Below are positions 1 through 64,000 of a DNA stretch of 64,000 nucleotides, piece by piece. How positions within the stretch are numbered: the first letter of the stretch is position 1; every line of letters starts with the position of its first letter. The stretch spans positions 1 to 64,000 of the forward strand of contig JAUYBL010000037.1 in assembly GCA_030693065.1 (NCBI GenBank). Reading direction: 5' to 3'. Source of the DNA: Methylococcaceae bacterium. GTDB taxonomy: Bacteria > Pseudomonadota > Gammaproteobacteria > Methylococcales > Methylomonadaceae. A program made the translations under genes and the position numbers. The notes under the pieces were generated by a model, which did no database searches, was not told where the DNA came from, and was given only the letters and a program-made list of their open reading frames with translations.

Positions 1-209
1 GTGAGTTTTCACTTCAGGACGCCGGCAAAACTATGTCAAGTTAATACCTTGAAAGCTTGGCTTTTAAGCCAATGAAATTGAACTTGGTGGCAAGCGGCGT
101 TCGGTAATCTGCACATAGTTTGGTACTACACATAGGGGTCGATGTCAGGCATTCAATCTAAGTTTTGTGTTTTTGAAATATTTTGGTCAAGTTATAACCA
201 GAACACTTA
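1..209. other. Gene-free left edge
   Basis: I see no convincing coding sequence here. The stretch lies downstream of the minus-strand ybiB-like gene. It holds only a small inverted repeat (TTGGC/GCCAA around 58-73), with no T-tract that would make it a clear terminator. Confidence 0.4.
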
Positions 210-1235
210 TTAATCGGTAGTGTATTTTTGTTTATCCCTATTAGTCCAATAAGCCGTTGCTAACTCATGCGCTTGTTGCTGGCTTTCTGCTTTGCCCAAT
301 AATTTAAGCGCAATCGCAGCAGTGCCAATTACTGAAGCTTCGGCAAAGTCATCGACAATCTTACCTTGCCAAAGCAAAGCCAATTGTTCAGGATCTAACA
401 GTTCCGGTTTGACATGGCGATGGGTGAATAAGGCGGGCCAGTTTTCATCGATCAATTCACCGTTATGTACGCTTTGTACAAGGCACTCCATATCGGGATT
501 ACGTTCGGTTTCGCCGCCTTCGCCTTTTAATACAGCCATGTGTGGCTGCTGCAATAATGCGGCGGCTTGTTGATGTACGGGACGATAGCCAGGGTGAAAT
601 ATGCCTTGAATGCTGTAGGCGGCGTTAAATGGATTTAACAACCTGACCAAGGTATGCACGGGCGAGCGTAAACCTAAAATCGAGCGTAGTTCGATAATGT
701 CATGCAGCTTGGGGCAAAAATGTTCCAGCGATAAATAGCTAAAACGCTGTTGAGCCAGTTGTTGTTGGGCTTGTTGCACGGATGTTGCAGGTGCTAAGCC
801 CAGATATTTCAGCACATCTTGAGTATAAATTCGGCCAGCAGTGTGACCTTCTGAACCGTGCATAAATACGCTGATGCCGTTTTCTGCCAGCAACAGCGCA
901 GACAACAAAAACCAGGGTAAGTGTCGACGTTTGCCAGCGTAAGAGGACCAATCCAAATCAACATTGGTGGCACTGGTATCCAGATCAAAAGACTCTTGGG
1001 CGGCTTTTACAAAGCCAGCCAATTCTTCAGGGGTTTCTTCCTTAACGCGCATCAGCATCAAGAATGCCCCCAATTGCTCAGGAAGCACTTGGTTCGCCAA
1101 AATCATCTGCATGGCTTGATGAGCTTCATCCTGGGTTAGCGGTCTGGAGCCTTTTTTACCTTTACCCAAGATGCGAATAAATGGAGCAAACGGATGCTCT
1201 TCATGTGGGGTTTGTTCGTGATGGGTCAAGCTCAT
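210..1235 (-). CDS. ybiB: YbiB/TrpD2-like glycosyltransferase-family protein
   Basis: The 341-residue product has the layout of the anthranilate phosphoribosyltransferase (TrpD) superfamily. An N-terminal helical part (about residues 40-90, with 'LTQDEAHQAMQMILANQV' and 'GAFLMLMRVKEET') is followed by the phosphoribosyltransferase-type core. It matches the YbiB/TrpD2 branch, which in E. coli binds nucleic acid and is not the tryptophan enzyme. The usual TrpD glycine-rich PRPP loop is poorly kept ('HGSEGHTAGR'), which fits TrpD2 and argues against TrpD. No trp genes lie nearby. Its ATG overlaps the cyoE stop as ATGA, so the two genes are translationally coupled. The family call is firm; the biochemical role is unknown. 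Confidence 0.8.
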   Translation of the reverse strand: MSLTHHEQTPHEEHPFAPFIRILGKGKKGSRPLTQDEAHQAMQMILANQVLPEQLGAFLMLMRVKEETPEELAGFVKAAQESFDLDTSATNVDLDWSSYAGKRRHLPWFLLSALLLAENGISVFMHGSEGHTAGRIYTQDVLKYLGLAPATSVQQAQQQLAQQRFSYLSLEHFCPKLHDIIELRSILGLRSPVHTLVRLLNPFNAAYSIQGIFHPGYRPVHQQAAALLQQPHMAVLKGEGGETERNPDMECLVQSVHNGELIDENWPALFTHRHVKPELLDPEQLALLWQGKIVDDFAEASVIGTAAIALKLLGKAESQQQAHELATAYWTNRDKQKYTTD

Positions 1236-2119
1236 AAAGTTATTTTGAAATAATGATCAGTCAACAAGGCCGCAAACAACAGTGTTAGATAAACTATGGA
1301 ATACCAAAAGGTGCGCATCGCGGTTTTATTATCTTTGTTACGTCGCATCAGCAGCGCGTGATAAATAAAACCCAGCCCCAACGGTACTGTCACAGCCAGA
1401 TAAATTAAACCGCTCATGCCCGTTAGGTAAGGCAATAAGGTGACAATCAACAGCAGCACGGTATAAAGCAGTATTTGTAGGCGGGTAAAGTCAGGGCCGT
1501 GTGTTACCGACAGCATGGGAATACCGACTTTGGCATATTCATCTTGCTTGGCAATTGCCAGCGGCCAGAAATGCGGCGGCGTCCAGACGTAAATAATCAA
1601 CACCAGTAATAACGCATAAGGGTGTACCTCACCGGTCATTGCACACCAACCCAGCAGCGGCGGTGTGGCACCAAAAGCGCCACCGATGACGATGTTTTGA
1701 GGCGTCATTCTTTTCAGATAAACGGTATAGAGAATGGCGTACCCGAATAACGAGGCAAAGGTGAGTATCGCCGTTAAGGTATTTACCAAAAATACCAGTA
1801 ACAGCATAGAAATCACACCCAGCAACGCCGCAAATACAATGACATTGGTGGAGCTTAGTTTGCCGGTAGGCAGTGGCCGATTTTTATTACGGGCCATTTG
1901 CGCATCGGCTTTTTGATCAATAAAGTGATTGATAGCCGCTGCTGATGAGGCGGCAAGGGCGATGCCGATGGTGCTGTAAGCAAAAAGAGCCAACGGCGGC
2001 ATGCCCGGAACAGCGAGTAACATACCGACAATCGCTGTAAAAACCATCTCTGCAACCACGTTGGGTTTGCATAATTCAAGGTAACTTTTCCAGGAAGAAA
2101 GGGGAGATTGACCTGACAT
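1232..2119 (-). CDS. cyoE: Protoheme IX farnesyltransferase
   Basis: The 295-residue polytopic membrane protein belongs to the UbiA prenyltransferase superfamily. It should convert protoheme to heme O by adding a farnesyl group for haem-copper oxidases. The Asp-rich motif 'NHFIDQKADAQMARNKNRPL' (about residues 64-84) is the polyprenyl-diphosphate site, and 'YTVYLKRMTPQNIVIGGAFG' is a typical CyoE/CtaB segment in the middle. About eight or nine hydrophobic segments are visible, and the length is normal. No oxidase structural genes are adjacent; the gene is coupled instead to a ybiB-like gene. It diverges from the M16 peptidase gene across a 98-bp gap that should carry both promoters. Confidence 0.93.
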   Translation of the reverse strand: MSGQSPLSSWKSYLELCKPNVVAEMVFTAIVGMLLAVPGMPPLALFAYSTIGIALAASSAAAINHFIDQKADAQMARNKNRPLPTGKLSSTNVIVFAALLGVISMLLLVFLVNTLTAILTFASLFGYAILYTVYLKRMTPQNIVIGGAFGATPPLLGWCAMTGEVHPYALLLVLIIYVWTPPHFWPLAIAKQDEYAKVGIPMLSVTHGPDFTRLQILLYTVLLLIVTLLPYLTGMSGLIYLAVTVPLGLGFIYHALLMRRNKDNKTAMRTFWYSIVYLTLLFAALLTDHYFKITL

Positions 2120-2217
2120 TATTTAATATATTCCAACTTTTTTAGTATTGTATAGAATACCGTGAACCACTCATTATTGAAACACAACCGCGCTAACACT
2201 AAACCAAAGAGGGATTT

Positions 2218-3591
2218 ATGAAGAAACGTTTTTTAGGGGGCTTATTACTGTGTTTGCCGGTACTAAGCGTAAGTGCAGAAAGCAAAGTGGCCGAACATAT
2301 TTTAGATAACGGTCTGAAAGTGCTGGTTAAAGAGGATCACCGGTCGCCGGTGGTGGTATCGCAGGTTTGGTACAAAGTTGGCTCGAGTTACGAACCGGGC
2401 GGCATTACCGGACTGTCTCACATGCTTGAACACATGATGTTTAAAGGCACAGACAAGCATCCTGCCGGTGAGTTTTCGCGCATCATTGCCGAGAATGGCG
2501 GCGATGAAAATGCCTTTACCGGTTCCGATTACACCGCTTATTTTCAAACCATGGCTGCATCTAAGTTACCGGTGAGCTTTGAACTTGAAGCCGACCGCAT
2601 GCGCGGATTGCACTTAATTGCCGATGAGCTAAAAAAAGAACGCGAAGTGGTTACCGAAGAACGCCGCATGCGTACTGATGACAACCCGCAAGCCAAGCTC
2701 AATGAGCACTTCATGGCATTGGCTTACAGCAACAGCCCTTACAAAAACCCAATTATTGGCTGGCCCGCTGACATCGCCAATTATACGGTTGAAGATTTAC
2801 AAGCCTGGTATCAACGCTGGTATGCACCCAATAATGCAACTGTGGTTGTCGTTGGTGATGTTGAACCTAAGGCGGTTTTTGAACTGGCGGAAAAATATTT
2901 TGGCCCGCTTAAACCCAGCGAGATAAAACCCATTAAGCCGCAGACTGAGGTTGAGCAATTGGGTGTGCGCAAAATGACCATAAAATTGCCCGCAAAGCTG
3001 CCGTACCTGGTGTTGGGCTACAAGGTTCCAAGCTTAAAGACTGTGGAACAGGAAGGCGAAGCCTACGCATTAGAAGTGCTGGCTGGTGTTCTTGATGGCG
3101 GTAGCAGTGCCCGTTTGTCGAGTCGATTGGTACGCGGTAAGCAATTGGCTGTTTCAGCAGGCGCTGGTTATAACCTGACCGCCAGGTTATCGACTTTATT
3201 TGAATTAGTAGCCACTCCCGCAGAAGGCAAAACTGTTTGGGAGCTGGAGTCTGCCTTAAAAAACGAGATTTTTGAATTACAAACTGACTTAATCAGCCCG
3301 GATGAGTTGCAGCGTATTAAGGCGCAAGTGTTAGCCAGCGCGGTATACGAGCGCGATTCCAATTTTTATCAAGCCATGCAATTGGGCACCTTGGAAACCG
3401 TCGGTCTAGGCTGGAAAAAAGTTGATGAATATGTCGACAAGGTTAATAAGGTAACTGCCCAACAAGTTCGCGATGTCGCTCGCAAATATTTGTTAGACGA
3501 TCATCTAAGCGTCGCTTACCTCGAGCCCCAACCCATTAAAGACGGTAAAACTGCCCCGGCCGCTTTACCTATCAATGGACCTCAACGCTAA
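2218..3591 (+). CDS. Secreted M16 zinc metallopeptidase (active-type subunit)
   Basis: The 457-residue product begins with a signal peptide (MKKRFLGGLLLCLPVLSVSA, cut near residue 20) and should act in the periplasm. It carries the inverted zinc motif HxxEH ('HMLEH', residues 68-72) and the distal Glu in 'EVVTEER' near residue 147, so it should be the catalytically competent M16 (insulinase/pitrilysin-type) protein. A C-terminal M16 domain follows from about residue 190. The next gene encodes an M16 partner without the zinc motif, 16 bp downstream and preceded by AAGGAG. This active plus inactive pair is typical of bacterial M16B heterodimers. The substrate is unknown. Confidence 0.92.
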   Translation: MKKRFLGGLLLCLPVLSVSAESKVAEHILDNGLKVLVKEDHRSPVVVSQVWYKVGSSYEPGGITGLSHMLEHMMFKGTDKHPAGEFSRIIAENGGDENAFTGSDYTAYFQTMAASKLPVSFELEADRMRGLHLIADELKKEREVVTEERRMRTDDNPQAKLNEHFMALAYSNSPYKNPIIGWPADIANYTVEDLQAWYQRWYAPNNATVVVVGDVEPKAVFELAEKYFGPLKPSEIKPIKPQTEVEQLGVRKMTIKLPAKLPYLVLGYKVPSLKTVEQEGEAYALEVLAGVLDGGSSARLSSRLVRGKQLAVSAGAGYNLTARLSTLFELVATPAEGKTVWELESALKNEIFELQTDLISPDELQRIKAQVLASAVYERDSNFYQAMQLGTLETVGLGWKKVDEYVDKVNKVTAQQVRDVARKYLLDDHLSVAYLEPQPIKDGKTAPAALPINGPQR

Positions 3592-3607
3592 CTAAAGGAG
3601 ATAAAAT

Positions 3608-4921
3608 ATGCGTATTAGAATGATTGGTTTGATGTTACTGGCATTCAGCCAGACTGTTTGGTCAACCGCCAAAATTGAAAACTGGCAAACACCGCAAGGT
3701 AGCCGGGTGTTTTACGTCCACACCGAAGGCTTGCCGATGGTGGATATACAAGTGGCTTTCGATGCCGGTAGTGCCCGCGATGACTATCAATTTGGCTTGG
3801 CGTCATTAACTTCGTCATTGCTTGATACCGGTGCCGGACCATGGAATGCCGATGACATCGCGCAACGCTTTGAAAGTGTCGGTGCCAATTTTGGTACCGG
3901 TATTTCCAGGGATATGGCCTGGGTATCGCTGCGTACTCTCACCGATAAGCCATTGTTTGATAAAGCACTGGATACTGCGCAAGCGATTTTGGCCAAACCC
4001 AGCTTTAATCAAGCCGATTTCGAAAGAGAGAAAAACCGCACTTTAGCCGGACTAAAGCAGGAAGAAGAATCTCCTGGAGAATTGGCGGGTATTGCCTTTT
4101 TTAACACGCTGTATGGCGATCACCCTTATGCGCATCCGACTGACGGTACTATTGTTACGGTTTCCGGTTTTAGTGTTGACGACTTGCGCAATTTTTACCG
4201 GAAATACTATGTGGCTGCTAATGCCATTGTCGTGATAGTGGGCGACTTGTCTAAACAACAGGCCGAACAAACCGCAGAAAAACTGTTGAAAGATCTGCCT
4301 GTTGGGCAAAAACCAGCGCCTATCCCAGATGTATCTGCACTGCAAAAAAGCAGTCAGCAGCATATCGAGTTTCCGTCTGCACAAACGCATGTATTAGTTG
4401 GTTTACCGGGCAGCTACCGTAAAGATCCTGATTATTTCAGTCTGTACGTCGGCAATCACATCTTGGGTGGCGGCGGTTTGGTGTCTAAGTTGTTTGACGA
4501 AGTGCGTGAAAAACGCGGCTTAGCTTATGGTGCATCCAGTTCATTTGCACCATTGGCGAAACCAGGCCCGTTTATCGTCAGCTTACAAACTCGCAACGAT
4601 CAAACTACCCAAGCTTTGCAGGTGGTGAATCAAACCCTGAATGATTACATCAACAACGGCCCGACAGAAGCCGAATTAACCGCTGCCAAACAAAACATCA
4701 CCGGCGGTTTTGCGATGCGTTTTGATACTAACAAGGAGTTGGTAAGTTACGTGGCAATGATCGGTTTTTACGACATGCCGCTGGATTATCTGGATAAATT
4801 TCAACAAAACGTTGAACAAGTCACGGTGGCTTCTATTAAAGATGCCTTCAAGCGCCGAGTAAAACCGAAATTGTTGCAAACTATCACCGTCGGACAAGCA
4901 GCAGGTAAAAGTGGAAAATAA
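3608..4921 (+). CDS. Secreted M16 peptidase-like partner, zinc motif absent
   Basis: The 437-residue product has a signal peptide and M16 N- and C-terminal domains. At the place of HxxEH it reads 'GLASLTSSLLDTGAG', so no zinc can be bound and it is probably catalytically inactive. It keeps the substrate-grasping Arg/Tyr segment 'REKRGLAYGASSSF' near residue 300, which in M16B heterodimers is supplied by the inactive subunit. This fits pairing with the preceding gene. A strong AAGGAG ribosome site lies 8 bases before the ATG. Its end overlaps the GTG start of rsmD by 11 bp. Confidence 0.9.
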   Translation: MRIRMIGLMLLAFSQTVWSTAKIENWQTPQGSRVFYVHTEGLPMVDIQVAFDAGSARDDYQFGLASLTSSLLDTGAGPWNADDIAQRFESVGANFGTGISRDMAWVSLRTLTDKPLFDKALDTAQAILAKPSFNQADFEREKNRTLAGLKQEEESPGELAGIAFFNTLYGDHPYAHPTDGTIVTVSGFSVDDLRNFYRKYYVAANAIVVIVGDLSKQQAEQTAEKLLKDLPVGQKPAPIPDVSALQKSSQQHIEFPSAQTHVLVGLPGSYRKDPDYFSLYVGNHILGGGGLVSKLFDEVREKRGLAYGASSSFAPLAKPGPFIVSLQTRNDQTTQALQVVNQTLNDYINNGPTEAELTAAKQNITGGFAMRFDTNKELVSYVAMIGFYDMPLDYLDKFQQNVEQVTVASIKDAFKRRVKPKLLQTITVGQAAGKSGK

Positions 4922-5465
4922 GCTACGCATCATCGGTGGCGACTGGCGCAGTCGGCAGATTAAATTTGTCGATGCGCCAGGTTTAAGGCCCACGCCAGTT
5001 CGGGTCCGTGAAACTTTATTCAACTGGCTGCAATACGACATCATCGGCAAACGCTGTCTGGATTTATATGCAGGCAGCGGCGCTTTAGGTTTTGAGGCGG
5101 CATCGCGTGGCGCGGCTTTTGTTGAGCAGGTCGAGCAAAATCCCGACGTATGCCGCTGTCTAAAAGAAAACGCCGTCGCGTTGAAGGCTGAGCAAGTCAA
5201 GCTTGTACAAGCCGAGGTGTTTCGCTTCTTAAGCGGTGACTCGCAAGCATTTGATGTGGTGTTTCTGGATCCGCCGTTTGCCTTAAATCTCACCATACAA
5301 ACCTGTCAGTGGCTGGAAGACAAAGGCTGGCTAGCGCGACATGCAAAAATTTATGTCGAAACTGAACGCAAAGCTAATTTGGACGGCATCCCTGCAAACT
5401 GGCAACTTTTAAAAAGCAAAGCTGCTGGCGATGTCGCTTATCATCTGTTTGAGCGCAATGATTAA
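4911..5465 (+). CDS. rsmD: 16S rRNA (guanine966-N2)-methyltransferase RsmD
   Basis: The 184-residue protein is an S-adenosylmethionine-dependent methyltransferase. It starts with the RsmD-typical 'IIGGDWRSRQIKF', followed by 'LRPTPVRVRETLFNWL', the SAM-binding 'LDLYAGSGALGFEAASRGA' (residues about 47-65) and the catalytic 'FLDPPF' motif near residue 122. These identify the enzyme that methylates G966 of 16S rRNA in the 30S subunit. The start is GTG inside the preceding peptidase gene, so translation is probably coupled. coaD follows, the usual gammaproteobacterial order. An 11-bp perfect stem lies about 35 bp after the stop. Confidence 0.95.
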   Translation: MENKLRIIGGDWRSRQIKFVDAPGLRPTPVRVRETLFNWLQYDIIGKRCLDLYAGSGALGFEAASRGAAFVEQVEQNPDVCRCLKENAVALKAEQVKLVQAEVFRFLSGDSQAFDVVFLDPPFALNLTIQTCQWLEDKGWLARHAKIYVETERKANLDGIPANWQLLKSKAAGDVAYHLFERND

Positions 5466-5499
5466 TTTATAAATGCTTGTTATTATTCAATAGGTTCAA

Positions 5500-5534
5500 T
5501 GACTGGGTTACGCTCTAATAAGCTAACCCAGTCA
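5500..5534. other. 11-bp perfect inverted repeat after rsmD
   Basis: TGACTGGGTTA (5500-5510) and TAACCCAGTCA (5524-5534) form an 11-bp perfect stem with a 13-base loop. No T-run follows on either strand, so it is either a factor-independent pause or a weak terminator between rsmD and coaD, or a protein-binding dyad. Confidence 0.5.
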
Positions 5535-5599
5535 TACAATTAATCTGCATCGTTGGTCATTCGTTGAACAGTTACGCAAAACCAGCTCTGTTGTTATAA

Positions 5600-6365
<766 letters not shown>

Positions 6366-6495
6366 ATGCTAGCGGTATGCCGCGCCGGGACTGAAAACCG
6401 TGCCAGTTAGACTAGACTAAGAGCATATATTTCATCAAACATAATCGAAGAGGTTAGTTTCTTGATTCTGCAATGTTCAAGCTGGGAGAACTAAG

Positions 6496-6738
6496 ATGGC
6501 GCTAGTTATCAAAGAAGAATGCGTTTTATGTACTGTTTGTGAGTCCGAATGCCCAAATGGTGCGATTTCTCGCGGCGATGACGCTTATATGATCGACTCT
6601 ACTCTATGCACCGAATGTGCGGGTTTTTACGATCAACCCCAATGTGCGGCAGTATGTCCGGTTGATTGCATCAGCACCCCTGCAGATGCAAAGCCCCAAG
6701 ACGGAATTTATCAGAAATTTTTACGGTTAGTGAGTTAA
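6496..6738 (+). CDS. Second 2[4Fe-4S] ferredoxin (tandem paralogue)
   Basis: The 80-residue protein closely resembles the preceding ferredoxin. All eight cluster cysteines and the x8 loop are kept ('CTECAGFYDQPQCAAVCPVDC'), and the C-terminal tail is similar. Charged surface residues differ, for example CVLCTVC in place of CINCDVC. It has its own ribosome site (GGGAGAA upstream of the ATG) and a separate 130-bp upstream region, so it may be expressed independently. The redox partner of either copy is not apparent. Confidence 0.9.
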   Translation: MALVIKEECVLCTVCESECPNGAISRGDDAYMIDSTLCTECAGFYDQPQCAAVCPVDCISTPADAKPQDGIYQKFLRLVS

Positions 6739-6872
6739 TTTTGATTGCGGGTATTTGTGCTTATTGATGCGGCGACTACCAATTTAAATATCTAACATAC
6801 TGATTTTATTGTAATTAGATAGGAATCAATATAAGTACATAGCGTGATTGATTCCTTCTTTCAGGTGGCTAT

Positions 6873-7040
6873 TTAGTAAAAACTCCCATCGCGACTAACA
6901 GCAACCCCTGATCGTTCGTATAGATGCCGGTAAACCAGCAAACTTCTGATATTCAATTCCTCATCTGGATAAGGCGCATGCGGTAACCACTGTAAGTTGT
7001 GATCAATTAAGGTTTTACCTTCCCGCCAACGTTCCAATTT
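6873..7040 (-). pseudogene. Possible C-terminal gene remnant
   Basis: On the minus strand a stop-to-stop frame of 55 codons reads KLERWREGKTLIDHNLQWLP and continues through APYPDEELNIRSLLVYRHLY to end in SRDGSFY and TAA at 6873. It has no ATG and no ribosome site. The composition looks protein-like, unlike the low-complexity products of random frames. I read it as a surviving tail of a decayed gene, but I do not recognise the family. Confidence 0.3.
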
Positions 7041-7083
7041 TCAGCTTTTTCGCTTTTAAGGGGAACCTTAAAAAACATTCCGC

Positions 7084-7284
7084 TCATGGTTCGATAAACT
7101 CTCGGCAACTGCTCCTGCGTCGCTTAGCGCGCCTACTTTTGGTGCCCTCGGCAACTGCTCCTTGCGTTGCTCTACCTCCTCCATCCTTGGAGTCGTACCT
7201 ACTGCATGCCCGATGAAACGGGGCAGGCTCTCCATGCAGTCGACCACGAACGTAACTTATTGACTTATAAGATACAATTCGCAC
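7084..7284. repeat. GC-rich repeat-like block
   Basis: The 15-mer CTCGGCAACTGCTCC occurs at 7101-7115 and again at 7147-7161, in similar contexts. The block is richer in GC than its flanks. The minus strand stays open for 66 codons, but the product is Arg/Ser-rich and not protein-like. I interpret the block as an intergenic repeat unit, not a gene. Confidence 0.35.
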
Positions 7285-7392
7285 TGAGGTTATCGAAGTT
7301 CCCTAAGGTTGCCAATATAGAACTTCACCATCATTTAGCCGCATCTGGTTTGGTGTTGCTTATCGTGATATTCAGCATTATTTCTTAGCCAT

Positions 7393-7435
7393 TTACAGTA
7401 ACTTTATGCAGTTACTGTAAAAGTTACTGCATAAA
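7393..7435. repeat. Interlocking palindromes
   Basis: TTACAGTAAC (7393-7402) is inverted as GTTACTGTAA (7411-7420). Overlapping it, TTTATGCAGT (7403-7412) is inverted as ACTGCATAAA (7426-7435). A further GTTACTGCAT lies just downstream. The two 10-bp stems exclude each other, so the site could form alternative hairpins or bind a dimeric protein. Confidence 0.5.
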
Positions 7436-7480
7436 TTGTCGACTGTTACTGCATTTCGTTGCATATCGCTAGACAATAAA

Positions 7481-7511
7481 AAACCCGCTAAGCCAAATAA
7501 CTTGCGGGTTT
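7481..7511 (-). terminator. Terminator of ssrA
   Basis: AAACCCGC-T-AAG pairs with CTT-GCGGGTTT (one bulged base, loop of about eight). On the minus strand the stem is followed by a T-rich run. It lies about 35 bp past the 3' CCA of the tmRNA, so it should end that transcript. The T-run on the other strand means it could also work in the plus direction. Confidence 0.75.
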
Positions 7512-7545
7512 TTAAACTTTTTTGTACATCTTAAAACGTTTTTAG

Positions 7546-7925
7546 TGGTGGAGGCGGCGGGGATTGAACCCGCGTCCGTAAGTACTCCGCTGTAAGGTCT
7601 ACATGCTTATCCCACACTTTTGATTTAGCCGATGACTACCCGTTGGGCCAAGAAAATCATCAGCGATTCCGTAAGGTTTTAGGGCATCCGCTCCGGACAG
7701 GCTTCAGCACGATCTTATGTAATATGACCTCTGAGCGTCCAGCGAACCAGACTCCACCCGCATAAGCACAGATGGTCAAAGGAATGGGAGCTGTGTTTAA
7801 GCAGCTAACGCCATTGAGTAGTTTTCGTCATTTGCGAATACTTTTTTTCTGTAGGTTTTACGAGGTGTACAGTCCTCGGCATGCACTTAAAGTTTCGCTA
7901 CCCACGTCGAAGCCATGTCGCCCCC
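7546..7925 (-). ncRNA. ssrA: Transfer-messenger RNA (tmRNA)
   Basis: The 5' end GGGGGCG pairs with CGCCTCC just before the 3' ACCA, giving the tRNA-like acceptor stem. 'GACATGGCTTCGACG' near the 5' end and the T-arm 'GGGTTCAATCCC' near the 3' end are diagnostic. The tag frame reads GCA AAT GAC GAA AAC TAC TCA ATG GCG TTA GCT GCT TAA, encoding ANDENYSMALAA. This tags stalled nascent chains for proteolysis during ribosome rescue. The mature length is about 380 nt and the 3' CCA is encoded. The tag is two residues longer than ANDENYALAA. Confidence 0.97.
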
Positions 7926-7982
7926 GTGGGTTGGTAATTTAACAAATAATTATGTTAAATACTACACAATTTTTATTTGCTG

Positions 7983-9584
7983 TTAATCAACCAGCATTCT
8001 TGCTAGCGGACCCTTTTCTTGTGTTGGTTGCCGTGTTTTTTCCGGCTGTTGTGAGCATTGTTGAATAATTTCCAGCGATTGTTGGATTTGTTCGGCGTGT
8101 TGCTGAACGATTACTGTTATAGCGTCTGAAACTGAGATTTCAAGGGTCGTTAGTGCTTGATTTAAACCTTTATTAAGTCCTCTTATCGCGGTTTTTTTCA
8201 GCGACGGTTGGGCTTTTTTTATAACGAAGAAGGGTATCAACCAGCTCAAGGCAATCGCCAAGGTGCTGTGAATAGCAAAATCAACGCCCAAGTATTGGCT
8301 GTGGGTGATGTTACTGGTGTAGTAGCCCATGAATACTTGGTAGCCGACCCAGGCCATAACCGTTAACGGCAGCAGTATTTCGGCGAGGCGCATGGTTTTT
8401 AAAAAAAGCCGTTGGGCTAAGTTACCGGGATTGGCTAAGGCCTCGCGCACGGCCAGCGCACTTTGGTCGCGGATAATTTTTTCAGCCTGCTCGCGAATTG
8501 GTGCCAATTGCTGCCTGATTGGGGTGGCTGGCATACCGAGTTGATTAGCATTGCTGATAAATTCATCTAAGGCATCATCCAGCCTGCTTTGTGCCCAGGC
8601 ATCCCAAAGCACAACTTGATTCATTGATGGGTGAGTAATCAAGTCGGCAGTGTGCTCGGCATAATAAGAGGCTGCTTGCTGTATCGGCCAAACAAATCCT
8701 TGTTGCAGAAGTTTGCTGGAGCGTTGCCATTGCTGTTGCCAGAGTCCCACCAATTGTTGAGTTGCGCCAACGTCGCCTAATTTGGGGATGATCTGTTGCA
8801 GACGTTTGCTGAGTTCTTGTGTGCGAACTTGCAGCCCACGTTGTTCAAGTTGTTCGATGGTGTGCTGGGTTGCTAGCGTTACTAGGGTTGATTTTAATAA
8901 CTCGAACTCATCGCTTAGTGACACTGGATCGCAGATGGTTTTGAAGATGATTGGCTCATTAAAGCCTGCTTGCTGCAGTTGCTGAATGAAGTCTTGGTAC
9001 TGTTCGGTTTGGCCTCTATCCCACTGATTAAAGACAAACAGCCAGGCATGTTTACCGCCCTCGGCAAGCAAGAGCTGCCAGGCTTTGTTGTCGCGATAAC
9101 GCTCGGGACTCACCACATAAATCAGCAAATCAATATGCGGCAGCCATTGCAAAACTTGGTGTTTGTTAGTCTGTTCGTTGCTGTCAATGTCGGGCATGTC
9201 GATCCAGACAATGTGTTGGCTGGTGTCATCCTGGTGTTGAGCGATATTGACTTGAGTGACGGGAAATTGCGCAGGCAAATGTTGTAGAGTCACCGATTGG
9301 TGATGGTACAAGGTTACCTCTCTGGACGTGGGTCGTTCCACGCCAGCTTTGGCGATGGCTTTGCCTGCCAAGCGATTGAGTAACGAGCTTTTGCCGACAC
9401 CGGTACCGCCCATAAAAGCCACGATCAAAGGTCTGGACTGGCCAAAATCAAATAATGCCGTGGGTGCTTGCAATTCAACATCACTGAGTGTTTGCAAGCT
9501 ATCTTGATTGATCCAGCCAGTGGTTTGAGCTTGTTCAGCCCAGCGTTGGGCGTTTTTAAGTAAATCAGAGTAATCGTAAGCCAT
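7983..9584 (-). CDS. Dynamin-like/ribosome-associated-type GTPase with membrane segments
   Basis: The 533-residue protein has an N-terminal GTPase domain. G1 is 'GGTGVGKSS' (near residue 55), a switch Thr lies in 'ERPTSREVTLY', G3 is 'IDMPDID' and G4 is 'FNQWD' (a NKxD variant). The middle is helical. Two hydrophobic segments lie at about residues 400-425 ('ILLPLTVMAWVGYQVFMGYY') and 438-460 ('STLAIALSWLIPFFVI'), followed by a C-terminal helical tail. This is the pattern of bacterial membrane-associated GTPases related to dynamins. It overlaps the end of a second such GTPase by 20 bp, so the pair is cotranscribed and may form a heteromer. The function is not known to me. Confidence 0.75.
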   Translation of the reverse strand: MAYDYSDLLKNAQRWAEQAQTTGWINQDSLQTLSDVELQAPTALFDFGQSRPLIVAFMGGTGVGKSSLLNRLAGKAIAKAGVERPTSREVTLYHHQSVTLQHLPAQFPVTQVNIAQHQDDTSQHIVWIDMPDIDSNEQTNKHQVLQWLPHIDLLIYVVSPERYRDNKAWQLLLAEGGKHAWLFVFNQWDRGQTEQYQDFIQQLQQAGFNEPIIFKTICDPVSLSDEFELLKSTLVTLATQHTIEQLEQRGLQVRTQELSKRLQQIIPKLGDVGATQQLVGLWQQQWQRSSKLLQQGFVWPIQQAASYYAEHTADLITHPSMNQVVLWDAWAQSRLDDALDEFISNANQLGMPATPIRQQLAPIREQAEKIIRDQSALAVREALANPGNLAQRLFLKTMRLAEILLPLTVMAWVGYQVFMGYYTSNITHSQYLGVDFAIHSTLAIALSWLIPFFVIKKAQPSLKKTAIRGLNKGLNQALTTLEISVSDAITVIVQQHAEQIQQSLEIIQQCSQQPEKTRQPTQEKGPLARMLVD

Positions 9585-11370
9585 GGCGTTTTTCTTTAAG
9601 TTGTGCTTCTGCCGCCTGGAGTTGTTCAGGGGAAATGTTGAAATTTGTCGTTGATGACACTGTCGCGGGCAGATGTTTTAGGTTTTCACGCAGGCAATTG
9701 ATAAATAACGTTTGTCTCACGGTATTCAACTGCTGTTGTTTGAGTTCGCGTTCTACTTTACCCATATAGCTGCCGATAGCGCTCTCGGTCAATAATGAGG
9801 TAACAGTAAACATCGCCGGGGCAATAATCAAATCATGCAAACCCACGCCGCCGGTATTTAGTGCCAGTGCAATGGCCGCCGCATCAGCGGTAACGCGGGT
9901 TGCGCGCAGACTATTCAGCGCCAGCGGTTGTTTTTGTAACTGTTGATATAAGCGGTGCGCGGCGCTTTCTACATCTTGCTGAAAATCCACATGGTAGCTT
10001 TTTGCGGTTTCATCAAATTCGTGCAACAGCCGTTGTTTTTGATTGCGCAATACACTGGAGAGTTGTTGCCACCACTGATTTTGACGGCGTTGCTCAGTTT
10101 CATCCAACAAATGATCCGCCAATTGAATCAGCAAGTGTTCGGCGATTTGTTTGAGCAATGCCAGCTCATGACTGCTATTAGCAAGATGCAGACGTTTTCG
10201 TCCCAGCTTCATCATTTGCCTAACCGGCCAAGTCAGAATTTTGCGTGTGCTGGTCAACACCCCAGCCAGACCGGGTATTTCCAGCAGGTTTAACAGTTCT
10301 GCCAACGCATATTGAAAGGTCTCATAATGATGCGGGTGGTCTAGGAAGTTTTGTTGATATGACAATAAAGCCTGTTCGATGCTTTGATCGATTAAATCAT
10401 GCCAGTGCTGTAACGCTTGGTGTTCTGCTAGCACCGGCTCCAGCCAACTTGACCAGTATTTTTGGAGGTATTCTTGCTCTAAACGCGCCTGTTTTTTTCT
10501 TGTCGAGGTCTTAGCGATGCGCTGCAGTAGTTCTTGCCCATGTTCTGGTAAGACGGGTAAGCCAAGTTGCTTTTGATAATACAGCGGCATAATTTCAGGT
10601 ACGGCATCGCTTCTGGTCTGTTGCCATTTCTCTTGTAGCGATCGGATAAGCACGGATTCCGAGCCTTCTACCAGTTTATTCAAACAAATCAGAGTGGGCT
10701 GGTTTAACGCCTCAAGCGCAGCCATCGCATCCCAAACTGATTGATCCGCGTATTTTTCTTTGCTAACCACCAGAATGATGACATCCGCCAACGCAATAGT
10801 TCTGAGCACACCTTCCCGGTAATTGGCGGCGTCTATCGAATCAAAATCCGGGCTATCCCACAAGACACAAAGCGGCAAGAGAGTGGAGCCAATGGGGTTT
10901 TCGATTAATGAGTAACAATCGAAACGGTCGCGGTTGAGTTGTGCAGGCAGCAGTTGTTGAAACCGACCAAAATAGCGCTGTAAGTTTTGACAGTCTTGTG
11001 TCGATAGCCAATTACAGAATCCCTGGGGATGCACGGTATAGCCTGCCAACGGGCTCACGCCAGCTATTTGGCTATTTAATAGTACGTTAACCAACGAGCT
11101 TTTGCCCGCTTGGGTTGGGCCGATTACCGCAATTTGCAGGGGCAGTCCTGGCTCAATAGACAGCAGCTTACCTTTACGCAAAAACGCTTCGGCCAACAGC
11201 AATTGATCTATACGCTGTTGATAGTGGGCGGCGATAATTTCATTACCCGGCTGACTAGCAATCAACTGATAACGCTGTTGTAACAATAGGATAAATTCCA
11301 GCATACAGGGTGGCTGAGGGTTATAATAACCTTGCATTTTACTTTGTTTAGTAATTTGGCGTATCAACAT
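9565..11370 (-). CDS. Dynamin-like GTPase, partner of the following gene
   Basis: The product of about 600 residues has G1 'GPTQAGKSS' (near residue 85), G3 'WDSPDFDS' and G4 'LNKL', then a long helical region rich in Gln/Leu. A mildly hydrophobic stretch, 'AAAIALALNTGGVGLHDLIIAPAMF', lies in the C-terminal third. The arrangement resembles bacterial dynamin-like proteins, which often come in adjacent pairs. The start is uncertain: ATG at 11370, or in-frame ATGs at 11337 and 11304. None has a strong ribosome site, and similarity begins about the 'MLEFILLLQQRYQ' start. It diverges from a lipoprotein gene. Confidence 0.7.
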   Translation of the reverse strand: MLIRQITKQSKMQGYYNPQPPCMLEFILLLQQRYQLIASQPGNEIIAAHYQQRIDQLLLAEAFLRKGKLLSIEPGLPLQIAVIGPTQAGKSSLVNVLLNSQIAGVSPLAGYTVHPQGFCNWLSTQDCQNLQRYFGRFQQLLPAQLNRDRFDCYSLIENPIGSTLLPLCVLWDSPDFDSIDAANYREGVLRTIALADVIILVVSKEKYADQSVWDAMAALEALNQPTLICLNKLVEGSESVLIRSLQEKWQQTRSDAVPEIMPLYYQKQLGLPVLPEHGQELLQRIAKTSTRKKQARLEQEYLQKYWSSWLEPVLAEHQALQHWHDLIDQSIEQALLSYQQNFLDHPHHYETFQYALAELLNLLEIPGLAGVLTSTRKILTWPVRQMMKLGRKRLHLANSSHELALLKQIAEHLLIQLADHLLDETEQRRQNQWWQQLSSVLRNQKQRLLHEFDETAKSYHVDFQQDVESAAHRLYQQLQKQPLALNSLRATRVTADAAAIALALNTGGVGLHDLIIAPAMFTVTSLLTESAIGSYMGKVERELKQQQLNTVRQTLFINCLRENLKHLPATVSSTTNFNISPEQLQAAEAQLKEKRHGLRLL

Positions 11371-11423
11371 CACAACAACAATAAATACTCACCGGGACCT
11401 GTACTTAACTTGAGGTTATGTTT

Positions 11424-11864
11424 ATGAAAAAACTCTCCGCCCTCCTGCTTGTTATCGCATCACTTGCCTTGGTTGCTTGTGGAAAAGGCGAACAAATCAA
11501 TGGTCACAATACGAATACCGCTTACAAATCGATAAAAATGATAAAAAACCGGTTGCCGGCTGATAATCGTATCGAATATGAAGTTTCATTTTGGACTATC
11601 CGTGATTCCATTAAAGATGATGCTGAATTTCTGTCCACAGTGGACGGTAAAAATCCCCAGCAAATTGTTGAATTAGCCAAAGATTTTTATCAAAAACGTA
11701 AAGCGACCGGATTTAAGGAATATGAGCAATATTCAAGCTGGGAAGAAATGATCGCCAAATTCGGTAAAGAAAGAATTGAGCAAGACCGTTCCAAAAGTAA
11801 AAATAAAAAGGACCAAGTCGATTCATCTCGCGACAACGTGATGTACAAACTCGACAACATTTAA
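11424..11864 (+). CDS. Small lipoprotein of unknown function
   Basis: The 146-residue product starts MKKLSALLLVIASLALVACG. A lipobox (LVAC) places the lipidated Cys near residue 19. The remainder is charged and helical ('MIAKFGKERIEQDRSKSKNKK'), with no known catalytic motif. It resembles small envelope lipoproteins of the DUF6694 kind, a weak assignment. I chose the second in-frame ATG because GAGG then lies about 8 bases upstream; for the ATG at 11418 the spacing is only 2 bases. A bidirectional terminator follows the stop. Confidence 0.75.
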   Translation: MKKLSALLLVIASLALVACGKGEQINGHNTNTAYKSIKMIKNRLPADNRIEYEVSFWTIRDSIKDDAEFLSTVDGKNPQQIVELAKDFYQKRKATGFKEYEQYSSWEEMIAKFGKERIEQDRSKSKNKKDQVDSSRDNVMYKLDNI

Positions 11865-11873
11865 TTGTTCTAC

Positions 11874-11900
11874 AGCAGGGTGCGTCCGTACCCTGCTTTT
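11874..11900. terminator. Bidirectional terminator
   Basis: AGCAGGGT (11874-11881) pairs with ACCCTGCT (11890-11897), followed by TTTT. It sits between the convergent lipoprotein gene and the DUF2959 gene and can serve the plus direction at least. Confidence 0.75.
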
Positions 11901-12558
11901 ATCGCCCAGGCAGAGCTTTTTGACTGCCTAAAGCGGCGACAAATTGACTAGCCTCAGCAATAGTAAGTTCCATTGCCTGAATCAGCTGAGAAATATCCAC
12001 ACCAATTTCAATAAACTCGTGCCGTAATGCTGCAATCGCTTGGGCATTGAGGTTATGTTTAAGATACAGCACCTGATCCTTGAACGCCGCCAGTACCGGT
12101 TGAATTTTCGACTCGGCGCGTTGCATGGCACGAATTAACCGGACATAGTTTTGCCGAGCCATTTTTAATTGCTGGCGACTGCTGTTACGCAAGGCGCGAT
12201 TGGTATATTCATTCAGTTCGTTTTCCCATTCCACAAACAGCGCTTCGCTGACTTCCTCTATCGCTCGGATTCTATTACTCACCGACTCTGACTTAGCGCA
12301 ACAAAATTGATACTGTCTATTGAGTAAGTTGTACTTGTGTTCCATCGGCGTGTCATTTACATGAACCAGGCTTTTAAAATGTTCCAGCGCGTCCTGAAAT
12401 TCATCACGGGTTTCTTGTAATCCAGTACAGGCCTGTTCCACATGGCCTACAACAATATTGCGTTTAGAATCACCGATAGATTCCCGAGCCTGGTAATAGG
12501 CCGTCCTGAATTTTTTGGCAAGAAATCGGCTGATTAAATTAAATGCGTCTTCGGCCAT
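11899..12558 (-). CDS. DUF2959 family protein
   Basis: The 219-residue, largely alpha-helical protein contains the DUF2959 hallmarks 'AYYQARESIGDSKRNIVVGHVE', 'LFVEWENELNEYTN' and 'LYLKHNLNAQAIAALR', this last near residue 165. Coiled-coil propensity is high throughout. There is no clear signal peptide with this start. Its start lies inside the end of the amino-acid kinase gene (25-bp overlap), so it belongs to the pabB-kinase-DUF2959 operon. The molecular role is unknown. Confidence 0.8.
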   Translation of the reverse strand: MAEDAFNLISRFLAKKFRTAYYQARESIGDSKRNIVVGHVEQACTGLQETRDEFQDALEHFKSLVHVNDTPMEHKYNLLNRQYQFCCAKSESVSNRIRAIEEVSEALFVEWENELNEYTNRALRNSSRQQLKMARQNYVRLIRAMQRAESKIQPVLAAFKDQVLYLKHNLNAQAIAALRHEFIEIGVDISQLIQAMELTIAEASQFVAALGSQKALPGR

Positions 12559-13112
12559 GAATTTGTCTGTGAGTTAATGATGTGAATATTAAACGCTGCG
12601 TCTTGTACCGTCGCACAAAATGCGTTGTCGATTGTACCCTGAGCTGCTAGTTCAGCTAAATTTTGGCCTGGATCAATAGAAGCAGATTTAACTACAATCA
12701 AATCGCTGGCTGATGCCGCGCTGGCTAACCACGCCGCCAGACTATCTGAGGTAATGTCCCAACTAGCCGTTAATCCAGCATTGTCCAATTCGTTGATGTC
12801 CGGCGACCAGATCAATATTTTTCCGGTAGCAGCCCTGGCTTTTATGTCAGCGACTGATTCTGAGATGACGAACTGGCGTTTCAGTCCGTTGATTAATAGC
12901 GCCATTTGTTGCATCGCCAGTAACGCCATGACATGGGCGGCACGATCATCAAATTGCCAGCGAACTTGCGCCATTCTGACCTGATCGGCAAATACCCCGC
13001 CACCCGGCACAATCACCACTGAGTCATTTTGGTAGTGTTGCTCTATCTGCTGTAAGCAATCAAGCAGTGCACCGGATTGCTCCAGGCTGCCACCTAATTT
13101 AACGACGATCAC
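12534..13112 (-). CDS. Amino-acid-kinase-fold protein, MfnE-like
   Basis: The 192-residue protein has the amino-acid kinase fold. It has the N-terminal 'VVKLGGSL', the phosphate-binding 'VIVPGGGVFADQVR' (residues about 33-46), and 'GLTASWDITSDSLAAWLA' and 'LIVVKS' further on. It is shorter than aspartokinase, uridylate kinase or acetylglutamate kinase. The size and motifs fit the small kinases acting in methanofuran-type cofactor synthesis (MfnE in archaea), homologues of which occur in methylotrophs using the tetrahydromethanopterin pathway. That reading is an inference. It overlaps pabB by 14 bp. p-Aminobenzoate is also a precursor of tetrahydromethanopterin, which makes the neighbourhood suggestive. 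Confidence 0.6.
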   Translation of the reverse strand: MIVVKLGGSLEQSGALLDCLQQIEQHYQNDSVVIVPGGGVFADQVRMAQVRWQFDDRAAHVMALLAMQQMALLINGLKRQFVISESVADIKARAATGKILIWSPDINELDNAGLTASWDITSDSLAAWLASAASASDLIVVKSASIDPGQNLAELAAQGTIDNAFCATVQDAAFNIHIINSQTNSWPKTHLI

Positions 13113-14484
13113 TGCTTTGCAATTGTTTTAGCAAATCCAGCATCGCGGCGGCTTTATCAAAGCATTCTTGATATTCCTCTTCCATCACTGAATCATTGAC
13201 GATGCCGCCTCCGGCCCAAAAGCGTATATTTCCGGCTGAATGCACCAAGGTTCTTATCGCAATATTGGTATCCATATTGCCATCGAAACCGATGTAACCG
13301 ATGGCGCCACAATAAACGCCACGCCGATGCGGTTCCAGTTCTTCGATGATTTCCATCGAGCGAATTTTAGGCGCGCCAGTGATGGAGCCGCCGGGAAAGC
13401 AACTTTTTAACAAATCCAGGGCTTGTTTATCCGCCGCCAATTCGCCAGTCACCGTGCTGACCAGATGATGTACGGTTGCATAACTTTCGACATCAAACAG
13501 CACCGGCACTTTAACCGAACCACTTGTGCAGGTTTTACTGATGTCGTTGCGCAGTAAATCGACAATCATCAGGTTTTCCGCGCGATCTTTGTTGCTGTGT
13601 TGTAAATCGTGTGAGTGTTGCCGATCTTCAGCATCGTTAAGCCCGCGCGGCCGTGTGCCTTTGATGGGTTTGGTTTCAACCACACCATTGGTCAGTTTTA
13701 AAAAACGCTCCGGCGATGAGCTTAATATTTGTACGTCGGGCGTTGTAAGGTAGCAACTAAATGGCGCGGCATTAAGCTTACGCAGCGCCTGATAAGCGAC
13801 CCACGGATCACCTTCGCAAGGCGCAACAAAACGCTGCGCAAGGTTGACTTGATAGCAATCGCCTTCTTTTAGATAGCGTTTGATCTTATTAAAGGCTGCC
13901 CCGTACGCCTGTTTATCCATGTTGGCTGTCACTGGCCCCAATACTTTGAAGTCAGTAGGCGCAGGCTCAACAGGTGGTCTGCTAAATTGGTTCAGCAACA
14001 TTTGCCACTTCGTTTCATCGCAGTGCTGAGCTATCAGATGCGTGGTTTGCTGCTGATGATCGACCACCACTGCCCAGTCATAAATACCAACAGCCATTTC
14101 GGGGATATGTTCGGCATCTTCGGCAAGTGCGGGAAGTTTTTCTAAACGACGCGCCAAGTCATAAGCAAAATAGCCGATTGCGCCACCATTAAATGGTAAA
14201 CCATGTGCTTCATGGCTGTAGTCTGCCAGTTGCTGTTTAACCAATTCAAAAGGATCGGCACCGGACGTTTGGGTAACACCATCACAAGTAATTTGGGTAA
14301 CGTCACCTTGCGTCACTAAGGTACAACGCGGTTCGGCTGCAAGTATGTCGTAGCGGCCCTGTTTGCAGTGCGGGTAACCACTGTCAAGAAATACGGCCCA
14401 TGGCTGGCTGGCGATAACAGAAAATAGCGTCGCGCTATCTTGAAAATACGGCAACGAGCATAAACGTTGAGTCGATGAGGGCAT
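13099..14484 (-). CDS. pabB: Aminodeoxychorismate synthase component I
   Basis: The 461-residue protein belongs to the chorismate-binding family and should make 4-amino-4-deoxychorismate, the p-aminobenzoate precursor, using ammonia from a PabA subunit. Key motifs are 'SPERFLKL', 'TKPIKGTRPRG' (near residue 275, with the Lys typical of PabB), 'ENLMIVDLLRNDI', 'FPGGSITGAPKIRSMEIIEELEP' and 'GAIGYIGFDGNMDTNIAIRTL'. The PIKGT form fits PabB; TrpE has PIAGT. No TrpG/PabA partner is adjacent. It is the first gene of an operon with the MfnE-like kinase and DUF2959. Confidence 0.9.
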   Translation of the reverse strand: MPSSTQRLCSLPYFQDSATLFSVIASQPWAVFLDSGYPHCKQGRYDILAAEPRCTLVTQGDVTQITCDGVTQTSGADPFELVKQQLADYSHEAHGLPFNGGAIGYFAYDLARRLEKLPALAEDAEHIPEMAVGIYDWAVVVDHQQQTTHLIAQHCDETKWQMLLNQFSRPPVEPAPTDFKVLGPVTANMDKQAYGAAFNKIKRYLKEGDCYQVNLAQRFVAPCEGDPWVAYQALRKLNAAPFSCYLTTPDVQILSSSPERFLKLTNGVVETKPIKGTRPRGLNDAEDRQHSHDLQHSNKDRAENLMIVDLLRNDISKTCTSGSVKVPVLFDVESYATVHHLVSTVTGELAADKQALDLLKSCFPGGSITGAPKIRSMEIIEELEPHRRGVYCGAIGYIGFDGNMDTNIAIRTLVHSAGNIRFWAGGGIVNDSVMEEEYQECFDKAAAMLDLLKQLQSSDRR

Positions 14485-14580
14485 TGGGTATGTTTGGGGA
14501 GAGTTAAAACGATAAGCTTAGAAGCGGCGAGTGATGGACATTAAAACAATGCCCCTCGCATATCTTAAATCTTGGCGGCG

Positions 14581-15531
14581 TTATTTACCAAAAAACTGTC
14601 CGAATGCCCGACTGCCTTCGCCGGTTTTAATGGTATTAACCACATTTAAAGTGTTGCCGTCGATTACCGACACCGTGCCATCAAACCAGTTAGCGACATA
14701 AACATGACGATCATCAGGATGAGTGCTAATACCTTCCGGTTTATCACCCACTTTAATAAGAGCAATTTCTTTTAAGGACTTAGTGTCGACAACCGACACG
14801 GAACCATCATCCTGATTAGTGACAAATAAGCGGCTGTCATTGAGCGCCAGCGTAGTGGCATAAGGCAGCATGTTGACTTTGACAGTACGTATCGGCTTCA
14901 TACGGTTAGCATCAACTACAGTCACATCGTCACTTTGCACATTAGCGACGTAAATACGCTCACCTTTGCTATCGATAGTCAGTCCGAACGGATGCTTGCC
15001 TACTTCTACGGTCGCTTCGATAGTTAATGACTGCAGGTCAATTTTCGACACCGAATTACTGAGTCTATTGGCGACGTAAAGCCATTGATTATCCGGACTA
15101 ATAACCAAGCCGGAAGGTGATTCACCCACGGCGATTCTTTTAATCACTTGCCAATCGCCGACATCCAGCACAGCAACCGAATGGGTATACCAATCAGCAA
15201 CATAAACGCGCTTACCATCAGGAGCGACGGCAATACCCAACGCACCATCGCTTACCTCTACTTTATGCAGAAGCTGATTGGTACGGGTATCCAGCACTGC
15301 AAAACCTTTGCCTTCCGGAGTGCTGACATAGCAGTAACGACCATCCGGCGATACCGCAATACCTGCCGGTTTACCCGCAACAGCAATGGTGTTCACTACC
15401 TTGGCTTGATCGGTATCAATTACCGAGACGCTGTCATCAAGCTGATTGCTAATGTAAGCATAAGGAGCAGCCATGACTGGCGCAGATAAAAAAACGGTAG
15501 CGACAAGCATCGCTACCGTCATTATGTTCAT
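14581..15531 (-). CDS. Periplasmic YVTN beta-propeller protein
   Basis: The product of about 316 residues has a signal peptide ending VMAAP and then seven or so repeats with the 'YVTN/YVAN' pattern (AYISNQLDDSVSVIDT, YVADWYTHSVAVLDV, YVANRLSNSVSKIDL, YVANVQSDDVTVVDA, FVTNQDDGSVSVVDT, YVANWFDGTVSVIDG). These form a YncE-type propeller in the periplasm. I chose ATG 15531; a TTG at 15564 would add 11 residues and overlap the preceding gene. The upstream gene encodes an MxaD-like protein, so a link to periplasmic alcohol oxidation is possible but unproven. Confidence 0.88.
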   Translation of the reverse strand: MNIMTVAMLVATVFLSAPVMAAPYAYISNQLDDSVSVIDTDQAKVVNTIAVAGKPAGIAVSPDGRYCYVSTPEGKGFAVLDTRTNQLLHKVEVSDGALGIAVAPDGKRVYVADWYTHSVAVLDVGDWQVIKRIAVGESPSGLVISPDNQWLYVANRLSNSVSKIDLQSLTIEATVEVGKHPFGLTIDSKGERIYVANVQSDDVTVVDANRMKPIRTVKVNMLPYATTLALNDSRLFVTNQDDGSVSVVDTKSLKEIALIKVGDKPEGISTHPDDRHVYVANWFDGTVSVIDGNTLNVVNTIKTGEGSRAFGQFFGK

Positions 15532-15550
15532 TGAGAACACAGATGCAGCC

Positions 15551-16114
15551 TTACTTTTCAGCAAGTGCTTTTAAGTTTTCAAGACCGGCTTTCAATACTG
15601 AGCTTACTGCAGTATTAGCGGCTTCTTCGTTCATTTCTGCAGGTGGGTTGTTGTTCATGTAAGCGCGGTAATAACCAGCTTTCCAGGAAACTGTAGTGGT
15701 ATCGCCATTTGGAGTGACATCAATGCTGGCTGCATAGTTATCAACCGGGAACACAGGTACTTTTTCTTCAGCGCCGGAATGGGTAATGGTTTTTGCAGTG
15801 CTAATGTCGGTAATCTTATAAGCATAAGACAAACCTTTTTCATCGTACTTTTTCAATTCTTCTGTGATGGTGCCGCCGTCTTTTAGTGTTAGCACGCGGG
15901 TCGCGCCTTTAGTGTTGCCACCGTTAACAGTGACGCTTTTAACCGCTGGTAGCCAAGACAAATCACCAAAATCTTTAATAATGGACCAAACTTTTTCAGC
16001 CGGTGCATTGATGGTAATTTCCTCATCTGTTTTTTGACGAACAGGACCGTGAGCACTGACTAAACCACTAAACAAAAATAGTGCCGCTGATCCAGCCAAA
16101 ATAACTTTCTTCAT
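15551..16114 (-). CDS. MxaD-like SRPBCC periplasmic protein
   Basis: The 187-residue protein has a signal peptide (cut near 'VSAHG', residue 21) and one START/SRPBCC ligand-binding domain. The domain opens 'INAPAEKVWSIIKDFGDLSWLPAV' and closes with 'VSSVLKAGLENLKALAEK'. The pattern, including 'GGNTKGATRVLTL' and 'EELKKYDE', resembles MxaD, a periplasmic protein of methylotrophs that helps methanol dehydrogenase meet its cytochrome. No mxaF/xoxF lies nearby, so the assignment rests on similarity alone. A good AGAGGTT ribosome site precedes the ATG. The YVTN gene follows in the same transcript. Confidence 0.75.
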   Translation of the reverse strand: MKKVILAGSAALFLFSGLVSAHGPVRQKTDEEITINAPAEKVWSIIKDFGDLSWLPAVKSVTVNGGNTKGATRVLTLKDGGTITEELKKYDEKGLSYAYKITDISTAKTITHSGAEEKVPVFPVDNYAASIDVTPNGDTTTVSWKAGYYRAYMNNNPPAEMNEEAANTAVSSVLKAGLENLKALAEK

Positions 16115-16314
16115 AGTAACCTCTTAAATGTTTAACATAAAAACCAAACCCGAATCATATGATAACGGCATGCAACCTGCTCCGCAATAAGCCTGGCAGC
16201 GACTGTTAACGCCAGGAAAAAACCTTGGAATTGGTTAGTCTAAAATTTACCTGCTTTTCGCTTTCGCTTGTTGCGATAATAAGCCCACATTAATTATTAA
16301 GGATACTATTTCGC

Positions 16315-17223
16315 ATGTGGTTTAAAAACTTAAGTATTTTTCGTCTTACCGAAGAATTCGCGCTAACGCCAGTCGAATTGGAAGAAAAGCTCGGTCAAAT
16401 CGCTTTTCGTCCTTGTGGTCAGCATGAAGAAGCTACCTTCGGTTGGACTGCGCCATTAGGCAAAACATCGCAACAGTTGGTACACGCAGCTAATGGTTTT
16501 ATGATGATTTGCGTAAAAAAAGAGGAAAAAGTCCTACCGGCAGCGGTAGTCAATGAAATGCTTCAGGAAAAAATCCTGGAAGCGGAAGATCAACAAGGCA
16601 GGAAATTAGCTAAAAAAGAACGCGCAGCGATCAAAGATGAACTGATCTTTGAATTGTTGCCCAGGGCTTTTACCTTTTCCAACAAAACCTATGCTTACAT
16701 TGATCCCAAAGGCGGCTGGATAGTCGTTGATGCCGCGTCAGCAAAAAAAGCTGAAGATTTACTCAGCCTGTTGCGAAAATGCTTAGGCTCATTACCTGCA
16801 GTTCCGCTTAATACTGTCGATAAACCAGTAGCGATCATGACTGATTGGTTGATCAACAACCAACCGCCTGCGGACATCGTTATCGAAGATGAATGCGAGC
16901 TGCGCTCGCCGGAAGAAGAAGGCGGCATTATTCGTTGTAAACGCCACGATCTATCACTGCCGGAAATCAAAAATCATCTGGATACCGGCAAGGAAGTGAT
17001 TAAATTGGCGGTCAGCTGGGCAGATCGTCTAGCGTTTATCATTGATGAAAATCTGGCCATAAAACGCCTTAAATTTCTGGATTTAATACAAGAACAAGTC
17101 ACCGACACTGAAACTTCAAGTGAAGCCGAACAATTTGATGTGGATTTTTCCATCATGTCATTAGAATTGGCTAACTTCCTGCCACGACTCTTGGAATTGT
17201 TTGGTGGCGAAAATAAAGCCTGA
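16315..17223 (+). CDS. rdgC: Recombination-associated protein RdgC
   Basis: The 302-residue protein opens with the RdgC signature 'MWFKNLSIFRLTEEF' and has 'FRPCGQHEEATFGWTAPLG' near residue 37. RdgC forms a ring-shaped dimer around DNA and restrains RecA filament activity at the nucleoid. The length matches the family. It stands alone with its own promoter region and is followed by a 10-bp stem-loop. Confidence 0.95.
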   Translation: MWFKNLSIFRLTEEFALTPVELEEKLGQIAFRPCGQHEEATFGWTAPLGKTSQQLVHAANGFMMICVKKEEKVLPAAVVNEMLQEKILEAEDQQGRKLAKKERAAIKDELIFELLPRAFTFSNKTYAYIDPKGGWIVVDAASAKKAEDLLSLLRKCLGSLPAVPLNTVDKPVAIMTDWLINNQPPADIVIEDECELRSPEEEGGIIRCKRHDLSLPEIKNHLDTGKEVIKLAVSWADRLAFIIDENLAIKRLKFLDLIQEQVTDTETSSEAEQFDVDFSIMSLELANFLPRLLELFGGENKA

Positions 17224-17240
17224 TAGAGCCTAATTTTTTA

Positions 17241-17276
17241 GACATGCCGGAATGCGCCACACTAATCCGGCATGTC
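17241..17276. other. Stem-loop after rdgC
   Basis: GACATGCCGG (17241-17250) pairs perfectly with CCGGCATGTC (17267-17276) across a 16-base loop. No T-run follows on the plus strand. It may stabilise the rdgC 3' end or act as a weak terminator. Confidence 0.5.
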
Positions 17277-17330
17277 GATGCTCTCAAGGTATTACCCATG
17301 CAAAAATAATATGGATAAGATCGGCGTTAT

Positions 17331-20300
17331 ATGAAATCAATAGCATCCAAACTTAATGTACTGACTATTTTTTTAATAACGCTTACCACGTTGTCGACCT
17401 GCGGTTACCTCATTTGGCGGCAGCAACTTAATGTGCTTAGCAACTTTGATACATTGCTGGTTGTCTCAGTAATTATTTTGGCTGGTATCGTATTAGCGCT
17501 GTGGCAAACACGACGAATCCTGCTCCCTATCAAACAATTAATAGCAGCAACGCAAGCTGTTTCCCAAGGCGATTTTAATAACTCTTTGCCCTATTCTTCA
17601 GAAGATGAGTTTGCTGAAATAGCCACTGCGATTAACGACATGTCCCAAGAATTGGCGCGCTATCGCCATGACGCTGCCAATCAACGTGAAACGTTAGAAG
17701 AGCAGGTTGCACAGCGTACAAGTGAACTGGAACATAAAACCGATGAGGCATATCAACTTGTTGATGAAGCACAAGCAGCCAGTCGCGCTAAAAGTGAGTT
17801 TTTAGCCACCATAAGTCATAAAATCCTTACGCCAATCGATGACGTACTGGGTATGACAGAGTTGTTAGTCAATACCGAGTTATCTAGCCGCCAAAAACAC
17901 TTGGCGGAAACCATTTTCCGAGCCGTCGAATCATTACGCAGCGTTATTAGTAATATTACGGATTTGTCTCAAATTGAGAATGGTAAAGTTCAATTAAGTA
18001 TTGATGATTTTGATTTGCGGGCATTGCTGGATGATACCGATCAAATAATCACCAGCCAGTCGCAACTTGCCGCGACACTTGTTAAAGATGAAAGCCCTGA
18101 AACCAAAGGCACTATCCTTATCGCTGAAGATCAAGCCATTAACCAAGAAGTTGGTAAGTACATGCTTGCCGCACTGGGGTATCAGGTCGATTGTGTCAAT
18201 AATGGCCTGGAAGCTGTCAACGCCAGTGCTGAAAAGCACTATGACCTAATATTAATGGATTGCCACATGCCGGACATGGATGGATTTACCGCAACCGAGA
18301 CTATCCGAAAACGAGAATTAGCCGAGTTTTGGCAACGTAGAATTCCAATCATCGCCTTAACCGCCGATGCACAAACAGGCATTGTTGAACAATGCTTAGA
18401 TGCCGGTATGGATGGCTATCTTGGTAAGCCGTTTAATAGCGATCAATTGCAGGAGGTAGTGAGCAAATGGCTATTAGACAAGCGGCATCAAACAAGACCC
18501 GAAGCCACTACTGATGCGGTCGATGGCCGCCAGCAAGGCCTTACCTCCAACATCACCGAGCGTCGCAGTATCGTTTTAAAAGCTGAGGCACTAGAAAACT
18601 TAAGGCAAATTACAACAACTGCCGGAGAAACTTTACTCAATAATGCGATTAGAATGTTTCTGCATTCTGCACCCGAAGCTGTACAGGCATTGCGCAATGC
18701 TTTCGCCATTCAAGACGGTGCCGCATTAAGAAAAACCGCGCATAGTTTTAAATCAGTGTGCGCCAATTTGGGTGCTCAAGCGTTAGCTGATGCCTGTGCC
18801 TCGATTGAAAGTATCGCCAAGCAAGGCAAATTTACGGGCGTGGCAGAGTTGTTGGCGGCTATGGAAGTTAATCTTCCTAAAGTCATTAATGCTCTGACAA
18901 AAGAATTCGATAGTGCGGCGCTCGAAAATCCACCGCCTCCTACTCAGCCTAAACTAACCAGTAAACGTATTTTGCTGGTTGATGATGACAGTAACTTTCG
19001 TTTAATCACTAGCGTCGCCTTAAATGCCTCGGGATTTTTAGTCGATGAGGCTGTCAGCGGAAGCCAAGCGCTGGAAAAAATTGCCCGACAAGTACCCGAT
19101 TTAGTGCTGCTTGACGCCGTCATGGATGGACTCGATGGGTTTGAAACCTGCCGCTTATTACGTAATGCACAAAATATGGCCGATGTGCCGATTATTATGG
19201 CAACGGGCTTAGAGGATATTGATTCCATCAACCGTGCTTTTGATGCTGGTGCCAATGATTTCGTCATAAAACCTTTAAATTATCCTATCTTGGTCCATCG
19301 CTTAGGGTTTATTTTAAGAGCCAGCCAAAACATAGCGGAGCTTAGGAGCAAGAAATTTCAATTAAGTGCCGCTCAGCGCATTGCTCGCTTGGGCTATTGG
19401 ACTTGGGATGTCACCCTTAATCAATTTCAAATCTCCGAACATTTGGCAGAATTGTGCGGCATTGATTTATCCTCTTTTAATAAAACCTTAGACGGATTTA
19501 TTGCGCTGATTCATCCTGATGATCAAGGCTTCGTTAAAAACATAATTACAGCGGCACGTAATAAGGCCACCATTCAACATACTGAATACCGCTTACAGGT
19601 TAGCCACTCCGAGCCAATTATTGTTCACCAGGAAATCGAAGCCATCACCGAAAGCCAGCATGCCATTATTACCGGCACGGTTCAGGATATTACCCATAAA
19701 AAACAAACGGAATTGCAGATACATCGCTTAGCCTATTTTGACAATCTCACCGGTTTGGCAAGTAGGGCTTATTACCATGAGCGCATTGACGATTTCATTA
19801 ATACGGCTAATCGTCGTAATGAGCAGTTTGCATTTTTGTTTCTCGATCTGGATGGTTTTAAAGATATTAATGACAGCTTTGGACATGATGTTGGTGATCA
19901 TTTTCTGCAAGCCATTGCCGAACGCCTAAAAGATGTCGTTAGAGACATTGATTTCGCTGCCAGGTTGGGGGGAGATGAATTCTGTATTATTTTGAATAAT
20001 ATCGCCGATGAAGAGGGTATCGCGGAAGTTGCGGACCGTTGTTTGCGGCAGGTTAATCAACCTTTGCAGTTGGATCAGTATCAGCTGAAACCCCGCGTAA
20101 GTATCGGTATCGCAATTTATCCCAGGGATGGAACGAACGAAATTGATTTAATGAAAGCCGCAGACGCCGCTATGTATGCCGCTAAACAAGCCGGTAAACA
20201 GCGTTATATGTTTTATTCTGATGATATGGCCAGCCAGGCCATCACACGCTTGGAAAAAGAACAAACGTTAAGAGAGGCGTTTGATCAGGATCAGTTTGTG

Positions 20301-21029
20301 CTGCATTATCAACCGCAAATATCCATGCAGACCGGCAAAATGATTGGTATGGAGGCTTTGATTCGCTGGCAACATCCTGATAAAGGTCTGATTCCACCGC
20401 TTGAATTTATTCCGCTGGCCGATCAATTGGGCTTAATTACAGAGCTGGGTAATTGGGTATTACACACTGTCTGCAGGCAAATGGTGCAATGGCACCAAGC
20501 CGGTCTACCCTATTTACGAGTCGCCGTGAATATTGCCCCGGCGCATTTTCAAAATCCCGAGTTGTTCAATACGGTTAAAGACTTACTGCAACAGACTGGA
20601 ATACCGCCCGAATATCTTGAGTTGGAAGTTACCGAAAGCGCGATACAAACGTTCGGTTCGCTAAGCGTCTTTAAGCAGTTAAGAGAGTTAGGGGTAAAAA
20701 TTGCCATCGATGATTTCGGTACAGGCTATTCTTGTCTTGCTTCGTTAAAACAATTGCCTTTGGATTGCTTAAAAATTGACAAGGTGTTTGTCGATGATGT
20801 CTTAAGCAATCCGCATACGGCGTTGCTTTTGGGCACCATTATCGGTTTAGCAAACGCACTCGATTACACGTTGGTGGCCGAGGGTGTTGAAACCAAAGAA
20901 CAAGCGTTGATTATGCATGGCTTGGGTTGTCACATTATCCAAGGTTATTTGTTCAGTCGTCCGGTCGCCAGTGATCAAATCCCCTCCTTGTGTAATATTG
21001 ATTTCACGCTACCAAAAAATAATGCCTAA
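17331..21029 (+). CDS. Composite sensor: HAMP-HisKA-REC-HPT-REC-PAS-GGDEF-EAL
   Basis: The 1232-residue inner-membrane protein has two N-terminal membrane segments (residues about 10-28 and 43-60) with almost no periplasmic loop, then HAMP and coiled coil. A HisKA-type domain has His163 in 'SHKILTPI'. A receiver has Asp310 and an HPT domain has His471 ('AHSFKSVCANLGA'). A second receiver has Asp595 and is followed by PAS. GGDEF is intact ('LGGDEF', 880-884) and EAL is intact (EAL 1008-1010, 'EVTES', 'DDFGTGYS', 'AEGVE'). It could both make and destroy cyclic di-GMP. No HATPase_c domain exists between HisKA and the first receiver, so it cannot autophosphorylate and must receive phosphate from elsewhere. 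The HDOD gene overlaps its end. Confidence 0.93.
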   Translation: MKSIASKLNVLTIFLITLTTLSTCGYLIWRQQLNVLSNFDTLLVVSVIILAGIVLALWQTRRILLPIKQLIAATQAVSQGDFNNSLPYSSEDEFAEIATAINDMSQELARYRHDAANQRETLEEQVAQRTSELEHKTDEAYQLVDEAQAASRAKSEFLATISHKILTPIDDVLGMTELLVNTELSSRQKHLAETIFRAVESLRSVISNITDLSQIENGKVQLSIDDFDLRALLDDTDQIITSQSQLAATLVKDESPETKGTILIAEDQAINQEVGKYMLAALGYQVDCVNNGLEAVNASAEKHYDLILMDCHMPDMDGFTATETIRKRELAEFWQRRIPIIALTADAQTGIVEQCLDAGMDGYLGKPFNSDQLQEVVSKWLLDKRHQTRPEATTDAVDGRQQGLTSNITERRSIVLKAEALENLRQITTTAGETLLNNAIRMFLHSAPEAVQALRNAFAIQDGAALRKTAHSFKSVCANLGAQALADACASIESIAKQGKFTGVAELLAAMEVNLPKVINALTKEFDSAALENPPPPTQPKLTSKRILLVDDDSNFRLITSVALNASGFLVDEAVSGSQALEKIARQVPDLVLLDAVMDGLDGFETCRLLRNAQNMADVPIIMATGLEDIDSINRAFDAGANDFVIKPLNYPILVHRLGFILRASQNIAELRSKKFQLSAAQRIARLGYWTWDVTLNQFQISEHLAELCGIDLSSFNKTLDGFIALIHPDDQGFVKNIITAARNKATIQHTEYRLQVSHSEPIIVHQEIEAITESQHAIITGTVQDITHKKQTELQIHRLAYFDNLTGLASRAYYHERIDDFINTANRRNEQFAFLFLDLDGFKDINDSFGHDVGDHFLQAIAERLKDVVRDIDFAARLGGDEFCIILNNIADEEGIAEVADRCLRQVNQPLQLDQYQLKPRVSIGIAIYPRDGTNEIDLMKAADAAMYAAKQAGKQRYMFYSDDMASQAITRLEKEQTLREAFDQDQFVLHYQPQISMQTGKMIGMEALIRWQHPDKGLIPPLEFIPLADQLGLITELGNWVLHTVCRQMVQWHQAGLPYLRVAVNIAPAHFQNPELFNTVKDLLQQTGIPPEYLELEVTESAIQTFGSLSVFKQLRELGVKIAIDDFGTGYSCLASLKQLPLDCLKIDKVFVDDVLSNPHTALLLGTIIGLANALDYTLVAEGVETKEQALIMHGLGCHIIQGYLFSRPVASDQIPSLCNIDFTLPKNNA

Positions 21030-21930
21030 CTTTCCCAATTCACCGATGCAAGAAATTAATACTGAAGTCGCTCTACCGCAGTTTCTCAATAAATTTGACG
21101 GAAAAATACATTTATCGCCACCAGCGATGAACATCCATGTATTGATGAAAACGCTAGCCGATGACAACATGGGGCAGCGGGAATTGGCCGCAGTATTGCA
21201 TCATTACCCCGTTATCACCGCCCGACTGATTGCATTATCCAACTCTGTCTGGGCCTGTCCTGCGACTCCGATTAGCAATATCGAAACGGCCTGTGTCAGA
21301 TTAGGTACCGCAGTTGTTAAGGGCGTTAGTATTGCGATTGCTGTTGCGGCTTCTTTTAACGCCGCACGTTGCCCGGCATTTGATCCAATCCGTTTTTGGA
21401 CGACCAGCATGCTGGTGTCGGAAGGCGCCGGGTTGCTGGCCGCAAAGTTATCGAACAAAGTGATTTATTGCCAAGATTTTCAATATACCGCGCAAACAGC
21501 TGGTATTCTTCACAACTTGGGCTTATTGTGGCTAGCCGACAACTTGGCAACAGACACCTCCGAAGCATTGCATTTAGCCGCCACAGATTCGTTGTTAAGC
21601 GTTAACCAAGCGTTAATGCAACAAATGGGTATCGATTATTGTTTGATAGGTGCTTGGATAGGTAAACAATGGCAAATACCAGAAGAATTGATTGCTGTAA
21701 TGCGGCATCATAGAGACAAATCTTATCAAAATAACGTGTCACCATTGGTTTTACTGGTGGGGGCAGCGGCTAAAATGGTTTCATCAATGTTGCAAGAAAA
21801 CCATCAAATGCCTGACAATCAACACCTGCATAATTTAGGTATTGACGAGCAACTGCAAAGTATCGTTTTTAATCAGCTTACAAATAAAATTGATTCGACC
21901 CGCGAGCTGGCTAAGACCTTGTTTTTGTAG
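21022..21930 (+). CDS. HDOD-domain signalling protein
   Basis: The 302-residue protein contains an HDOD domain. This is a metal-free relative of HD phosphohydrolases used as a signalling scaffold. It has '[19 protein letters not shown]' near residue 55, '[15 protein letters not shown]' and '[15 protein letters not shown]' near residue 160. The HD residues are not kept as a catalytic set. The ATG at 21022 overlaps the stop of the GGDEF-EAL gene by 8 bp, so the two products are made together and probably work in one pathway. An alternative start is ATG 21046. Confidence 0.85.
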
Positions 21931-21989
21931 GATTTCAACATAATAAATTATGCAGATTCCTAATGAAAAAACAAACAACGAGGTGTGTT

Positions 21990-22688
21990 ATGTCATTATC
22001 AAAAAAATTAGCTGCAGAATTTATTGGAACCTCCTGGCTAGTGCTGGGCGGGTGCGGAAGCGCCGTGCTTGCTGCGGCTTTTCCTGACGTCGGCATTGGT
22101 TTTTTGGGCGTTTCGTTAGCCTTTGGGCTCACGGTATTAACCATGGCATTCGCTATTGGGCATATATCGGGTTGCCATTTAAATCCGGCGGTATCTTTAG
22201 GGCTTTGGGCTGGTGGTCGGTTTTCAGCCGCCGAACTTGGCTACTACATCCTGGCTCAGGTCGCAGGCGGAATTCTTGGGGCGGGTATTTTGTATCTGAT
22301 TGCAACCGGCAAGGCTGGCTTTGAAATCGGAGGTTTCGCATCTAATGGCTATGGTGAACATTCGCCAGGAGGTTATAGTTTGGCGGCGGCCTTAACGACA
22401 GAAGTGGTATTGACGTTTATGTTTCTTATCATCATTTTGGGCGCAACCGATAAGCGCGCTCCACAAGGATTTGCACCTATTGCCATTGGCTTAGGACTTA
22501 CGCTGATCCATTTAATCAGCATACCTGTTACCAACACGTCTGTTAATCCCGCAAGAAGTACTGCCGTTGCGATATTTGCCGGTGATTGGGCAATCTCGCA
22601 ATTATGGCTGTTTTGGGTTGCGCCGATTGCTGGTGCCATCATTGCCGGATTTGTTTATCGATGGTTTGAAGCTGAAGATGTCGAGTAG
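21990..22688 (+). CDS. aqpZ: Aquaporin Z
   Basis: The 232-residue channel has six membrane segments and the two pore motifs 'HLNPAVSLG' (near residue 63) and 'NPARSTAVA' (near 185). Its length fits AqpZ, the bacterial water channel. The ATG at 21990 is preferred because GAGGTG lies just upstream; the in-frame ATG at 21963 adds nine non-conserved residues. It ends at a strong convergent terminator. Confidence 0.93.
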
Positions 22689-22703
22689 CTGAGCGTAAGT
22701 ATG

Positions 22704-22744
22704 AAAACTGTAAAGCGGGCTTTTGACCTCCGCTTTACAGTTTT
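22704..22744. terminator. Strong bidirectional terminator
   Basis: AAAACTGTAAAGCGG (22704-22718) pairs over 15 bp with CCGCTTTACAGTTTT (22730-22744). It separates aqpZ (+) from the end of the nine-gene minus-strand operon. Each strand ends in TTTT. Confidence 0.85.
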
Positions 22745-22747
22745 GAA

Positions 22748-23143
22748 TTAGTAAAAACCTTTTTGACGCATTTCGGCCTCAAAAAGTTGCAGATATTTTG
22801 TTTCCGGATGTTGTCGAACGGCATCTTCCAATAGTTCTATATCCGCACCGTCAACATCGGCGGCAAATAAAATCATTAAACCGCCATCGTTAGAATCAAT
22901 AATCACGTTCTGCAGTTGTTCAATTGCTCCGCCGCGTTCAGCTTTAATCAATGAAAATTCATAAGCGATACGAGGTTGATTGGCCTTTATAACAATCGCT
23001 TCAAGCAATTCCAAATCAGCTTCCGGCAAATCATGGGCAAAGCGATAAGCCAGCTCGGCATCGTCCAAGGCAACCACTTGCTGTTGCAGCTGTTCATTGA
23101 AGCCTTGCTCACTGATTCTTTTTAATAATTCAACAGCTGTCAT
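22748..23143 (-). CDS. Hypothetical protein at operon end
   Basis: The 131-residue acidic helical protein is rich in Leu, Glu and Ala and has two similar helical halves. No recognised domain is visible. The ATG at 23143 is chosen because GGAGGG lies 6-7 bases upstream; the longer frame to 23224 overlaps the preceding gene. It is the last gene of the minus-strand GTPase/roadblock operon, and a strong terminator follows. Confidence 0.7.
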   Translation of the reverse strand: MTAVELLKRISEQGFNEQLQQQVVALDDAELAYRFAHDLPEADLELLEAIVIKANQPRIAYEFSLIKAERGGAIEQLQNVIIDSNDGGLMILFAADVDGADIELLEDAVRQHPETKYLQLFEAEMRQKGFY

Positions 23144-23157
23144 GGCTTGCCCTCCGC

Positions 23158-23799
23158 TCAGGCACTTTCGGCTTGTCTTGCCAGCAAGCGTTCTGACATT
23201 TGTGCCGCAAAAAGTCTTATGCATTCATAAGCTTCAGGCAATGTTTGTAGCAAAGTAGCTAAAATTAGCTCATCGGTAGGCTCTTTTCCAGCCAATTGAA
23301 GTTGTGCCTTGAGTTGGTCAAGATTCTTAAGCACAGATACGTTACCTTCAACCAACGCGAAAATAATGTCCACGCTATTGCTCACGACATCCGAAGCCTG
23401 TTGGGTTTCTTTAGCGATAATGCCACTTTTCCAAAAGGCTAAACGTAGATATAAGCCTTGTAAAAAGCCCGCACACCAATGCCATACTTTATCAAGCGTC
23501 GCATCATCAAGGGCGCTGAAGTCATAGGGAAATTTAAGTTCGTTTTTTAGTAGGGCTTTATTACTGGATTTAACGACGGCTGCAACCGCTTTTTTTAAGT
23601 CTTTTGATTGCTTGTTTGTAAGTATGGGGCGTTCCCCGTAAAACAATTCCGCAATCCAATCTGATGGTTCAATGATGGCCGGTGTGATGGCAAGCGCATA
23701 AAAAAAACCACTGAGTCCGTCGTGGTTGAGATGTTCATTTTCAGGCACACACTTATCAAGCTCGAGAGTCAGGTTGTGAAGTAATTTGTTATCTATCAT
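23158..23799 (-). CDS. UPF0149 (YgfB/YecA) family protein
   Basis: The 213-residue protein shows the UPF0149 pattern: 'HDGLSGFFYALAITPAII' near residue 25, 'WIAELFYGE', and the central 'WCAGFLQGLYLRLAFW'. In other bacteria YgfB-type proteins act as regulators, but no uniform function is known. YecA's C-terminal SEC-C zinc motif is absent. It is a late gene of the nine-gene operon, 49 bp after the PhnD-like gene. Confidence 0.75.
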   Translation of the reverse strand: MIDNKLLHNLTLELDKCVPENEHLNHDGLSGFFYALAITPAIIEPSDWIAELFYGERPILTNKQSKDLKKAVAAVVKSSNKALLKNELKFPYDFSALDDATLDKVWHWCAGFLQGLYLRLAFWKSGIIAKETQQASDVVSNSVDIIFALVEGNVSVLKNLDQLKAQLQLAGKEPTDELILATLLQTLPEAYECIRLFAAQMSERLLARQAESA

Positions 23800-23848
23800 G
23801 GAAAAAGCCCTTGGAAGTTTTAAAGATTTAACGGTTCTTGAAACAGCT

Positions 23849-24595
23849 TCAGGTGTTCAGGGTATCCATTAAATCAATCATAAATTCCATGTCTTCGTCT
23901 TCAATGCTTGCCCAAACGTCAAAGCTAAGGTTTTTTAACACATCTCTTCCCTTCTCGTCGACATTCATCGCTAATAAAGTGTCTCTTAATTCATCACGCC
24001 GGTGAGCTAATCGCGGTCCAACCAGCAAAGCATGCTGAATAACGCCAATTTGGCTTTGCACTAAAATTTTTAGCTGTTTTTTAATAATGTTGGATAAATC
24101 ATCATAGGCTTCCGCCAAAAAAATACCGACATCGGCGTCTCCGCGCAGCAATTGCTTGGCGACTAAAACATAGCTATCACAGACTTTTATTTGCACGTTG
24201 TCGACAGTCAAATCGGCCGGTTCCAGCATGATCATACCCATTAATCTGACATCGGGGTCTTCCGTAACAGCGACACGACTACCCGGCGATAACTCGGTGA
24301 CATCGCGAATGGCGCTTGCTTCATTGACGGCAATAATAGCTTCATCCGACATGCCTTGTGCCTTAACCAAAGGCAGAAAGCCTTTTTCGCGGACCAGCAT
24401 TGCAGCATCAAAAGGGTTGGCGTAGATCAAATCAATTTTGTCGAGATGGATTGCTTCGTGTTGCGCTTGAAAACTGTTGTAGAGTTCCAGATGAATGGCT
24501 TCGCCGATTTGTTTTTGCAGCCAGGTATTAAAAATGTACCAGCCGGAAATGTGATCAGGGCTGAAATCGGGACTAACGGTCAAAATATATGGCAT
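23849..24595 (-). CDS. PhnD-like substrate-binding protein without signal peptide
   Basis: The 248-residue protein has the type 2 periplasmic-binding fold of PhnD-like proteins. It begins 'MPYILTVSPDFSPDHISGWY', continues with 'IDLIYANPFDAAMLV' and ends its second lobe in a segment containing 'ADVGIFLAEAYDDLSN'. It starts directly at the first beta-strand with no leader, so it should stay in the cytoplasm and act as a ligand sensor. There are no permease or ATPase genes. It lies inside an operon with PAS, roadblock and GTPase proteins, which supports a sensory role. The ligand is unknown. Confidence 0.78.
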   Translation of the reverse strand: MPYILTVSPDFSPDHISGWYIFNTWLQKQIGEAIHLELYNSFQAQHEAIHLDKIDLIYANPFDAAMLVREKGFLPLVKAQGMSDEAIIAVNEASAIRDVTELSPGSRVAVTEDPDVRLMGMIMLEPADLTVDNVQIKVCDSYVLVAKQLLRGDADVGIFLAEAYDDLSNIIKKQLKILVQSQIGVIQHALLVGPRLAHRRDELRDTLLAMNVDEKGRDVLKNLSFDVWASIEDEDMEFMIDLMDTLNT

Positions 24596-24622
24596 ATGTA
24601 TCTCCGGGCTCAGATAGTGCGA

Positions 24623-25099
24623 TCAAAATAAGGTCGGATAAAGTTTGCTGCACTCTTCTACTTTGGTGCGCGAAGGTTTGCGGCGTACCGAGGTATAGCC
24701 CACTACCTTGCCATTTCTTACATTCGGAATCACCGTTGCTTTCACCCAATAATATCCACCGTCTTTACGTAAATTTTTAACATAGCCTTGCCATTTTTCG
24801 CCCCTGCTGACGGTGTCCCATAAATCTTTAAAGGCAACAGGAGGCATATCGGGGTGTCTTAAAATCGAATGCGGCGCATTGAGTAATTCCTCTTCGGTAT
24901 ACCCGGACATTTCCACAAAAGATTTGTTTAAGTGGGTAATGACGCCACTGGTATCAGTGGTCGATACGATGAGTTTGCCGTCTGGATAAGGCGTTTCGAT
25001 TTGCGTGTACAAGATAAGCCGACGAATGCCTCCGTATAGATCAAGCGTGACTTCTTGGTATTCCCCAATTATGTGTTCCGGTTTCATGTCATAAATCAT
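24623..25099 (-). CDS. Aer-like PAS domain protein
   Basis: The 158-residue soluble protein is essentially one PAS domain (residues about 35-145). Its Aer-like pattern includes 'LIVSTTDTSGVITHLNKSFVEMSGY', 'HSILRHPDMPPVAFKDLWDTV' and 'GYYWVKATVIPN'. The 'RHPDMP' segment and the Trp residues are typical of flavin-binding redox/oxygen sensors of the Aer type, so FAD binding is a fair inference. There is no output domain; it must signal by protein contact, probably with the roadblock/GTPase products of the same operon. Confidence 0.88.
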   Translation of the reverse strand: MIYDMKPEHIIGEYQEVTLDLYGGIRRLILYTQIETPYPDGKLIVSTTDTSGVITHLNKSFVEMSGYTEEELLNAPHSILRHPDMPPVAFKDLWDTVSRGEKWQGYVKNLRKDGGYYWVKATVIPNVRNGKVVGYTSVRRKPSRTKVEECSKLYPTLF

Positions 25100-25135
25100 G
25101 GAACATCTCCTGTGCTGCGTGATAAGAATTAACGA

Positions 25136-25498
25136 TTACAACAAATCAGCTACACTGGCCGCTGCACGTTTTACGTCCAAGAAAATCAGCCCCAACTTGG
25201 CATTGGGTTTGGCCAGTACGGTCAATACCGATTCGGAGCCAGCATAGGACATCAACACATAACCTTTATCACCTTTGATTAATACTTGCTCCAAACCACC
25301 ACGCACCAACTCTTGCGCAGTGCGATCACCCAGTGACAGCATCGCCGCGCTCATTGCGCCTACCCGGTCTTCATCCATACCGGCTGGTAACACCGAGGCA
25401 ATAGTTAAACCATCAGTTGAAATCACTGCAGAGGCTTCGATGTCCCCAGAAGTACCATTAAGTTCTGTTAAAACAGATGTCAACATATCTGCGCGCAT
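25136..25498 (-). CDS. Roadblock/LC7 domain protein (MglB-like)
   Basis: The 120-residue protein is a single roadblock/LC7 domain. It shows 'IEASAVISTDGLTIASVLP' (residues about 20-38), 'ERGG'-like 'ELVRGGLEQVLIKGDKGYVLM' and a terminal helix 'GLIFLDVKRAAASVADLL'. Such proteins bind small Ras-like GTPases, as MglB does for MglA, and may act as activators. It lies two genes downstream of a GTPase in the same operon. It also resembles CvnB of streptomycete conservons. Confidence 0.88.
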   Translation of the reverse strand: MRADMLTSVLTELNGTSGDIEASAVISTDGLTIASVLPAGMDEDRVGAMSAAMLSLGDRTAQELVRGGLEQVLIKGDKGYVLMSYAGSESVLTVLAKPNAKLGLIFLDVKRAAASVADLL

Positions 25499-25533
25499 GG
25501 GATTTTCCTTTGTTAGTTAAATGGTTGATGAAA

Positions 25534-26178
25534 TTAACGATTTTCGACGGCATAGCGACTGGTTAACGCCCAGGCTAGCGATACGAATTCCGGTTGATTA
25601 AAATGAGGGATGCCGCTAATAGCTAAGACAAATCTGTTTTTACCGATGAATAACGGCCAAAAACCTACTTGGCTATTACCAAACACGTCAACCACCGCCC
25701 AAGCATGGCTACCTAGCCCCATGTTATTAATTAATAGTCTCGAGCGGCGTTCATGCACTGTGGCAATCTCGGCGCTTAATGCCGACAATTCTTCGGCAAC
25801 TTCATGCGGAAAGCCTTGACTGGCAAGATAAAAACCTTGTTGATCGGCAAGTAATACTTTGCCATTTTCTGAAAGCGCGCTCAGTAAACCGGGGAGCATT
25901 TCTTCTAACGTGCCGTCCGGGTAATGCAGTACGTTTGGTAAACCTTGTATCCAACCAAGTTTTTGACAGTGATGAAGTAATTCCAGACATTTTTGTTCGT
26001 CTTCCTGCCCCATCAATTGCTGTAAATTTTCGATATTTAAAAGAGGCGTGCTGGGTTCTTGCAATAAGTTTCTTAAAAATTGCCGTGATTTATCAACATC
26101 CCTAGAGCAAACCGCGTAATAAGCACCAGCAGGAGTCGGATAAATATAAAGCCCTTGGCTCAATGCATACTGGCTCAT
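25534..26178 (-). CDS. Winged-helix-like plus roadblock-like protein
   Basis: The 214-residue protein has an N-terminal helical, probably winged-helix-like, half (residues about 28-90). A C-terminal alpha/beta half has the roadblock outline: 'NGKVLLADQQGFYLASQGF', 'SRLLINNMGLGSHAWAVVDVFG' and 'NRFVLAISGIPHFN'. Its ATG overlaps the stop of the GTPase gene as ATGA, so the two are coupled and probably interact. The domain call on the N-terminal half is tentative. Confidence 0.65.
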   Translation of the reverse strand: MSQYALSQGLYIYPTPAGAYYAVCSRDVDKSRQFLRNLLQEPSTPLLNIENLQQLMGQEDEQKCLELLHHCQKLGWIQGLPNVLHYPDGTLEEMLPGLLSALSENGKVLLADQQGFYLASQGFPHEVAEELSALSAEIATVHERRSRLLINNMGLGSHAWAVVDVFGNSQVGFWPLFIGKNRFVLAISGIPHFNQPEFVSLAWALTSRYAVENR

Positions 26179-26717
26179 GCTTCTTCCTCAAGCCCTGGAT
26201 CCAATGAAAATAACAACGATTGCACCAGTACCGACACATCATTTTTAACACGGGCATCTACCGAAAATACCGGTGGTTTAATGCCTAACGTTTTAAGTTG
26301 CAGATGGTAATCGTCAATAGTCGGTGTCGTGCTTATATCCATTTGCGTTACACCAATCGCCACACCGGTTTCGCCAATAAATTTATCGAAGGCCTCTAAA
26401 AAAAACTTCATATCCTGAAATGGATCGGTACGGGTGTTGTCTAACAGTAAAATTAGACCGATACCGCCGTTAACCAAAATCTCCCACATAAAATCAAAGC
26501 GTTCCTGGCCCGGCGTACCGTATAAATGAATTTTTTCACCACCAGCCAGATTCATAATGCCGTAGTCCATCGCGACGGTAGTAGCCGCTTTTCTGGATTT
26601 AGTCATGTCGCTGGCAGCGGCATCTGTTTTGATTGGTGGAGTATCACTAATGGAATTGATCGCGGTAGTTTTGCCTGCGCCAACCGGCCCGGTAAAAATA
26701 ATTTTGTATTGGCTCAT
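26175..26717 (-). CDS. Small Ras-like GTPase (MglA/CvnD type)
   Basis: The 180-residue protein has G1 'GPVGAGKTT' (residues 10-18), a switch-I Thr in 'AATTVAMDYG', G3 'YGTPGQERF' (near residue 68) and G4 'VTQMD' (a TKxD variant). This is the COG2229-like GTPase group. In streptomycete conservons these GTPases pair with roadblock proteins, and MglA of myxobacteria is a relative. It should switch between GDP and GTP forms under control of the two roadblock-like proteins encoded just downstream. Confidence 0.88.
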   Translation of the reverse strand: MSQYKIIFTGPVGAGKTTAINSISDTPPIKTDAAASDMTKSRKAATTVAMDYGIMNLAGGEKIHLYGTPGQERFDFMWEILVNGGIGLILLLDNTRTDPFQDMKFFLEAFDKFIGETGVAIGVTQMDISTTPTIDDYHLQLKTLGIKPPVFSVDARVKNDVSVLVQSLLFSLDPGLEEEA

Positions 26718-26732
26718 GATAGGTAGGTCCCG

Positions 26733-27920
26733 TTATGCTTTATTGCCACGTAATTTGCTGATGATGCGCCCCAGCAATCCCTGTTTTTTTATAGGATTAA
26801 GATCTGGAGGTTGTACTAATTCATCAGACTCCCGTCTTGCTTGAGCTACCAAACCCATTGCATGTGCGGCACTTACAAAGACAAACACATACTGCGGCTT
26901 AATGTTAAGAACTACAGCAACATCTCCTAGAGTTCTAGGCTCCTGAACTAGTAGCGCTGCAATCCGCATCGCATGTGGCGTAATTAATAGACGGCTAAAA
27001 TTTGGCCAATGTTTTAAATACACCGGATGATCGACATCAATGCTATCTGGATAGCGGCCTTTAGAGGTCCAGCACGCCAATTTCCATACAAAAGCATCCA
27101 TGCTGTGAAATTTTTCAGGCGATTTGGTTAATGTCGATAACTCACTATGAAAAGGCGATAGCGACATTTTCTTGCTGGGCGCATGGTCTAATTTAAGGCT
27201 AGCAAATGCCCTGAGTTCCTTGTCTTCGGCATCCAGCCAAATTTCATGGCTTTGTGGAAGTAGTACAAGTTGCCGCCAACCTGAATGTAATTGCAGAGTT
27301 TCGTTTTTATCTTGGCAAGTATTGATGGCTGACTGTATGTAACCTTGAAAATAATCTTTGGGCACGTAAGTCGCCTTGGCAAATTGCGCGGGATCATTGA
27401 CATCAACGCCTTGTACATTGCCAATATAAGTGCCGAATGCCGCTTCGTTTAGCTGCATTGCCGTTTGATGTTTGGAAGTCTTGTTTTGTTCGTCGGTGTT
27501 GATGGTGTAACTTTTCAATACCGGTTTTTCTTCAGGTATATCGTCTACAGACGCTTCGTTATCAGCTATGGTAGGTGAATTTTTCTTAGCTTGTTCAAAC
27601 CTTGCTTTAGCTTCGGCCAGTGCGCCCAGCATGTCTTCAGATTTAACGGGTTTTTTAACCGAAACAACATTGTCCAGATAGACGTTTTGCAACGATAAAA
27701 CGATAACTTGTTTGACTGTGGGCTTGGCCAAGCGTTCAGCTAATAGTTGCTTGGCATTAACGCTGTCGCCATCGAAAATATCAACTTCCGCTGAAGCCTT
27801 ATCGACAACGACTGCTGCGCCCTGACAAGGACCTTTTAAATACATGACCATCGTCCTGACGCTGCGCTCATCCATTGCGTGCAGTGCCACTTTTAACGGA
27901 CTTTTTGCGTTATTCGACAT
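26733..27920 (-). CDS. Pseudo-receiver protein with C-terminal winged-helix-like domain
   Basis: I do not recognise this 395-residue protein as a named family. Residues 1-105 read like a degenerate response-regulator receiver: 'KVALHAMDERSVRTMVMYL', an acidic 'FDGDSVNAKQLL' near the phosphorylation-site position, 'QVIVLSL' and a terminal 'KKPVKSEDML'. A linker of about 90 residues is acidic and low in structure. The C-terminal part has a helix-turn-helix-like stretch, 'RTLGDVAVVLNIKPQYVFVF', and a basic tail. It overlaps the preceding gene by 11 bp and precedes the GTPase by 15 bp, so it belongs to the operon. Confidence 0.65.
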   Translation of the reverse strand: MSNNAKSPLKVALHAMDERSVRTMVMYLKGPCQGAAVVVDKASAEVDIFDGDSVNAKQLLAERLAKPTVKQVIVLSLQNVYLDNVVSVKKPVKSEDMLGALAEAKARFEQAKKNSPTIADNEASVDDIPEEKPVLKSYTINTDEQNKTSKHQTAMQLNEAAFGTYIGNVQGVDVNDPAQFAKATYVPKDYFQGYIQSAINTCQDKNETLQLHSGWRQLVLLPQSHEIWLDAEDKELRAFASLKLDHAPSKKMSLSPFHSELSTLTKSPEKFHSMDAFVWKLACWTSKGRYPDSIDVDHPVYLKHWPNFSRLLITPHAMRIAALLVQEPRTLGDVAVVLNIKPQYVFVFVSAAHAMGLVAQARRESDELVQPPDLNPIKKQGLLGRIISKLRGNKA

Positions 27921-28641
27921 TATTCAGGCCCTTAAAATATATGCTTAGCTGCTGCCATGCATCAGGTACATCCATGTCGGCATCTGTTAATTGTTTGAGC
28001 ATCTGATTAAAGCCGCCGGCGTTTCGGGTGGATTGATAAAGCTCCAATAATTCTGCTTGTAGCTCCAACCTATCGGGTTCCGCCAAGATAGCCGATTCCA
28101 GGACTGTTTGCGCTTCTGTCAATTGACTGTATTCAATAAAATCGCGGGCCAGGCTTAACGCATCGACCTGTATTTGATTTGTATCTTCAATCACTTTAGC
28201 TAACTGAGTTGTACCGATGATTCCCGAGCTAAAAATCGAATATCGATTACCGGGTAATAGTTGATGATTCATTTTTGGCGCTTGCAGATAAGTAACTAAT
28301 GCTGCAAATTGCTCGACATTTAACGCTGATTTAGTGCCCGTCACCATGCGCCTGCTGATAGCCAGTCCACGCTTATTTAGGATAATTAAAAAATCGACCA
28401 GCGCCGCATAAAGTTGTGCATCAAGGCGTGCCTGATAACAATAATAAATTCGCTGTATATGAGTAAGTAAACAGGTCGGTTTTTGTGCGATTCGAGATGC
28501 CAGTGAAACCAATAGTTCGCCATCAGCTGACGCCGTCTCCACAAAAAGGCTTTTGCTTTGTTGCCAAAAGAATAAGCTGGCCGGTGTCGACGCAAGTATT
28601 TTTTCATCATTACAAGTAATCAGAGACAGTTTATTATTCAT
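27910..28641 (-). CDS. Hypothetical helical protein, first gene of the signalling operon
   Basis: The 243-residue protein has a C-terminal region of paired helices like a short TPR array ('ALSLARDFIEYSQLTEAQTVLESA', 'RLELQAELLELYQ', 'GFNQMLKQLT'). The N-terminal half is mixed and unrecognised. It is the first gene of the minus-strand operon and diverges from hemL. The promoter should lie in the 138 bp between them. Confidence 0.65.
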   Translation of the reverse strand: MNNKLSLITCNDEKILASTPASLFFWQQSKSLFVETASADGELLVSLASRIAQKPTCLLTHIQRIYYCYQARLDAQLYAALVDFLIILNKRGLAISRRMVTGTKSALNVEQFAALVTYLQAPKMNHQLLPGNRYSIFSSGIIGTTQLAKVIEDTNQIQVDALSLARDFIEYSQLTEAQTVLESAILAEPDRLELQAELLELYQSTRNAGGFNQMLKQLTDADMDVPDAWQQLSIYFKGLNNVE

Positions 28642-28779
28642 TTTAGGTTTCCCGATAACATCCGTTAGAGCCTAGTTTAAAGGCCATATATTTCAAGGAT
28701 GCAACACGTCAAACTTTTAATCAGTTCAAAGTTCCCCTATCCTGTAGAACATTTTTTTAACCTAAATATTGAAGAGATC

Positions 28780-30060
28780 ATGACCGAAGCAGCTACATTA
28801 TTTTCCGATGCCAAACTTGTTATTCCCGGCGGTGTTAATTCGCCGGTTAGATCGTTCAGTGGAGTCGGCGGCACGCCGGTATTCATCAATCACGCGTCCG
28901 GGCCTTATATAACTGACAGTCTAGGGAATAGTTATATCGACTATGTTGGCTCCTGGGGGCCAATGATTTTGGGCCACGCCCATCCGGAAGTCATTGCAGC
29001 GGTAAAATCAGCGGCCGAAAAAGGTTTAAGTTTTGGCGCACCGACAGAAATTGAAACCCGCATGGCGCAACGGGTTTGCGACTTGGTGCCTTCCATTGAT
29101 TTAGTACGCATGGTCAGCTCCGGCACTGAAGCTACTATGAGTGCCATTCGCCTGGCGCGCGGCTTCACCGGCCGCGATAAAATCGTCAAATTCGAAGGCT
29201 GTTACCACGGACATTCAGACTCTTTATTAGTTAAAGCCGGTTCTGGGGCGTTGACTTTTGGCGTACCCAGCTCTCCCGGCGTGCCGGCTTCAGTGGCAGA
29301 AGACACGCTAACGTTGACTTACAACGACAGCGACGCGGTTAAAAAACTGTTTGCCGACATCGGCGAACAAATCGCCTGCATTATTGTCGAACCGGTAGCT
29401 GGCAACATGAACTGTATTCCACCGGTGCCGGGCTTTCTGGAAACCTTGCGCGAAGTCTGCGATCAATACCAAAACGTGCTGATTTTTGATGAAGTGATGA
29501 CCGGCTTTAGAGTCGCATTAGGTGGCGCGCAAGCTGTTTACAACGTCACGCCTGACTTGACCACACTGGGCAAAATAATCGGCGGCGGCATGCCGGTAGG
29601 TGCTTTCGGCGGCCGTCGCAACATCATGGAACAACTCGCTCCACTCGGTCCGGTTTATCAGGCGGGTACATTGTCCGGTAATCCGGTAGCGATGGCCGCA
29701 GGCTTAAAAACCCTTGAGTTGATAGATCAACCCGGTTTTTATGAAACATTGACCGCAAAAACACAAAAGCTCACTTCCGGCTTGAAAGCCTGTGCCGGTC
29801 AAGCCGGTATTGCTCTTAGCACCAACAGTGTCGGTGGCATGTTTGGCTTATTTTTTACTGACCAGCCTCAAGTCACCCGCTTTGCCCAAGTGATGCAATG
29901 CGACCAAAACCTCTTCAAGCGCTTCTTCCATGCCATGCTGGATGAAGGCGTATATCTGGCACCGTCCGCATTTGAAGCAGGCTTTGTCTCTATCGCCCAC
30001 AGTGATGAAGACCTGGATAAAACGCTGGATACTGCAGAAGCAATCTTTAAACGCTTGTAA
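28780..30060 (+). CDS. hemL: Glutamate-1-semialdehyde 2,1-aminomutase
   Basis: The 426-residue PLP enzyme makes 5-aminolevulinate from glutamate-1-semialdehyde in the C5 haem pathway. Motifs include '[19 protein letters not shown]', '[21 protein letters not shown]', '[18 protein letters not shown]', 'DEVMTGFRV' and the PLP-lysine segment '[18 protein letters not shown]'. The ATG at 28780, 9 bases after GAAGAG, gives the normal family length; the upstream in-frame ATG at 28699 adds 27 unrelated residues. A 10-bp stem-loop follows the stop. Confidence 0.97.
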
Positions 30061-30067
30061 ATCTTTT

Positions 30068-30094
30068 GGGCTTTGCGGCAATGTCGCAAAGCCC
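30068..30094. other. 10-bp stem-loop between hemL and rmuC
   Basis: GGGCTTTGCG (30068-30077) pairs perfectly with CGCAAAGCCC (30085-30094) around a 7-base loop, 15 bp before the rmuC ATG. There is no T-run, so it may be a processing or attenuation hairpin between the two genes. Confidence 0.55.
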
Positions 30095-30108
30095 GTCATC
30101 CATTCGAA

Positions 30109-31431
30109 ATGAATACACTATCTATCATCCCTTCCTGGTTATGGGCGTTATTAGGCTTGCTGGCGGGGGCACTGATAAGCCGCTTAATTGCCGGTAATGA
30201 CAAAACCACGCTGCAGCAATTTAAAACCGATCTTGCTATCGCTGAAGAAAAACTTAAACAAGCTGCCAACATCGACGTCGAATTTAAGCAGCTGCAGCAG
30301 CGATTTTTAGAGCTCAGCCAAGAAAACGCCAAGTTGCATGCAAGTATGTCGAGCCAAGCCAGTCACGCCGCAGAAAAAATCCAGCTTTTACAAAACGCCG
30401 AAGCCCGCCTGACGACCCAGTTTGAAAACCTGGCGGGTAAGATTTTTGAAGAACGCAGCAAGCAATTCACCGAACATAACAAAACCAGCCTCGACCATAT
30501 CGTCACGCCGTTACGGGAGCAGTTGGGTGAGTTTAAGCAGCGCATCGAGACGGTCTACGATAATGAAAACAAAGACCGTATTTCCCTGCGCGAAGAAATT
30601 ATCTCGTTGCGGCGCGATACCGCGCAAATGAACCAAGAAGCCCTGAATCTGACCCGCGCGTTAAAGGGCGACAAGAAAACTCAGGGTAACTGGGGCGAGA
30701 TGATTTTGGAGAAAGTGCTGGAAAAATCCGGGCTACGCAAAGGCATTGAATACGACACCCAAGGCGCCTTCCGCGATGAAGACAACAGACTGTTTAAACC
30801 GGATGTCATCGTGCGTCTGCCGGAAAACAAAGACATCGTCGTCGATTCCAAGGTATCGTTGGTCGCGTATGAGCTTTATTGTTCAACCGACGACGATCAA
30901 GAACGCATTCAAGCATTAAAACAACATACCGACGCCGTGCGTGAACACATCAAAGGCTTGAGCAACAAACATTACGCTGGTCTCAAAGGCTTGCGTTCAT
31001 TGGATTTTGTCCTGCTATTCATACCCATCGAATCCGCGTTTATTGCCGCTTTTCAGGCTGACGAACGCTTATTCACCGATGCCTTTGAACATAATATCGT
31101 AGTCGTCACGCCCACCACCTTATTGGCTACTTTGCGCACTATCGAAAACATTTGGCGTTACGAGCGTCAAAACGAAAACGCCCGCGCCATCGCCGACAAA
31201 GCTGGCATCGTCTACGACAAAATTCGCGGCTTTGTGGAAGATTTGGACAAACTGGGCAAGCAATTGCATACCGTCCATAGCACTTACGACGGCGTGATGA
31301 GCAAACTCACCCAAGGCCAAGGCAACTTAATCCGCCAAGCCAGCAGTTTTGTGGAATTGGGTGTTAAGGTTAAGAAAACGTTGCCTAAATCGATTACTGA
31401 GCAGGCGGGGATTGAGACAGATGAAGACTGA
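30109..31431 (+). CDS. rmuC: DNA recombination protein RmuC
   Basis: The 440-residue protein has an N-terminal membrane anchor ('PSWLWALLGLLAGALISRLI') and a long coiled coil (residues about 30-170). The RmuC nuclease-like core includes 'QGNWGEMILEKVLEKSGLRKG', 'FKPDVIVRLPENKDIVVDSKV' and 'FVLLFIPIESAF'. RmuC restrains inversions at short inverted repeats; its core is related to restriction-endonuclease folds. The ATG at 30109 starts right before the anchor; the longer frame from 30073 runs through the hairpin and is not likely. Confidence 0.93.
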   Translation: MNTLSIIPSWLWALLGLLAGALISRLIAGNDKTTLQQFKTDLAIAEEKLKQAANIDVEFKQLQQRFLELSQENAKLHASMSSQASHAAEKIQLLQNAEARLTTQFENLAGKIFEERSKQFTEHNKTSLDHIVTPLREQLGEFKQRIETVYDNENKDRISLREEIISLRRDTAQMNQEALNLTRALKGDKKTQGNWGEMILEKVLEKSGLRKGIEYDTQGAFRDEDNRLFKPDVIVRLPENKDIVVDSKVSLVAYELYCSTDDDQERIQALKQHTDAVREHIKGLSNKHYAGLKGLRSLDFVLLFIPIESAFIAAFQADERLFTDAFEHNIVVVTPTTLLATLRTIENIWRYERQNENARAIADKAGIVYDKIRGFVEDLDKLGKQLHTVHSTYDGVMSKLTQGQGNLIRQASSFVELGVKVKKTLPKSITEQAGIETDED

Positions 31432-31548
31432 GTTTTAGCCTAAATAGTTCAACGTGAATTCAAGAACCCACCAACTTTACAGCGTCCATGCCGGATAGTT
31501 CGCGCCAAAAGCTGTTGTTGGCAACGCGTTAGGTGAGCGTTTACGACA

Positions 31549-32052
31549 TCAGTTTTCGATACATACCAAGCCTGAAAAGCTAGTCGCCTGATATAGGCCA
31601 TTGCCTTTAATTTCAAGATTGCCATAACCGCCTTTGAACATTTTGCTGCCACTCACCATGGTGACCAGTTCAATCGGATTGTTGTCGGTATCCAATAAAA
31701 CAACATCTTTGGTAAAAACGCGACCTAGTTCGATAGAGCCTGACTTTAAACGAATAATTGATGCCGCTGTAAATTGACCGACGCCATTTGCTGTTAAACC
31801 GGAATAAGACGTTCCGGTTACCGACTTACCGTCCAGGGTGGCTTGCAAATTGCCTGAAAAACAGCTGTTTGCGGTGCCAAAAAACGTAGCATCTGGAAAA
31901 TAATTGCTTTTATCTTTCAAAATATTACAAGCGGGATCAGGGCTTAACTGTTGAATAGTGCCTGATATGGGCTTGCAGGCATAGGGAGCGGCCAGTGCGT
32001 TGACAGAAGTTAATGCTAATAAAACAGCAGGAATAAACGTGAAATATTTCAT
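31549..32052 (-). CDS. Secreted hypothetical protein
   Basis: The 167-residue protein has a clear signal peptide (MKYFTFIPAVLLALTSVNALAAP, cut near residue 22). Four cysteines in the mature part could make two disulfides. The mature part is beta-rich ('SGNLQATLDGKSVTGTSYSG', 'GGYGNLEIKGNGLYQATS'). I do not recognise the family. It is separated from convergent rmuC by about 117 bp with no strong terminator. Confidence 0.75.
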   Translation of the reverse strand: MKYFTFIPAVLLALTSVNALAAPYACKPISGTIQQLSPDPACNILKDKSNYFPDATFFGTANSCFSGNLQATLDGKSVTGTSYSGLTANGVGQFTAASIIRLKSGSIELGRVFTKDVVLLDTDNNPIELVTMVSGSKMFKGGYGNLEIKGNGLYQATSFSGLVCIEN

Positions 32053-32167
32053 GATTCGGTGCCTAAAAGTAAATGGATAAGTTTTGTAACTCGTGCTGTA
32101 ACAATCGACTGTATGTCATAAGCCATTGTCCGCTCGATCTTTTAAATGAAGGCAACATCTCTCCACT

Positions 32168-32197
32168 TAAAAAAAAGCCCTCGTGATAAAGAGGGCT
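32168..32197 (-). terminator. Terminator of the motA-motB-PilZ transcript
   Basis: On the minus strand AGCCCTC (from 32197) pairs with GAGGGCT, followed by a run of eight T (complement of 32168-32175). It lies downstream of the small membrane protein gene at 32388-32579. Confidence 0.8.
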
Positions 32198-32387
32198 AGC
32201 GGAGGAGGTTGTTCATATCTTTTATCGGGTCATTGAGGCATCTATGCTCTCAGAAATGGTCGACGGTTGGATGATAACTTGTTGTTGAGACATGTTCTGT
32301 TCGCTGACGAACATTGATGTCCCTATTTCGCGAAGTGATATGAGAACTAAAAACATTTTAATAATTACAAGGCACTGTTCATGGTAT

Positions 32388-32579
32388 TCATTTTTGTTTT
32401 TCGCGACCAAACAACCCAAATATCAATATTGCAGCCGTGACAATACCGGCATACAGCATATTTTGTTTGGATGCGCCTAGTAAGTAAGCCCCGCCAATTC
32501 CCAAGCCCATGCCTAAGCCAGTAAAAGCTAAACTACGCATGAATCTGCATACGGAACAATCTTGATTGTAGTTTTTCAT
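32388..32579 (-). CDS. Small membrane protein with CxxC
   Basis: The 63-residue protein starts MKNYNQDCSVCRFMRSLAFT. It has an N-terminal CxxC pair followed by two hydrophobic segments ('GLGMGLGIGGAYLLG' and 'MLYAGIVTAAILIFGLFG') and a basic end. The ATG at 32579 falls 30 bp after the PilZ stop; the longer frame overlaps PilZ and is less likely. It belongs to the end of the motor operon. Function is unknown. Confidence 0.6.
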   Translation of the reverse strand: MKNYNQDCSVCRFMRSLAFTGLGMGLGIGGAYLLGASKQNMLYAGIVTAAILIFGLFGREKQK

Positions 32580-32608
32580 CGCTATATTTCGCTGTATTTT
32601 AGAAGCAT

Positions 32609-33193
32609 TTAGTAGTTCGGCGCCGTTGCCTGATCCTGACGTATTTGCCATTGCTTACGTAGCACATGTTTTATCAGCAATTCTTGATCGTCTTCGCGGA
32701 TATGAGTGTAATCAAGGCTGATTAGGAAACGGTCTGGCTCAATTTGTTGGCAATTGATAACTTTACTGTAGGCAAGAATCAGAGCAACAGTAGTGGGTAA
32801 AAATATTTCTATGGCTAGATGTTGACCAATTTGCAGCGGGCTACTTTGGTAGAAAGCCAAGCCGGTAGCGCTTAAGTTAACATCCTGATAATTCTTCGGA
32901 TTAACATCGCTGCCTATGATCATAGTGGCTTGGGCAATGGCATTAATTTTGCCATCCAGTATTTTGTATAACGCCATCATTTCGGGATTTTGGCTTTCCA
33001 ATCGTTGAATGAACAATGCGGCTTGTTGGGATAAAACATCCAAACTAGCGGCTAAAGAAAATTCAGCAGACATTTGACTCATTAATGCGTTGAGACCGGA
33101 ATTGACAGTGGCTTCATCAATCAACCGGTATGACAAGCTGATGGTGTCATCAACTCTGAAAAAACGTCGCCTTTCTGTTGCTATATTCTGCAT
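32609..33193 (-). CDS. PilZ domain protein
   Basis: The 194-residue protein carries a c-di-GMP-type PilZ signature. It has the Arg-rich 'ERRRFFR' at the N-terminus (about residues 7-13) and 'NLSATGLAF' near residue 115, matching RxxxR and (D/N)xSxxG. The helical insert between them is unusually long. It should bind cyclic di-GMP. Its position just after motB suggests it adjusts flagellar motor torque, by analogy with YcgR. The start ATG 33193 has AGGA 6 bases upstream. Confidence 0.85.
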   Translation of the reverse strand: MQNIATERRRFFRVDDTISLSYRLIDEATVNSGLNALMSQMSAEFSLAASLDVLSQQAALFIQRLESQNPEMMALYKILDGKINAIAQATMIIGSDVNPKNYQDVNLSATGLAFYQSSPLQIGQHLAIEIFLPTTVALILAYSKVINCQQIEPDRFLISLDYTHIREDDQELLIKHVLRKQWQIRQDQATAPNY

Positions 33194-33206
33194 GGTCATT
33201 CCTGAT

Positions 33207-34088
33207 TTAAGGTTTCTTGTCTGGAGTCGTATCTGTTTGAATGATTTGAGTATTGGTCGAATCTGTATTCAGTAGCACGTCATCTCTGGCAATAACAATT
33301 TCCACCCGGCGATTAATTGCACGATTTTGTGGTGAAGTGTTAGGCACCAATGGGTGCGTTTCAGCATGGCCTTCAATCAAAAACCGTTGCGGATCAAGGT
33401 GCATTTTTTCAAACATATATTGAGCCACTGTGACTGCGCGCGAGGATGATAATTCCCAGTTAGAACGGTAGGTTGCCGTCTTAATTGGAATGTCATCTGT
33501 ATGTCCGGCAACAATTACTTTGCCTTCTGATTTTGACACCGAATCGGTAATTTTATCCATGACAGGTTCAAACCCAGGCTTTAACACCGCACTTGCCGAG
33601 GAGAATGAGCCTTTTTCATTAATTCGCACAATAATTCTTGAACCATTTGTTTCTACTGTGACCAAGCCTTGTTCAATTTCAGTAGCCAGTTGCTTTTTGA
33701 TATTTTCAGCCTGCTCTTTGATTTCCTCCAGCTTGGCTTCGATTAGTTTCTGCTTTGCTTTTTCTAGGTCTTCAGGCGTTTCACTAATCTTGTCACTGTC
33801 TTGAGCGGTGGATTGCTTCACCTCATCAAGTGGTGAAGGGGTAACTTGTCCGGGGCTAAAGTTCTGCGCAATAATACTGGTTCCCATCGGCACTTGGTCA
33901 ACCTGGACCTCTCGCTGCACGCCAAAGGCATCTTTCATCGAGTCGGCAACCGCTTTAAATTTAACTACTTCGGTGCTTGCCATCGACAACAACAACACAA
34001 AAAAACACATTAATAGCGACATCATATCGGCAAATGTCGCCAACCACATTGGTGCGCCTACCGGTGGACACTTAGGACAATCAGCCAT
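33207..34088 (-). CDS. Flagellar motor stator protein MotB/PomB type
   Basis: The 293-residue protein has one N-terminal membrane segment with the ion-binding Asp21 ('WLATFADMMSLLMCFFVLLL'). A Gln/Lys-rich periplasmic linker and plug region follow. The C-terminal OmpA-like peptidoglycan-binding domain includes 'VIVAGHTDDIPIKTATYRSNWELSSSRAVTV' split over residues about 195-225. The Cys pair before the membrane segment, as in PomB, and the PomA-like partner suggest a sodium-type stator. It follows motA by two bases. Confidence 0.92.
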   Translation of the reverse strand: MADCPKCPPVGAPMWLATFADMMSLLMCFFVLLLSMASTEVVKFKAVADSMKDAFGVQREVQVDQVPMGTSIIAQNFSPGQVTPSPLDEVKQSTAQDSDKISETPEDLEKAKQKLIEAKLEEIKEQAENIKKQLATEIEQGLVTVETNGSRIIVRINEKGSFSSASAVLKPGFEPVMDKITDSVSKSEGKVIVAGHTDDIPIKTATYRSNWELSSSRAVTVAQYMFEKMHLDPQRFLIEGHAETHPLVPNTSPQNRAINRRVEIVIARDDVLLNTDSTNTQIIQTDTTPDKKP

Positions 34089-34090
34089 GG

Positions 34091-34843
34091 TTATTCCTCA
34101 CTACGTTTTTTCTCTGAGACATAGGTATAAAGTAATGTTTTTAATATTTTTGGGTTGGTGCCTTCCTGCAAATTAACAATAAAATTAAGTGCAAGTTGGC
34201 GATTGGCCTTTTCGTAGTTAAGTACACTGGCCAATTTATCTATCATCGGTAAAGCGAACACGTTAGCGATCATAGCCCCATATAACGTGGTTAATAAGGC
34301 TACCGCCATTGCCGGACCTATCGCGGCGGGATCGGACATATTAGCCAACATTTGTACTAAGCCGACCAGGGTGCCGATCATGCCCATAGCAGGTGCCAGA
34401 TCAGCCACACCTTTCCACATGTTTTGTCCGACTTCGTTACGGCTAACCATTAAATCAATGTCCTGTTGGAGCATTTCTCGGACAAATTCAGGAGAACAGC
34501 CATCAACACAAAGCCTGATGCCTTTCTTCATAAAGGGATCGGTCACTTCAGCTGACTCTAGCGCCAACAGTCCACTTTTACGGGCAGTATCTGCCAGGGC
34601 AACGGCTTCTTCGATTAAGATGGTTGGGTTGATTTTTTTATTCATAAATGCACGGCCCACCACGCCAAATGAACGAAAAAAGTCATCCAAAGGTACGCGC
34701 ATCAACGAAACGCCAAAGGTGCCGCCAAATACAATTAATAATGATGGCACATCAATAAACATCGAGATCGGGCCTCCGACCATGATGGCCGCCACGATAA
34801 TGCCAATACCCAATACAAAACCAAGCAAAGTTGCAATATCCAC
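34091..34843 (-). CDS. Flagellar motor stator protein MotA/PomA type
   Basis: The 250-residue protein has four membrane segments and the large cytoplasmic loop of MotA/PomA. Conserved parts include 'DVPSLLIVFGGTFGVSLM', the charged loop with 'MKKGIRLCVDGCSPEFVREML' and 'GMIGTLVGLVQMLANMSDP'. With MotB it forms the torque-generating ion channel. Its length and sequence are closer to PomA than to E. coli MotA. No other flagellar gene is in the window. Confidence 0.93.
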   Translation of the reverse strand: MDIATLLGFVLGIGIIVAAIMVGGPISMFIDVPSLLIVFGGTFGVSLMRVPLDDFFRSFGVVGRAFMNKKINPTILIEEAVALADTARKSGLLALESAEVTDPFMKKGIRLCVDGCSPEFVREMLQQDIDLMVSRNEVGQNMWKGVADLAPAMGMIGTLVGLVQMLANMSDPAAIGPAMAVALLTTLYGAMIANVFALPMIDKLASVLNYEKANRQLALNFIVNLQEGTNPKILKTLLYTYVSEKKRSEE

Positions 34844-34911
34844 TTCTTCTTTCCTCTTTCTAAAAATTAGTTGTTTTTAACTATGACTAGCGTAGTTAAT
34901 TTTTTGACAAT

Positions 34912-35643
34912 TTAAAGGGTTGAGATGGTGGGGGCTATTGCAAAACGTAGTAAGAAAGGCTGCAAATAGAGGGTGCTAGTGGCGGTATAAACACTTTTTG
35001 ATTGATAAATAGTTAAGACGTCCATTTCGCACTTTGTCGCTAAGCGGCTGAGGGTCAGGGCGGTTACTTTTGCTTGCAAATGCGAAAAACCACGATAACT
35101 GACTTGCCGATTCAAAAATAATCCAGCCTTTTGAGCTTCATCTGAGAATGACTGAGCAACATGGGCTGGCAGCAGCACGTAAAATAATCCGTCTGGCGAC
35201 AAACATTTATCCACAGCTACGATTAAATCGTCATAGGACAGGCAATCGGTATGTCGAGCAATATTTCTTAAGGCATCATCGGCTTTACTGTGCTGCTCAA
35301 AAAACGGCGGATTGCTGATGATAATGTCGTATTGTCGATCAGTGGCTTGGGCGTAAGCTTGAATATCCTGATGTACGGCGGTCAGTCGATGTGCCCATAA
35401 ACTGTTGCTGAAATTTAGCGCCGCTTCTTGATAAGCCTCTTGAGTAACCTCAACTGCCGTCACTTGCCCAGCACCTAATTGTGCTGCGCACAACGCCAGC
35501 ACGCCGGTGCCGGTGCCGATGTCCAGCACGGTATTGCCCGGTTTGACCGGTGCCATGGCACCGAATAGCAAGCCATCGGTGCAGATTTTCATGCCCGACT
35601 GTTGCTGTCGAACTGAAAATTGTTGGCAGCGGAAGATGCTCAA
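34912..35643 (-). CDS. trmN6: tRNA1(Val) (adenine37-N6)-methyltransferase
   Basis: The 243-residue SAM-dependent methyltransferase opens with 'FRCQQFSVRQQQSGMKICTDGLLFGA'-type residues and has the SAM motif 'VLDIGTGTGVLALCAAQLGA' (near residue 40). The N6-adenine catalytic motif is 'ISNPPFF' near residue 110. These identify TrmN6 (YfiC). Its ATG overlaps the stop of the giant envelope protein gene (ATGA), so it is coupled to it. Confidence 0.92.
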   Translation of the reverse strand: MSIFRCQQFSVRQQQSGMKICTDGLLFGAMAPVKPGNTVLDIGTGTGVLALCAAQLGAGQVTAVEVTQEAYQEAALNFSNSLWAHRLTAVHQDIQAYAQATDRQYDIIISNPPFFEQHSKADDALRNIARHTDCLSYDDLIVAVDKCLSPDGLFYVLLPAHVAQSFSDEAQKAGLFLNRQVSYRGFSHLQAKVTALTLSRLATKCEMDVLTIYQSKSVYTATSTLYLQPFLLRFAIAPTISTL

Positions 35644-38600
35644 GACCAGCCTTGATCGTTTTGTTTACTATCATCTGAGGTTGTCGTGGCTTCCGGAGTC
35701 ATTTTCTTTGTCTTCGGTAACCACAAACGGCCACTGGCAAAACATCCCCAGCCCCATTTCAACCAGTTAAGCAACGACACCGCCAGCCATAACGACCAGG
35801 CCAACATTAAAAGCCGATAAACAATCAACGGCACTGAGATCACGGTAGCCACAGGCAAGCTGGCTGCGCTTCTGTCCTGATACCAATTAAGATTAAAGGC
35901 GGACGATTGATTGCCGGTAATCTGCATTTCCGGCGAACCCAACAAGCCTTGTTCAACCGCCAAAAACAGCAAGCCCAGCGCTAACAATGTCAGGCCAGCG
36001 ATTAGCACTTGTAACAGATTGAAGTAACGCGACTCAATATCGGCGTCTTGCTTGCGCCAGCCCAGTAACACCAGCCAACCGATCACCAGCCCGGCAGCTT
36101 CAATGGCAATCTGGCTAAGACCAAGCAACAGCAAAAACCATTGCCAATGTTTTAAAGGTGTCAGAGGGATTTTGCCCAAAGCAAAAGCTAAGAGAACGAT
36201 AACCAGCAACACGCCCCAGAATAAAACCGCCGGTCCAAAACGCGGGCCTAAAGTCAGCAAAACCCAGCGATCTTGCCCTAAGCCGATATTCAAGCGGCTG
36301 TTAACGCTGGCAACACCTAAGTCAACATCAGGAGTGCTTAAGATGCTAGTGATGCCGGTGGCTTGTTGCCAAGAAAGGGCAATGTCCTGTTTGCCTGGAT
36401 TGACCGGCAGGGTAAGTTTTCTGCCTTCTTGCCGAATCGGTTGCATTTGGCCGTTGATGGTGACCGATTGCAGCGCGGCTTGATCAGGCAAGGTGATGCT
36501 GTGCTGCCCGCCTTGCGAACTGCGCAGACTGATGCTGAGCTGAGCTTCCTGGCTGCGTTGCCCAGGTTTAATACTTAAGCTACTGCTGTCGATGGTTAAT
36601 GTTTGTCCTTCAACGGTGTCCGGCCGGGTAATGTTCAGCGTGAGCTGTTCGCCCGGCCAGGGATGCCATTCCGGTAGCCATTGTCCAGTATTGTCCAGAT
36701 GCATCATGGCAATGCCGGACGTTTCCAGATGCCAAATCGGGCTGATGTCGGCTTGCCAGACTTCAATCCAATGCTCGTTTAGTGCGGCGGTTAAAGCGAT
36801 TTTCTCGGCTTTTTCCAGCGTCGATTGCCATTCGAAAAGTGTTTGGCCGGAAGGCATATTGACATCGACATTACCGGATTTAACACGCACGCCGGGCGTA
36901 GTTACCGACTCGCCAGCCAACAAAGGCACTGTCAGAACCACGGCAGCATCGGCTGGAGAAAGCCGAATCACGCGAGTCACCACACGCCAATCCAGGCCCA
37001 ATTGTAAGTTTCGCTCAATCCGGACAAACGGCGGCAACGCCGCCGAAGTTAGCGCTGATTTATCGGTTTGATTGCTTGGCGATGCGGCCGCTTGCACTCG
37101 AGTAAATTGCAATTGCTCATCGGCCAGCCCGTTTTCTTGCAAGCCCAGCACATCCCAACTTGTACTGGCCAGTTTTACGACTTTAGGTTTTAGCGGTAGC
37201 GGCAGGGTGAATTTGCTTAATGCCGGAGCGGGCGCCGCCAGCGTTACTTGATGCGGCCCGGCACTCAGGTTTAACCATAAGCCGTTGCCGTCACGATATA
37301 GACCTTGAGCGTTCTCGCCATCAACTAACACTTGGTTGGGAAACCATTGCTCAATGTCCGCCGGTAACGGCACAGCAACTGATTGTTGTGCATGAATTTG
37401 CAGGCCAATCGTCAACTCTTGGCCGCTAATGGTCAGTTGCATCTGTGAAATTTGCGCGCAACTGGGTAGACAGTCCGGCGCTTCCAACAGTTTATTTTTT
37501 AAAGTATCAAGTAGCACCTGGTCGGGAAAATCAGCGTAACTGTCCTGGCTCGGTGACAACAGCGCGGGCAGTAATACCAGCCACAATGCCAGCGGCGCTA
37601 ACGGTTTTATTTTGAATAAAAACTTCTCCGCCATCCCAAACATCAATAGCGCCAATACGCTCACCAAGGCAACGCGGATAAAATTGAGCAGCAAGGTTAA
37701 GGTCGGCGACAGTAGCCACAAATGCACTTGTTGACCGGCATCTACCGCGCCATTCCAAGACAGCACCACTTTATGCCATTGCCATTGCGGCAGACCGGGG
37801 CCGGTTTGTACGCGGGCTTTGGGATCAATGCGGTCAAAGTTGACGGAGCTATCGACGCTTTCCGCCATACTATAAGCCTTCTTACTTAGCATTTGCCGAT
37901 CTTGCATCACCATCGGTGCCACCGGTTCCGCAGCTGGCGCCATAGATGCCACTTCAATCGACGCAGAATCAGCATAAGGTGCCGGTACGATGTCCTGCCA
38001 AGCTTGTTCCAACTGCGGATACAGGCCTATGCGCAATTGCGACACCATAAACGGCACGGTAATCAAGATGAGCGCCAGCCAGCAAAGATTTCGATAACCG
38101 CGAATGTATTTAAGTAGTTTATTCTCAGGCAATACTTTCACCAAAGCCGTTGCGGCCAAAATATTCAGCCAGACAAAATGCGGCGACTCCGGCTCATGCC
38201 AAAGCAGTGCCAGTGTGATCAAAGCAAACACGCCCCACGGCAAAGACCACAACCGACTGGTAGCGAGTGCTGCGATCAATACCATAAATAAATCCAGCAG
38301 AGTCCAACGCGAAAGCCAGCTGTCCGGCACATTATCAACACCGCTGGCGGCAACTAAGCGCCAGCCAGGCGGCAAATTGAGTTCGGCGCGCACATTATGA
38401 AAATTTTGCGCCCAACCCACGGAAGTCAAATCACTAATGCTGCCTTCAATGCGGCTGTCGGCATCCAAATTGATTTGGCCTTTTCTGACTTCAACGCCCT
38501 GTTTATCGCCTTGGCGGGTAATCAACTGGTTGTTATTATCCAGAGTCACGCGGCCCAAATGGGTTTGCGGTAAGGCATTCAAACGCCAGTCTCGCGTCAT

Positions 38601-39722
38601 GGTGCCGGTAATCCGGTCATTAACGGTGTAGCCCGTGCCGGAAAAATCCAGCCATAGTTGCCGGTTGAGATTGAGTTGATTGGGTTCAGGCTCCGGATCG
38701 CCGCGGCGAATGACATTTAGGCTCATCGCCTGACCTTGTTCGATTTTGTAAGCAGGCAAAGCTTTCCAGTCATCCGGCAGATTGGTCTGGCTGGCGTCAA
38801 TAGCGGCGGGTTGGGCAACTTCCACCATCCGTAACGCGGGGCGCGCCTCAAATACCCAAACTTCCGAGTCAGGCCAATTTTGGGTATCTGTATTCAAAGT
38901 AAGCGTGTTGATTTCACTGGCATGCCGGGCGAGCAAGTCAATCTGCCAATGACCGGGACGCACTTGCAATAACAACTGTCCATCGGGCTCCAAACGCGCG
39001 GGCAAGGCGCTTTGCAAATGCATGGGGATAAAATCGTCCAGCATCGGCTTGGCGAGTCTGATTTCTCGTTGTTGGCCGGATACGTCCAGTTCGATACGGG
39101 TTAACACTTGCAAGGGCACGTCATCACTGATTTTTCTGAACACCTGAATATCCAGGTTGTTTTGGCTATCGTCCGCTTTGCTTTGCCCGGTTTCGCTTTG
39201 CTTTAACCACAACTGACCATCTTTAATGGCGGGCGTCGTAATGGCTCGACCATTGACTTGCACACTGATCAAGCCGGTGTCGGCGGGTATTTGTAGGTTA
39301 TCGGGCAGATTATCCCAGAAAAATTCACCGCTGATTTGGTAAAGCCCCGGCGTCAATTTTATCGACGGCACGCCGTCTTTATCCATTACCAGCGCGGTTT
39401 TGTTATTAGCACTAACGTTGAGCGGCCAATGCTCGTTATTACCCGGTAAGCTGATCCAGCTATCCTGATAAACTTTCCAAGTGATGGCAAAGTTGCCTTT
39501 CATGGGGTGCAAATCCAGCGTCAACCGGATCGGCCAACTGCAGCGCTTTTGCTCGACACTGTTATAAATAAACGGACAAGCCAGCTCGGGATTATCCTGT
39601 AGCACCCAGGCAATCCAGGGTTTTAGAGGCTCCGGCACTTGTTCCGGAGTTAATGCTTTGGCCTGAGACAACGGCGCAAACAGCAAGGTGCTTAACAATA
39701 TCAACCAAGGGTAAAAGGTCAT
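35640..39722 (-). CDS. Giant envelope protein of unknown function, 1360 residues
   Basis: The protein has a signal peptide (cut after about 'SQAKA', residue 23) and a long beta-rich periplasmic part (to about residue 480). Two or three membrane segments follow ('LLDLFMVLIAALATSRLW', 'WGVFALITLALLW', 'LALILITVPFMVS'), then a central acidic loop and another hydrophobic block near residues 690-740. A second long beta-rich periplasmic part precedes several C-terminal membrane segments (residues about 1190-1330). The cytoplasmic tail is Ser/Thr/Lys/Asp-rich. I do not recognise a named family. It is coupled to trmN6, which says nothing about its function. Confidence 0.8.
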   Translation of the reverse strand: MTFYPWLILLSTLLFAPLSQAKALTPEQVPEPLKPWIAWVLQDNPELACPFIYNSVEQKRCSWPIRLTLDLHPMKGNFAITWKVYQDSWISLPGNNEHWPLNVSANNKTALVMDKDGVPSIKLTPGLYQISGEFFWDNLPDNLQIPADTGLISVQVNGRAITTPAIKDGQLWLKQSETGQSKADDSQNNLDIQVFRKISDDVPLQVLTRIELDVSGQQREIRLAKPMLDDFIPMHLQSALPARLEPDGQLLLQVRPGHWQIDLLARHASEINTLTLNTDTQNWPDSEVWVFEARPALRMVEVAQPAAIDASQTNLPDDWKALPAYKIEQGQAMSLNVIRRGDPEPEPNQLNLNRQLWLDFSGTGYTVNDRITGTMTRDWRLNALPQTHLGRVTLDNNNQLITRQGDKQGVEVRKGQINLDADSRIEGSISDLTSVGWAQNFHNVRAELNLPPGWRLVAASGVDNVPDSWLSRWTLLDLFMVLIAALATSRLWSLPWGVFALITLALLWHEPESPHFVWLNILAATALVKVLPENKLLKYIRGYRNLCWLALILITVPFMVSQLRIGLYPQLEQAWQDIVPAPYADSASIEVASMAPAAEPVAPMVMQDRQMLSKKAYSMAESVDSSVNFDRIDPKARVQTGPGLPQWQWHKVVLSWNGAVDAGQQVHLWLLSPTLTLLLNFIRVALVSVLALLMFGMAEKFLFKIKPLAPLALWLVLLPALLSPSQDSYADFPDQVLLDTLKNKLLEAPDCLPSCAQISQMQLTISGQELTIGLQIHAQQSVAVPLPADIEQWFPNQVLVDGENAQGLYRDGNGLWLNLSAGPHQVTLAAPAPALSKFTLPLPLKPKVVKLASTSWDVLGLQENGLADEQLQFTRVQAAASPSNQTDKSALTSAALPPFVRIERNLQLGLDWRVVTRVIRLSPADAAVVLTVPLLAGESVTTPGVRVKSGNVDVNMPSGQTLFEWQSTLEKAEKIALTAALNEHWIEVWQADISPIWHLETSGIAMMHLDNTGQWLPEWHPWPGEQLTLNITRPDTVEGQTLTIDSSSLSIKPGQRSQEAQLSISLRSSQGGQHSITLPDQAALQSVTINGQMQPIRQEGRKLTLPVNPGKQDIALSWQQATGITSILSTPDVDLGVASVNSRLNIGLGQDRWVLLTLGPRFGPAVLFWGVLLVIVLLAFALGKIPLTPLKHWQWFLLLLGLSQIAIEAAGLVIGWLVLLGWRKQDADIESRYFNLLQVLIAGLTLLALGLLFLAVEQGLLGSPEMQITGNQSSAFNLNWYQDRSAASLPVATVISVPLIVYRLLMLAWSLWLAVSLLNWLKWGWGCFASGRLWLPKTKKMTPEATTTSDDSKQNDQGWS

Positions 39723-39821
39723 GAGTGTCTCCGGATGTTAAAACGCCGCTGTTGAGTGCAAAAAAACTAAACGGCTGGTTGCGGCAATCTTGCAATAAAA
39801 TCCCTTTAGCTACAAGGCATT

Positions 39822-39869
39822 AAGCCGTTCATGGTGAGCAGTGTCGAACAGTCGAACCATGATCGGCTT
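39822..39869. repeat. Imperfect palindrome, dispersed-repeat copy 1
   Basis: AAGCCGTTCATGGT (39822-39835) is inverted as ACCATGATCGGCTT (39856-39869) with one mismatch. The core 'GTTCATGGTGAG...GTCGAACCATGA' recurs with changes at 55938-55981, so it is a dispersed intergenic repeat. Confidence 0.6.
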
Positions 39870-39940
39870 AACTCATCTTTAGATAAACTTAACTATATAG
39901 CGAGTTTCTTTGTAGGGAAGAATCAATACGAAATTACCAA

Positions 39941-40002
39941 GTGGGAGCGACGCCCGCGTCGCGATTTATAGCCTCCAGTCGCGACGTGGGCGTCGCTCCC
40001 AC
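39941..40002. repeat. REP-like palindromic element
   Basis: A 24-nt arm starting GTGGGAGCGACGCCCG (39941-39964) is inverted at 39979-40002 with only one G-U-type difference, separated by 14 bases. GC-rich GTGGGAGCGACGC palindromes of this kind are REP/BIME elements mobilised by RAYT transposases in gammaproteobacteria. No RAYT gene is in the window. Confidence 0.8.
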
Positions 40003-40077
40003 AAAGCATTTTTACAGCAATCAAATGATGCTGAATAGTTACAGATAAACTCACTAACTCAGTTCGGGAACAAGCAC

Positions 40078-40404
40078 ATGATTAAAAAAGCCAATCTATT
40101 TGAACAGCTCCCCAAGCCAGCAGCTGAAGAGAATTTTGAAACATTGCTGGAAACGCCCTGTCTACAGCTAGAGCGCATCATCTCCCAGGCGCATGCCACA
40201 ACGCCAGGTGAATGGTTCGACCAAGACAGGCCGGAGTGGGTAGTGTTGTTGCAAGGCTCAGCATGCTTGCAGATTGAAAATGAGCTCGAGCCTATACTCC
40301 TAAAACCCGGTGATTACCTGCTTCTACCAAGCCATCTGCGGCATCGGGTTGAATGGACTGATCCGGAGCAGCCGACTATTTGGTTGGCGTTGCATGTGGG
40401 TTGA
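40078..40404 (+). CDS. Small cupin-domain protein
   Basis: The 108-residue single-domain cupin shows the beta-barrel outline 'EWVVLLQGSACLQIENE' (first motif), 'LKPGDYLLLPSHLRHRVEWT' (second motif) and the closing 'TIWLALHVG'. The metal set is only partly kept: the second-motif His in 'RHRV' is present, but the first-motif HxH is missing. Catalysis is therefore doubtful. It stands alone downstream of a REP-like element, with weak ribosome-site sequence. Confidence 0.75.
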   Translation: MIKKANLFEQLPKPAAEENFETLLETPCLQLERIISQAHATTPGEWFDQDRPEWVVLLQGSACLQIENELEPILLKPGDYLLLPSHLRHRVEWTDPEQPTIWLALHVG

Positions 40405-40442
40405 GATTAAAACACTCCACAATTTCCCGGTAGTGCTAGCGA

Positions 40443-42023
40443 TTACGGGCTGGGCGGAGTCGCGGTAGTGTCAGATGCTGGCGGTGTACTTTTGGGCGGT
40501 GGGGGCGGCGTAGGATCTGGGGCCGGTGACGGAGGAGGGGGTGGCGGTGTTGGTGCTGGTTCAGGGGCGCTTGAACTGGAACTTGATCCAGGATTGCTAT
40601 CCATATTGTTGCTACCAACGCTTGAACCTGAGTTATAGCTTGGGCTGGCGTCAATTGCTGAACTACTGGAGCCGTTGTTGCTTGATTCGATGCTGACGCT
40701 TGGCGTTGTCGTTGGGTAACCGCTAGTACTTATGCCCAAGTCAGTACTGGTTGAGCTGTTGGGTGTCGAAATTGTGTCATTGTCAAAGCTTGTCCCTGAA
40801 TTGCTGCTGATACTTGTATCAACGCTAGGTGCAATGCTTGGATCAGTAATGATTGTGCCAGTGCTTGGATTTGGTGATATTCCAGGATTGGGCTCTGCGA
40901 AAGTTAGTGTACTCGAGTTTGAATCTAAGTTAAGCGCGGTTGCTGGTCCAGTAGTAGTGTCCGACGTTGGTGTTAAATTGTTTTCGAAGCTTGTACCAAC
41001 GGAAGGAGAAGTAGTGTTTTCTGTGCTGCTATCACTAATTGGGTTAGTTATAGCGGTGCCGCCGATTATTGGGTTAACTACCAGCCCGGTACCGGGTTCA
41101 GCAAGCGTATTAACCACTGCCTCGGAGCCGTTAATTGGCAAACTAGCGGGAGTAGCAGGTTTGCCAGTAATTGGAACGGGATTTAGATCAGGCTTTGAGC
41201 CATGTCTTGGATTGTCAATTTGAACTAATCCAGGCTGATTATTGATAGCGCCGTTGTTTACCCAATGAGCTCCTTGATGCTTCTCTGGGTGTTGATGATC
41301 AAAATGCATTTCATCACGATGATTTTTTTGATGTTCATGATGTGGGTCATGACTATGATGATTTTCGCGATGACGACGCCACCCGCCCCAAGTGTTGTAA
41401 TACGGATCGCTGTAGACTGGGGCATTGCTATAAGTAATCGTGTTGGGCGTCCGGGGCCTAGCGTTATTGTAGATGTTGTAATTAGAGTAATTGCTGCTGT
41501 AAGCAAAATATCTGCTAGGCGCTTCGGTAATTGCAGACTGCTGCAGTTCGTGCATCTTACTCATCAGCTCATCGAGCATTTGTTCGGCAACTAATTCCAT
41601 TACCACTTCCCACTCATCATTAGCTGCGAAGCGGCGCTTCACTTGGCTGTAAACCAAATACTCGTCATCATCATAAAGCTTGCCTTGCGCCAGCAATACG
41701 TTGTCTTGATAAGACAAAATTTTCAGTTGCAGCCGAAGAGAATGGATCGAATCGTCGGTTTGCAGTCTATTTTCATCGGCCAGCTGTAAGCGAATGGCGT
41801 TTTCCAACAACAGCAAGGCATAGTTATTTTGGATTGGCTGTGATGCGACGGCGGTGGAGGGGATATGTTCGATACTGATTTTGGCTAAATCACGCTGACG
41901 AAAATCGGCTAATTTACTGGCGCCGCGGCTAGGCGTGGCACTGCAGCCGATAATAAACAAAAGTGTCAGAGCCAATATTGCCGGCAGTCGATACTGACAA
42001 AGCATTTGAGCGAGTTGATACAT
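40443..42023 (-). CDS. Lipoprotein with His-rich, Ser/Thr-rich and Pro-rich regions
   Basis: The 526-residue protein has a lipobox (FIIGC, Cys near residue 27). A folded-looking N-terminal domain spans about residues 40-165 ('LLLENAIRLQLADENRLQTDD'). A His-rich stretch of about 40 residues follows (residues 215-255, HHSHDPHHEHQKNHRDEMHF). A long Ser/Thr/Asn/Pro low-complexity region leads into a proline-rich tail (TPPPPPPSPAPDPTPPPPP). The His stretch could bind metal. The tail looks surface-exposed or wall-spanning. I do not recognise the family. The reading frame is kept throughout, which supports it as real. Confidence 0.75.
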   Translation of the reverse strand: MYQLAQMLCQYRLPAILALTLLFIIGCSATPSRGASKLADFRQRDLAKISIEHIPSTAVASQPIQNNYALLLLENAIRLQLADENRLQTDDSIHSLRLQLKILSYQDNVLLAQGKLYDDDEYLVYSQVKRRFAANDEWEVVMELVAEQMLDELMSKMHELQQSAITEAPSRYFAYSSNYSNYNIYNNARPRTPNTITYSNAPVYSDPYYNTWGGWRRHRENHHSHDPHHEHQKNHRDEMHFDHQHPEKHQGAHWVNNGAINNQPGLVQIDNPRHGSKPDLNPVPITGKPATPASLPINGSEAVVNTLAEPGTGLVVNPIIGGTAITNPISDSSTENTTSPSVGTSFENNLTPTSDTTTGPATALNLDSNSSTLTFAEPNPGISPNPSTGTIITDPSIAPSVDTSISSNSGTSFDNDTISTPNSSTSTDLGISTSGYPTTTPSVSIESSNNGSSSSAIDASPSYNSGSSVGSNNMDSNPGSSSSSSAPEPAPTPPPPPPSPAPDPTPPPPPKSTPPASDTTATPPSP

Positions 42024-42226
42024 GGTTCTACTCCTATTTAAAATGGCTGTGACCGAAGCAATGCTTTAGATAATTGGCATGGCCTCATTCACTCCATCCG
42101 CAGAAGCGAAGATTCTCGTCAATTAGCCGTAAAGCCCTAGCGTGAAAGCTGAGCCTAAAGCAATCGACTGAACATGATCTGAATAGCTCAATTTTGTTGA
42201 TTAATACTCGCGTGGCTATCTCGGAG

Positions 42227-42251
42227 GCTAAATTAAACTGTGTTATTTAAC
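42227..42251. promoter_or_regulatory. Upstream dyad (candidate activator site), copy 1
   Basis: GCTAAAT-N11-ATTTAAC, with 'TAAACTGTGTT' as spacer, lies 124 bp upstream of the -24 GG. The same element, GTTAAAT-N11-ATTTAAC with spacer TAAACTGCGTT, lies 123 bp upstream of the second promoter. Position and symmetry suit a bacterial enhancer-binding protein such as PrsR. That identity is an inference. Confidence 0.6.
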
Positions 42252-42372
42252 CTATTAAAACAGGGTATATTCCACGTTTTTGAAAAATAAAACGCCGACT
42301 CCCCGGTCAAACAGTAATGAAATTTTTACATAACCCATTGTAAATAAAACGTTAATTTTTAAATATTAGTTA

Positions 42373-42390
42373 TTGGCACGAGTTGTGCTT
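42373..42390 (+). promoter_or_regulatory. Sigma-54 (-24/-12) promoter, PEP-CTERM-like gene 1
   Basis: TTGGCACGAGTTGTGCTT contains GG (42375-42376) and GC (42387-42388) exactly 10 bases apart, with the TGGCAC consensus. Transcription should start near 42400, leaving about 240 nt of leader that includes the riboswitch-like structure. Confidence 0.8.
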
Positions 42391-42439
42391 TATAATTTTT
42401 AGATGGAACAATAGATCGCAAGTAATTGCATCGATTGGC

Positions 42440-42555
42440 TCAGGAAAGAGTTAACCGTCAGGGAATGTTAAGAGCCCAGGCTCTTAAGCCACCCCCGTCG
42501 CGAGGCGGGTTCGGAAAGCCACGGGTCTTGATCCTAACAAGACAGCCGGGTTGTC
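42440..42555 (+). ncRNA. Cyclic-di-GMP-I (GEMM)-like riboswitch, copy 1
   Basis: The leader has hairpin AAGAGC-CCAG-GCTCTT. It then has CCCGTC-GCGA-GGCGGG, a GNRA-capped stem, followed by CGGAAAGCCACGGGTCTTG and, after 7 bases, CAAGACAGCCGGGTTG. The 'GGAAAGCC ACGGGTCT...AGACAGCCGGGTTG' core matches the 3' half of GEMM-I riboswitches. The 5' half deviates, since the usual GGCAAACC is not evident. The copy at 43860-43977 preserves these helices with changes. Confidence 0.6.
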
Positions 42556-42639
42556 CTCTCAATATTGGGGGGCTATGAGTGCATTCCTCAAACACAAGAA
42601 TGCGCTTAATCAACATAATAACTACTAGGAACTAAAACG

Positions 42640-43401
42640 ATGACTCAATTTAGAAAATTGGCTATTGCAGGCGCGGTAACTGCATTGATGATGAGTGCAA
42701 CTGCGGCGGAAGCCCATGTGTCTTACAACGTAGGCGCTTCAACTGCCAATAACAACGCAGTAGGTCCATGGACTGGTGGCGCACCAAGTTATGACGGCAA
42801 ATTGCCAGTAACTTGGGTAGCAAATGTCCATAACGATGTAAATCCTTATGCGACTTATGAAGTGTCTAAAGCTAACGCTATAGAAGAAGGCGCAGACGCG
42901 AGCTATGCCGTTGAAACTGTAGCTAATAGATGGAACCCTACACGTAGCTGGGGTAATGCGTTAGATTTCGGTTTGATCGACTTACATACAACTGGCAACC
43001 TGTTGATTCAAGTGGCAGCTGATGCGTCTCAAAGCTCTACTTTCACTCCTGGCTTTACTCTATTCAGTGGTTGGGCAAATACTGGCACAGGTAACAAGCA
43101 TGGTTCGTGGAACGTCAATCCTGATGCACCAACAACATTAGGAGCGACTGGCCTGACTTATTTAGGGCATGCATCAACTACGATCGCTGGCGGTGTCGCA
43201 TCTTATTTGTTTACTGGCTTGGCTGCTGGACATTACAGCTTGTGGATTGGTGGCAATGGCCCTACTGGCTCACCAGTCGGATCTCAAAGCTATGTAGCTA
43301 ATATCACTGCTTCACCAGTGCCAGTACCGGGTGCTGTTTGGTTGTTCGGTAGTGCGTTAGCCGGTTTTGTTGGTCTGCGTCGTCGTAAAGCTACTGCATA
43401 A
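42640..43401 (+). CDS. PEP-CTERM/VPLPA-type exported protein 1
   Basis: The 253-residue protein has a signal peptide (cut near 'AEAHVS', residue 25) and a beta-rich middle. It ends in a tripartite sorting tail: VPVPGAVWLFGSAL, a hydrophobic segment, then LRRRKATA. This tail is recognised and removed by exosortase-type enzymes, placing such proteins on the cell surface or in exopolysaccharide. The middle domain ('SSTFTPGFTLFSGWANTGTG', 'SYLFTGLAAGHYSLWIGG') is unrecognised. Expression is probably sigma-54 dependent and riboswitch controlled. No exosortase gene is in the window. Confidence 0.88.
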   Translation: MTQFRKLAIAGAVTALMMSATAAEAHVSYNVGASTANNNAVGPWTGGAPSYDGKLPVTWVANVHNDVNPYATYEVSKANAIEEGADASYAVETVANRWNPTRSWGNALDFGLIDLHTTGNLLIQVAADASQSSTFTPGFTLFSGWANTGTGNKHGSWNVNPDAPTTLGATGLTYLGHASTTIAGGVASYLFTGLAAGHYSLWIGGNGPTGSPVGSQSYVANITASPVPVPGAVWLFGSALAGFVGLRRRKATA

Positions 43402-43426
43402 AACAACCTAGATTTATCGGTTAAAC

Positions 43427-43466
43427 AAAACCCGGTGCATCATTTTTTGATACACCGGGTTTTTTT
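43427..43466 (+). terminator. Terminator after PEP-CTERM-like gene 1
   Basis: AAAACCCGGTGcATC pairs with GATaCACCGGGTTTT, followed by T-rich sequence; the stem is nearly perfect. It ends the first PEP-CTERM-like transcript. Confidence 0.88.
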
Positions 43467-43645
43467 ATTGTGCATAGAATTTAAAATGTTATATCCCGAC
43501 TGTCCGACGTTAATTCTTAATGACGCGTTATGTTTAAAATCAGCTCTATACCGTGCGCATTTTATTTTTCGATAAGTCGACTGCTAATACCGCTTAAATA
43601 TATGAATTAGCCCAATCTCAAGGAATCACCTTAATTTACACAATA

Positions 43646-43670
43646 GTTAAATTAAACTGCGTTATTTAAC
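43646..43670. promoter_or_regulatory. Upstream dyad (candidate activator site), copy 2
   Basis: GTTAAAT-N11-ATTTAAC is a perfect 7-bp dyad, 123 bp upstream of the -24 GG of the second promoter. It differs from copy 1 at two positions over 25 bp, while most of the sequence between dyad and promoter has diverged more, so it looks selected. Confidence 0.62.
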
Positions 43671-43790
43671 GTAAAAAACAAGCCATATCCCCTATTTATT
43701 CGATAATTCAGTGCCGCTTCATAAGCATCTATGGATCACCAATAAACATAAGCTATTGTAAATAATGCTTAATTTTTTAATAAATAAGCA

Positions 43791-43808
43791 TTGGCATGAG
43801 TAGTGCAT
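43791..43808 (+). promoter_or_regulatory. Sigma-54 (-24/-12) promoter, PEP-CTERM-like gene 2
   Basis: TTGGCATGAGTAGTGCAT has GG (43793-43794) and GC (43805-43806) 10 bases apart. An AT-rich segment with matches to the first promoter region lies directly upstream. Transcription should start near 43818. Confidence 0.8.
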
Positions 43809-43859
43809 TTATTTTTGCAGTTAGACAAGTTTGGCATAAAAATTAACGCCCGCTTGGCC

Positions 43860-43977
43860 TCAGGTAAGAGTTAGCTAACAGGGAAATCCAAGAGCTCAAG
43901 CTCTTTAAGCCACCCCCGTCGTGAGACTGGCTCGGAAAGCCACGGGTCTTGAATTTAACCCAAGATAGCCGGGCTGC
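43860..43977 (+). ncRNA. Cyclic-di-GMP-I (GEMM)-like riboswitch, copy 2
   Basis: It has hairpin AAGAGC-TCAA-GCTCTT, then CCCGTC-GTGA-GACTGG (one mismatch), CGGAAAGCCACGGGTCTTG and CAAGATAGCCGGGCTG. Tetraloop GCGA becomes GTGA and helix bases change in step with copy 1 at some positions. A 9-bp stem (CCTTCATCG 43977-43985 with CGATGAAGG 43994-44002) follows and could be the expression platform. Confidence 0.6.
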
Positions 43978-44076
43978 CTTCATCGTGATTAATCGATGAA
44001 GGGCCCCAGTGTTTTGTTTTATGACTCTAGTCGTAAGCAGGCTTTGCTGGATATGTAACCATATAAACGAGAAAAA

Positions 44077-44952
44077 ATGATGACAATGACAAAAACCAAA
44101 TTGGCTAAAGCCGTCACTATGGTATTAGCTGGCGCTGCGCTTTATGCAGGCGCTTCTACTGCATTCGCTTCGAACACCATGTACAACACTTTTAGTACCG
44201 GCGGTAATGGATTAAATTCTAGTACCGATGGTTGGACGCACACCAATGGCACTACCAACAGTGGCGCTTTACAGCCATGGCTGGGAACAACAGGTTTGTA
44301 TACCGATGTTAGACCGTTCAATTATGTAGGTTCTTCTCATCTGAACTGGGCGGTTGAATTGAGCAGCGCCGGTGATTCTGCTGAAATCTCAGCAGCCGAT
44401 TCACTTGCGCGTTATGGTGCTTCTGCCGAAATCGATACTGGCGGTGGTGCATGGCGCGATAACTCCGCTACGCCGACAGGTTGGAAGCATCAAACCGATA
44501 TTGGTTTGGTAGTGTCGGATGTGACACAACAAGTTCATATTAATTTAACGACTCTTGGCAACCTAACCCCAAGTACATTTAGTACTTTTGGTGTTACCGT
44601 TTTTGATGGAATGGACACTAATACTGGTGCTTATAGCCATCACGGTGCTTGGAACAATCCTGCTGCTGGAAAACTATATACTGCAAGCAACCCATTTGGA
44701 ACGGCCGGATTAACTAATATCGGCTACAGCGATAATGTAACTGGCGCTAATTCTTTTACATTTACCGCTCAGGCTGGTCATGTTTATTCCATTTATTTGG
44801 GCGGCGTTGATTTCTCAAAGTGGAATACTGGTGTTGATAACTATAAATTAAATCTTACAACATCTCCTGTACCTGTTCCTGGTGCAGTTTGGTTATTCGG
44901 CAGTGCGTTAGCGGGTTTTGTTGGTCTGCGTCGTCGCAAAATAGCTGCATAA
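44077..44952 (+). CDS. PEP-CTERM/VPLPA-type exported protein 2
   Basis: The 291-residue protein has a signal peptide (cut near 'ASTAFASN') and a beta-rich middle with 'HINLTTLGNLTPSTFSTFGVTVFDGMD' spread over residues about 150-180. It ends VPVPGAVWLFGSALAGFVGL then RRRKIAA, the same tail as protein 1. The two middles share the theme of a 'G...SHHGAWN/KHGSWN' segment and a terminal 'GHVYSIYLGG/GHYSLWIGG' strand, so they are diverged tandem paralogues. Both are preceded by the same dyad, sigma-54 and leader cassette. Confidence 0.88.
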   Translation: MMTMTKTKLAKAVTMVLAGAALYAGASTAFASNTMYNTFSTGGNGLNSSTDGWTHTNGTTNSGALQPWLGTTGLYTDVRPFNYVGSSHLNWAVELSSAGDSAEISAADSLARYGASAEIDTGGGAWRDNSATPTGWKHQTDIGLVVSDVTQQVHINLTTLGNLTPSTFSTFGVTVFDGMDTNTGAYSHHGAWNNPAAGKLYTASNPFGTAGLTNIGYSDNVTGANSFTFTAQAGHVYSIYLGGVDFSKWNTGVDNYKLNLTTSPVPVPGAVWLFGSALAGFVGLRRRKIAA

Positions 44953-44972
44953 CAGCAACAAGTTAGTCTTAA

Positions 44973-45009
44973 AAAACCCGGCACATCAGTCCTTGATGTG
45001 CCGGGTTTT
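44973..45009 (+). terminator. Terminator after PEP-CTERM-like gene 2
   Basis: AAAACCCGGCACATCA pairs over 16 bp with TGATGTGCCGGGTTTT around a 5-base loop; T-run follows. It can also stop the convergent asparaginase transcript. Confidence 0.9.
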
Positions 45010-45064
45010 TTATTGCTTTGAAAATTGAGTAGCAAGCTAAGGTAGTTACGGTTAGGCATTACCC

Positions 45065-46102
45065 TCAGCCGATATGCTCATCAGCAATATCATTTTCCAT
45101 AAAAGTGCTAATTTCTGTTTGGCTGTCAAAATTACCATAGGCCAGCGCTAGTTTTACATAAGCGGCTTCAATCGACATATTCCAGAGCATCTGCGCGCCG
45201 TGTTCCAGCAGGGTCAGTGTGCTTTGATAAGCGTCAGGCGAGTGAATGGCCGGGGCTAAATAAATAGCGACATGTTCCGCCTTACAGCGCTTGATAAATT
45301 CAATCAGCGAATGTTGCTCACCCCATTGCAAAGACGCACAGGCGGTGCCGGAGTGATAAAGATCGTGTAACACCGCGTCAGTTTGACTCAAATTGAAGTG
45401 CCGATAATCCAAACCGGGATACGGTTTTATCATTAATATTTGGTCGGAAAAATTGGGCTTCACCGCGGCAGGGTTTAATCCAGTTATTTTAGCGGCTTGC
45501 CGTGAGCGAAGTCGAATCGACGTAAGATTTACAAACTCGCCCTGCTCAAACTGCATGGCGCTATTGCCCTGCACGCTGAAAAAATCCCCACTTAACTGTA
45601 ACGAACACGTCAGTCGCGTGCCTTGGTGTACCTGCATGGTTTGTTGCGGGTTGCGATATGGGACATAAACGCCGGTAGCGATTTGTTGGCGAATAAACTC
45701 AACTGCACAGATAAAGTTTTCCAGGCCGTTAGCGCGCTCATCATCCAGCGGGTAATTACTTGATACCAACAGAATCGGCAATTTCAGGTCGTGGAAATAA
45801 AAACTTACCGCCGCAGCGCTATAAGCCAAGGTATCGGTGCCGTGGGTGATAATGATGCCGTTATATTGGCTGGGGTCGGCTTTCTCAATGGCGTTAATAA
45901 TGGTCGTCCATGCCGTCGGTGCGAGATTTTCACTGAGTATTTGCAGCGGCTGCAGCGTATCGAAATGCAATTGTTGATGCTCGGGATAATGCTGCTCAAA
46001 CAAATGCAGCAATTTGAACGGCGCATTACCGGAGGTGTCGATAGTGCCTTCCGATACGGTGGAGCCGATGGTGCCACCGGTGAAAACTAGCAGTATTTTC
46101 AT
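45065..46102 (-). CDS. L-asparaginase (type I-like)
   Basis: The 345-residue enzyme hydrolyses asparagine to aspartate and ammonia. The two Thr motifs are present: 'FTGGTIGS' near residue 8 and 'THGTDTLAYSA' near residue 90. There is no signal peptide, so it is cytoplasmic. The length fits AnsA-type enzymes. The ATG at 46102 is chosen because the conserved 'KILLVFTGGTIGS' begins there. The open frame running back to 46351 is antisense to folA and is not credible protein. Confidence 0.9.
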   Translation of the reverse strand: MKILLVFTGGTIGSTVSEGTIDTSGNAPFKLLHLFEQHYPEHQQLHFDTLQPLQILSENLAPTAWTTIINAIEKADPSQYNGIIITHGTDTLAYSAAAVSFYFHDLKLPILLVSSNYPLDDERANGLENFICAVEFIRQQIATGVYVPYRNPQQTMQVHQGTRLTCSLQLSGDFFSVQGNSAMQFEQGEFVNLTSIRLRSRQAAKITGLNPAAVKPNFSDQILMIKPYPGLDYRHFNLSQTDAVLHDLYHSGTACASLQWGEQHSLIEFIKRCKAEHVAIYLAPAIHSPDAYQSTLTLLEHGAQMLWNMSIEAAYVKLALAYGNFDSQTEISTFMENDIADEHIG

Positions 46103-46163
46103 AGTATGATGAGGGCCTTTAGTTGACGTCTTTCCAGAATAACAAAGCCAACCCATCAGTAAA

Positions 46164-46655
46164 ATGAAAATATCTCTTATCGTCGCGATGGCGAGCAATC
46201 GTGTGATTGGTTTAAACAACCAGATGCCCTGGCATTTATCCGCTGATCTTAAAAAGTTTAAAAGTATCACCATGGGCAAGCCGATTGTGATGGGCCGAAA
46301 AACCTTTGAATCTATCGGCCGGCCTTTACCAGGCCGTACCAATATCATCATCAGTCGTAATCCTGATTACAGTCAAGCGGGCTGTATTGTCGTTAATGAT
46401 CTTGATAGCGCATTGGCTAGCGCTTGTCAGCAGGCCGACGAGATTTTTGTGATTGGCGGCTCGGCAATTTATGACGCGTTATTACCGCGTGCCGACCGGC
46501 TTTACTTAACGCAAATTAATGCGGCTTTTGCGGGCGATACGTTTTTCCCTGAAATTAACTCGGACGAATGGCAGGAATTACATCGCGAAGATATTGATAA
46601 CGACCAACAGGTGGCATTTAGTTATAGTTTTTTACAGCTGGAAAGAATGGGTTAA
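46164..46655 (+). CDS. folA: Dihydrofolate reductase
   Basis: The 163-residue enzyme reduces dihydrofolate with NADPH. It starts 'ISLIVAMASNRVIGLNNQMPWHL', with the catalytic acidic residue region 'HLSADLKKFK'. 'GKPIVMGRKTFESIGRPLPGR' and 'IFVIGGSAIYDALLPRADRLYLT' are the cofactor-binding motifs. It diverges from the asparaginase gene across 61 bp. A weak ribosome site is seen. Confidence 0.96.
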   Translation: MKISLIVAMASNRVIGLNNQMPWHLSADLKKFKSITMGKPIVMGRKTFESIGRPLPGRTNIIISRNPDYSQAGCIVVNDLDSALASACQQADEIFVIGGSAIYDALLPRADRLYLTQINAAFAGDTFFPEINSDEWQELHREDIDNDQQVAFSYSFLQLERMG

Positions 46656-46763
46656 TTTAATAGCAAAATGGTTGGTTGAAAAAAGGTCTGAGGAGGCGTA
46701 ATTTCTTAAACATTAGCGAAAGCTAATCTTAGAATTATTATAACTATAAAGAGGAAGGCCGCT

Positions 46764-48620
46764 ATGACAACCCCAAAAAACGTCGATAGACGTCAGTTTT
46801 TGCAGTATTCCCTATTTGGTGCCACGCTTGCCGCTTTTCCGGGCGTGCTGTTAGCCGAATCCAGCCAAATTAAAACCAGCCCGACACCAGGATTTAACGC
46901 CGATGTCGAGCTTGAGTTTACCGCTCAAGATGCCTTTATCTCCATCTTTGATGAAGGCAAAAAAACCAAGGTACAAAAGTATTTTGCCAAGCTGCTAAAA
47001 GGCCCTAAAGACACCTTGACTCAACTGCACGACACGCATTTGGGCCCGATTGTGCATTTTGTCAAAGGCCAAAAAGTCAGGGTTTATTTTAATAACGAGC
47101 TGACCGAGCCGCACATTATCCATTGGCATGGCCTGCATGTACCCCAAAGCAGCGATGGACACCCTATGTACAGTGTCGATCCGGGCGAAAAATTTGTTTA
47201 CGAATTTGAAGTGCTTAACCGCGCCGGGACCAGTTTTTATCATTCTCATGCCCATCACTTAACTGCCGAGCAGGTATACAAAGGCTTGGCGGGCTTGATT
47301 ACTGTATCTGATGATGATGAAAAAGCCTTGGATTTACCTCGAGGTGAATACGACGTGCCATTCGCCATTCAAGATCGGACGTTTGACGACAACAATCAGT
47401 TGCAATATCTGAACGGCATGATGATGGGCAAAATGATGGGTTTTTTGGGCGATACCATCTTAGTCAACGGTAAAAAAGATGCCGAATTTGCAGTAAAAAC
47501 CCGCGCATATCGTTTTCGTGCATTGAACGGCTCCAGCTCCAGAATTTATAAATTAGGCTGGGAAGACGGTACGCCATTAACCGCCATCGGTACCGATGCC
47601 TGCTTATTGGAAAAACCGGAAACACGGCCTTACATCATGCTGGCTCCCGGTGAACGAGTGGATTTGTGGCTGGATTTTACCGGCCGCGAAGTGGGTTCAA
47701 AATTGGTCATGTTCAGCTTGCCGCATTCCGGCACCATGCCCGCCATGTACGAAAAAATGCACAAGAGTGGTCAACATTCCGAGACTGGCGGCGAGCAACA
47801 TCGCGGCATGGGTATGATGGGCGGTATGCAACATGGTGGTGATAACAAAGCGGAAGCAGGCGGTCATCAAGGCATGGGCATGGGAGGCATGCACGGCGGC
47901 GGTATGCAAGGTGGCGGCATGGGTATGATGAACGGCCTAGCCCAGGGTGCCAAGTTTGTGCTGGCCACGTTTAAGGTAACGGAAAAAGTCACCGATTCGC
48001 CCAAGCTGCCGCAAAAATTAGTCACTTTTCAACGCCTGACTGCCGCTGATACCGACAACGCTGGCCAACCCATTCCCATTGCTATTTCAGAAGGCCCGAT
48101 GGCCATGCGCTTGAATACTAAGCCGTTTTCGATGGACCAAGTGATGGACATTGAAAAAGTAAAATTGGGTTCGATTAAAAAGATCAAAATTTTCCATGAC
48201 CACGGCGGTGACCAAAAAATGGAGCACGGCGACAAAGCCGAGAGCAAATCCGGTGGCACGGGAGAAATGACTGGTATGCAGCATGGCGGCGATAAAAAGC
48301 CCGAAGCGTCAGGGCAAGCCGGAGGAATGATGGGCGGCATGGCTGGCGGTATGATGATGACCATGGCCCATCCAATACATTTACACGGCCAGCAATACCA
48401 GATTCTATCCAGAAAAATCTCCAGCATGGGTTCGCCTGGCTATGAAACCGTTAAAGATGGTTTTATCGACAGCGGCTGGAAAGATACGGTGTTGGTAATG
48501 CCGGGAGAAGAAGTTGAAATCGTTAAACCGTTTCAAGATTACAAAGGCTTATTTCTTTACCACTGCCATAATCTCGAACACGAAGGCATGGACATGATGC
48601 GGCAGTTTTATATCAGTTAA
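46764..48620 (+). CDS. Multicopper oxidase with Met/His-rich insertions
   Basis: The 618-residue protein has a Tat signal ('DRRQFLQYSLFGATLAAFPG') and three cupredoxin domains. Copper sites are 'HIIHWHGLH', 'HSHAHH', 'HPIHLHGQQY' and 'HCHNLEHEGMDMM', so types 1, 2 and 3 copper are all provided for. Two Met/Gly/His-rich insertions (residues about 335-395 and 490-540) each contain 'MQHGGD(N)K'. These should bind copper, as in CueO/CopA-type oxidases, and suggest Cu(I) oxidation or detoxification in the periplasm. AGAGGAAGG precedes the ATG. Confidence 0.93.
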   Translation: MTTPKNVDRRQFLQYSLFGATLAAFPGVLLAESSQIKTSPTPGFNADVELEFTAQDAFISIFDEGKKTKVQKYFAKLLKGPKDTLTQLHDTHLGPIVHFVKGQKVRVYFNNELTEPHIIHWHGLHVPQSSDGHPMYSVDPGEKFVYEFEVLNRAGTSFYHSHAHHLTAEQVYKGLAGLITVSDDDEKALDLPRGEYDVPFAIQDRTFDDNNQLQYLNGMMMGKMMGFLGDTILVNGKKDAEFAVKTRAYRFRALNGSSSRIYKLGWEDGTPLTAIGTDACLLEKPETRPYIMLAPGERVDLWLDFTGREVGSKLVMFSLPHSGTMPAMYEKMHKSGQHSETGGEQHRGMGMMGGMQHGGDNKAEAGGHQGMGMGGMHGGGMQGGGMGMMNGLAQGAKFVLATFKVTEKVTDSPKLPQKLVTFQRLTAADTDNAGQPIPIAISEGPMAMRLNTKPFSMDQVMDIEKVKLGSIKKIKIFHDHGGDQKMEHGDKAESKSGGTGEMTGMQHGGDKKPEASGQAGGMMGGMAGGMMMTMAHPIHLHGQQYQILSRKISSMGSPGYETVKDGFIDSGWKDTVLVMPGEEVEIVKPFQDYKGLFLYHCHNLEHEGMDMMRQFYIS

Positions 48621-48666
48621 ACGGAAGTTGTTGGGGTAAGGAAATAAGAGGTCGTAATCGATAAAA

Positions 48667-48694
48667 CCCGCCAAACTGCTCAAGCTTTGGCGGG
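48667..48694. terminator. Likely bidirectional terminator
   Basis: CCCGCCAAA (48667-48675) pairs with TTTGGCGGG (48686-48694). Plus-strand T's follow after six bases, and the minus strand ends directly in TTTTAT. It separates the oxidase gene from a convergent lipoprotein gene. Confidence 0.65.
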
Positions 48695-48761
48695 GTGGCT
48701 TTTTATATTGGCGCGATTTGAAAAGTAGTGAGGGCAACATGCATGCGCCCATTCACGCACC

Positions 48762-49169
48762 TTATTTTTCTGACTTAGCCGCGTCTTCATTTTTAGAAAT
48801 GTTTGAAGCGATGCATTCCATAAAACTTTCCGTGAAATTGGTGTGTGCTTCAGCAAGCGCTTTGGGTGAGCCAAAGTCATTGCGCAATTCTTCCAAGGTC
48901 TTTTTAGGATCTGCCGCTTTGCTCAAGGTGAGCATTTTTGTGTAATTGCGATAAGCAGTCATTCGTGCCGGATCAAAAGCAAACAGACCGGGCATATTGC
49001 TGGAGCTTAAGTCCATGACGCAGGCAGTCATTTTTTCGGGTTCGATTTTATAATCTTTAACATCCTGTTCTTGCTGCATTTGCTCCAACACGGCTTGCTC
49101 GTATTGTTGTTTGTCAGCGCAAGCAGTCAGCGATAAAGCAATAATGCAGATGAGTAATGGTTTCTTCAT
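48762..49169 (-). CDS. Small lipoprotein of unknown function
   Basis: The 135-residue product starts MKKPLLICIIALSLTACADK, with a lipobox (LTAC) and lipidated Cys near residue 17. The rest is helical and charged, with two further cysteines ('MTACVMDL', 'FMECIASN') that could form a disulfide. I do not recognise the family. It lies between convergent multicopper oxidase and acyltransferase genes. Confidence 0.75.
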   Translation of the reverse strand: MKKPLLICIIALSLTACADKQQYEQAVLEQMQQEQDVKDYKIEPEKMTACVMDLSSSNMPGLFAFDPARMTAYRNYTKMLTLSKAADPKKTLEELRNDFGSPKALAEAHTNFTESFMECIASNISKNEDAAKSEK

Positions 49170-49243
49170 GGATGTTTTCCGTTGGTTGAGTTGGTGTTAG
49201 GCAGAGTTTTTATTATATCCCCGCCTCAGGAATAGCAAGTGTG

Positions 49244-49996
49244 CTATGGATTTTCCAATTCTTGCATTGCTTGCGTCACCCAGGCTTCGGCTTCGGCATT
49301 TATATCAGCAGCCTTACGGTCTTTACTGATGATCGGCGGGCCGATTTTGACGGTAATAGTGCCCGGATATTTTAAAAAACTGTAACGCGGCCAATAGGTA
49401 CCCGCATTCAGGGCAATAGGCAGTACCGGATAGCCGGATTTGTGGGCCAGCATAGCACCGCCGGCACTGAATTTTGTTTCCGTTTTAGGAGCGATACGTG
49501 TGCCTTCGGGAAAAATCACTACCCATAAGCCGCGTTGCAAACAGTCTGTGCCTTTAGTTAACAAGATGCGCATGGCTTCGCGCTGATTGTCCCTGTTAAT
49601 GGCAATAGAGTCCGATGCGGCCAATGCCCAGCCCCAAATCGGAAACCACTGTAAGGATTTTTTTAGCAAGGTGGTTTGCATCGGCAAAATGGTTCTTAAT
49701 GCCAGTGTTTCCCAGGCCGATTGGTGTTTACAGAGCACAATGTAAGGTTGATTGGGAGCAATGTGCTCGCGACCTTCGACGACATAGTCAATTCCGCAAA
49801 AAAACTTACTCATCCTCAGGACTAGGCCACACCAAGCGGCGCCGAGTTGATAGCGTACCTTGAGAGAAAACGGTAACGCCAACAAAATCAATACGCCGAT
49901 GAGGGTAGCGGATGCAAATATACAAACAAATAACAAGGCGGAACCGAGATAAACGCGCAAGGTTTTTTCTCTGTTTACGTTAGCTGGTTTGTTCAT
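49244..49996 (-). CDS. 1-acyl-sn-glycerol-3-phosphate acyltransferase (PlsC family)
   Basis: The 250-residue membrane-bound enzyme should acylate lysophosphatidic acid in phospholipid synthesis. An N-terminal hydrophobic segment precedes the acyltransferase blocks 'CKHQSAWETLA' (H-x4-E in place of the usual H-x4-D, near residue 83), 'SIAINRDN' and 'FPEGTRIAP'. The H-x4-E variant occurs in some family members. The start is taken as ATG 49996; a TTG at 50008 is less likely. Confidence 0.85.
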   Translation of the reverse strand: MNKPANVNREKTLRVYLGSALLFVCIFASATLIGVLILLALPFSLKVRYQLGAAWCGLVLRMSKFFCGIDYVVEGREHIAPNQPYIVLCKHQSAWETLALRTILPMQTTLLKKSLQWFPIWGWALAASDSIAINRDNQREAMRILLTKGTDCLQRGLWVVIFPEGTRIAPKTETKFSAGGAMLAHKSGYPVLPIALNAGTYWPRYSFLKYPGTITVKIGPPIISKDRKAADINAEAEAWVTQAMQELENP

Positions 49997-50079
49997 GGGT
50001 AGTCTCAAAAACGGCTGTGTTATGTGGTTGGGAGTCTAGCATCTGAAAATTCCCAATTTTTGAAAAATGGGGGTAAAAA

Positions 50080-52161
50080 TTAGGCCTGCAATTTAGAAAT
50101 ATCGGCACAAGTTAAAAACTGGTCCGACAAAAAATTAAGCAAGGTCAAGCGGTTGGCGCGTAATTCAGAGTCATCGGTCATCACCATGACGTGATCAAAA
50201 AACGCATCGACATCATTGCGTAACGCAGCGAGGCGATTCAGCGTTGCTTGATAGTCGCGTTCTGCCAATAACGGTTGAATGTCTTTGGCGGCTAATTGTG
50301 CGGCTGCCAAAAGAGCCAGCTCTTGCGGCTCAATCAATCGATCCACTAGGCCGCCAATGTTTGCCGCCGCCGGTGTATCAGATTTTTTCAGGATGTTGCG
50401 GATACGCTTGTTAGCTGCTGCCAGACTGTCTGCTTCAGGTAGTTGCCTGAAGTTTTTAACCGCTTGTAAACGTTGAATAAAGTCCAGTGGCTGAGTCGGA
50501 TTAACACTAAGAACAGCATCAAACTCATCGGCGCTGTAACCTTGATCCAGACAGTAACCTTTCAGACGATCAAAAATAAAATCGGTCACCAAAGTACGAG
50601 TGACATCGTGATCAAACTCATGCGTAAACAGCGTCAGCGCCACATCAATAAGCTCCGGCAGATCGATCACCAAGTTATTTTCAATAATGCTACGTAACAC
50701 TCCCAATGCCGCCCGTCGTAACGCATAAGGATCTTTATCGCCGGTCGGGATCAAGCCAGCGCTGAAAATGCCGGTTAAAGTATCTATTTTTTCGGCAATC
50801 GCAAGCACGACACCAATTGCACTTGTGGCAACAGGACTGCCGGATTGTTTAGGAAAGTATTGTTCTTCAAGTGCCCAAGCGACTTCAACCGGTTCGCCAT
50901 CAGCTAGCGCGTAGTAGCGACCCATTAGGCCTTGAAGATTACCGAACTCGCCGACCATTTCTGTCATTAAATCGGTTTTAGCCAGCAGAGCGGCGCGTTT
51001 CGACAGTTCAACATTGAAGTTGAGCTGCTTGGCAATGCTTTCTGATAGCTTGATAACGCGGTGGGTTTTGTCGCTAATAGTGCCTAACTTTTCCTGAAAG
51101 ACAATGCTGGACAACCTTTCTACGCGCTCTTCAAGAGATTTCTTTCTATCCTGTTTCCAGAAAAATTCTGCATCAGACAGTCTAGGGGTCACCACGCGCT
51201 CGTTGCCGCGTTGAATCGATTCAGGGTTACTGCTTTCGATGTTGCTGAAGGTAATGAAGTGCGCCAACAACTCACCTTTGGCATTTTTAACCGGAAAATA
51301 TTTCTGGTTGGTCTGCATGGTGGTGATCAGCACTTCGGCCGGCAGCTCAAGAAAACGAGTATCAAAACTGCCGGTAATCGGCACCGGCCATTCGTTTAAA
51401 GCGGCAATTTCTTCCAGCAAATCATCTTCAATATGCGCCAAACCGCCTACTGCAGAGGCTGCTTGATTTGCGGCATCACGGATCAAGGCTTTGCGTTGCT
51501 CAAAGTCGGCAATGACCTTCCCCTGTGTATATAGGGTGTCTGCATAATCCTGTGGCTGCGAAAGGGTGATCGCTTGCGGTGCATGGAAACGATGGCCGTG
51601 GGTAGTTGCACCAGTTTTCAAGCTTAAAATTTCCGTGTCGATTACCGTGTCGCCATAAAGCAATACCGCCCAATGTACCGGTCTGACAAACTCGGTTGTG
51701 CTGTTACCCCAGCGCATTCTTTTGGCGATAGGTAAATCAGCAATGCTTTGACGAATAATCTCGGGAAGTAATTGTTCAGTGACTTGGCCTTTAACTTGTT
51801 GGGTAAAACTAAGCCATTCGCCCTTGTCGGTTTTTAAGCGCTCCAGCTGGTCGAAACTGGTGTTGCAACTGGCAGCAAAACCTAACGCCGCTTTGCTTGG
51901 CGAGCCGTCAGGTGCAAAGGCAGCCTGTATCGCAGGACCGCGTTTTTCTACCGTTTTATCCGGCTGCGCGGCCGACAGGTTTTCTATCAACACTGCCAAA
52001 CGCCGGGGCGTCGCGTAAGCCTTGCTGGCAGTGAAAGTGAGTTCTGCGGCGTTTAAGCCCTGAACAATATTGTTAAGTAAGGCATTACTTAACTTCAGCA
52101 GGTTTTTGGGAGGCAGTTCTTCCGAGCCTAACTCGAAAAGTAAATGTTTAGTTTCTGACAC
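50080..52161 (-). CDS. glyS: Glycyl-tRNA synthetase beta subunit
   Basis: The 693-residue beta chain of the alpha2beta2 glycyl-tRNA synthetase opens 'LLFELGSEELPPKNLLKLS' and has 'ATPRRLAVLIENL', 'MRWGNSTTEFVRPVHWAVLLYGD' and 'ATSAIGVVLAIAEKIDTLTGIF' in the HD-like middle. A C-terminal anticodon-binding-like part follows. I take GTG 52161 as the start, since AGGGAA lies 8-10 bases upstream and the family N-terminus begins there; the frame extends to 52209. It normally follows glyQ directly, but here two foreign genes intervene. Confidence 0.95.
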   Translation of the reverse strand: MSETKHLLFELGSEELPPKNLLKLSNALLNNIVQGLNAAELTFTASKAYATPRRLAVLIENLSAAQPDKTVEKRGPAIQAAFAPDGSPSKAALGFAASCNTSFDQLERLKTDKGEWLSFTQQVKGQVTEQLLPEIIRQSIADLPIAKRMRWGNSTTEFVRPVHWAVLLYGDTVIDTEILSLKTGATTHGHRFHAPQAITLSQPQDYADTLYTQGKVIADFEQRKALIRDAANQAASAVGGLAHIEDDLLEEIAALNEWPVPITGSFDTRFLELPAEVLITTMQTNQKYFPVKNAKGELLAHFITFSNIESSNPESIQRGNERVVTPRLSDAEFFWKQDRKKSLEERVERLSSIVFQEKLGTISDKTHRVIKLSESIAKQLNFNVELSKRAALLAKTDLMTEMVGEFGNLQGLMGRYYALADGEPVEVAWALEEQYFPKQSGSPVATSAIGVVLAIAEKIDTLTGIFSAGLIPTGDKDPYALRRAALGVLRSIIENNLVIDLPELIDVALTLFTHEFDHDVTRTLVTDFIFDRLKGYCLDQGYSADEFDAVLSVNPTQPLDFIQRLQAVKNFRQLPEADSLAAANKRIRNILKKSDTPAAANIGGLVDRLIEPQELALLAAAQLAAKDIQPLLAERDYQATLNRLAALRNDVDAFFDHVMVMTDDSELRANRLTLLNFLSDQFLTCADISKLQA

Positions 52162-52172
52162 GGTGTTGTTCC

Positions 52173-52712
52173 CTAAATTGAAAGACGTTTCAGCTCGTTG
52201 CAAGCACAACGCAAAGAAGCAGGTGCATTTTCTGGTAACCCGTTAATGCAGATTTCATTTTTTAATTTTTTCGCAAATTCTGTAGGTTTGGAATTTTTAT
52301 AATGACCCTTATAATCCGTGACCTTGTCTTGCTCATCTTTAACTTCGACATTAATATCGCCTGTTGCAATATAATGAAACCATGACTCAATATTGCGGGT
52401 AGGTGAAAATATTAAAATAGATTCATTGGCCGATGGGGAATGTTTTTTATATAAATATTTAGCGTTATCTTTAGTGTCGTCGTCAATGATAACAACCAAA
52501 ATATAATCCAAGTGATTTACTTTGCTACGAAAAGCATTAACTTCCTTTTCATAATTATCTTTAACATACTCAGCGCCAGAACCTACACTTATTCCCTTTG
52601 GATTGTAAGTGCCGCGTATTTTTTTAAAGCCCAATAATTCAAAATATTTTCTAGCAAAATGATAATGAACGGTATCCTCGCACAAAATAAATACTTGTGC
52701 TTTATTGTTCAT
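52173..52712 (-). CDS. TOPRIM-like protein, partner of the AAA ATPase
   Basis: The 179-residue protein begins 'AQVFILCEDTVHYHFARKYF', resembling the CEGxTE...F start of TOPRIM-fold nucleases (RloB/DUF4276-like). It carries 'YILVVIIDDDTKD' (near residue 70) as a candidate DxD metal motif and 'NIESWFHYI' after it. These suggest a small TOPRIM-like nuclease. Exact family is unsure. It overlaps its ATPase partner by 11 bp and ends 11 bp before glyS. The sequence is visibly richer in A and T than glyS and glyQ, and a two-gene mobile defence unit is the best reading. Confidence 0.6.
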   Translation of the reverse strand: MNNKAQVFILCEDTVHYHFARKYFELLGFKKIRGTYNPKGISVGSGAEYVKDNYEKEVNAFRSKVNHLDYILVVIIDDDTKDNAKYLYKKHSPSANESILIFSPTRNIESWFHYIATGDINVEVKDEQDKVTDYKGHYKNSKPTEFAKKLKNEICINGLPENAPASLRCACNELKRLSI

Positions 52713-53799
52713 ATATCCAGCCTCTGTCTATTAACTCGGCAATAGAAAGACCACTTTTATCTTCGGGGCTAATTTTTTGTACTCGAGTTAAGTTATTTTC
52801 TCTGGTAAACCAATAACCCGAGTCATTCGCCAATAAATTAATAATTTTTGGGTGGTGCGAAATTAACAACGCTTGTAAATTTCTTTCAGCACATTGATCG
52901 TAAAGATTATCAAACCAGGGCTGAATTTCCGGCAAAGCTAAAAAATTTTCCGGTTCGTCAATACAGATGAACGAATTTTCTGGCACACAATAAACTAAGG
53001 CATAAAGAGCAATTAATACTTTTTGCCCCTCGGATAATTCATTGAAGTAATAACTAATGATGTCTTTTTTAGATGATTCATTCTCAAAATCTACTTGTAA
53101 TACTTTGGCTTGACCTGCTTGTTCTATCCTAAAATAGTCAAATCCAGGAAGTATTTCGCGCATTGCTTTTTCAAAAATTGAAACTCCGCGCCTATTCTTT
53201 TCATTCAAATGAGCAAACCATTCCGCATAGTTTGAAAAACCAGCCTTAATCTCTGAATTAGCTTTGTTGATGGTAGAAACCATTTCATAAGGATTAATGC
53301 GAACTATATAAAAATCATATAGGTAGTTAATAAATGGTTTTGCGGGAAAATACCTCATTATGCATGAACGAGTTTTATCGAATGTAAACTCTTGTTCATT
53401 ATTCGCAGAAAGGACTGTTTTTTTATCTTTAGACTGAATCATTAATAAGGAACCCATGCTTAGGGCTTCCTCCTTAATGTTGAATTCTCTATCTAAGTTA
53501 GAAAACTCAATGACTAATTGATAGTTAAACGTCAACTTGCCAATCTCAATATCAAATTCGAATCGAAGATCTGTTTTCTCTATAAGATTGGGTTTTAACC
53601 AACGAGGCAGATCATTAAAGTCAAAAATATTTTCAATTTTTTCCTCATCAACAATTACGCCTCGTAACTTTGCCAAAATCTCAAAAACCGTTGATTTACC
53701 TGCGCCATTGGCACCTAGAAAAAGACTAATGTCCTTGTCAAAGTTAATTTCAAAATTAACTAAGGATTTGTAATTGTGAACATAAAGTCTTTTCAACAT
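52702..53799 (-). CDS. AAA/ABC-type ATPase of the RloA/OLD-like group
   Basis: The 365-residue SMC/RecF-like ATPase has a Walker A 'GANGAGKST' (residues 29-37), a signature 'ELSEGQKVLIAL', a Walker B 'FICIDEPENFLAL' and an H-loop 'LLISHHPK'. No transmembrane or transport features are seen. Such ATPases pair with TOPRIM-type nucleases in phage-defence modules (RloAB/AbiL, PARIS, OLD). The ATG lies 3 bp after the glyQ stop, with AAGGA inside the last glyQ codons, so it is translated from the glyQ message. Low GC sets it apart from its neighbours. Confidence 0.82.
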   Translation of the reverse strand: MLKRLYVHNYKSLVNFEINFDKDISLFLGANGAGKSTVFEILAKLRGVIVDEEKIENIFDFNDLPRWLKPNLIEKTDLRFEFDIEIGKLTFNYQLVIEFSNLDREFNIKEEALSMGSLLMIQSKDKKTVLSANNEQEFTFDKTRSCIMRYFPAKPFINYLYDFYIVRINPYEMVSTINKANSEIKAGFSNYAEWFAHLNEKNRRGVSIFEKAMREILPGFDYFRIEQAGQAKVLQVDFENESSKKDIISYYFNELSEGQKVLIALYALVYCVPENSFICIDEPENFLALPEIQPWFDNLYDQCAERNLQALLISHHPKIINLLANDSGYWFTRENNLTRVQKISPEDKSGLSIAELIDRGWIYEQ

Positions 53800-53802
53800 G
53801 GC

Positions 53803-54708
53803 TTATCCTTGGCACATCGGAAAACCCAACGATTCCCGGCGGGCGTAATACGCTTCGGCGACGGCTCGGGACAGGGTTCGGACTCTTAATATATAGCGTT
53901 GGCGCTCGGTGACCGAAATGGCGTGGCGGGCATCCAGCAAGTTGAAGGTATGCGAGGCTTTCAGCACCATTTCATAGGCAGGCAACGGCAGATTAACTTC
54001 AATTAGCTTTTGGCATTCCTGTTCATAGGTGTCAAAACAGCCGAACAGAAAATCAACGTTGGCATGTTCAAAGTTAAACGCCGACATTTCCACTTCATTT
54101 TGATGGAACACGTCGCCGTAAGTGACGGTGCCGTGTGGGGTTTTGGTCCAGACCAGGTCATAAACGCTCTTAACACCCTGCAAGTACATGGCAATGCGCT
54201 CCAAACCGTAAGTGATTTCACCGGTCACCGGCCGACATTCCAGGCCGCCGACTTGTTGGAAATAAGTAAACTGGGTAACTTCCATGCCGTTTAGCCAGAC
54301 TTCCCAGCCCAAACCCCAGGCGCCTAAGGTTGGCGACTCCCAGTTGTCTTCGACAAAACGAATATCGTGTTCGAGCAAATCAAAACCCAAATGGCGCAAC
54401 GAACCCAAATAGAGTTCCTGAATATTGTCCGGCGAGGGTTTAAGCATTACCTGGAACTGGTAATAATGCTGCAAGCGGTTCGGGTTTTCGCCGAAACGAC
54501 CGTCTGTCGGTCGCCGCGATGGCTGCACATAAGCGGTATTCCAGGGCTCAGGACCGATGGCGCGTAAGAAGGTGGCAGGGTGAAAAGTCCCCGCCCCCAC
54601 TTCCTGATCCAATGGCTGTAACAAAATACAGCCTTGAACTGACCAGTATTCCTGCAAGGCAAGAATAAGTCCCTGAAACGTTGATATATCGTGGGTTTTA
54701 TTCGACAC
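53803..54708 (-). CDS. glyQ: Glycyl-tRNA synthetase alpha subunit
   Basis: The 301-residue alpha chain carries the class II catalytic core. '[46 protein letters not shown]' is spread over residues about 10-56, and '[29 protein letters not shown]' and '[15 protein letters not shown]' follow. I take GTG 54708 (GTGTCGAATAAAACC), which gives the family length; the frame extends to 54741. It charges tRNA-Gly together with GlyS, from which it is separated by about 1.6 kb of inserted sequence. Confidence 0.95.
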
Positions 54709-54741
54709 GGCGGCTACAAGAGGCAATAAAAAGGGGGCCAA

Positions 54742-55068
54742 TTATAGCTTAAAAATGTTGATGAAGTAGGGTTTGGCTGGCAGGCTAGAGATGCATAATT
54801 TATCAAGCTCAAATTCATTAAGGATATGGTTAAAAATATTCAATCGCCCAAGGCGAATGAATTCGCCTCTTAAACGTTATTTGGGGTGCGACGCCCATCT
54901 TTTGGTTCCAAAGAACTATTGTTGCTCATACAACACCATAAATTGTTGATCGGCTGTCTTCTGAGCCGCACTAAAGCTGGATTTGATTTGGAAATCCACG
55001 TCGATCAATAACAAAAAAGCTCGATGTCTCAATTGCTAGCGTGTTGTTTCAATCGCCAAATAGCGCTT
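54742..55068. other. Intergenic region upstream of glyQ and rhodanese
   Basis: No gene is supported. It contains an 18-bp palindromic stretch, AGGCGAA-TGAA-TTCGCCT (54851-54868). It should also contain the divergent promoter of glyQ on the minus strand. The sigma-54 element for the rhodanese gene begins at its right edge. Confidence 0.4.
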
Positions 55069-55084
55069 GGCATTGCTATTGCTG
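55067..55084 (+). promoter_or_regulatory. Sigma-54 (-24/-12) promoter of the rhodanese gene
   Basis: CTTGGCATTGCTATTGCTGA has GG (55069-55070) and GC (55081-55082) 10 bases apart, with the full TGGCA and TTGCT half-consensus. Transcription should start near 55094, 42 bp before the ATG. I find no GTTAAAT/ATTTAAC dyad upstream. Confidence 0.75.
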
Positions 55085-55135
55085 ACATACAGTTGGGGAA
55101 ACTTCCCATTTCATCAATCAATTGAGGTTTACTGT

Positions 55136-55882
55136 ATGAAGCAACGTTTACAACAAGCATTTTTACTGACCATCGGCGCGCTGGCCTTATCGCCTGCAAT
55201 GGCTGATGAAACCACGGGCAATCGTTACGGCTATCCGGTTTTATATCAATCAGAAATTAGCTCGGCCAAAGCGTGGTTGGATGTTAGCGGTAAAAAATCC
55301 GATGATCATGAAAAACACGGCGAGCACCGTGAGGCAAAAAAAGCCGTTATTCTTGATGTGCGTCGCGTAGAAGAATATGTTGCGGGTCATCCGCCCGGCG
55401 CTTACAGCATTCCGTTTCCCCATGTTAGCGGTAGCCCGTCCGAAATCAACGATTCAACCGACTATATCGGTTATGACATTTCTGTTGATCCTGAAGTCGG
55501 CTTTTTAGCGGCAGATGGCAAAGACGGCACCTTATCTATCCAAAGCTTTGTCGATTACGTTGAATCCGTTTTGCCAGACAAAGACCAGCCGATTTATGTC
55601 TTATGCGCAACGGGTCATCGCAGCGTGCAAGCCTCTAATGCCCTTGCCAAATATGGCCACTACACCCACGTTAGAAATATTTGGGAAGGTTACAACGGCC
55701 AGCCCAAATATGCTTACACCGGCAATGTGCCAAAAACGCCACTGGTAGCGCTTGATTTAAATAATGATGGCGTGGTCGATGCAAAAGACCGTGACGGTTG
55801 GGCGTTTTATCAAGAATTACCTACTGAAACCAAGCTCAAAAACAAGTTGTTATTCAAGCCATATCTGAATCTGTACCGATAA
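55136..55882 (+). CDS. Secreted rhodanese-domain protein with EF-hand-like segment
   Basis: The 248-residue protein has a signal peptide (cut near 'SPAMADE', residue 21) and a rhodanese domain (about residues 65-200), with 'VILDVRRVEEYVAGHPPGAYSIPF' at its start. The active-site loop is 'YVLCATGHRS', with Cys near residue 162, so sulfur transfer is possible. A large insertion of about 50 residues separates the usual strands. A C-terminal 'DLNNDGVVDAKDRDGW' matches an EF-hand/dockerin-type calcium loop. The ATG at 55136 has TTGAGGT 6-7 bases upstream; the frame's upstream ATG-less extension is not needed. Confidence 0.85.
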   Translation: MKQRLQQAFLLTIGALALSPAMADETTGNRYGYPVLYQSEISSAKAWLDVSGKKSDDHEKHGEHREAKKAVILDVRRVEEYVAGHPPGAYSIPFPHVSGSPSEINDSTDYIGYDISVDPEVGFLAADGKDGTLSIQSFVDYVESVLPDKDQPIYVLCATGHRSVQASNALAKYGHYTHVRNIWEGYNGQPKYAYTGNVPKTPLVALDLNNDGVVDAKDRDGWAFYQELPTETKLKNKLLFKPYLNLYR

Positions 55883-55937
55883 ATTGAGCAGGTTAGCGCG
55901 AGCCGCGTTGACCAAAAATATCGTTATTACGCTGTAA

Positions 55938-55981
55938 ATTTTCCTGTTCGTGGTGAGCCTTGTCGAGCCATGAATAGGAAA
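55938..55981. repeat. Imperfect palindrome, dispersed-repeat copy 2
   Basis: TTTTCCTGTTCGTGG pairs imperfectly with CCATGAATAGGAAAA. The core 'GTTCGTGGTGAG...TTGTCGAGCCATGA' matches the copy at 39822-39869, so the two are members of one dispersed intergenic family. Confidence 0.55.
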
Positions 55982-56220
55982 ATCCCTGAGTCCGATTATG
56001 TGTCTGCTTCATTTAACTAATGATGCACGAATCACTTTCTAAAGCTTGCCGCCTTGCCGCTTAGTTAGCTGTTCAAAACGTCTTTGTCCCCAAATAAAAC
56101 CAACCAAAATAAACGACAAACTGTTGTTATTCCAGCAGGTAGTCAGCAGATGTTGCTGATAATCCAGCAGTCTTGCCCCAGTTATTTTTTATAAAATTAA
56201 TAAAATCAATGCTTTATATT

Positions 56221-56238
56221 TTGGCCTGAATTCTGCTT
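56221..56238 (+). promoter_or_regulatory. Sigma-54 (-24/-12) promoter, PEP-CTERM-like gene 3
   Basis: TTGGCCTGAATTCTGCTT has GG (56223-56224) and GC (56235-56236) 10 bases apart. The match is good at both boxes except C for A in TGGCA. Transcription should start near 56248, 73 bp before the ATG. Confidence 0.7.
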
Positions 56239-56320
56239 TATAAATTAAGCAGGCAATCATTATGATCCCTGCGCTCTTCTTCTCTTTGTATTTCTTTGCG
56301 TTATTTTTAGGGTGTTTATT

Positions 56321-57217
56321 ATGAAAAATTTAAATAAATTAGTAGCAGCGGTAGCACTGACATTCGCGGCGGGTGGCGCCTCGGCGGCTATCAATACCGG
56401 CTTTGGTTTCAATACCAATAGTGCCGTACCCTCATCCATCTTATTTAGTGCGATCGATGATACGACCAAGCAAACATTTGTTTTGAACTTGGCCTTGTCC
56501 AGCACCTCCGGTTTCACTGGTTTGAATTATACCGATTTCGTCACTAGCGAACCGGGCAGGCTGGGTCTATCCAGCCGTTTGAACGACGCCGGTAGCCTGA
56601 CTTGGGATTTAAGCGGCTACGCCCCGTTCGCCGGATTTACCATCAGTCGTTGGTCGGTATTGGGTGGTTATGAGTTCGATAACGTGGCATTGACCAATGG
56701 CGATAAGTTGGGTGCAGAGCCAGAGTTTGATGGGCTTTATGCCGATCAATTTAATAGCCAATGGGGTGCTTTGGTAACAGCGCCCAGCACAGCGCACCTT
56801 AACCCCAATGACCAAAGTCCATTACTAACCAATCCAAGTGGTACAGGTACCACTGGAAAATATTTGGCAGCCGTTAAACAGGAAATAGGCAATGCCGATG
56901 TGGCCTCTATAGAGCCTGTCAATGGTAGAGCGTTTTATGACACCAAGATATTCGGCTGGCAGGGTGAGCTATTACCCGGCGTATTAACCCAACGTGGGGC
57001 GGGTGAAGCTGAATTTATTTGGGCAACCAACCCATTTGCTGATGGCAAAAACCAATTTACTACGCTGGGTACATTTTCTTTGGGTACTGATAACCGATTA
57101 ACTTTCAGTTCTGTTGCCGCTGTGCCAGTACCGGGTGCGGTGTGGCTGTTCGGTTCGGCTTTGGTCGGTTTTTTAGGTATGTCACGGCGGAAACTGGCAA
57201 GCGCCTTAGCGGCATAA
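56321..57217 (+). CDS. PEP-CTERM/VPLPA-type exported protein 3
   Basis: The 298-residue protein has a signal peptide (MKNLNKLVAAVALTFAAGGASA). The beta-rich middle contains 'TFVLNLALSSTSGFTGLNYTDF', 'SRWSVLGGYEFDNV' and other strands. It ends VPVPGAVWLFGSALVGFLG then MSRRKLASALAA, a PEP-CTERM-like sorting tail. The middle is not similar to proteins 1 and 2. The start is ATG 56321, since an upstream GTG at 56312 adds only three residues. It is monocistronic or cotranscribed with the next secreted gene 126 bp downstream. Confidence 0.87.
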   Translation: MKNLNKLVAAVALTFAAGGASAAINTGFGFNTNSAVPSSILFSAIDDTTKQTFVLNLALSSTSGFTGLNYTDFVTSEPGRLGLSSRLNDAGSLTWDLSGYAPFAGFTISRWSVLGGYEFDNVALTNGDKLGAEPEFDGLYADQFNSQWGALVTAPSTAHLNPNDQSPLLTNPSGTGTTGKYLAAVKQEIGNADVASIEPVNGRAFYDTKIFGWQGELLPGVLTQRGAGEAEFIWATNPFADGKNQFTTLGTFSLGTDNRLTFSSVAAVPVPGAVWLFGSALVGFLGMSRRKLASALAA

Positions 57218-57343
57218 TATCTGGCTGAACCGGTTGGTGACAGTAGGTGCAAATGAATTTGTGCCTACTCAAAACTTAGTTTCTTTCATGCGCATTAGTT
57301 ACAACGCTGATTGAATCCATAACCTTTATAAAGAATTTTAAAG

Positions 57344-59074
57344 ATGAAACACTCATTTAAATTGAATACACTGGCAGTTGCTGTTTCCTTGTTAGCATCG
57401 GCGCAATCAGCTCACGCCTTGACCCCTTGGACTAACGGCGCTCCCGAAGTAAAAATCTTTACCTCTGGCGGTGCCGCGCAAGACCGCGCTATCGAAGAAG
57501 CGATCAAATTCGGCCTGGCCCAAGACGGCACGCTGGATGTATTTCAGGATGTCGATGGTACCCGTAAAGGTCGCCGCTTTCTGGGTTATTACTTCACCGG
57601 CAAAAATACCCTGACCAATGGCTTGGCAGGCAAGCGCATCTATATTGCCAAACGCTCACTGGGCGCAGCGGGTTACGGTGTCGTGCCGGTGGCAGGAAAT
57701 GTTGGTTTGGATAATCTGGATATTTCCTTGTCCAGCTCTAACGGAACATTGGGCGCCAGCCAAGCCGGTGCCTGGGCGCTGGATAATGTCAACAACGCTC
57801 ATCTTTGGAATGCCGCCATCACCAACAACGGCAGCAATAGTGGTCAAGCGGCCTGGAGCAATTATCTGGTGCAAAACCAATTATCCGATGGCGGTTTTAC
57901 CGGTGTTGACGCACCGGCTTTATTACAGCCTGGAACTGACAACTACCCAGAATTGGCTATTGAGTCTAGTACGGGCGTTGCCACCGCTAACTGGAATACT
58001 GGTTTGACAGCTGCTGCGTTAGCTAACAACAATATTTCCCGAGTACCTACCGGTGGATTGGTTTACGGTATCGGTGTACCTCTGGATTTTTATAAAGTCC
58101 TGCAGGTCGCACAAGCCAAGAGTGGATTGTTGCCGACGGATACCCTGAGCAATCTGGGTAAGTACGATGACGAGAACTATATCCCGACCTTGAGCAGTGA
58201 TTTTCTCGCCAGCTTGTTGGCCGGCAAGATCAAAGATTGGGGGGACGTGAAATTTGAAGATAAGCTTAATAGCACCGGTATTCATGCCTTAACCGAAGCC
58301 AGTGTCTTGGCAGACGCCGGTGTCAACGCGCCTTTCAGAACCAAAGTCTTCATCGGACGCCGTAACCTGGGGGCGGCAATTGGTGCTGTCGGTTATGCCA
58401 AGCTGCTGGGCTATCCTTATGTCGAGGGTGCAACTGCACCAAAATCAGCAACGACCAATCTAGGTCCAATTGATACTGGTAGTACAGCGCCAATTGTTAA
58501 ATCCCCTGCTGGTGCCAATGCCACCGATTCCTTGTTGATCGATTGGCAAAACGGTACCAATACCAGCGGCTTCAATCCCAGCTCAACCGCCGCAGCGCCG
58601 AAGAAATATTGGGGCTTTGCCGTGCATGGCGGTGACCGCAATGCCAATACTTCACAGCCTTGGCGCTATGTGCGTATCGACGGTGCCGCACCGACTATCG
58701 CCAACGTGGCTAACGGCAGCTACTCCTATTGGGCAGAAGGCGAAGTGTTGATCAGACCGGCCAGCGCTATTGGGGCGGATAAAGTCGCTGCGCTGCAGGC
58801 GTTTGCTAGTGCTTTGGGTAATGTCGCGGTAGCAAAAACGGTCAATACCAATGCGGTGTTGCCATTCGGTCAATCGGGTGTCTTCGCGACTACCGCTACC
58901 GACCCTAGCGCCTTTGTTTCAATCCCATTTGATCCACAAAACCCTATCGTGCCATTGTCACATCAAGCGGGTGGTGGTTTTACTAGCTTGGGTGTAGTGC
59001 CCACAGCGTTTAACAACGGTGTGGCGAATCCGGACTTTGGCGGCACTACCAATACCGTGATTGAGCTGAAATAG
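57344..59074 (+). CDS. Secreted protein of unknown function, PBP-like hints
   Basis: The 576-residue protein has a signal peptide (cut near 'AHALTP', residue 25). Two similar segments, 'YIAKRSLGAAGYGVVPV' (near residue 95) and 'FIGRRNLGAAIGAVGYAK' (near 330), and the opening 'EVKIFTSGGAAQDRAIEEAI' suggest a periplasmic-binding-protein-like fold, but this is weak. It has no sorting tail and no cysteines were noticed in the mature part. It lies between a PEP-CTERM-like gene and a giant filamentous-haemagglutinin-type gene, so an envelope or export role is likely. Confidence 0.75.
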   Translation: MKHSFKLNTLAVAVSLLASAQSAHALTPWTNGAPEVKIFTSGGAAQDRAIEEAIKFGLAQDGTLDVFQDVDGTRKGRRFLGYYFTGKNTLTNGLAGKRIYIAKRSLGAAGYGVVPVAGNVGLDNLDISLSSSNGTLGASQAGAWALDNVNNAHLWNAAITNNGSNSGQAAWSNYLVQNQLSDGGFTGVDAPALLQPGTDNYPELAIESSTGVATANWNTGLTAAALANNNISRVPTGGLVYGIGVPLDFYKVLQVAQAKSGLLPTDTLSNLGKYDDENYIPTLSSDFLASLLAGKIKDWGDVKFEDKLNSTGIHALTEASVLADAGVNAPFRTKVFIGRRNLGAAIGAVGYAKLLGYPYVEGATAPKSATTNLGPIDTGSTAPIVKSPAGANATDSLLIDWQNGTNTSGFNPSSTAAAPKKYWGFAVHGGDRNANTSQPWRYVRIDGAAPTIANVANGSYSYWAEGEVLIRPASAIGADKVAALQAFASALGNVAVAKTVNTNAVLPFGQSGVFATTATDPSAFVSIPFDPQNPIVPLSHQAGGGFTSLGVVPTAFNNGVANPDFGGTTNTVIELK

Positions 59075-59959
59075 TTGTAGCTAGGCATTACGTTTCTCTA
59101 GGGCTGGAGAACGAATCTGTGAAGGATGAACAAGCTGACGGCGTCATGGGGGCGTCGTCAGTTGTGGTGAGTTAAATCAATAACTTGATTTAATGTCTTC
59201 AGGTTTTTTTGCTGGTTTTTTGGTAAAGGAACATGCAAGTTTTTCGTACAGGCCGTTGCAATAACGGTGTAGTTATTTCGTGGTGCAGGCCATAGGTGTG
59301 GCTAGAAAAGGATTTTATAAGGAAGGATCAACAGGAGCAACGGAGCAGATCGACAGGATATGGAGTTTATTTGAGGAGCTCTGGGTAAGTTGGGTTTCAG
59401 GTTTTTGGTGATCCTGAACAAGCTTATTCAGAGCGTTCCTACTTTAAGAAGGATGATGTCGTAAAGGTACTTTAGATTAGAAAACGCAAGATTATTTGTA
59501 GGAGCGGGCCTTGCTAGCTTCTATACAGATTTGAATTGTTTAATTTAATCATGGAGCTGCTCTCACTTAGTTTGTTGAGGGGCGCTTTAAAAGTTCTTGA
59601 AAGTGTTTTTACGACATTCTCCGATTTTCTAAGCACTGTAATCACAAAGAGGCTAGATGATGAATAAACAGGTTTTAGCTGTTTTAGAAAAAGCCCTGAT
59701 TTCTGTCAGGGCTTTTTTGCGTGTGCTGTTTTTAACATGTTGGGACGTAATATTTTTTTTATGGAAAAACTATCAGCAAATATCCAAATCAGTTGATGCC
59801 TTAATTATTGGGCGAAGATTGTAAAAGCAAAAAAGAAAGCAATAGCGATGCCTTCATCGCGAAATAAAGGCACCAGAGAAGCTGATTTTCAGTTTTGTAA
59901 GTTTAAAAATAATTCGGTCAGGCTTACTACGCCAGCCGATTAGAGGTTAAGAATTAATT
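59075..59959. other. 885-bp gap before the FHA-type gene
   Basis: I see no convincing gene. A terminator lies at 59691-59718. A small frame (59660-59824, 54 codons) runs through the terminator and is not credible. 'TGTAGGAGCGGGCC' at about 59498 resembles part of a REP-type repeat. A promoter for the giant gene is expected between 59720 and 59960, but I cannot point to one. Confidence 0.45.
59691..59718. terminator. Rho-independent terminator
   Basis: AAGCCCTGA (59691-59699) pairs with TCAGGGCTT (59706-59714), followed by TTTT and preceded by AAAAA, so it can act both ways. It lies 617 bp past the nearest gene, so it may end an unrecognised small RNA. Confidence 0.7.
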
Positions 59960-62900
59960 ATGGTCAGTCATCGTTTACCGGTAGCGCAATTACCTATCAT
60001 CCACCTTAATCCACTTGCTGCGACAATTCGTGCGTTGATCGCCGGTGGCTTTGTGGTCGGGGCCGGGGTTACACCAGTTAAAGCTGAATCGCCATTACCG
60101 GTGCCGACCAATATCGATGCCCTAACGACAGCCGGACAAGCCACGGCGGCTGTGGCCGGTAACGCGATGACTATTAACCAGATCACCAGCAAGGCGACAC
60201 TGGATTGGAAAAGTTTCAATATCGATAAAGGTTATAGCGTCGAATTTAAACAGCCGTCAGCTACTTCCGTGGCTCTCAATAATATCCATCAAAACGATGC
60301 CAGCAAAATTTTTGGTTCTCTGACCGCTAATGGGCAAGTGTATTTGGTCAATCAGAACGGTTTTCTGTTTGGCAAAGATTCGCAAGTTAATGTCAACGCC
60401 CTGGTCGCCAGCACCCTGGATATAAGTCAGGCGGATTTCGATGCTGGTATTACCAAGGTCTTCGATCTCAATAAAAACACCAATAATTTCGCCACCAGCG
60501 CCGCCGCTCTGAAAGGAAACGGCGAAATATTTTTGAAAAACAATCAAGGCCAGTTCGTCCTGGATCAGCAAGGTAACAAGATCAAGATACAGATATTCGT
60601 CGAGCAGGGCGCCAGTATCAAAACCCATGGTGACGGCGGTCGAGTTATTTTGGCTGCGCCCAGTATCACCAATGCCGGTACCATCGAAACCCCGGACGGC
60701 CAAACCATCCTGGCGGCTGCGACCGACAAAGTTTATTTGCAGGAAGCCAGTGACGACCCGGATGTACGCGGTTTGTTGGTGGAAGTGGGCACCGGCGGTG
60801 ATGTCAACAACGTCGGCAAGATCATTGCGGAACGCGGCAACGCCAGTCTGATCGGCTTTGCCGTCAATCAAAAAGGTATCGCTTCGGCGACCACTTCCGT
60901 GCAGTTGAATGGCTCGGTGCGCTTGCTGGCGCGAGAAGGTATTCAGGCACCGGCTTCTGTTAGCGGCAAGTTGCTGGGGGCTTCAACTAAACGTAATACG
61001 GCACTGAATGATGATTTAGGCACCAGTGCCACGGTGACGCTAAGCGATGGCAGCCGTACCAGCGTCGATCTGGATAGCAATAAAACCCTGACTGCCATTG
61101 ATGCGCAGGAACAACCGGATTCCAAAATCGAAATCAGCGGCCATAAAGTGCTGTTGCGCAAAGGCTCGTTAGTTGAGGCTAAGTCTGGCAATGTCGATGT
61201 GCAGGCCTTGGATAATCCGGCCAATCCCACGCAAAAAGGCACGGCGCGGATTTTTCTGGAAGACGGTGCCAAGATCGATGTTTCCGGGGTGAAAAATGTC
61301 GTGCAAACCGCCGACAGCAATATTCTGGAAGTGGAACTGCGTAAAAACGAATTGCGCGATGCGCCCTTGCAGCGCGATGGTGTGTTGTTTACCGAAACAG
61401 TGAAAGTCGATATTCGCGATGCCAACTTGGTGTACGACGACAACGGCAAACTGGTCAGCGCCAGCATTCCAGTGGCTGATGTCAAAGGCGCGGTGGATCG
61501 CATTGCTCGCAATATCGATGCCCGCAGCACCGATGGCGGCAGCATCAATCTTAAATCCAGCGGCGATGTCGTCACTCAAGCCGGAAGTACCTTGGATTTT
61601 TCCGGTGGATCGGTGGCCTATCAGGCCGGTTTTATCACCACCAGCAAGCTGATCTCGGGAACGCAATTATTTGACATTGCCGATGCCGATCCCAATCGTC
61701 AGTATGATCGCTTGTTTGACGACCAGCGTTTTAGTGCCGCTTATGTCGAAGGTAAAGCCGGTGGCCAGCTGCAGATCAACGTCTATGAGGCGATTCTGGA
61801 AGGCAATCTCAATGGTCAAACCATCAACGGTCAATTGCAGCGTTTGCCCAGCCAGTGGGCGGCCGACAGCAGTGTGTTGATCGATCTGATCAACGGCAAT
61901 AATTTCGGTAAGCAGGATGTCAAATTCGATACCCAGGCCGTGATGCATGCTTTGGGGCCGTTCGATCCGATTCCGCGCAAAAGCAGCGCTCCGTCTGAAG
62001 CCATTGCCCTGAATCTCAATCCCGCCACCTTGCGCAATTCCGGGGTGCGCAAATTAACCGTGCGCACCAACGGCGATTTAATGCTGAGCGAAGGCACCCG
62101 TGTCGATTTACCCGCTGGCGGTTTATTGGATTTAACCGCCCGAAATTTTAATGTGCAAGGCAGTATTGTCACGCCTTCAGGCACGGTCAATTTGCGTCCG
62201 GTAGTGCTGGATAGCATCATTCTGCCCAGTGCTATTACCCTTGGCTCCAAGGCCTTGATCGATGTCAGCGGTTTGTGGGTCAACGATGGCCTGGATATAC
62301 AACAAGGCCGCGCCTTAAGCCCGGTTTCTATCCAGGGAGGGACGGTCAATCTGCTCAGTGAACAGGGTGATTTAACACTGGCAGCCGGTAGTCGCATCCT
62401 GGCCAATGGCGGGGCTTGGCGCAAAGCCAATACCCGTGTCGAAGCCGGTGAGGGTGGCAGCATCAGTTTGCGCGCGCAAACCCATCTGGCCGGTGTGGAA
62501 CCCGCCAGTCTGATCTTGAATGGCGCAGTCGCCGCTTGGGGCTTGCAGCAGGGCGGTAGTTTGACGCTGGAAAGTAACGAAATCGTCATCGGTAGCGCTG
62601 CTGATCTGCCGACGCGCAGCGGCACGGCGCAAGCCTTGTTGTTAACACCGGGGTTTTTTCAACAAGGTGGTTTTGCCGATTTTGACTTGATCGCCAATCA
62701 CTATGGGCTGAAAGTTGCCAATAATGTGCAGCTCAATCTGCAGCAAGCTAACCGGCAATTGACATCGGCCGCCAGCACCGCGGCTACCGGCAGCAATCTG
62801 CTTAATTTTAGCAATGTGGTCAAATTACCCGATTATTTACGCAAGCCGGTCAATTTGACCCTGTCGTATGCCGAAATGAATGCGCACCGACCCGAGGAGA

Positions 62901-64000
62901 GCCTGAGCCTGGGCGCGGGCGCTTTGATTCAAACCGATGTCGGCGGCAAGGTGACATTGAATTCTTCCACCTCGATTTTCGTCGAGGGCGGCATCATTAC
63001 CCCGGCTGGTAAAATTGCACTGAATATTACCGTGCCTCCGGTAGTGGTTGGGTTTAGCGATTCGCAAGGCATTTGGCTGGGCGCCAACAGCCGTTTGCTG
63101 GCGCAGGGGGCTTTCGTACAGACCCCTAACAATCTGGGCTTGATCAGTGGTGAAGTGCTGGATGGCGGAACGGTGTCGCTGGAAGCTAAACGTGGCTACA
63201 TCGTCAGTCGTGCCGGTAGCAAAATTGATGTTTCCGGCACGGCAGCTAATCTGAATGTCGCAGAATTGCGCGACGGACGACGGGTACAGCCTTTGCGACA
63301 AGTGGCCTCCAATGGCGGCAGCATTAATTTGATCGCCGGTGAAGGTATGCTGCTGGATGGTGGCCTGAAAGCAACGGCAGGCGGCGCCAGTGCGGCGGGG
63401 GGCAGTTTGCAAGTGTCACTGGACAGAGACTTGCGTAGCAAACCCGATCTACCGATCATCGGTAGTTTGTTCCCGGATAACCGTAATCCTAACCAGCCTT
63501 ATCGCATCGAAGTATCGGCGGACGGCTCGCCCAGCATTCCGGCCAATCTGGTGACGGGGGGGCTGATCAATCCTGCCTTGTTTGGCGGCAAGGCTTTGTT
63601 GAATAGCCAGACCCTCAACCAGGCAGGTTTCGCTGCTCTGACCCTGAAAACCGATACCGCCCGGGTCGCTGGACAAATCAATAGCGGCGTGCTGTTCAAG
63701 GGCGATGTGCAGCTTAACGCTACTCGGCAAATCGTTGTCGATACGCCCAGTGTGCAGTCCGATGGCGGCAAAGTAGTGCTAAATTCGGCTTATGTCGCTT
63801 TAGGTTCTGCACAAAGCCGGATAGGCGACCAATTAGCGCCGAACGCCAGCACAGGAGCAGGGCAATTCGTGGCCCATGCCCAAGGCCTGGAACTAATCGG
63901 CGGTCTGGCTTTCAATGGGTTCAATGACATTCAATTGCTCAGCACCGGCGATGTGCGCTTGCGCGGTTTGTTGGGCGTGACGCAAAAGGATTTTCTCGGC
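59960..64000 (+). CDS. Giant filamentous-haemagglutinin-type exoprotein (cut by window edge)
   Basis: The frame stays open for 1347 codons from ATG 59960 to the window end. After a long signal region ('PLAATIRALIAGGFVVGAGV') it has a TPS/haemagglutinin activation domain: 'LDWKSFNIDKGYSVEFKQP', 'SVALNNIHQNDASKIFGSL' and 'ANGQVYLVNQNGFLFGKDSQ' (residues about 75-150). Many right-handed beta-helix repeats follow, with recurrent GG..V.L and LNF motifs. It is a two-partner-secretion type protein, exported by a TpsB/FhaC-type pore that is not seen here. GC content and repeats are higher than upstream. The C-terminus is missing. Confidence 0.9.
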   Translation, partial: MVSHRLPVAQLPIIHLNPLAATIRALIAGGFVVGAGVTPVKAESPLPVPTNIDALTTAGQATAAVAGNAMTINQITSKATLDWKSFNIDKGYSVEFKQPSATSVALNNIHQNDASKIFGSLTANGQVYLVNQNGFLFGKDSQVNVNALVASTLDISQADFDAGITKVFDLNKNTNNFATSAAALKGNGEIFLKNNQGQFVLDQQGNKIKIQIFVEQGASIKTHGDGGRVILAAPSITNAGTIETPDGQTILAAATDKVYLQEASDDPDVRGLLVEVGTGGDVNNVGKIIAERGNASLIGFAVNQKGIASATTSVQLNGSVRLLAREGIQAPASVSGKLLGASTKRNTALNDDLGTSATVTLSDGSRTSVDLDSNKTLTAIDAQEQPDSKIEISGHKVLLRKGSLVEAKSGNVDVQALDNPANPTQKGTARIFLEDGAKIDVSGVKNVVQTADSNILEVELRKNELRDAPLQRDGVLFTETVKVDIRDANLVYDDNGKLVSASIPVADVKGAVDRIARNIDARSTDGGSINLKSSGDVVTQAGSTLDFSGGSVAYQAGFITTSKLISGTQLFDIADADPNRQYDRLFDDQRFSAAYVEGKAGGQLQINVYEAILEGNLNGQTINGQLQRLPSQWAADSSVLIDLINGNNFGKQDVKFDTQAVMHALGPFDPIPRKSSAPSEAIALNLNPATLRNSGVRKLTVRTNGDLMLSEGTRVDLPAGGLLDLTARNFNVQGSIVTPSGTVNLRPVVLDSIILPSAITLGSKALIDVSGLWVNDGLDIQQGRALSPVSIQGGTVNLLSEQGDLTLAAGSRILANGGAWRKANTRVEAGEGGSISLRAQTHLAGVEPASLILNGAVAAWGLQQGGSLTLESNEIVIGSAADLPTRSGTAQALLLTPGFFQQGGFADFDLIANHYGLKVANNVQLNLQQANRQLTSAASTAATGSNLLNFSNVVKLPDYLRKPVNLTLSYAEMNAHRPEESLSLGAGALIQTDVGGKVTLNSSTSIFVEGGIITPAGKIALNITVPPVVVGFSDSQGIWLGANSRLLAQGAFVQTPNNLGLISGEVLDGGTVSLEAKRGYIVSRAGSKIDVSGTAANLNVAELRDGRRVQPLRQVASNGGSINLIAGEGMLLDGGLKATAGGASAAGGSLQVSLDRDLRSKPDLPIIGSLFPDNRNPNQPYRIEVSADGSPSIPANLVTGGLINPALFGGKALLNSQTLNQAGFAALTLKTDTARVAGQINSGVLFKGDVQLNATRQIVVDTPSVQSDGGKVVLNSAYVALGSAQSRIGDQLAPNASTGAGQFVAHAQGLELIGGLAFNGFNDIQLLSTGDVRLRGLLGVTQKDFLG

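Follow-up and report, generated by a model that had tools for sequence, protein, structure and literature searches.

The gene at positions 17,331 to 21,029 of the 64,000-nucleotide stretch of DNA from a methane-oxidizing Methylococcaceae bacterium analyzed here (the window) encodes a 1,232-amino-acid protein that descends from a hybrid kinase of the order sensor-HAMP-HisKA-HATPase-REC-REC-Hpt-REC-PAS-GGDEF-EAL and has lost the ATPase domain of that kinase. The loss of the input side, which is common to the two genomes that carry the short form (G000, that of the window, and G001), covers the receptor and partner genes, the periplasmic sensor, the HATPase, and the first receiver. We consider it fairly likely that what is left works as a kinase-dead, membrane-anchored REC-Hpt-REC relay that drives PAS-GGDEF-EAL and is phosphorylated by another kinase.

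Results

Architecture of the short form

The gene is a single frame on the forward strand (as are all features below), open over its full length, and its product has the Pfam domain order HAMP-HisKA-REC-Hpt-REC-PAS-GGDEF-EAL. A hydrophobic stretch at the N terminus (residues 1 to 58, positions 17,331 to 17,504) reads as a membrane hairpin from the sequence alone, and its residues 1 to 40 are 60% identical to the long orthologue L040. The HAMP domain (residues 59 to 108, positions 17,505 to 17,654; PF00672, 51 bits) is followed by a relict HisKA domain (residues 153 to 218, positions 17,787 to 17,984; PF00512, 48 bits) with the H-box SHKILTPIDD and His163 at positions 17,817 to 17,819. The next domain is a receiver (residues 262 to 377, positions 18,114 to 18,461; PF00072), equivalent to the second of three in the long forms, with Asp310 (positions 18,258 to 18,260) in the context LILMDCHMP. 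Behind it lie an Hpt domain (residues 440 to 512, positions 18,648 to 18,866; PF01627, 50 bits) with the motif AHSFKS and His471 at positions 18,741 to 18,743, and a further receiver, the third in the long forms (residues ~547 to 657, positions 18,969 to 19,301; PF00072, 90 bits), with Asp595 at positions 19,113 to 19,115. The output part consists of a PAS_3 domain barely above the cutoff (residues 700 to 775, positions 19,428 to 19,655; PF08447, 26 bits), a GGDEF domain (residues 801 to 958, positions 19,731 to 20,204; PF00990) with the GGDEF motif at residues 880 to 884 and an intact RxxD (RDID, residues 871 to 874), and an EAL domain (residues 978 to 1211, positions 20,262 to 20,963; PF00563, 257 bits) with the EAL motif at residues 1008 to 1010.

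Between the end of HisKA (residue 218) and the start of the receiver (residue 262) there are 43 residues, and the sequence DDFDLRALLDD is present. The junction itself (residues 223 to 261, positions 17,997 to 18,113), located by alignment and from the DNA of both short forms, is where HATPase_c and the first receiver are missing; the Pfam search of the window protein gave no HATPase_c match up to an E value of 0.1. A preliminary description of this DNA had reported the missing HATPase, an altered H-box (SHKILTPI) around His163, Asp310 as the receiver acceptor, and complete Hpt, second receiver, PAS, GGDEF, and EAL domains; these observations and their coordinates agree with ours. The receiver and Hpt modules of a hybrid (unorthodox) histidine kinase are thus there, with Asp310, His471, and Asp595 all in place, and the HATPase_c domain and intact H-box of that class are both lacking. 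Membrane anchoring is suggested by the hydrophobic stretches and, as a weak note, by an AF2 model of residues 1 to 540 (mean pLDDT, 60) in which the N-terminal helices appear at low confidence. A scan for promoters and terminators around position 17,331 returned nothing above chance.

The long orthologues and what was lost

Relatives were sought in 61 genomes, the window's own included, and across the family an E value of 1e-130 or better was reached in 72 of 237 genomes; among the matches listed at this threshold, only G000 and G001 carry the architecture of the window protein. All 46 long frames (at least 1,600 amino acids and >50% identity, with the split matches of G010 and G231 included) were read for motifs. 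From stop to stop, the frames of the long orthologues span 1,614 to 1,737 amino acids. The two that we scanned with Pfam, L022 and L040, have the order CHASE8-HAMP-HisKA-HATPase_c-REC-REC-Hpt-REC-PAS_3-GGDEF-EAL, the CHASE8 and PAS_3 matches of L040 falling below the cutoffs. The comparison with orthologues for an intact HATPase, proposed in the preliminary description, therefore found the domain in both, and in 45 of the 46 long frames the H-box reads SHEIRTPMNG and the N, G1, and G2 boxes can be recognized, some of them slightly altered (GGAGLGL in L103, for example).

Alignment to these proteins shows that the periplasmic sensor (~150 amino acids) is missing from the window protein between its residues 41 and 42, and so is a block of ~300 amino acids with HATPase_c and the first of the three receivers. 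In the tree, the short form is nested among the long forms of its genus and family. These results show that the window protein descends from the long hybrid kinase. Relatives reduced further also occur: L110, L111, and L113 keep only REC3-PAS-GGDEF-EAL, and others keep GGDEF-EAL.

The junction was checked in another species of the genus (G001), whose protein L021 has the same short architecture in a frame of 1,239 amino acids, with 94% protein identity. The absence of the HATPase is real, because L021 reads in frame through the same junction and both short forms are without the block of the long forms; HATPase_c is absent from L021 up to an E value of 0.001 (Pfam). This disposes of a sequencing or assembly gap, which the preliminary description had named, at position 18,080, as a possible refutation. 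A frameshifted HATPase remnant has no room, since residues 223 to 261 correspond to 117 bases only. Short direct repeats as the source of the deletion gave no signal, with matches of only 6 to 7 bases between the flanks of L022. Between the window gene and that of L021, dS was 0.29 and dN/dS was 0.095 over 1,232 codons.

Decay of HisKA and retention of relay and output

We defined invariant positions from the long forms, using reference sets of 17, 30, and 45 sequences, and also left out each long form in turn. With the set of 17, the window protein broke 11 and L021 8 of the 39 invariant HisKA positions, compared with 0 to 2 in left-out long forms, and neither broke any of the 213 invariant positions of REC2, Hpt, REC3, PAS, GGDEF, and EAL; in both, 1 of 5 was broken in HAMP and 0 of 5 in the coil. 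The set of 30 gave 10/35 (window) and 7/35 (L021) in HisKA and 0/172 for both from REC2 to EAL (Fisher test, P value = 5.8e-9 and 2.3e-6). With the set of 45, the counts were 10/34 and 7/34 in HisKA and 0/147 for both from REC2 to EAL, distributed in the window protein as REC2 0/20, Hpt 0/4, REC3 0/24, PAS region 0/22, GGDEF 0/44, and EAL 0/33. In this set, single left-out long forms broke no more than 1 position in HisKA; the maximum was 7 in REC2 and 8 in EAL.

An acidic residue after the H-box histidine is important for autophosphorylation. The HisKA changes of the window protein include E164K, beside the histidine, as well as R166L, N170D, and G171D; His163 itself is kept, and together with Thr167 it persists in both short forms. 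HisKA substitutions are common to the window protein and L021, and in both proteins broken positions also occur further along the domain. These results show that the leftover HisKA decayed while the domains behind it were kept.

Rates between the two short forms were compared with those of pairs of intact kinases. HisKA dN/dS was 0.144, versus 0.016, 0.037, 0.000, and 0.021 in four intact pairs, and REC2 dN/dS was 0.075, versus 0.068, 0.070, 0.040, and 0.147. REC3 and GGDEF were under strong purifying selection (GGDEF dN/dS, 0.017). For Hpt, the value of 0.187 was above all three intact pairs for which it was computable (0.047, 0.155, and 0.021). Furthermore, REC2 and Hpt together had 14 nonsynonymous and 30 synonymous differences between the short forms, versus 23 and 118 from REC3 to EAL (P value = 0.03). 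On these last two comparisons, the relay may have loosened to some degree.

A mosaic gene

The REC2-to-EAL part of the window protein and L021 grouped with G002 and G003, matching the kinship of the genomes (support, 100/100). Residues 1 to 222 grouped with the type B orthologues L024, L025, L027, L029, L034, and L040 (100/100), and a clade of this front end with G002 and G003 was rejected (AU test, P value = 2.9e-56); HisKA alone left the orthologue type undecided (AU test, P values of 0.22 and 0.12). Since the front and back ends are of different orthologue types, the gene is a mosaic. DNA homology to G002 ends at position 17,279 and fully resumes at 18,087, with a weaker stretch of 70% at positions 17,766 to 18,038. 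Fusion of tandem paralogues was considered as the source of the mosaic and rejected: the front-end query found no second type B copy in G000 to G003 (best others, 45% and lower). Besides the losses, the gene thus bears a front end that is foreign or swapped.

Neighboring genes

The window gene directly follows rdgC (positions 16,315 to 17,223; PF04381), and an HDOD-domain gene (positions 21,046 to 21,930; PF08668 on 21,055 to 21,930) starts 16 bases past its stop. HDOD matches were found at 9 of 20 family loci, so this neighbor accompanies part of the family. The syntenic locus of G002 reads rdgC, TonB receptor, YfiR-like protein, long kinase, HDOD, and aquaporin; the window has neither the TonB receptor gene nor the YfiR-like gene after rdgC. 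Queries for the TonB, YfiR, and substrate-binding proteins (from L022 and L040) matched nothing within the 64 kb of the window. In the rest of the genome, the top match had 34% identity for TonB and 29% for YfiR, and the substrate-binding protein of L040 had no match in the genome, although the same query does find G010 and G003.

Across the 45 loci with an intact kinase, many of them from close relatives and so not independent, a YfiR-like or substrate-binding partner was encoded upstream at 39 (38 within ~150 bases; L121 at 2.5 kb). TonB was also present at all of these 39 except L129, where the upstream sequence spans 678 bases. These results show that genes of the hybrid kinase family usually lie beside those for a TonB receptor of the outer membrane and for a partner in the periplasm, either YfiR-like or an ABC substrate-binding protein. 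No partner was detected at the other 6 of the 45 (L033, L035, and L133, from one genus, and L125, L126, and L148), some of which have little upstream sequence. With these intact loci also lacking a partner, and only two kinase-loss events, a coupling of kinase loss to the loss of partner genes was not established.

A second loss of the kinase

The 46th long frame, L122 (genome G230, another genus), has the H-box NQDLHTPINA, in which the histidine is replaced by Q, and has lost the N, G1, and G2 boxes; here the kinase motifs were lost by substitution. Against the reference set of 45, it broke 18 of 34 invariant positions in HisKA, 17 of 30 in HATPase, and 3 of 147 from REC2 to EAL. Both relay aspartates, the Hpt histidine, GGDEF with its RxxD, and EAL are retained. 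TonB, YfiR, and substrate-binding queries matched nothing in the 4.6 kb upstream. Two changes to the kinase-dead state are required on a quick tree, and a single clade of the dead forms was rejected (P value = 0.0017). We tentatively propose that in this methanotroph family one hybrid kinase became, at least two times and by different routes (loss of a block in the window's lineage, decay that took every kinase motif in L122), a self-contained phosphate acceptor without a kinase, a REC-Hpt-REC phosphorelay of three steps hard-wired to a diguanylate cyclase/phosphodiesterase. Control of the c-di-GMP output would thereby have passed from the protein's own receptor in the outer membrane to the cell's other kinases.

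Discussion

The preliminary description proposed that a kinase had been converted into a phosphorelay receiver controlling c-di-GMP. The conversion is borne out by the intact orthologues, the nested position of the short form, the decay of HisKA, and the second, independent loss; the receiver role is suggested by the kept residues of REC-Hpt-REC. That picture was also incomplete, for the periplasmic sensor, the first of three receivers, and the upstream TonB- and YfiR-type genes are gone as well, and the gene is a mosaic. With the input side lost, the protein now probably takes orders from other kinases. Another kinase would phosphorylate the receiver at Asp310, the phosphate would then pass via His471 of Hpt to Asp595, and phosphorylation there would set the synthesis or breakdown of c-di-GMP by the attached PAS-GGDEF-EAL, with HAMP and HisKA acting mainly as anchor and dimerizer. 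Possible donors are plentiful, because the genome holds 47 HATPase_c matches. CfcR and SypF, described below, are precedents for such a supply of phosphate.

That the reduced gene is an assembly error or a pseudogene is very improbable: the genomes are drafts and the junction falls exactly at two missing domains, but a 94% identical protein in another genome has the same in-frame junction and shares HisKA substitutions with it, and 1,232 codons have stayed open at a dS of 0.29 with dN/dS of 0.095. The enzyme might instead work independently of phosphate, regulated by PAS, GTP, and product feedback, with REC-Hpt-REC reduced to a passive structural role and in the course of being lost. The kinase, sensor, and receptor genes are all gone, REC2 and Hpt are under less constraint than the output, the Hpt rate exceeds those of the intact pairs, and reduction has gone further, to REC3-PAS-GGDEF-EAL or GGDEF-EAL, in several relatives. 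We nevertheless regard this as unlikely, given that neither short form breaks any of the 48 invariant positions of REC2, Hpt, and REC3, compared with 7 to 10 of 34 in HisKA, that REC2 dN/dS lies inside the range of intact pairs, and that L122 independently kept the Asp, His, and Asp.

A remnant HisKA that still plays a part, by forming a heterodimer with another kinase, by being phosphorylated in trans by the ATPase of that kinase, or by serving as a phosphatase on receivers, seems quite improbable. It would account for the retention of His163 and Thr167 and has a precedent in the ChrS of Corynebacterium glutamicum, which with a broken CA domain heterodimerizes with HrrS (PMC9491836). Against it stand the four H-box substitutions of the window protein, the further broken positions in both short forms, and the fact that HisKA is the one retained domain with many of them. 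We favor a relay fed by another kinase. REC2-Hpt is not always kept in the family, as L110, L111, and L113 illustrate, an observation that counts against this reading, as do the greater change in REC2 and Hpt between the short forms, the broken HAMP position, the persistence of His163 and Thr167, and the 3 positions that L122 breaks from REC2 to EAL.

The name histidine kinase should be avoided for the window protein, and as an annotation of such proteins it is wrong. Here a sensor kinase has been deprived, in nature, of its sensing and catalytic parts, with relay and second-messenger output kept; the intact sister genes of the same genus serve as controls, a second, independent case exists, and the clear prediction is that phosphate must come from elsewhere.

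The literature that we searched (titles and beginnings of abstracts, with subscription papers mostly outside) contained nothing on this protein family or on the loss of its kinase. What is new is a self-contained relay fused to c-di-GMP enzymes, which is unusual among known kinase-dead relay proteins. Five known systems come near it. Kinase-like proteins of Archaeoglobus fulgidus have a kinase architecture without HATPase (PMC1183210), and the passage on them mentions no relay or GGDEF-EAL architecture. The pseudokinase ChrS_CA-fs of C. glutamicum arose by a laboratory frameshift and lost the catalytic ATPase domain, and the rest still matters for signaling via HrrS heterodimers (PMC9491836); the abstract describes no relay or c-di-GMP output. 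RcsD of enterobacteria is described as a phosphorelay protein of the membrane that combines Hpt with a kinase part lacking activity, and the authors suggested that it has a common origin with the kinase RcsC (PMC7418988). RcsD retains its inactive HATPase, whereas the window protein has it deleted and has receivers and GGDEF-EAL fused. SypF of Vibrio fischeri is presented as a hybrid kinase that can make do with its Hpt alone and that receives phosphate from other kinases, RscS and HahK (PMC11841056); unlike the window protein, SypF still has a kinase, and it acts through the response regulator SypG rather than a fused c-di-GMP enzyme. CfcR (Rup4959) of Pseudomonas putida is reported to have the order REC-PAS-GGDEF-EAL and to depend for its activity on its receiver Asp and on the His of CfcA, an unlinked hybrid kinase (PMC4951495). 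The window protein has the same REC-PAS-GGDEF-EAL output at its C terminus, acceptor Asp and catalytic motifs included; ahead of it lie a membrane hairpin, the HAMP/HisKA relict, another receiver, and Hpt.

Degraded and shorter members of the family

In the long orthologue L122 (4581-9572, genome G230), substitutions have destroyed all HisKA and HATPase motifs, and the relay and GGDEF-EAL motifs are retained; we looked for a TonB, SBP (substrate-binding) or YfiR partner gene in its upstream sequence and found none. L109 (4252-9276), from the one-contig genome G157, is a long form with frame changes at three places, namely, the HAMP region, the HATPase/REC1 interval and REC1 (the first receiver) itself. 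In L116 (200-3083, G036), a sensor frame is followed by HAMP fused directly to REC-PAS-GGDEF-EAL, the segment from HisKA through Hpt being absent.

Shorter architectures comprised REC-PAS-GGDEF-EAL (L110, L111 and L113), Hpt-REC-PAS-GGDEF-EAL (L038, L114 and L117) and GGDEF-EAL only (L118 to L120). No kinase piece was found in the surrounding sequence examined for these loci, which for L038 was judged from its ORF list. These members may be reductions or older forms.

Genomic context

The sensory operon (TonB receptor, periplasmic partner and long-form sensor kinase) is not universal, because six long forms with an intact kinase (L125 in G129, L126 in G171, L033, L035, L133 and L148) had neither a TonB nor a periplasmic partner gene in the upstream sequence examined.

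The genome carrying the kinase-less gene (G000) has another Yfi-like cluster on contig C7 (L108, 7416-14728), encoding a YfiR-like protein, two TonB-receptor-like proteins and an 800-aa CHASE8-HAMP-PAS-GGDEF-EAL protein that runs from sensor to output with no intervening kinase module.

Within the same window as the kinase-less gene, at 32609-34843 on the reverse strand, what we take from the sequence to be MotA/MotB-like stator genes are followed by a PilZ-looking protein, a possible candidate for a c-di-GMP effector.
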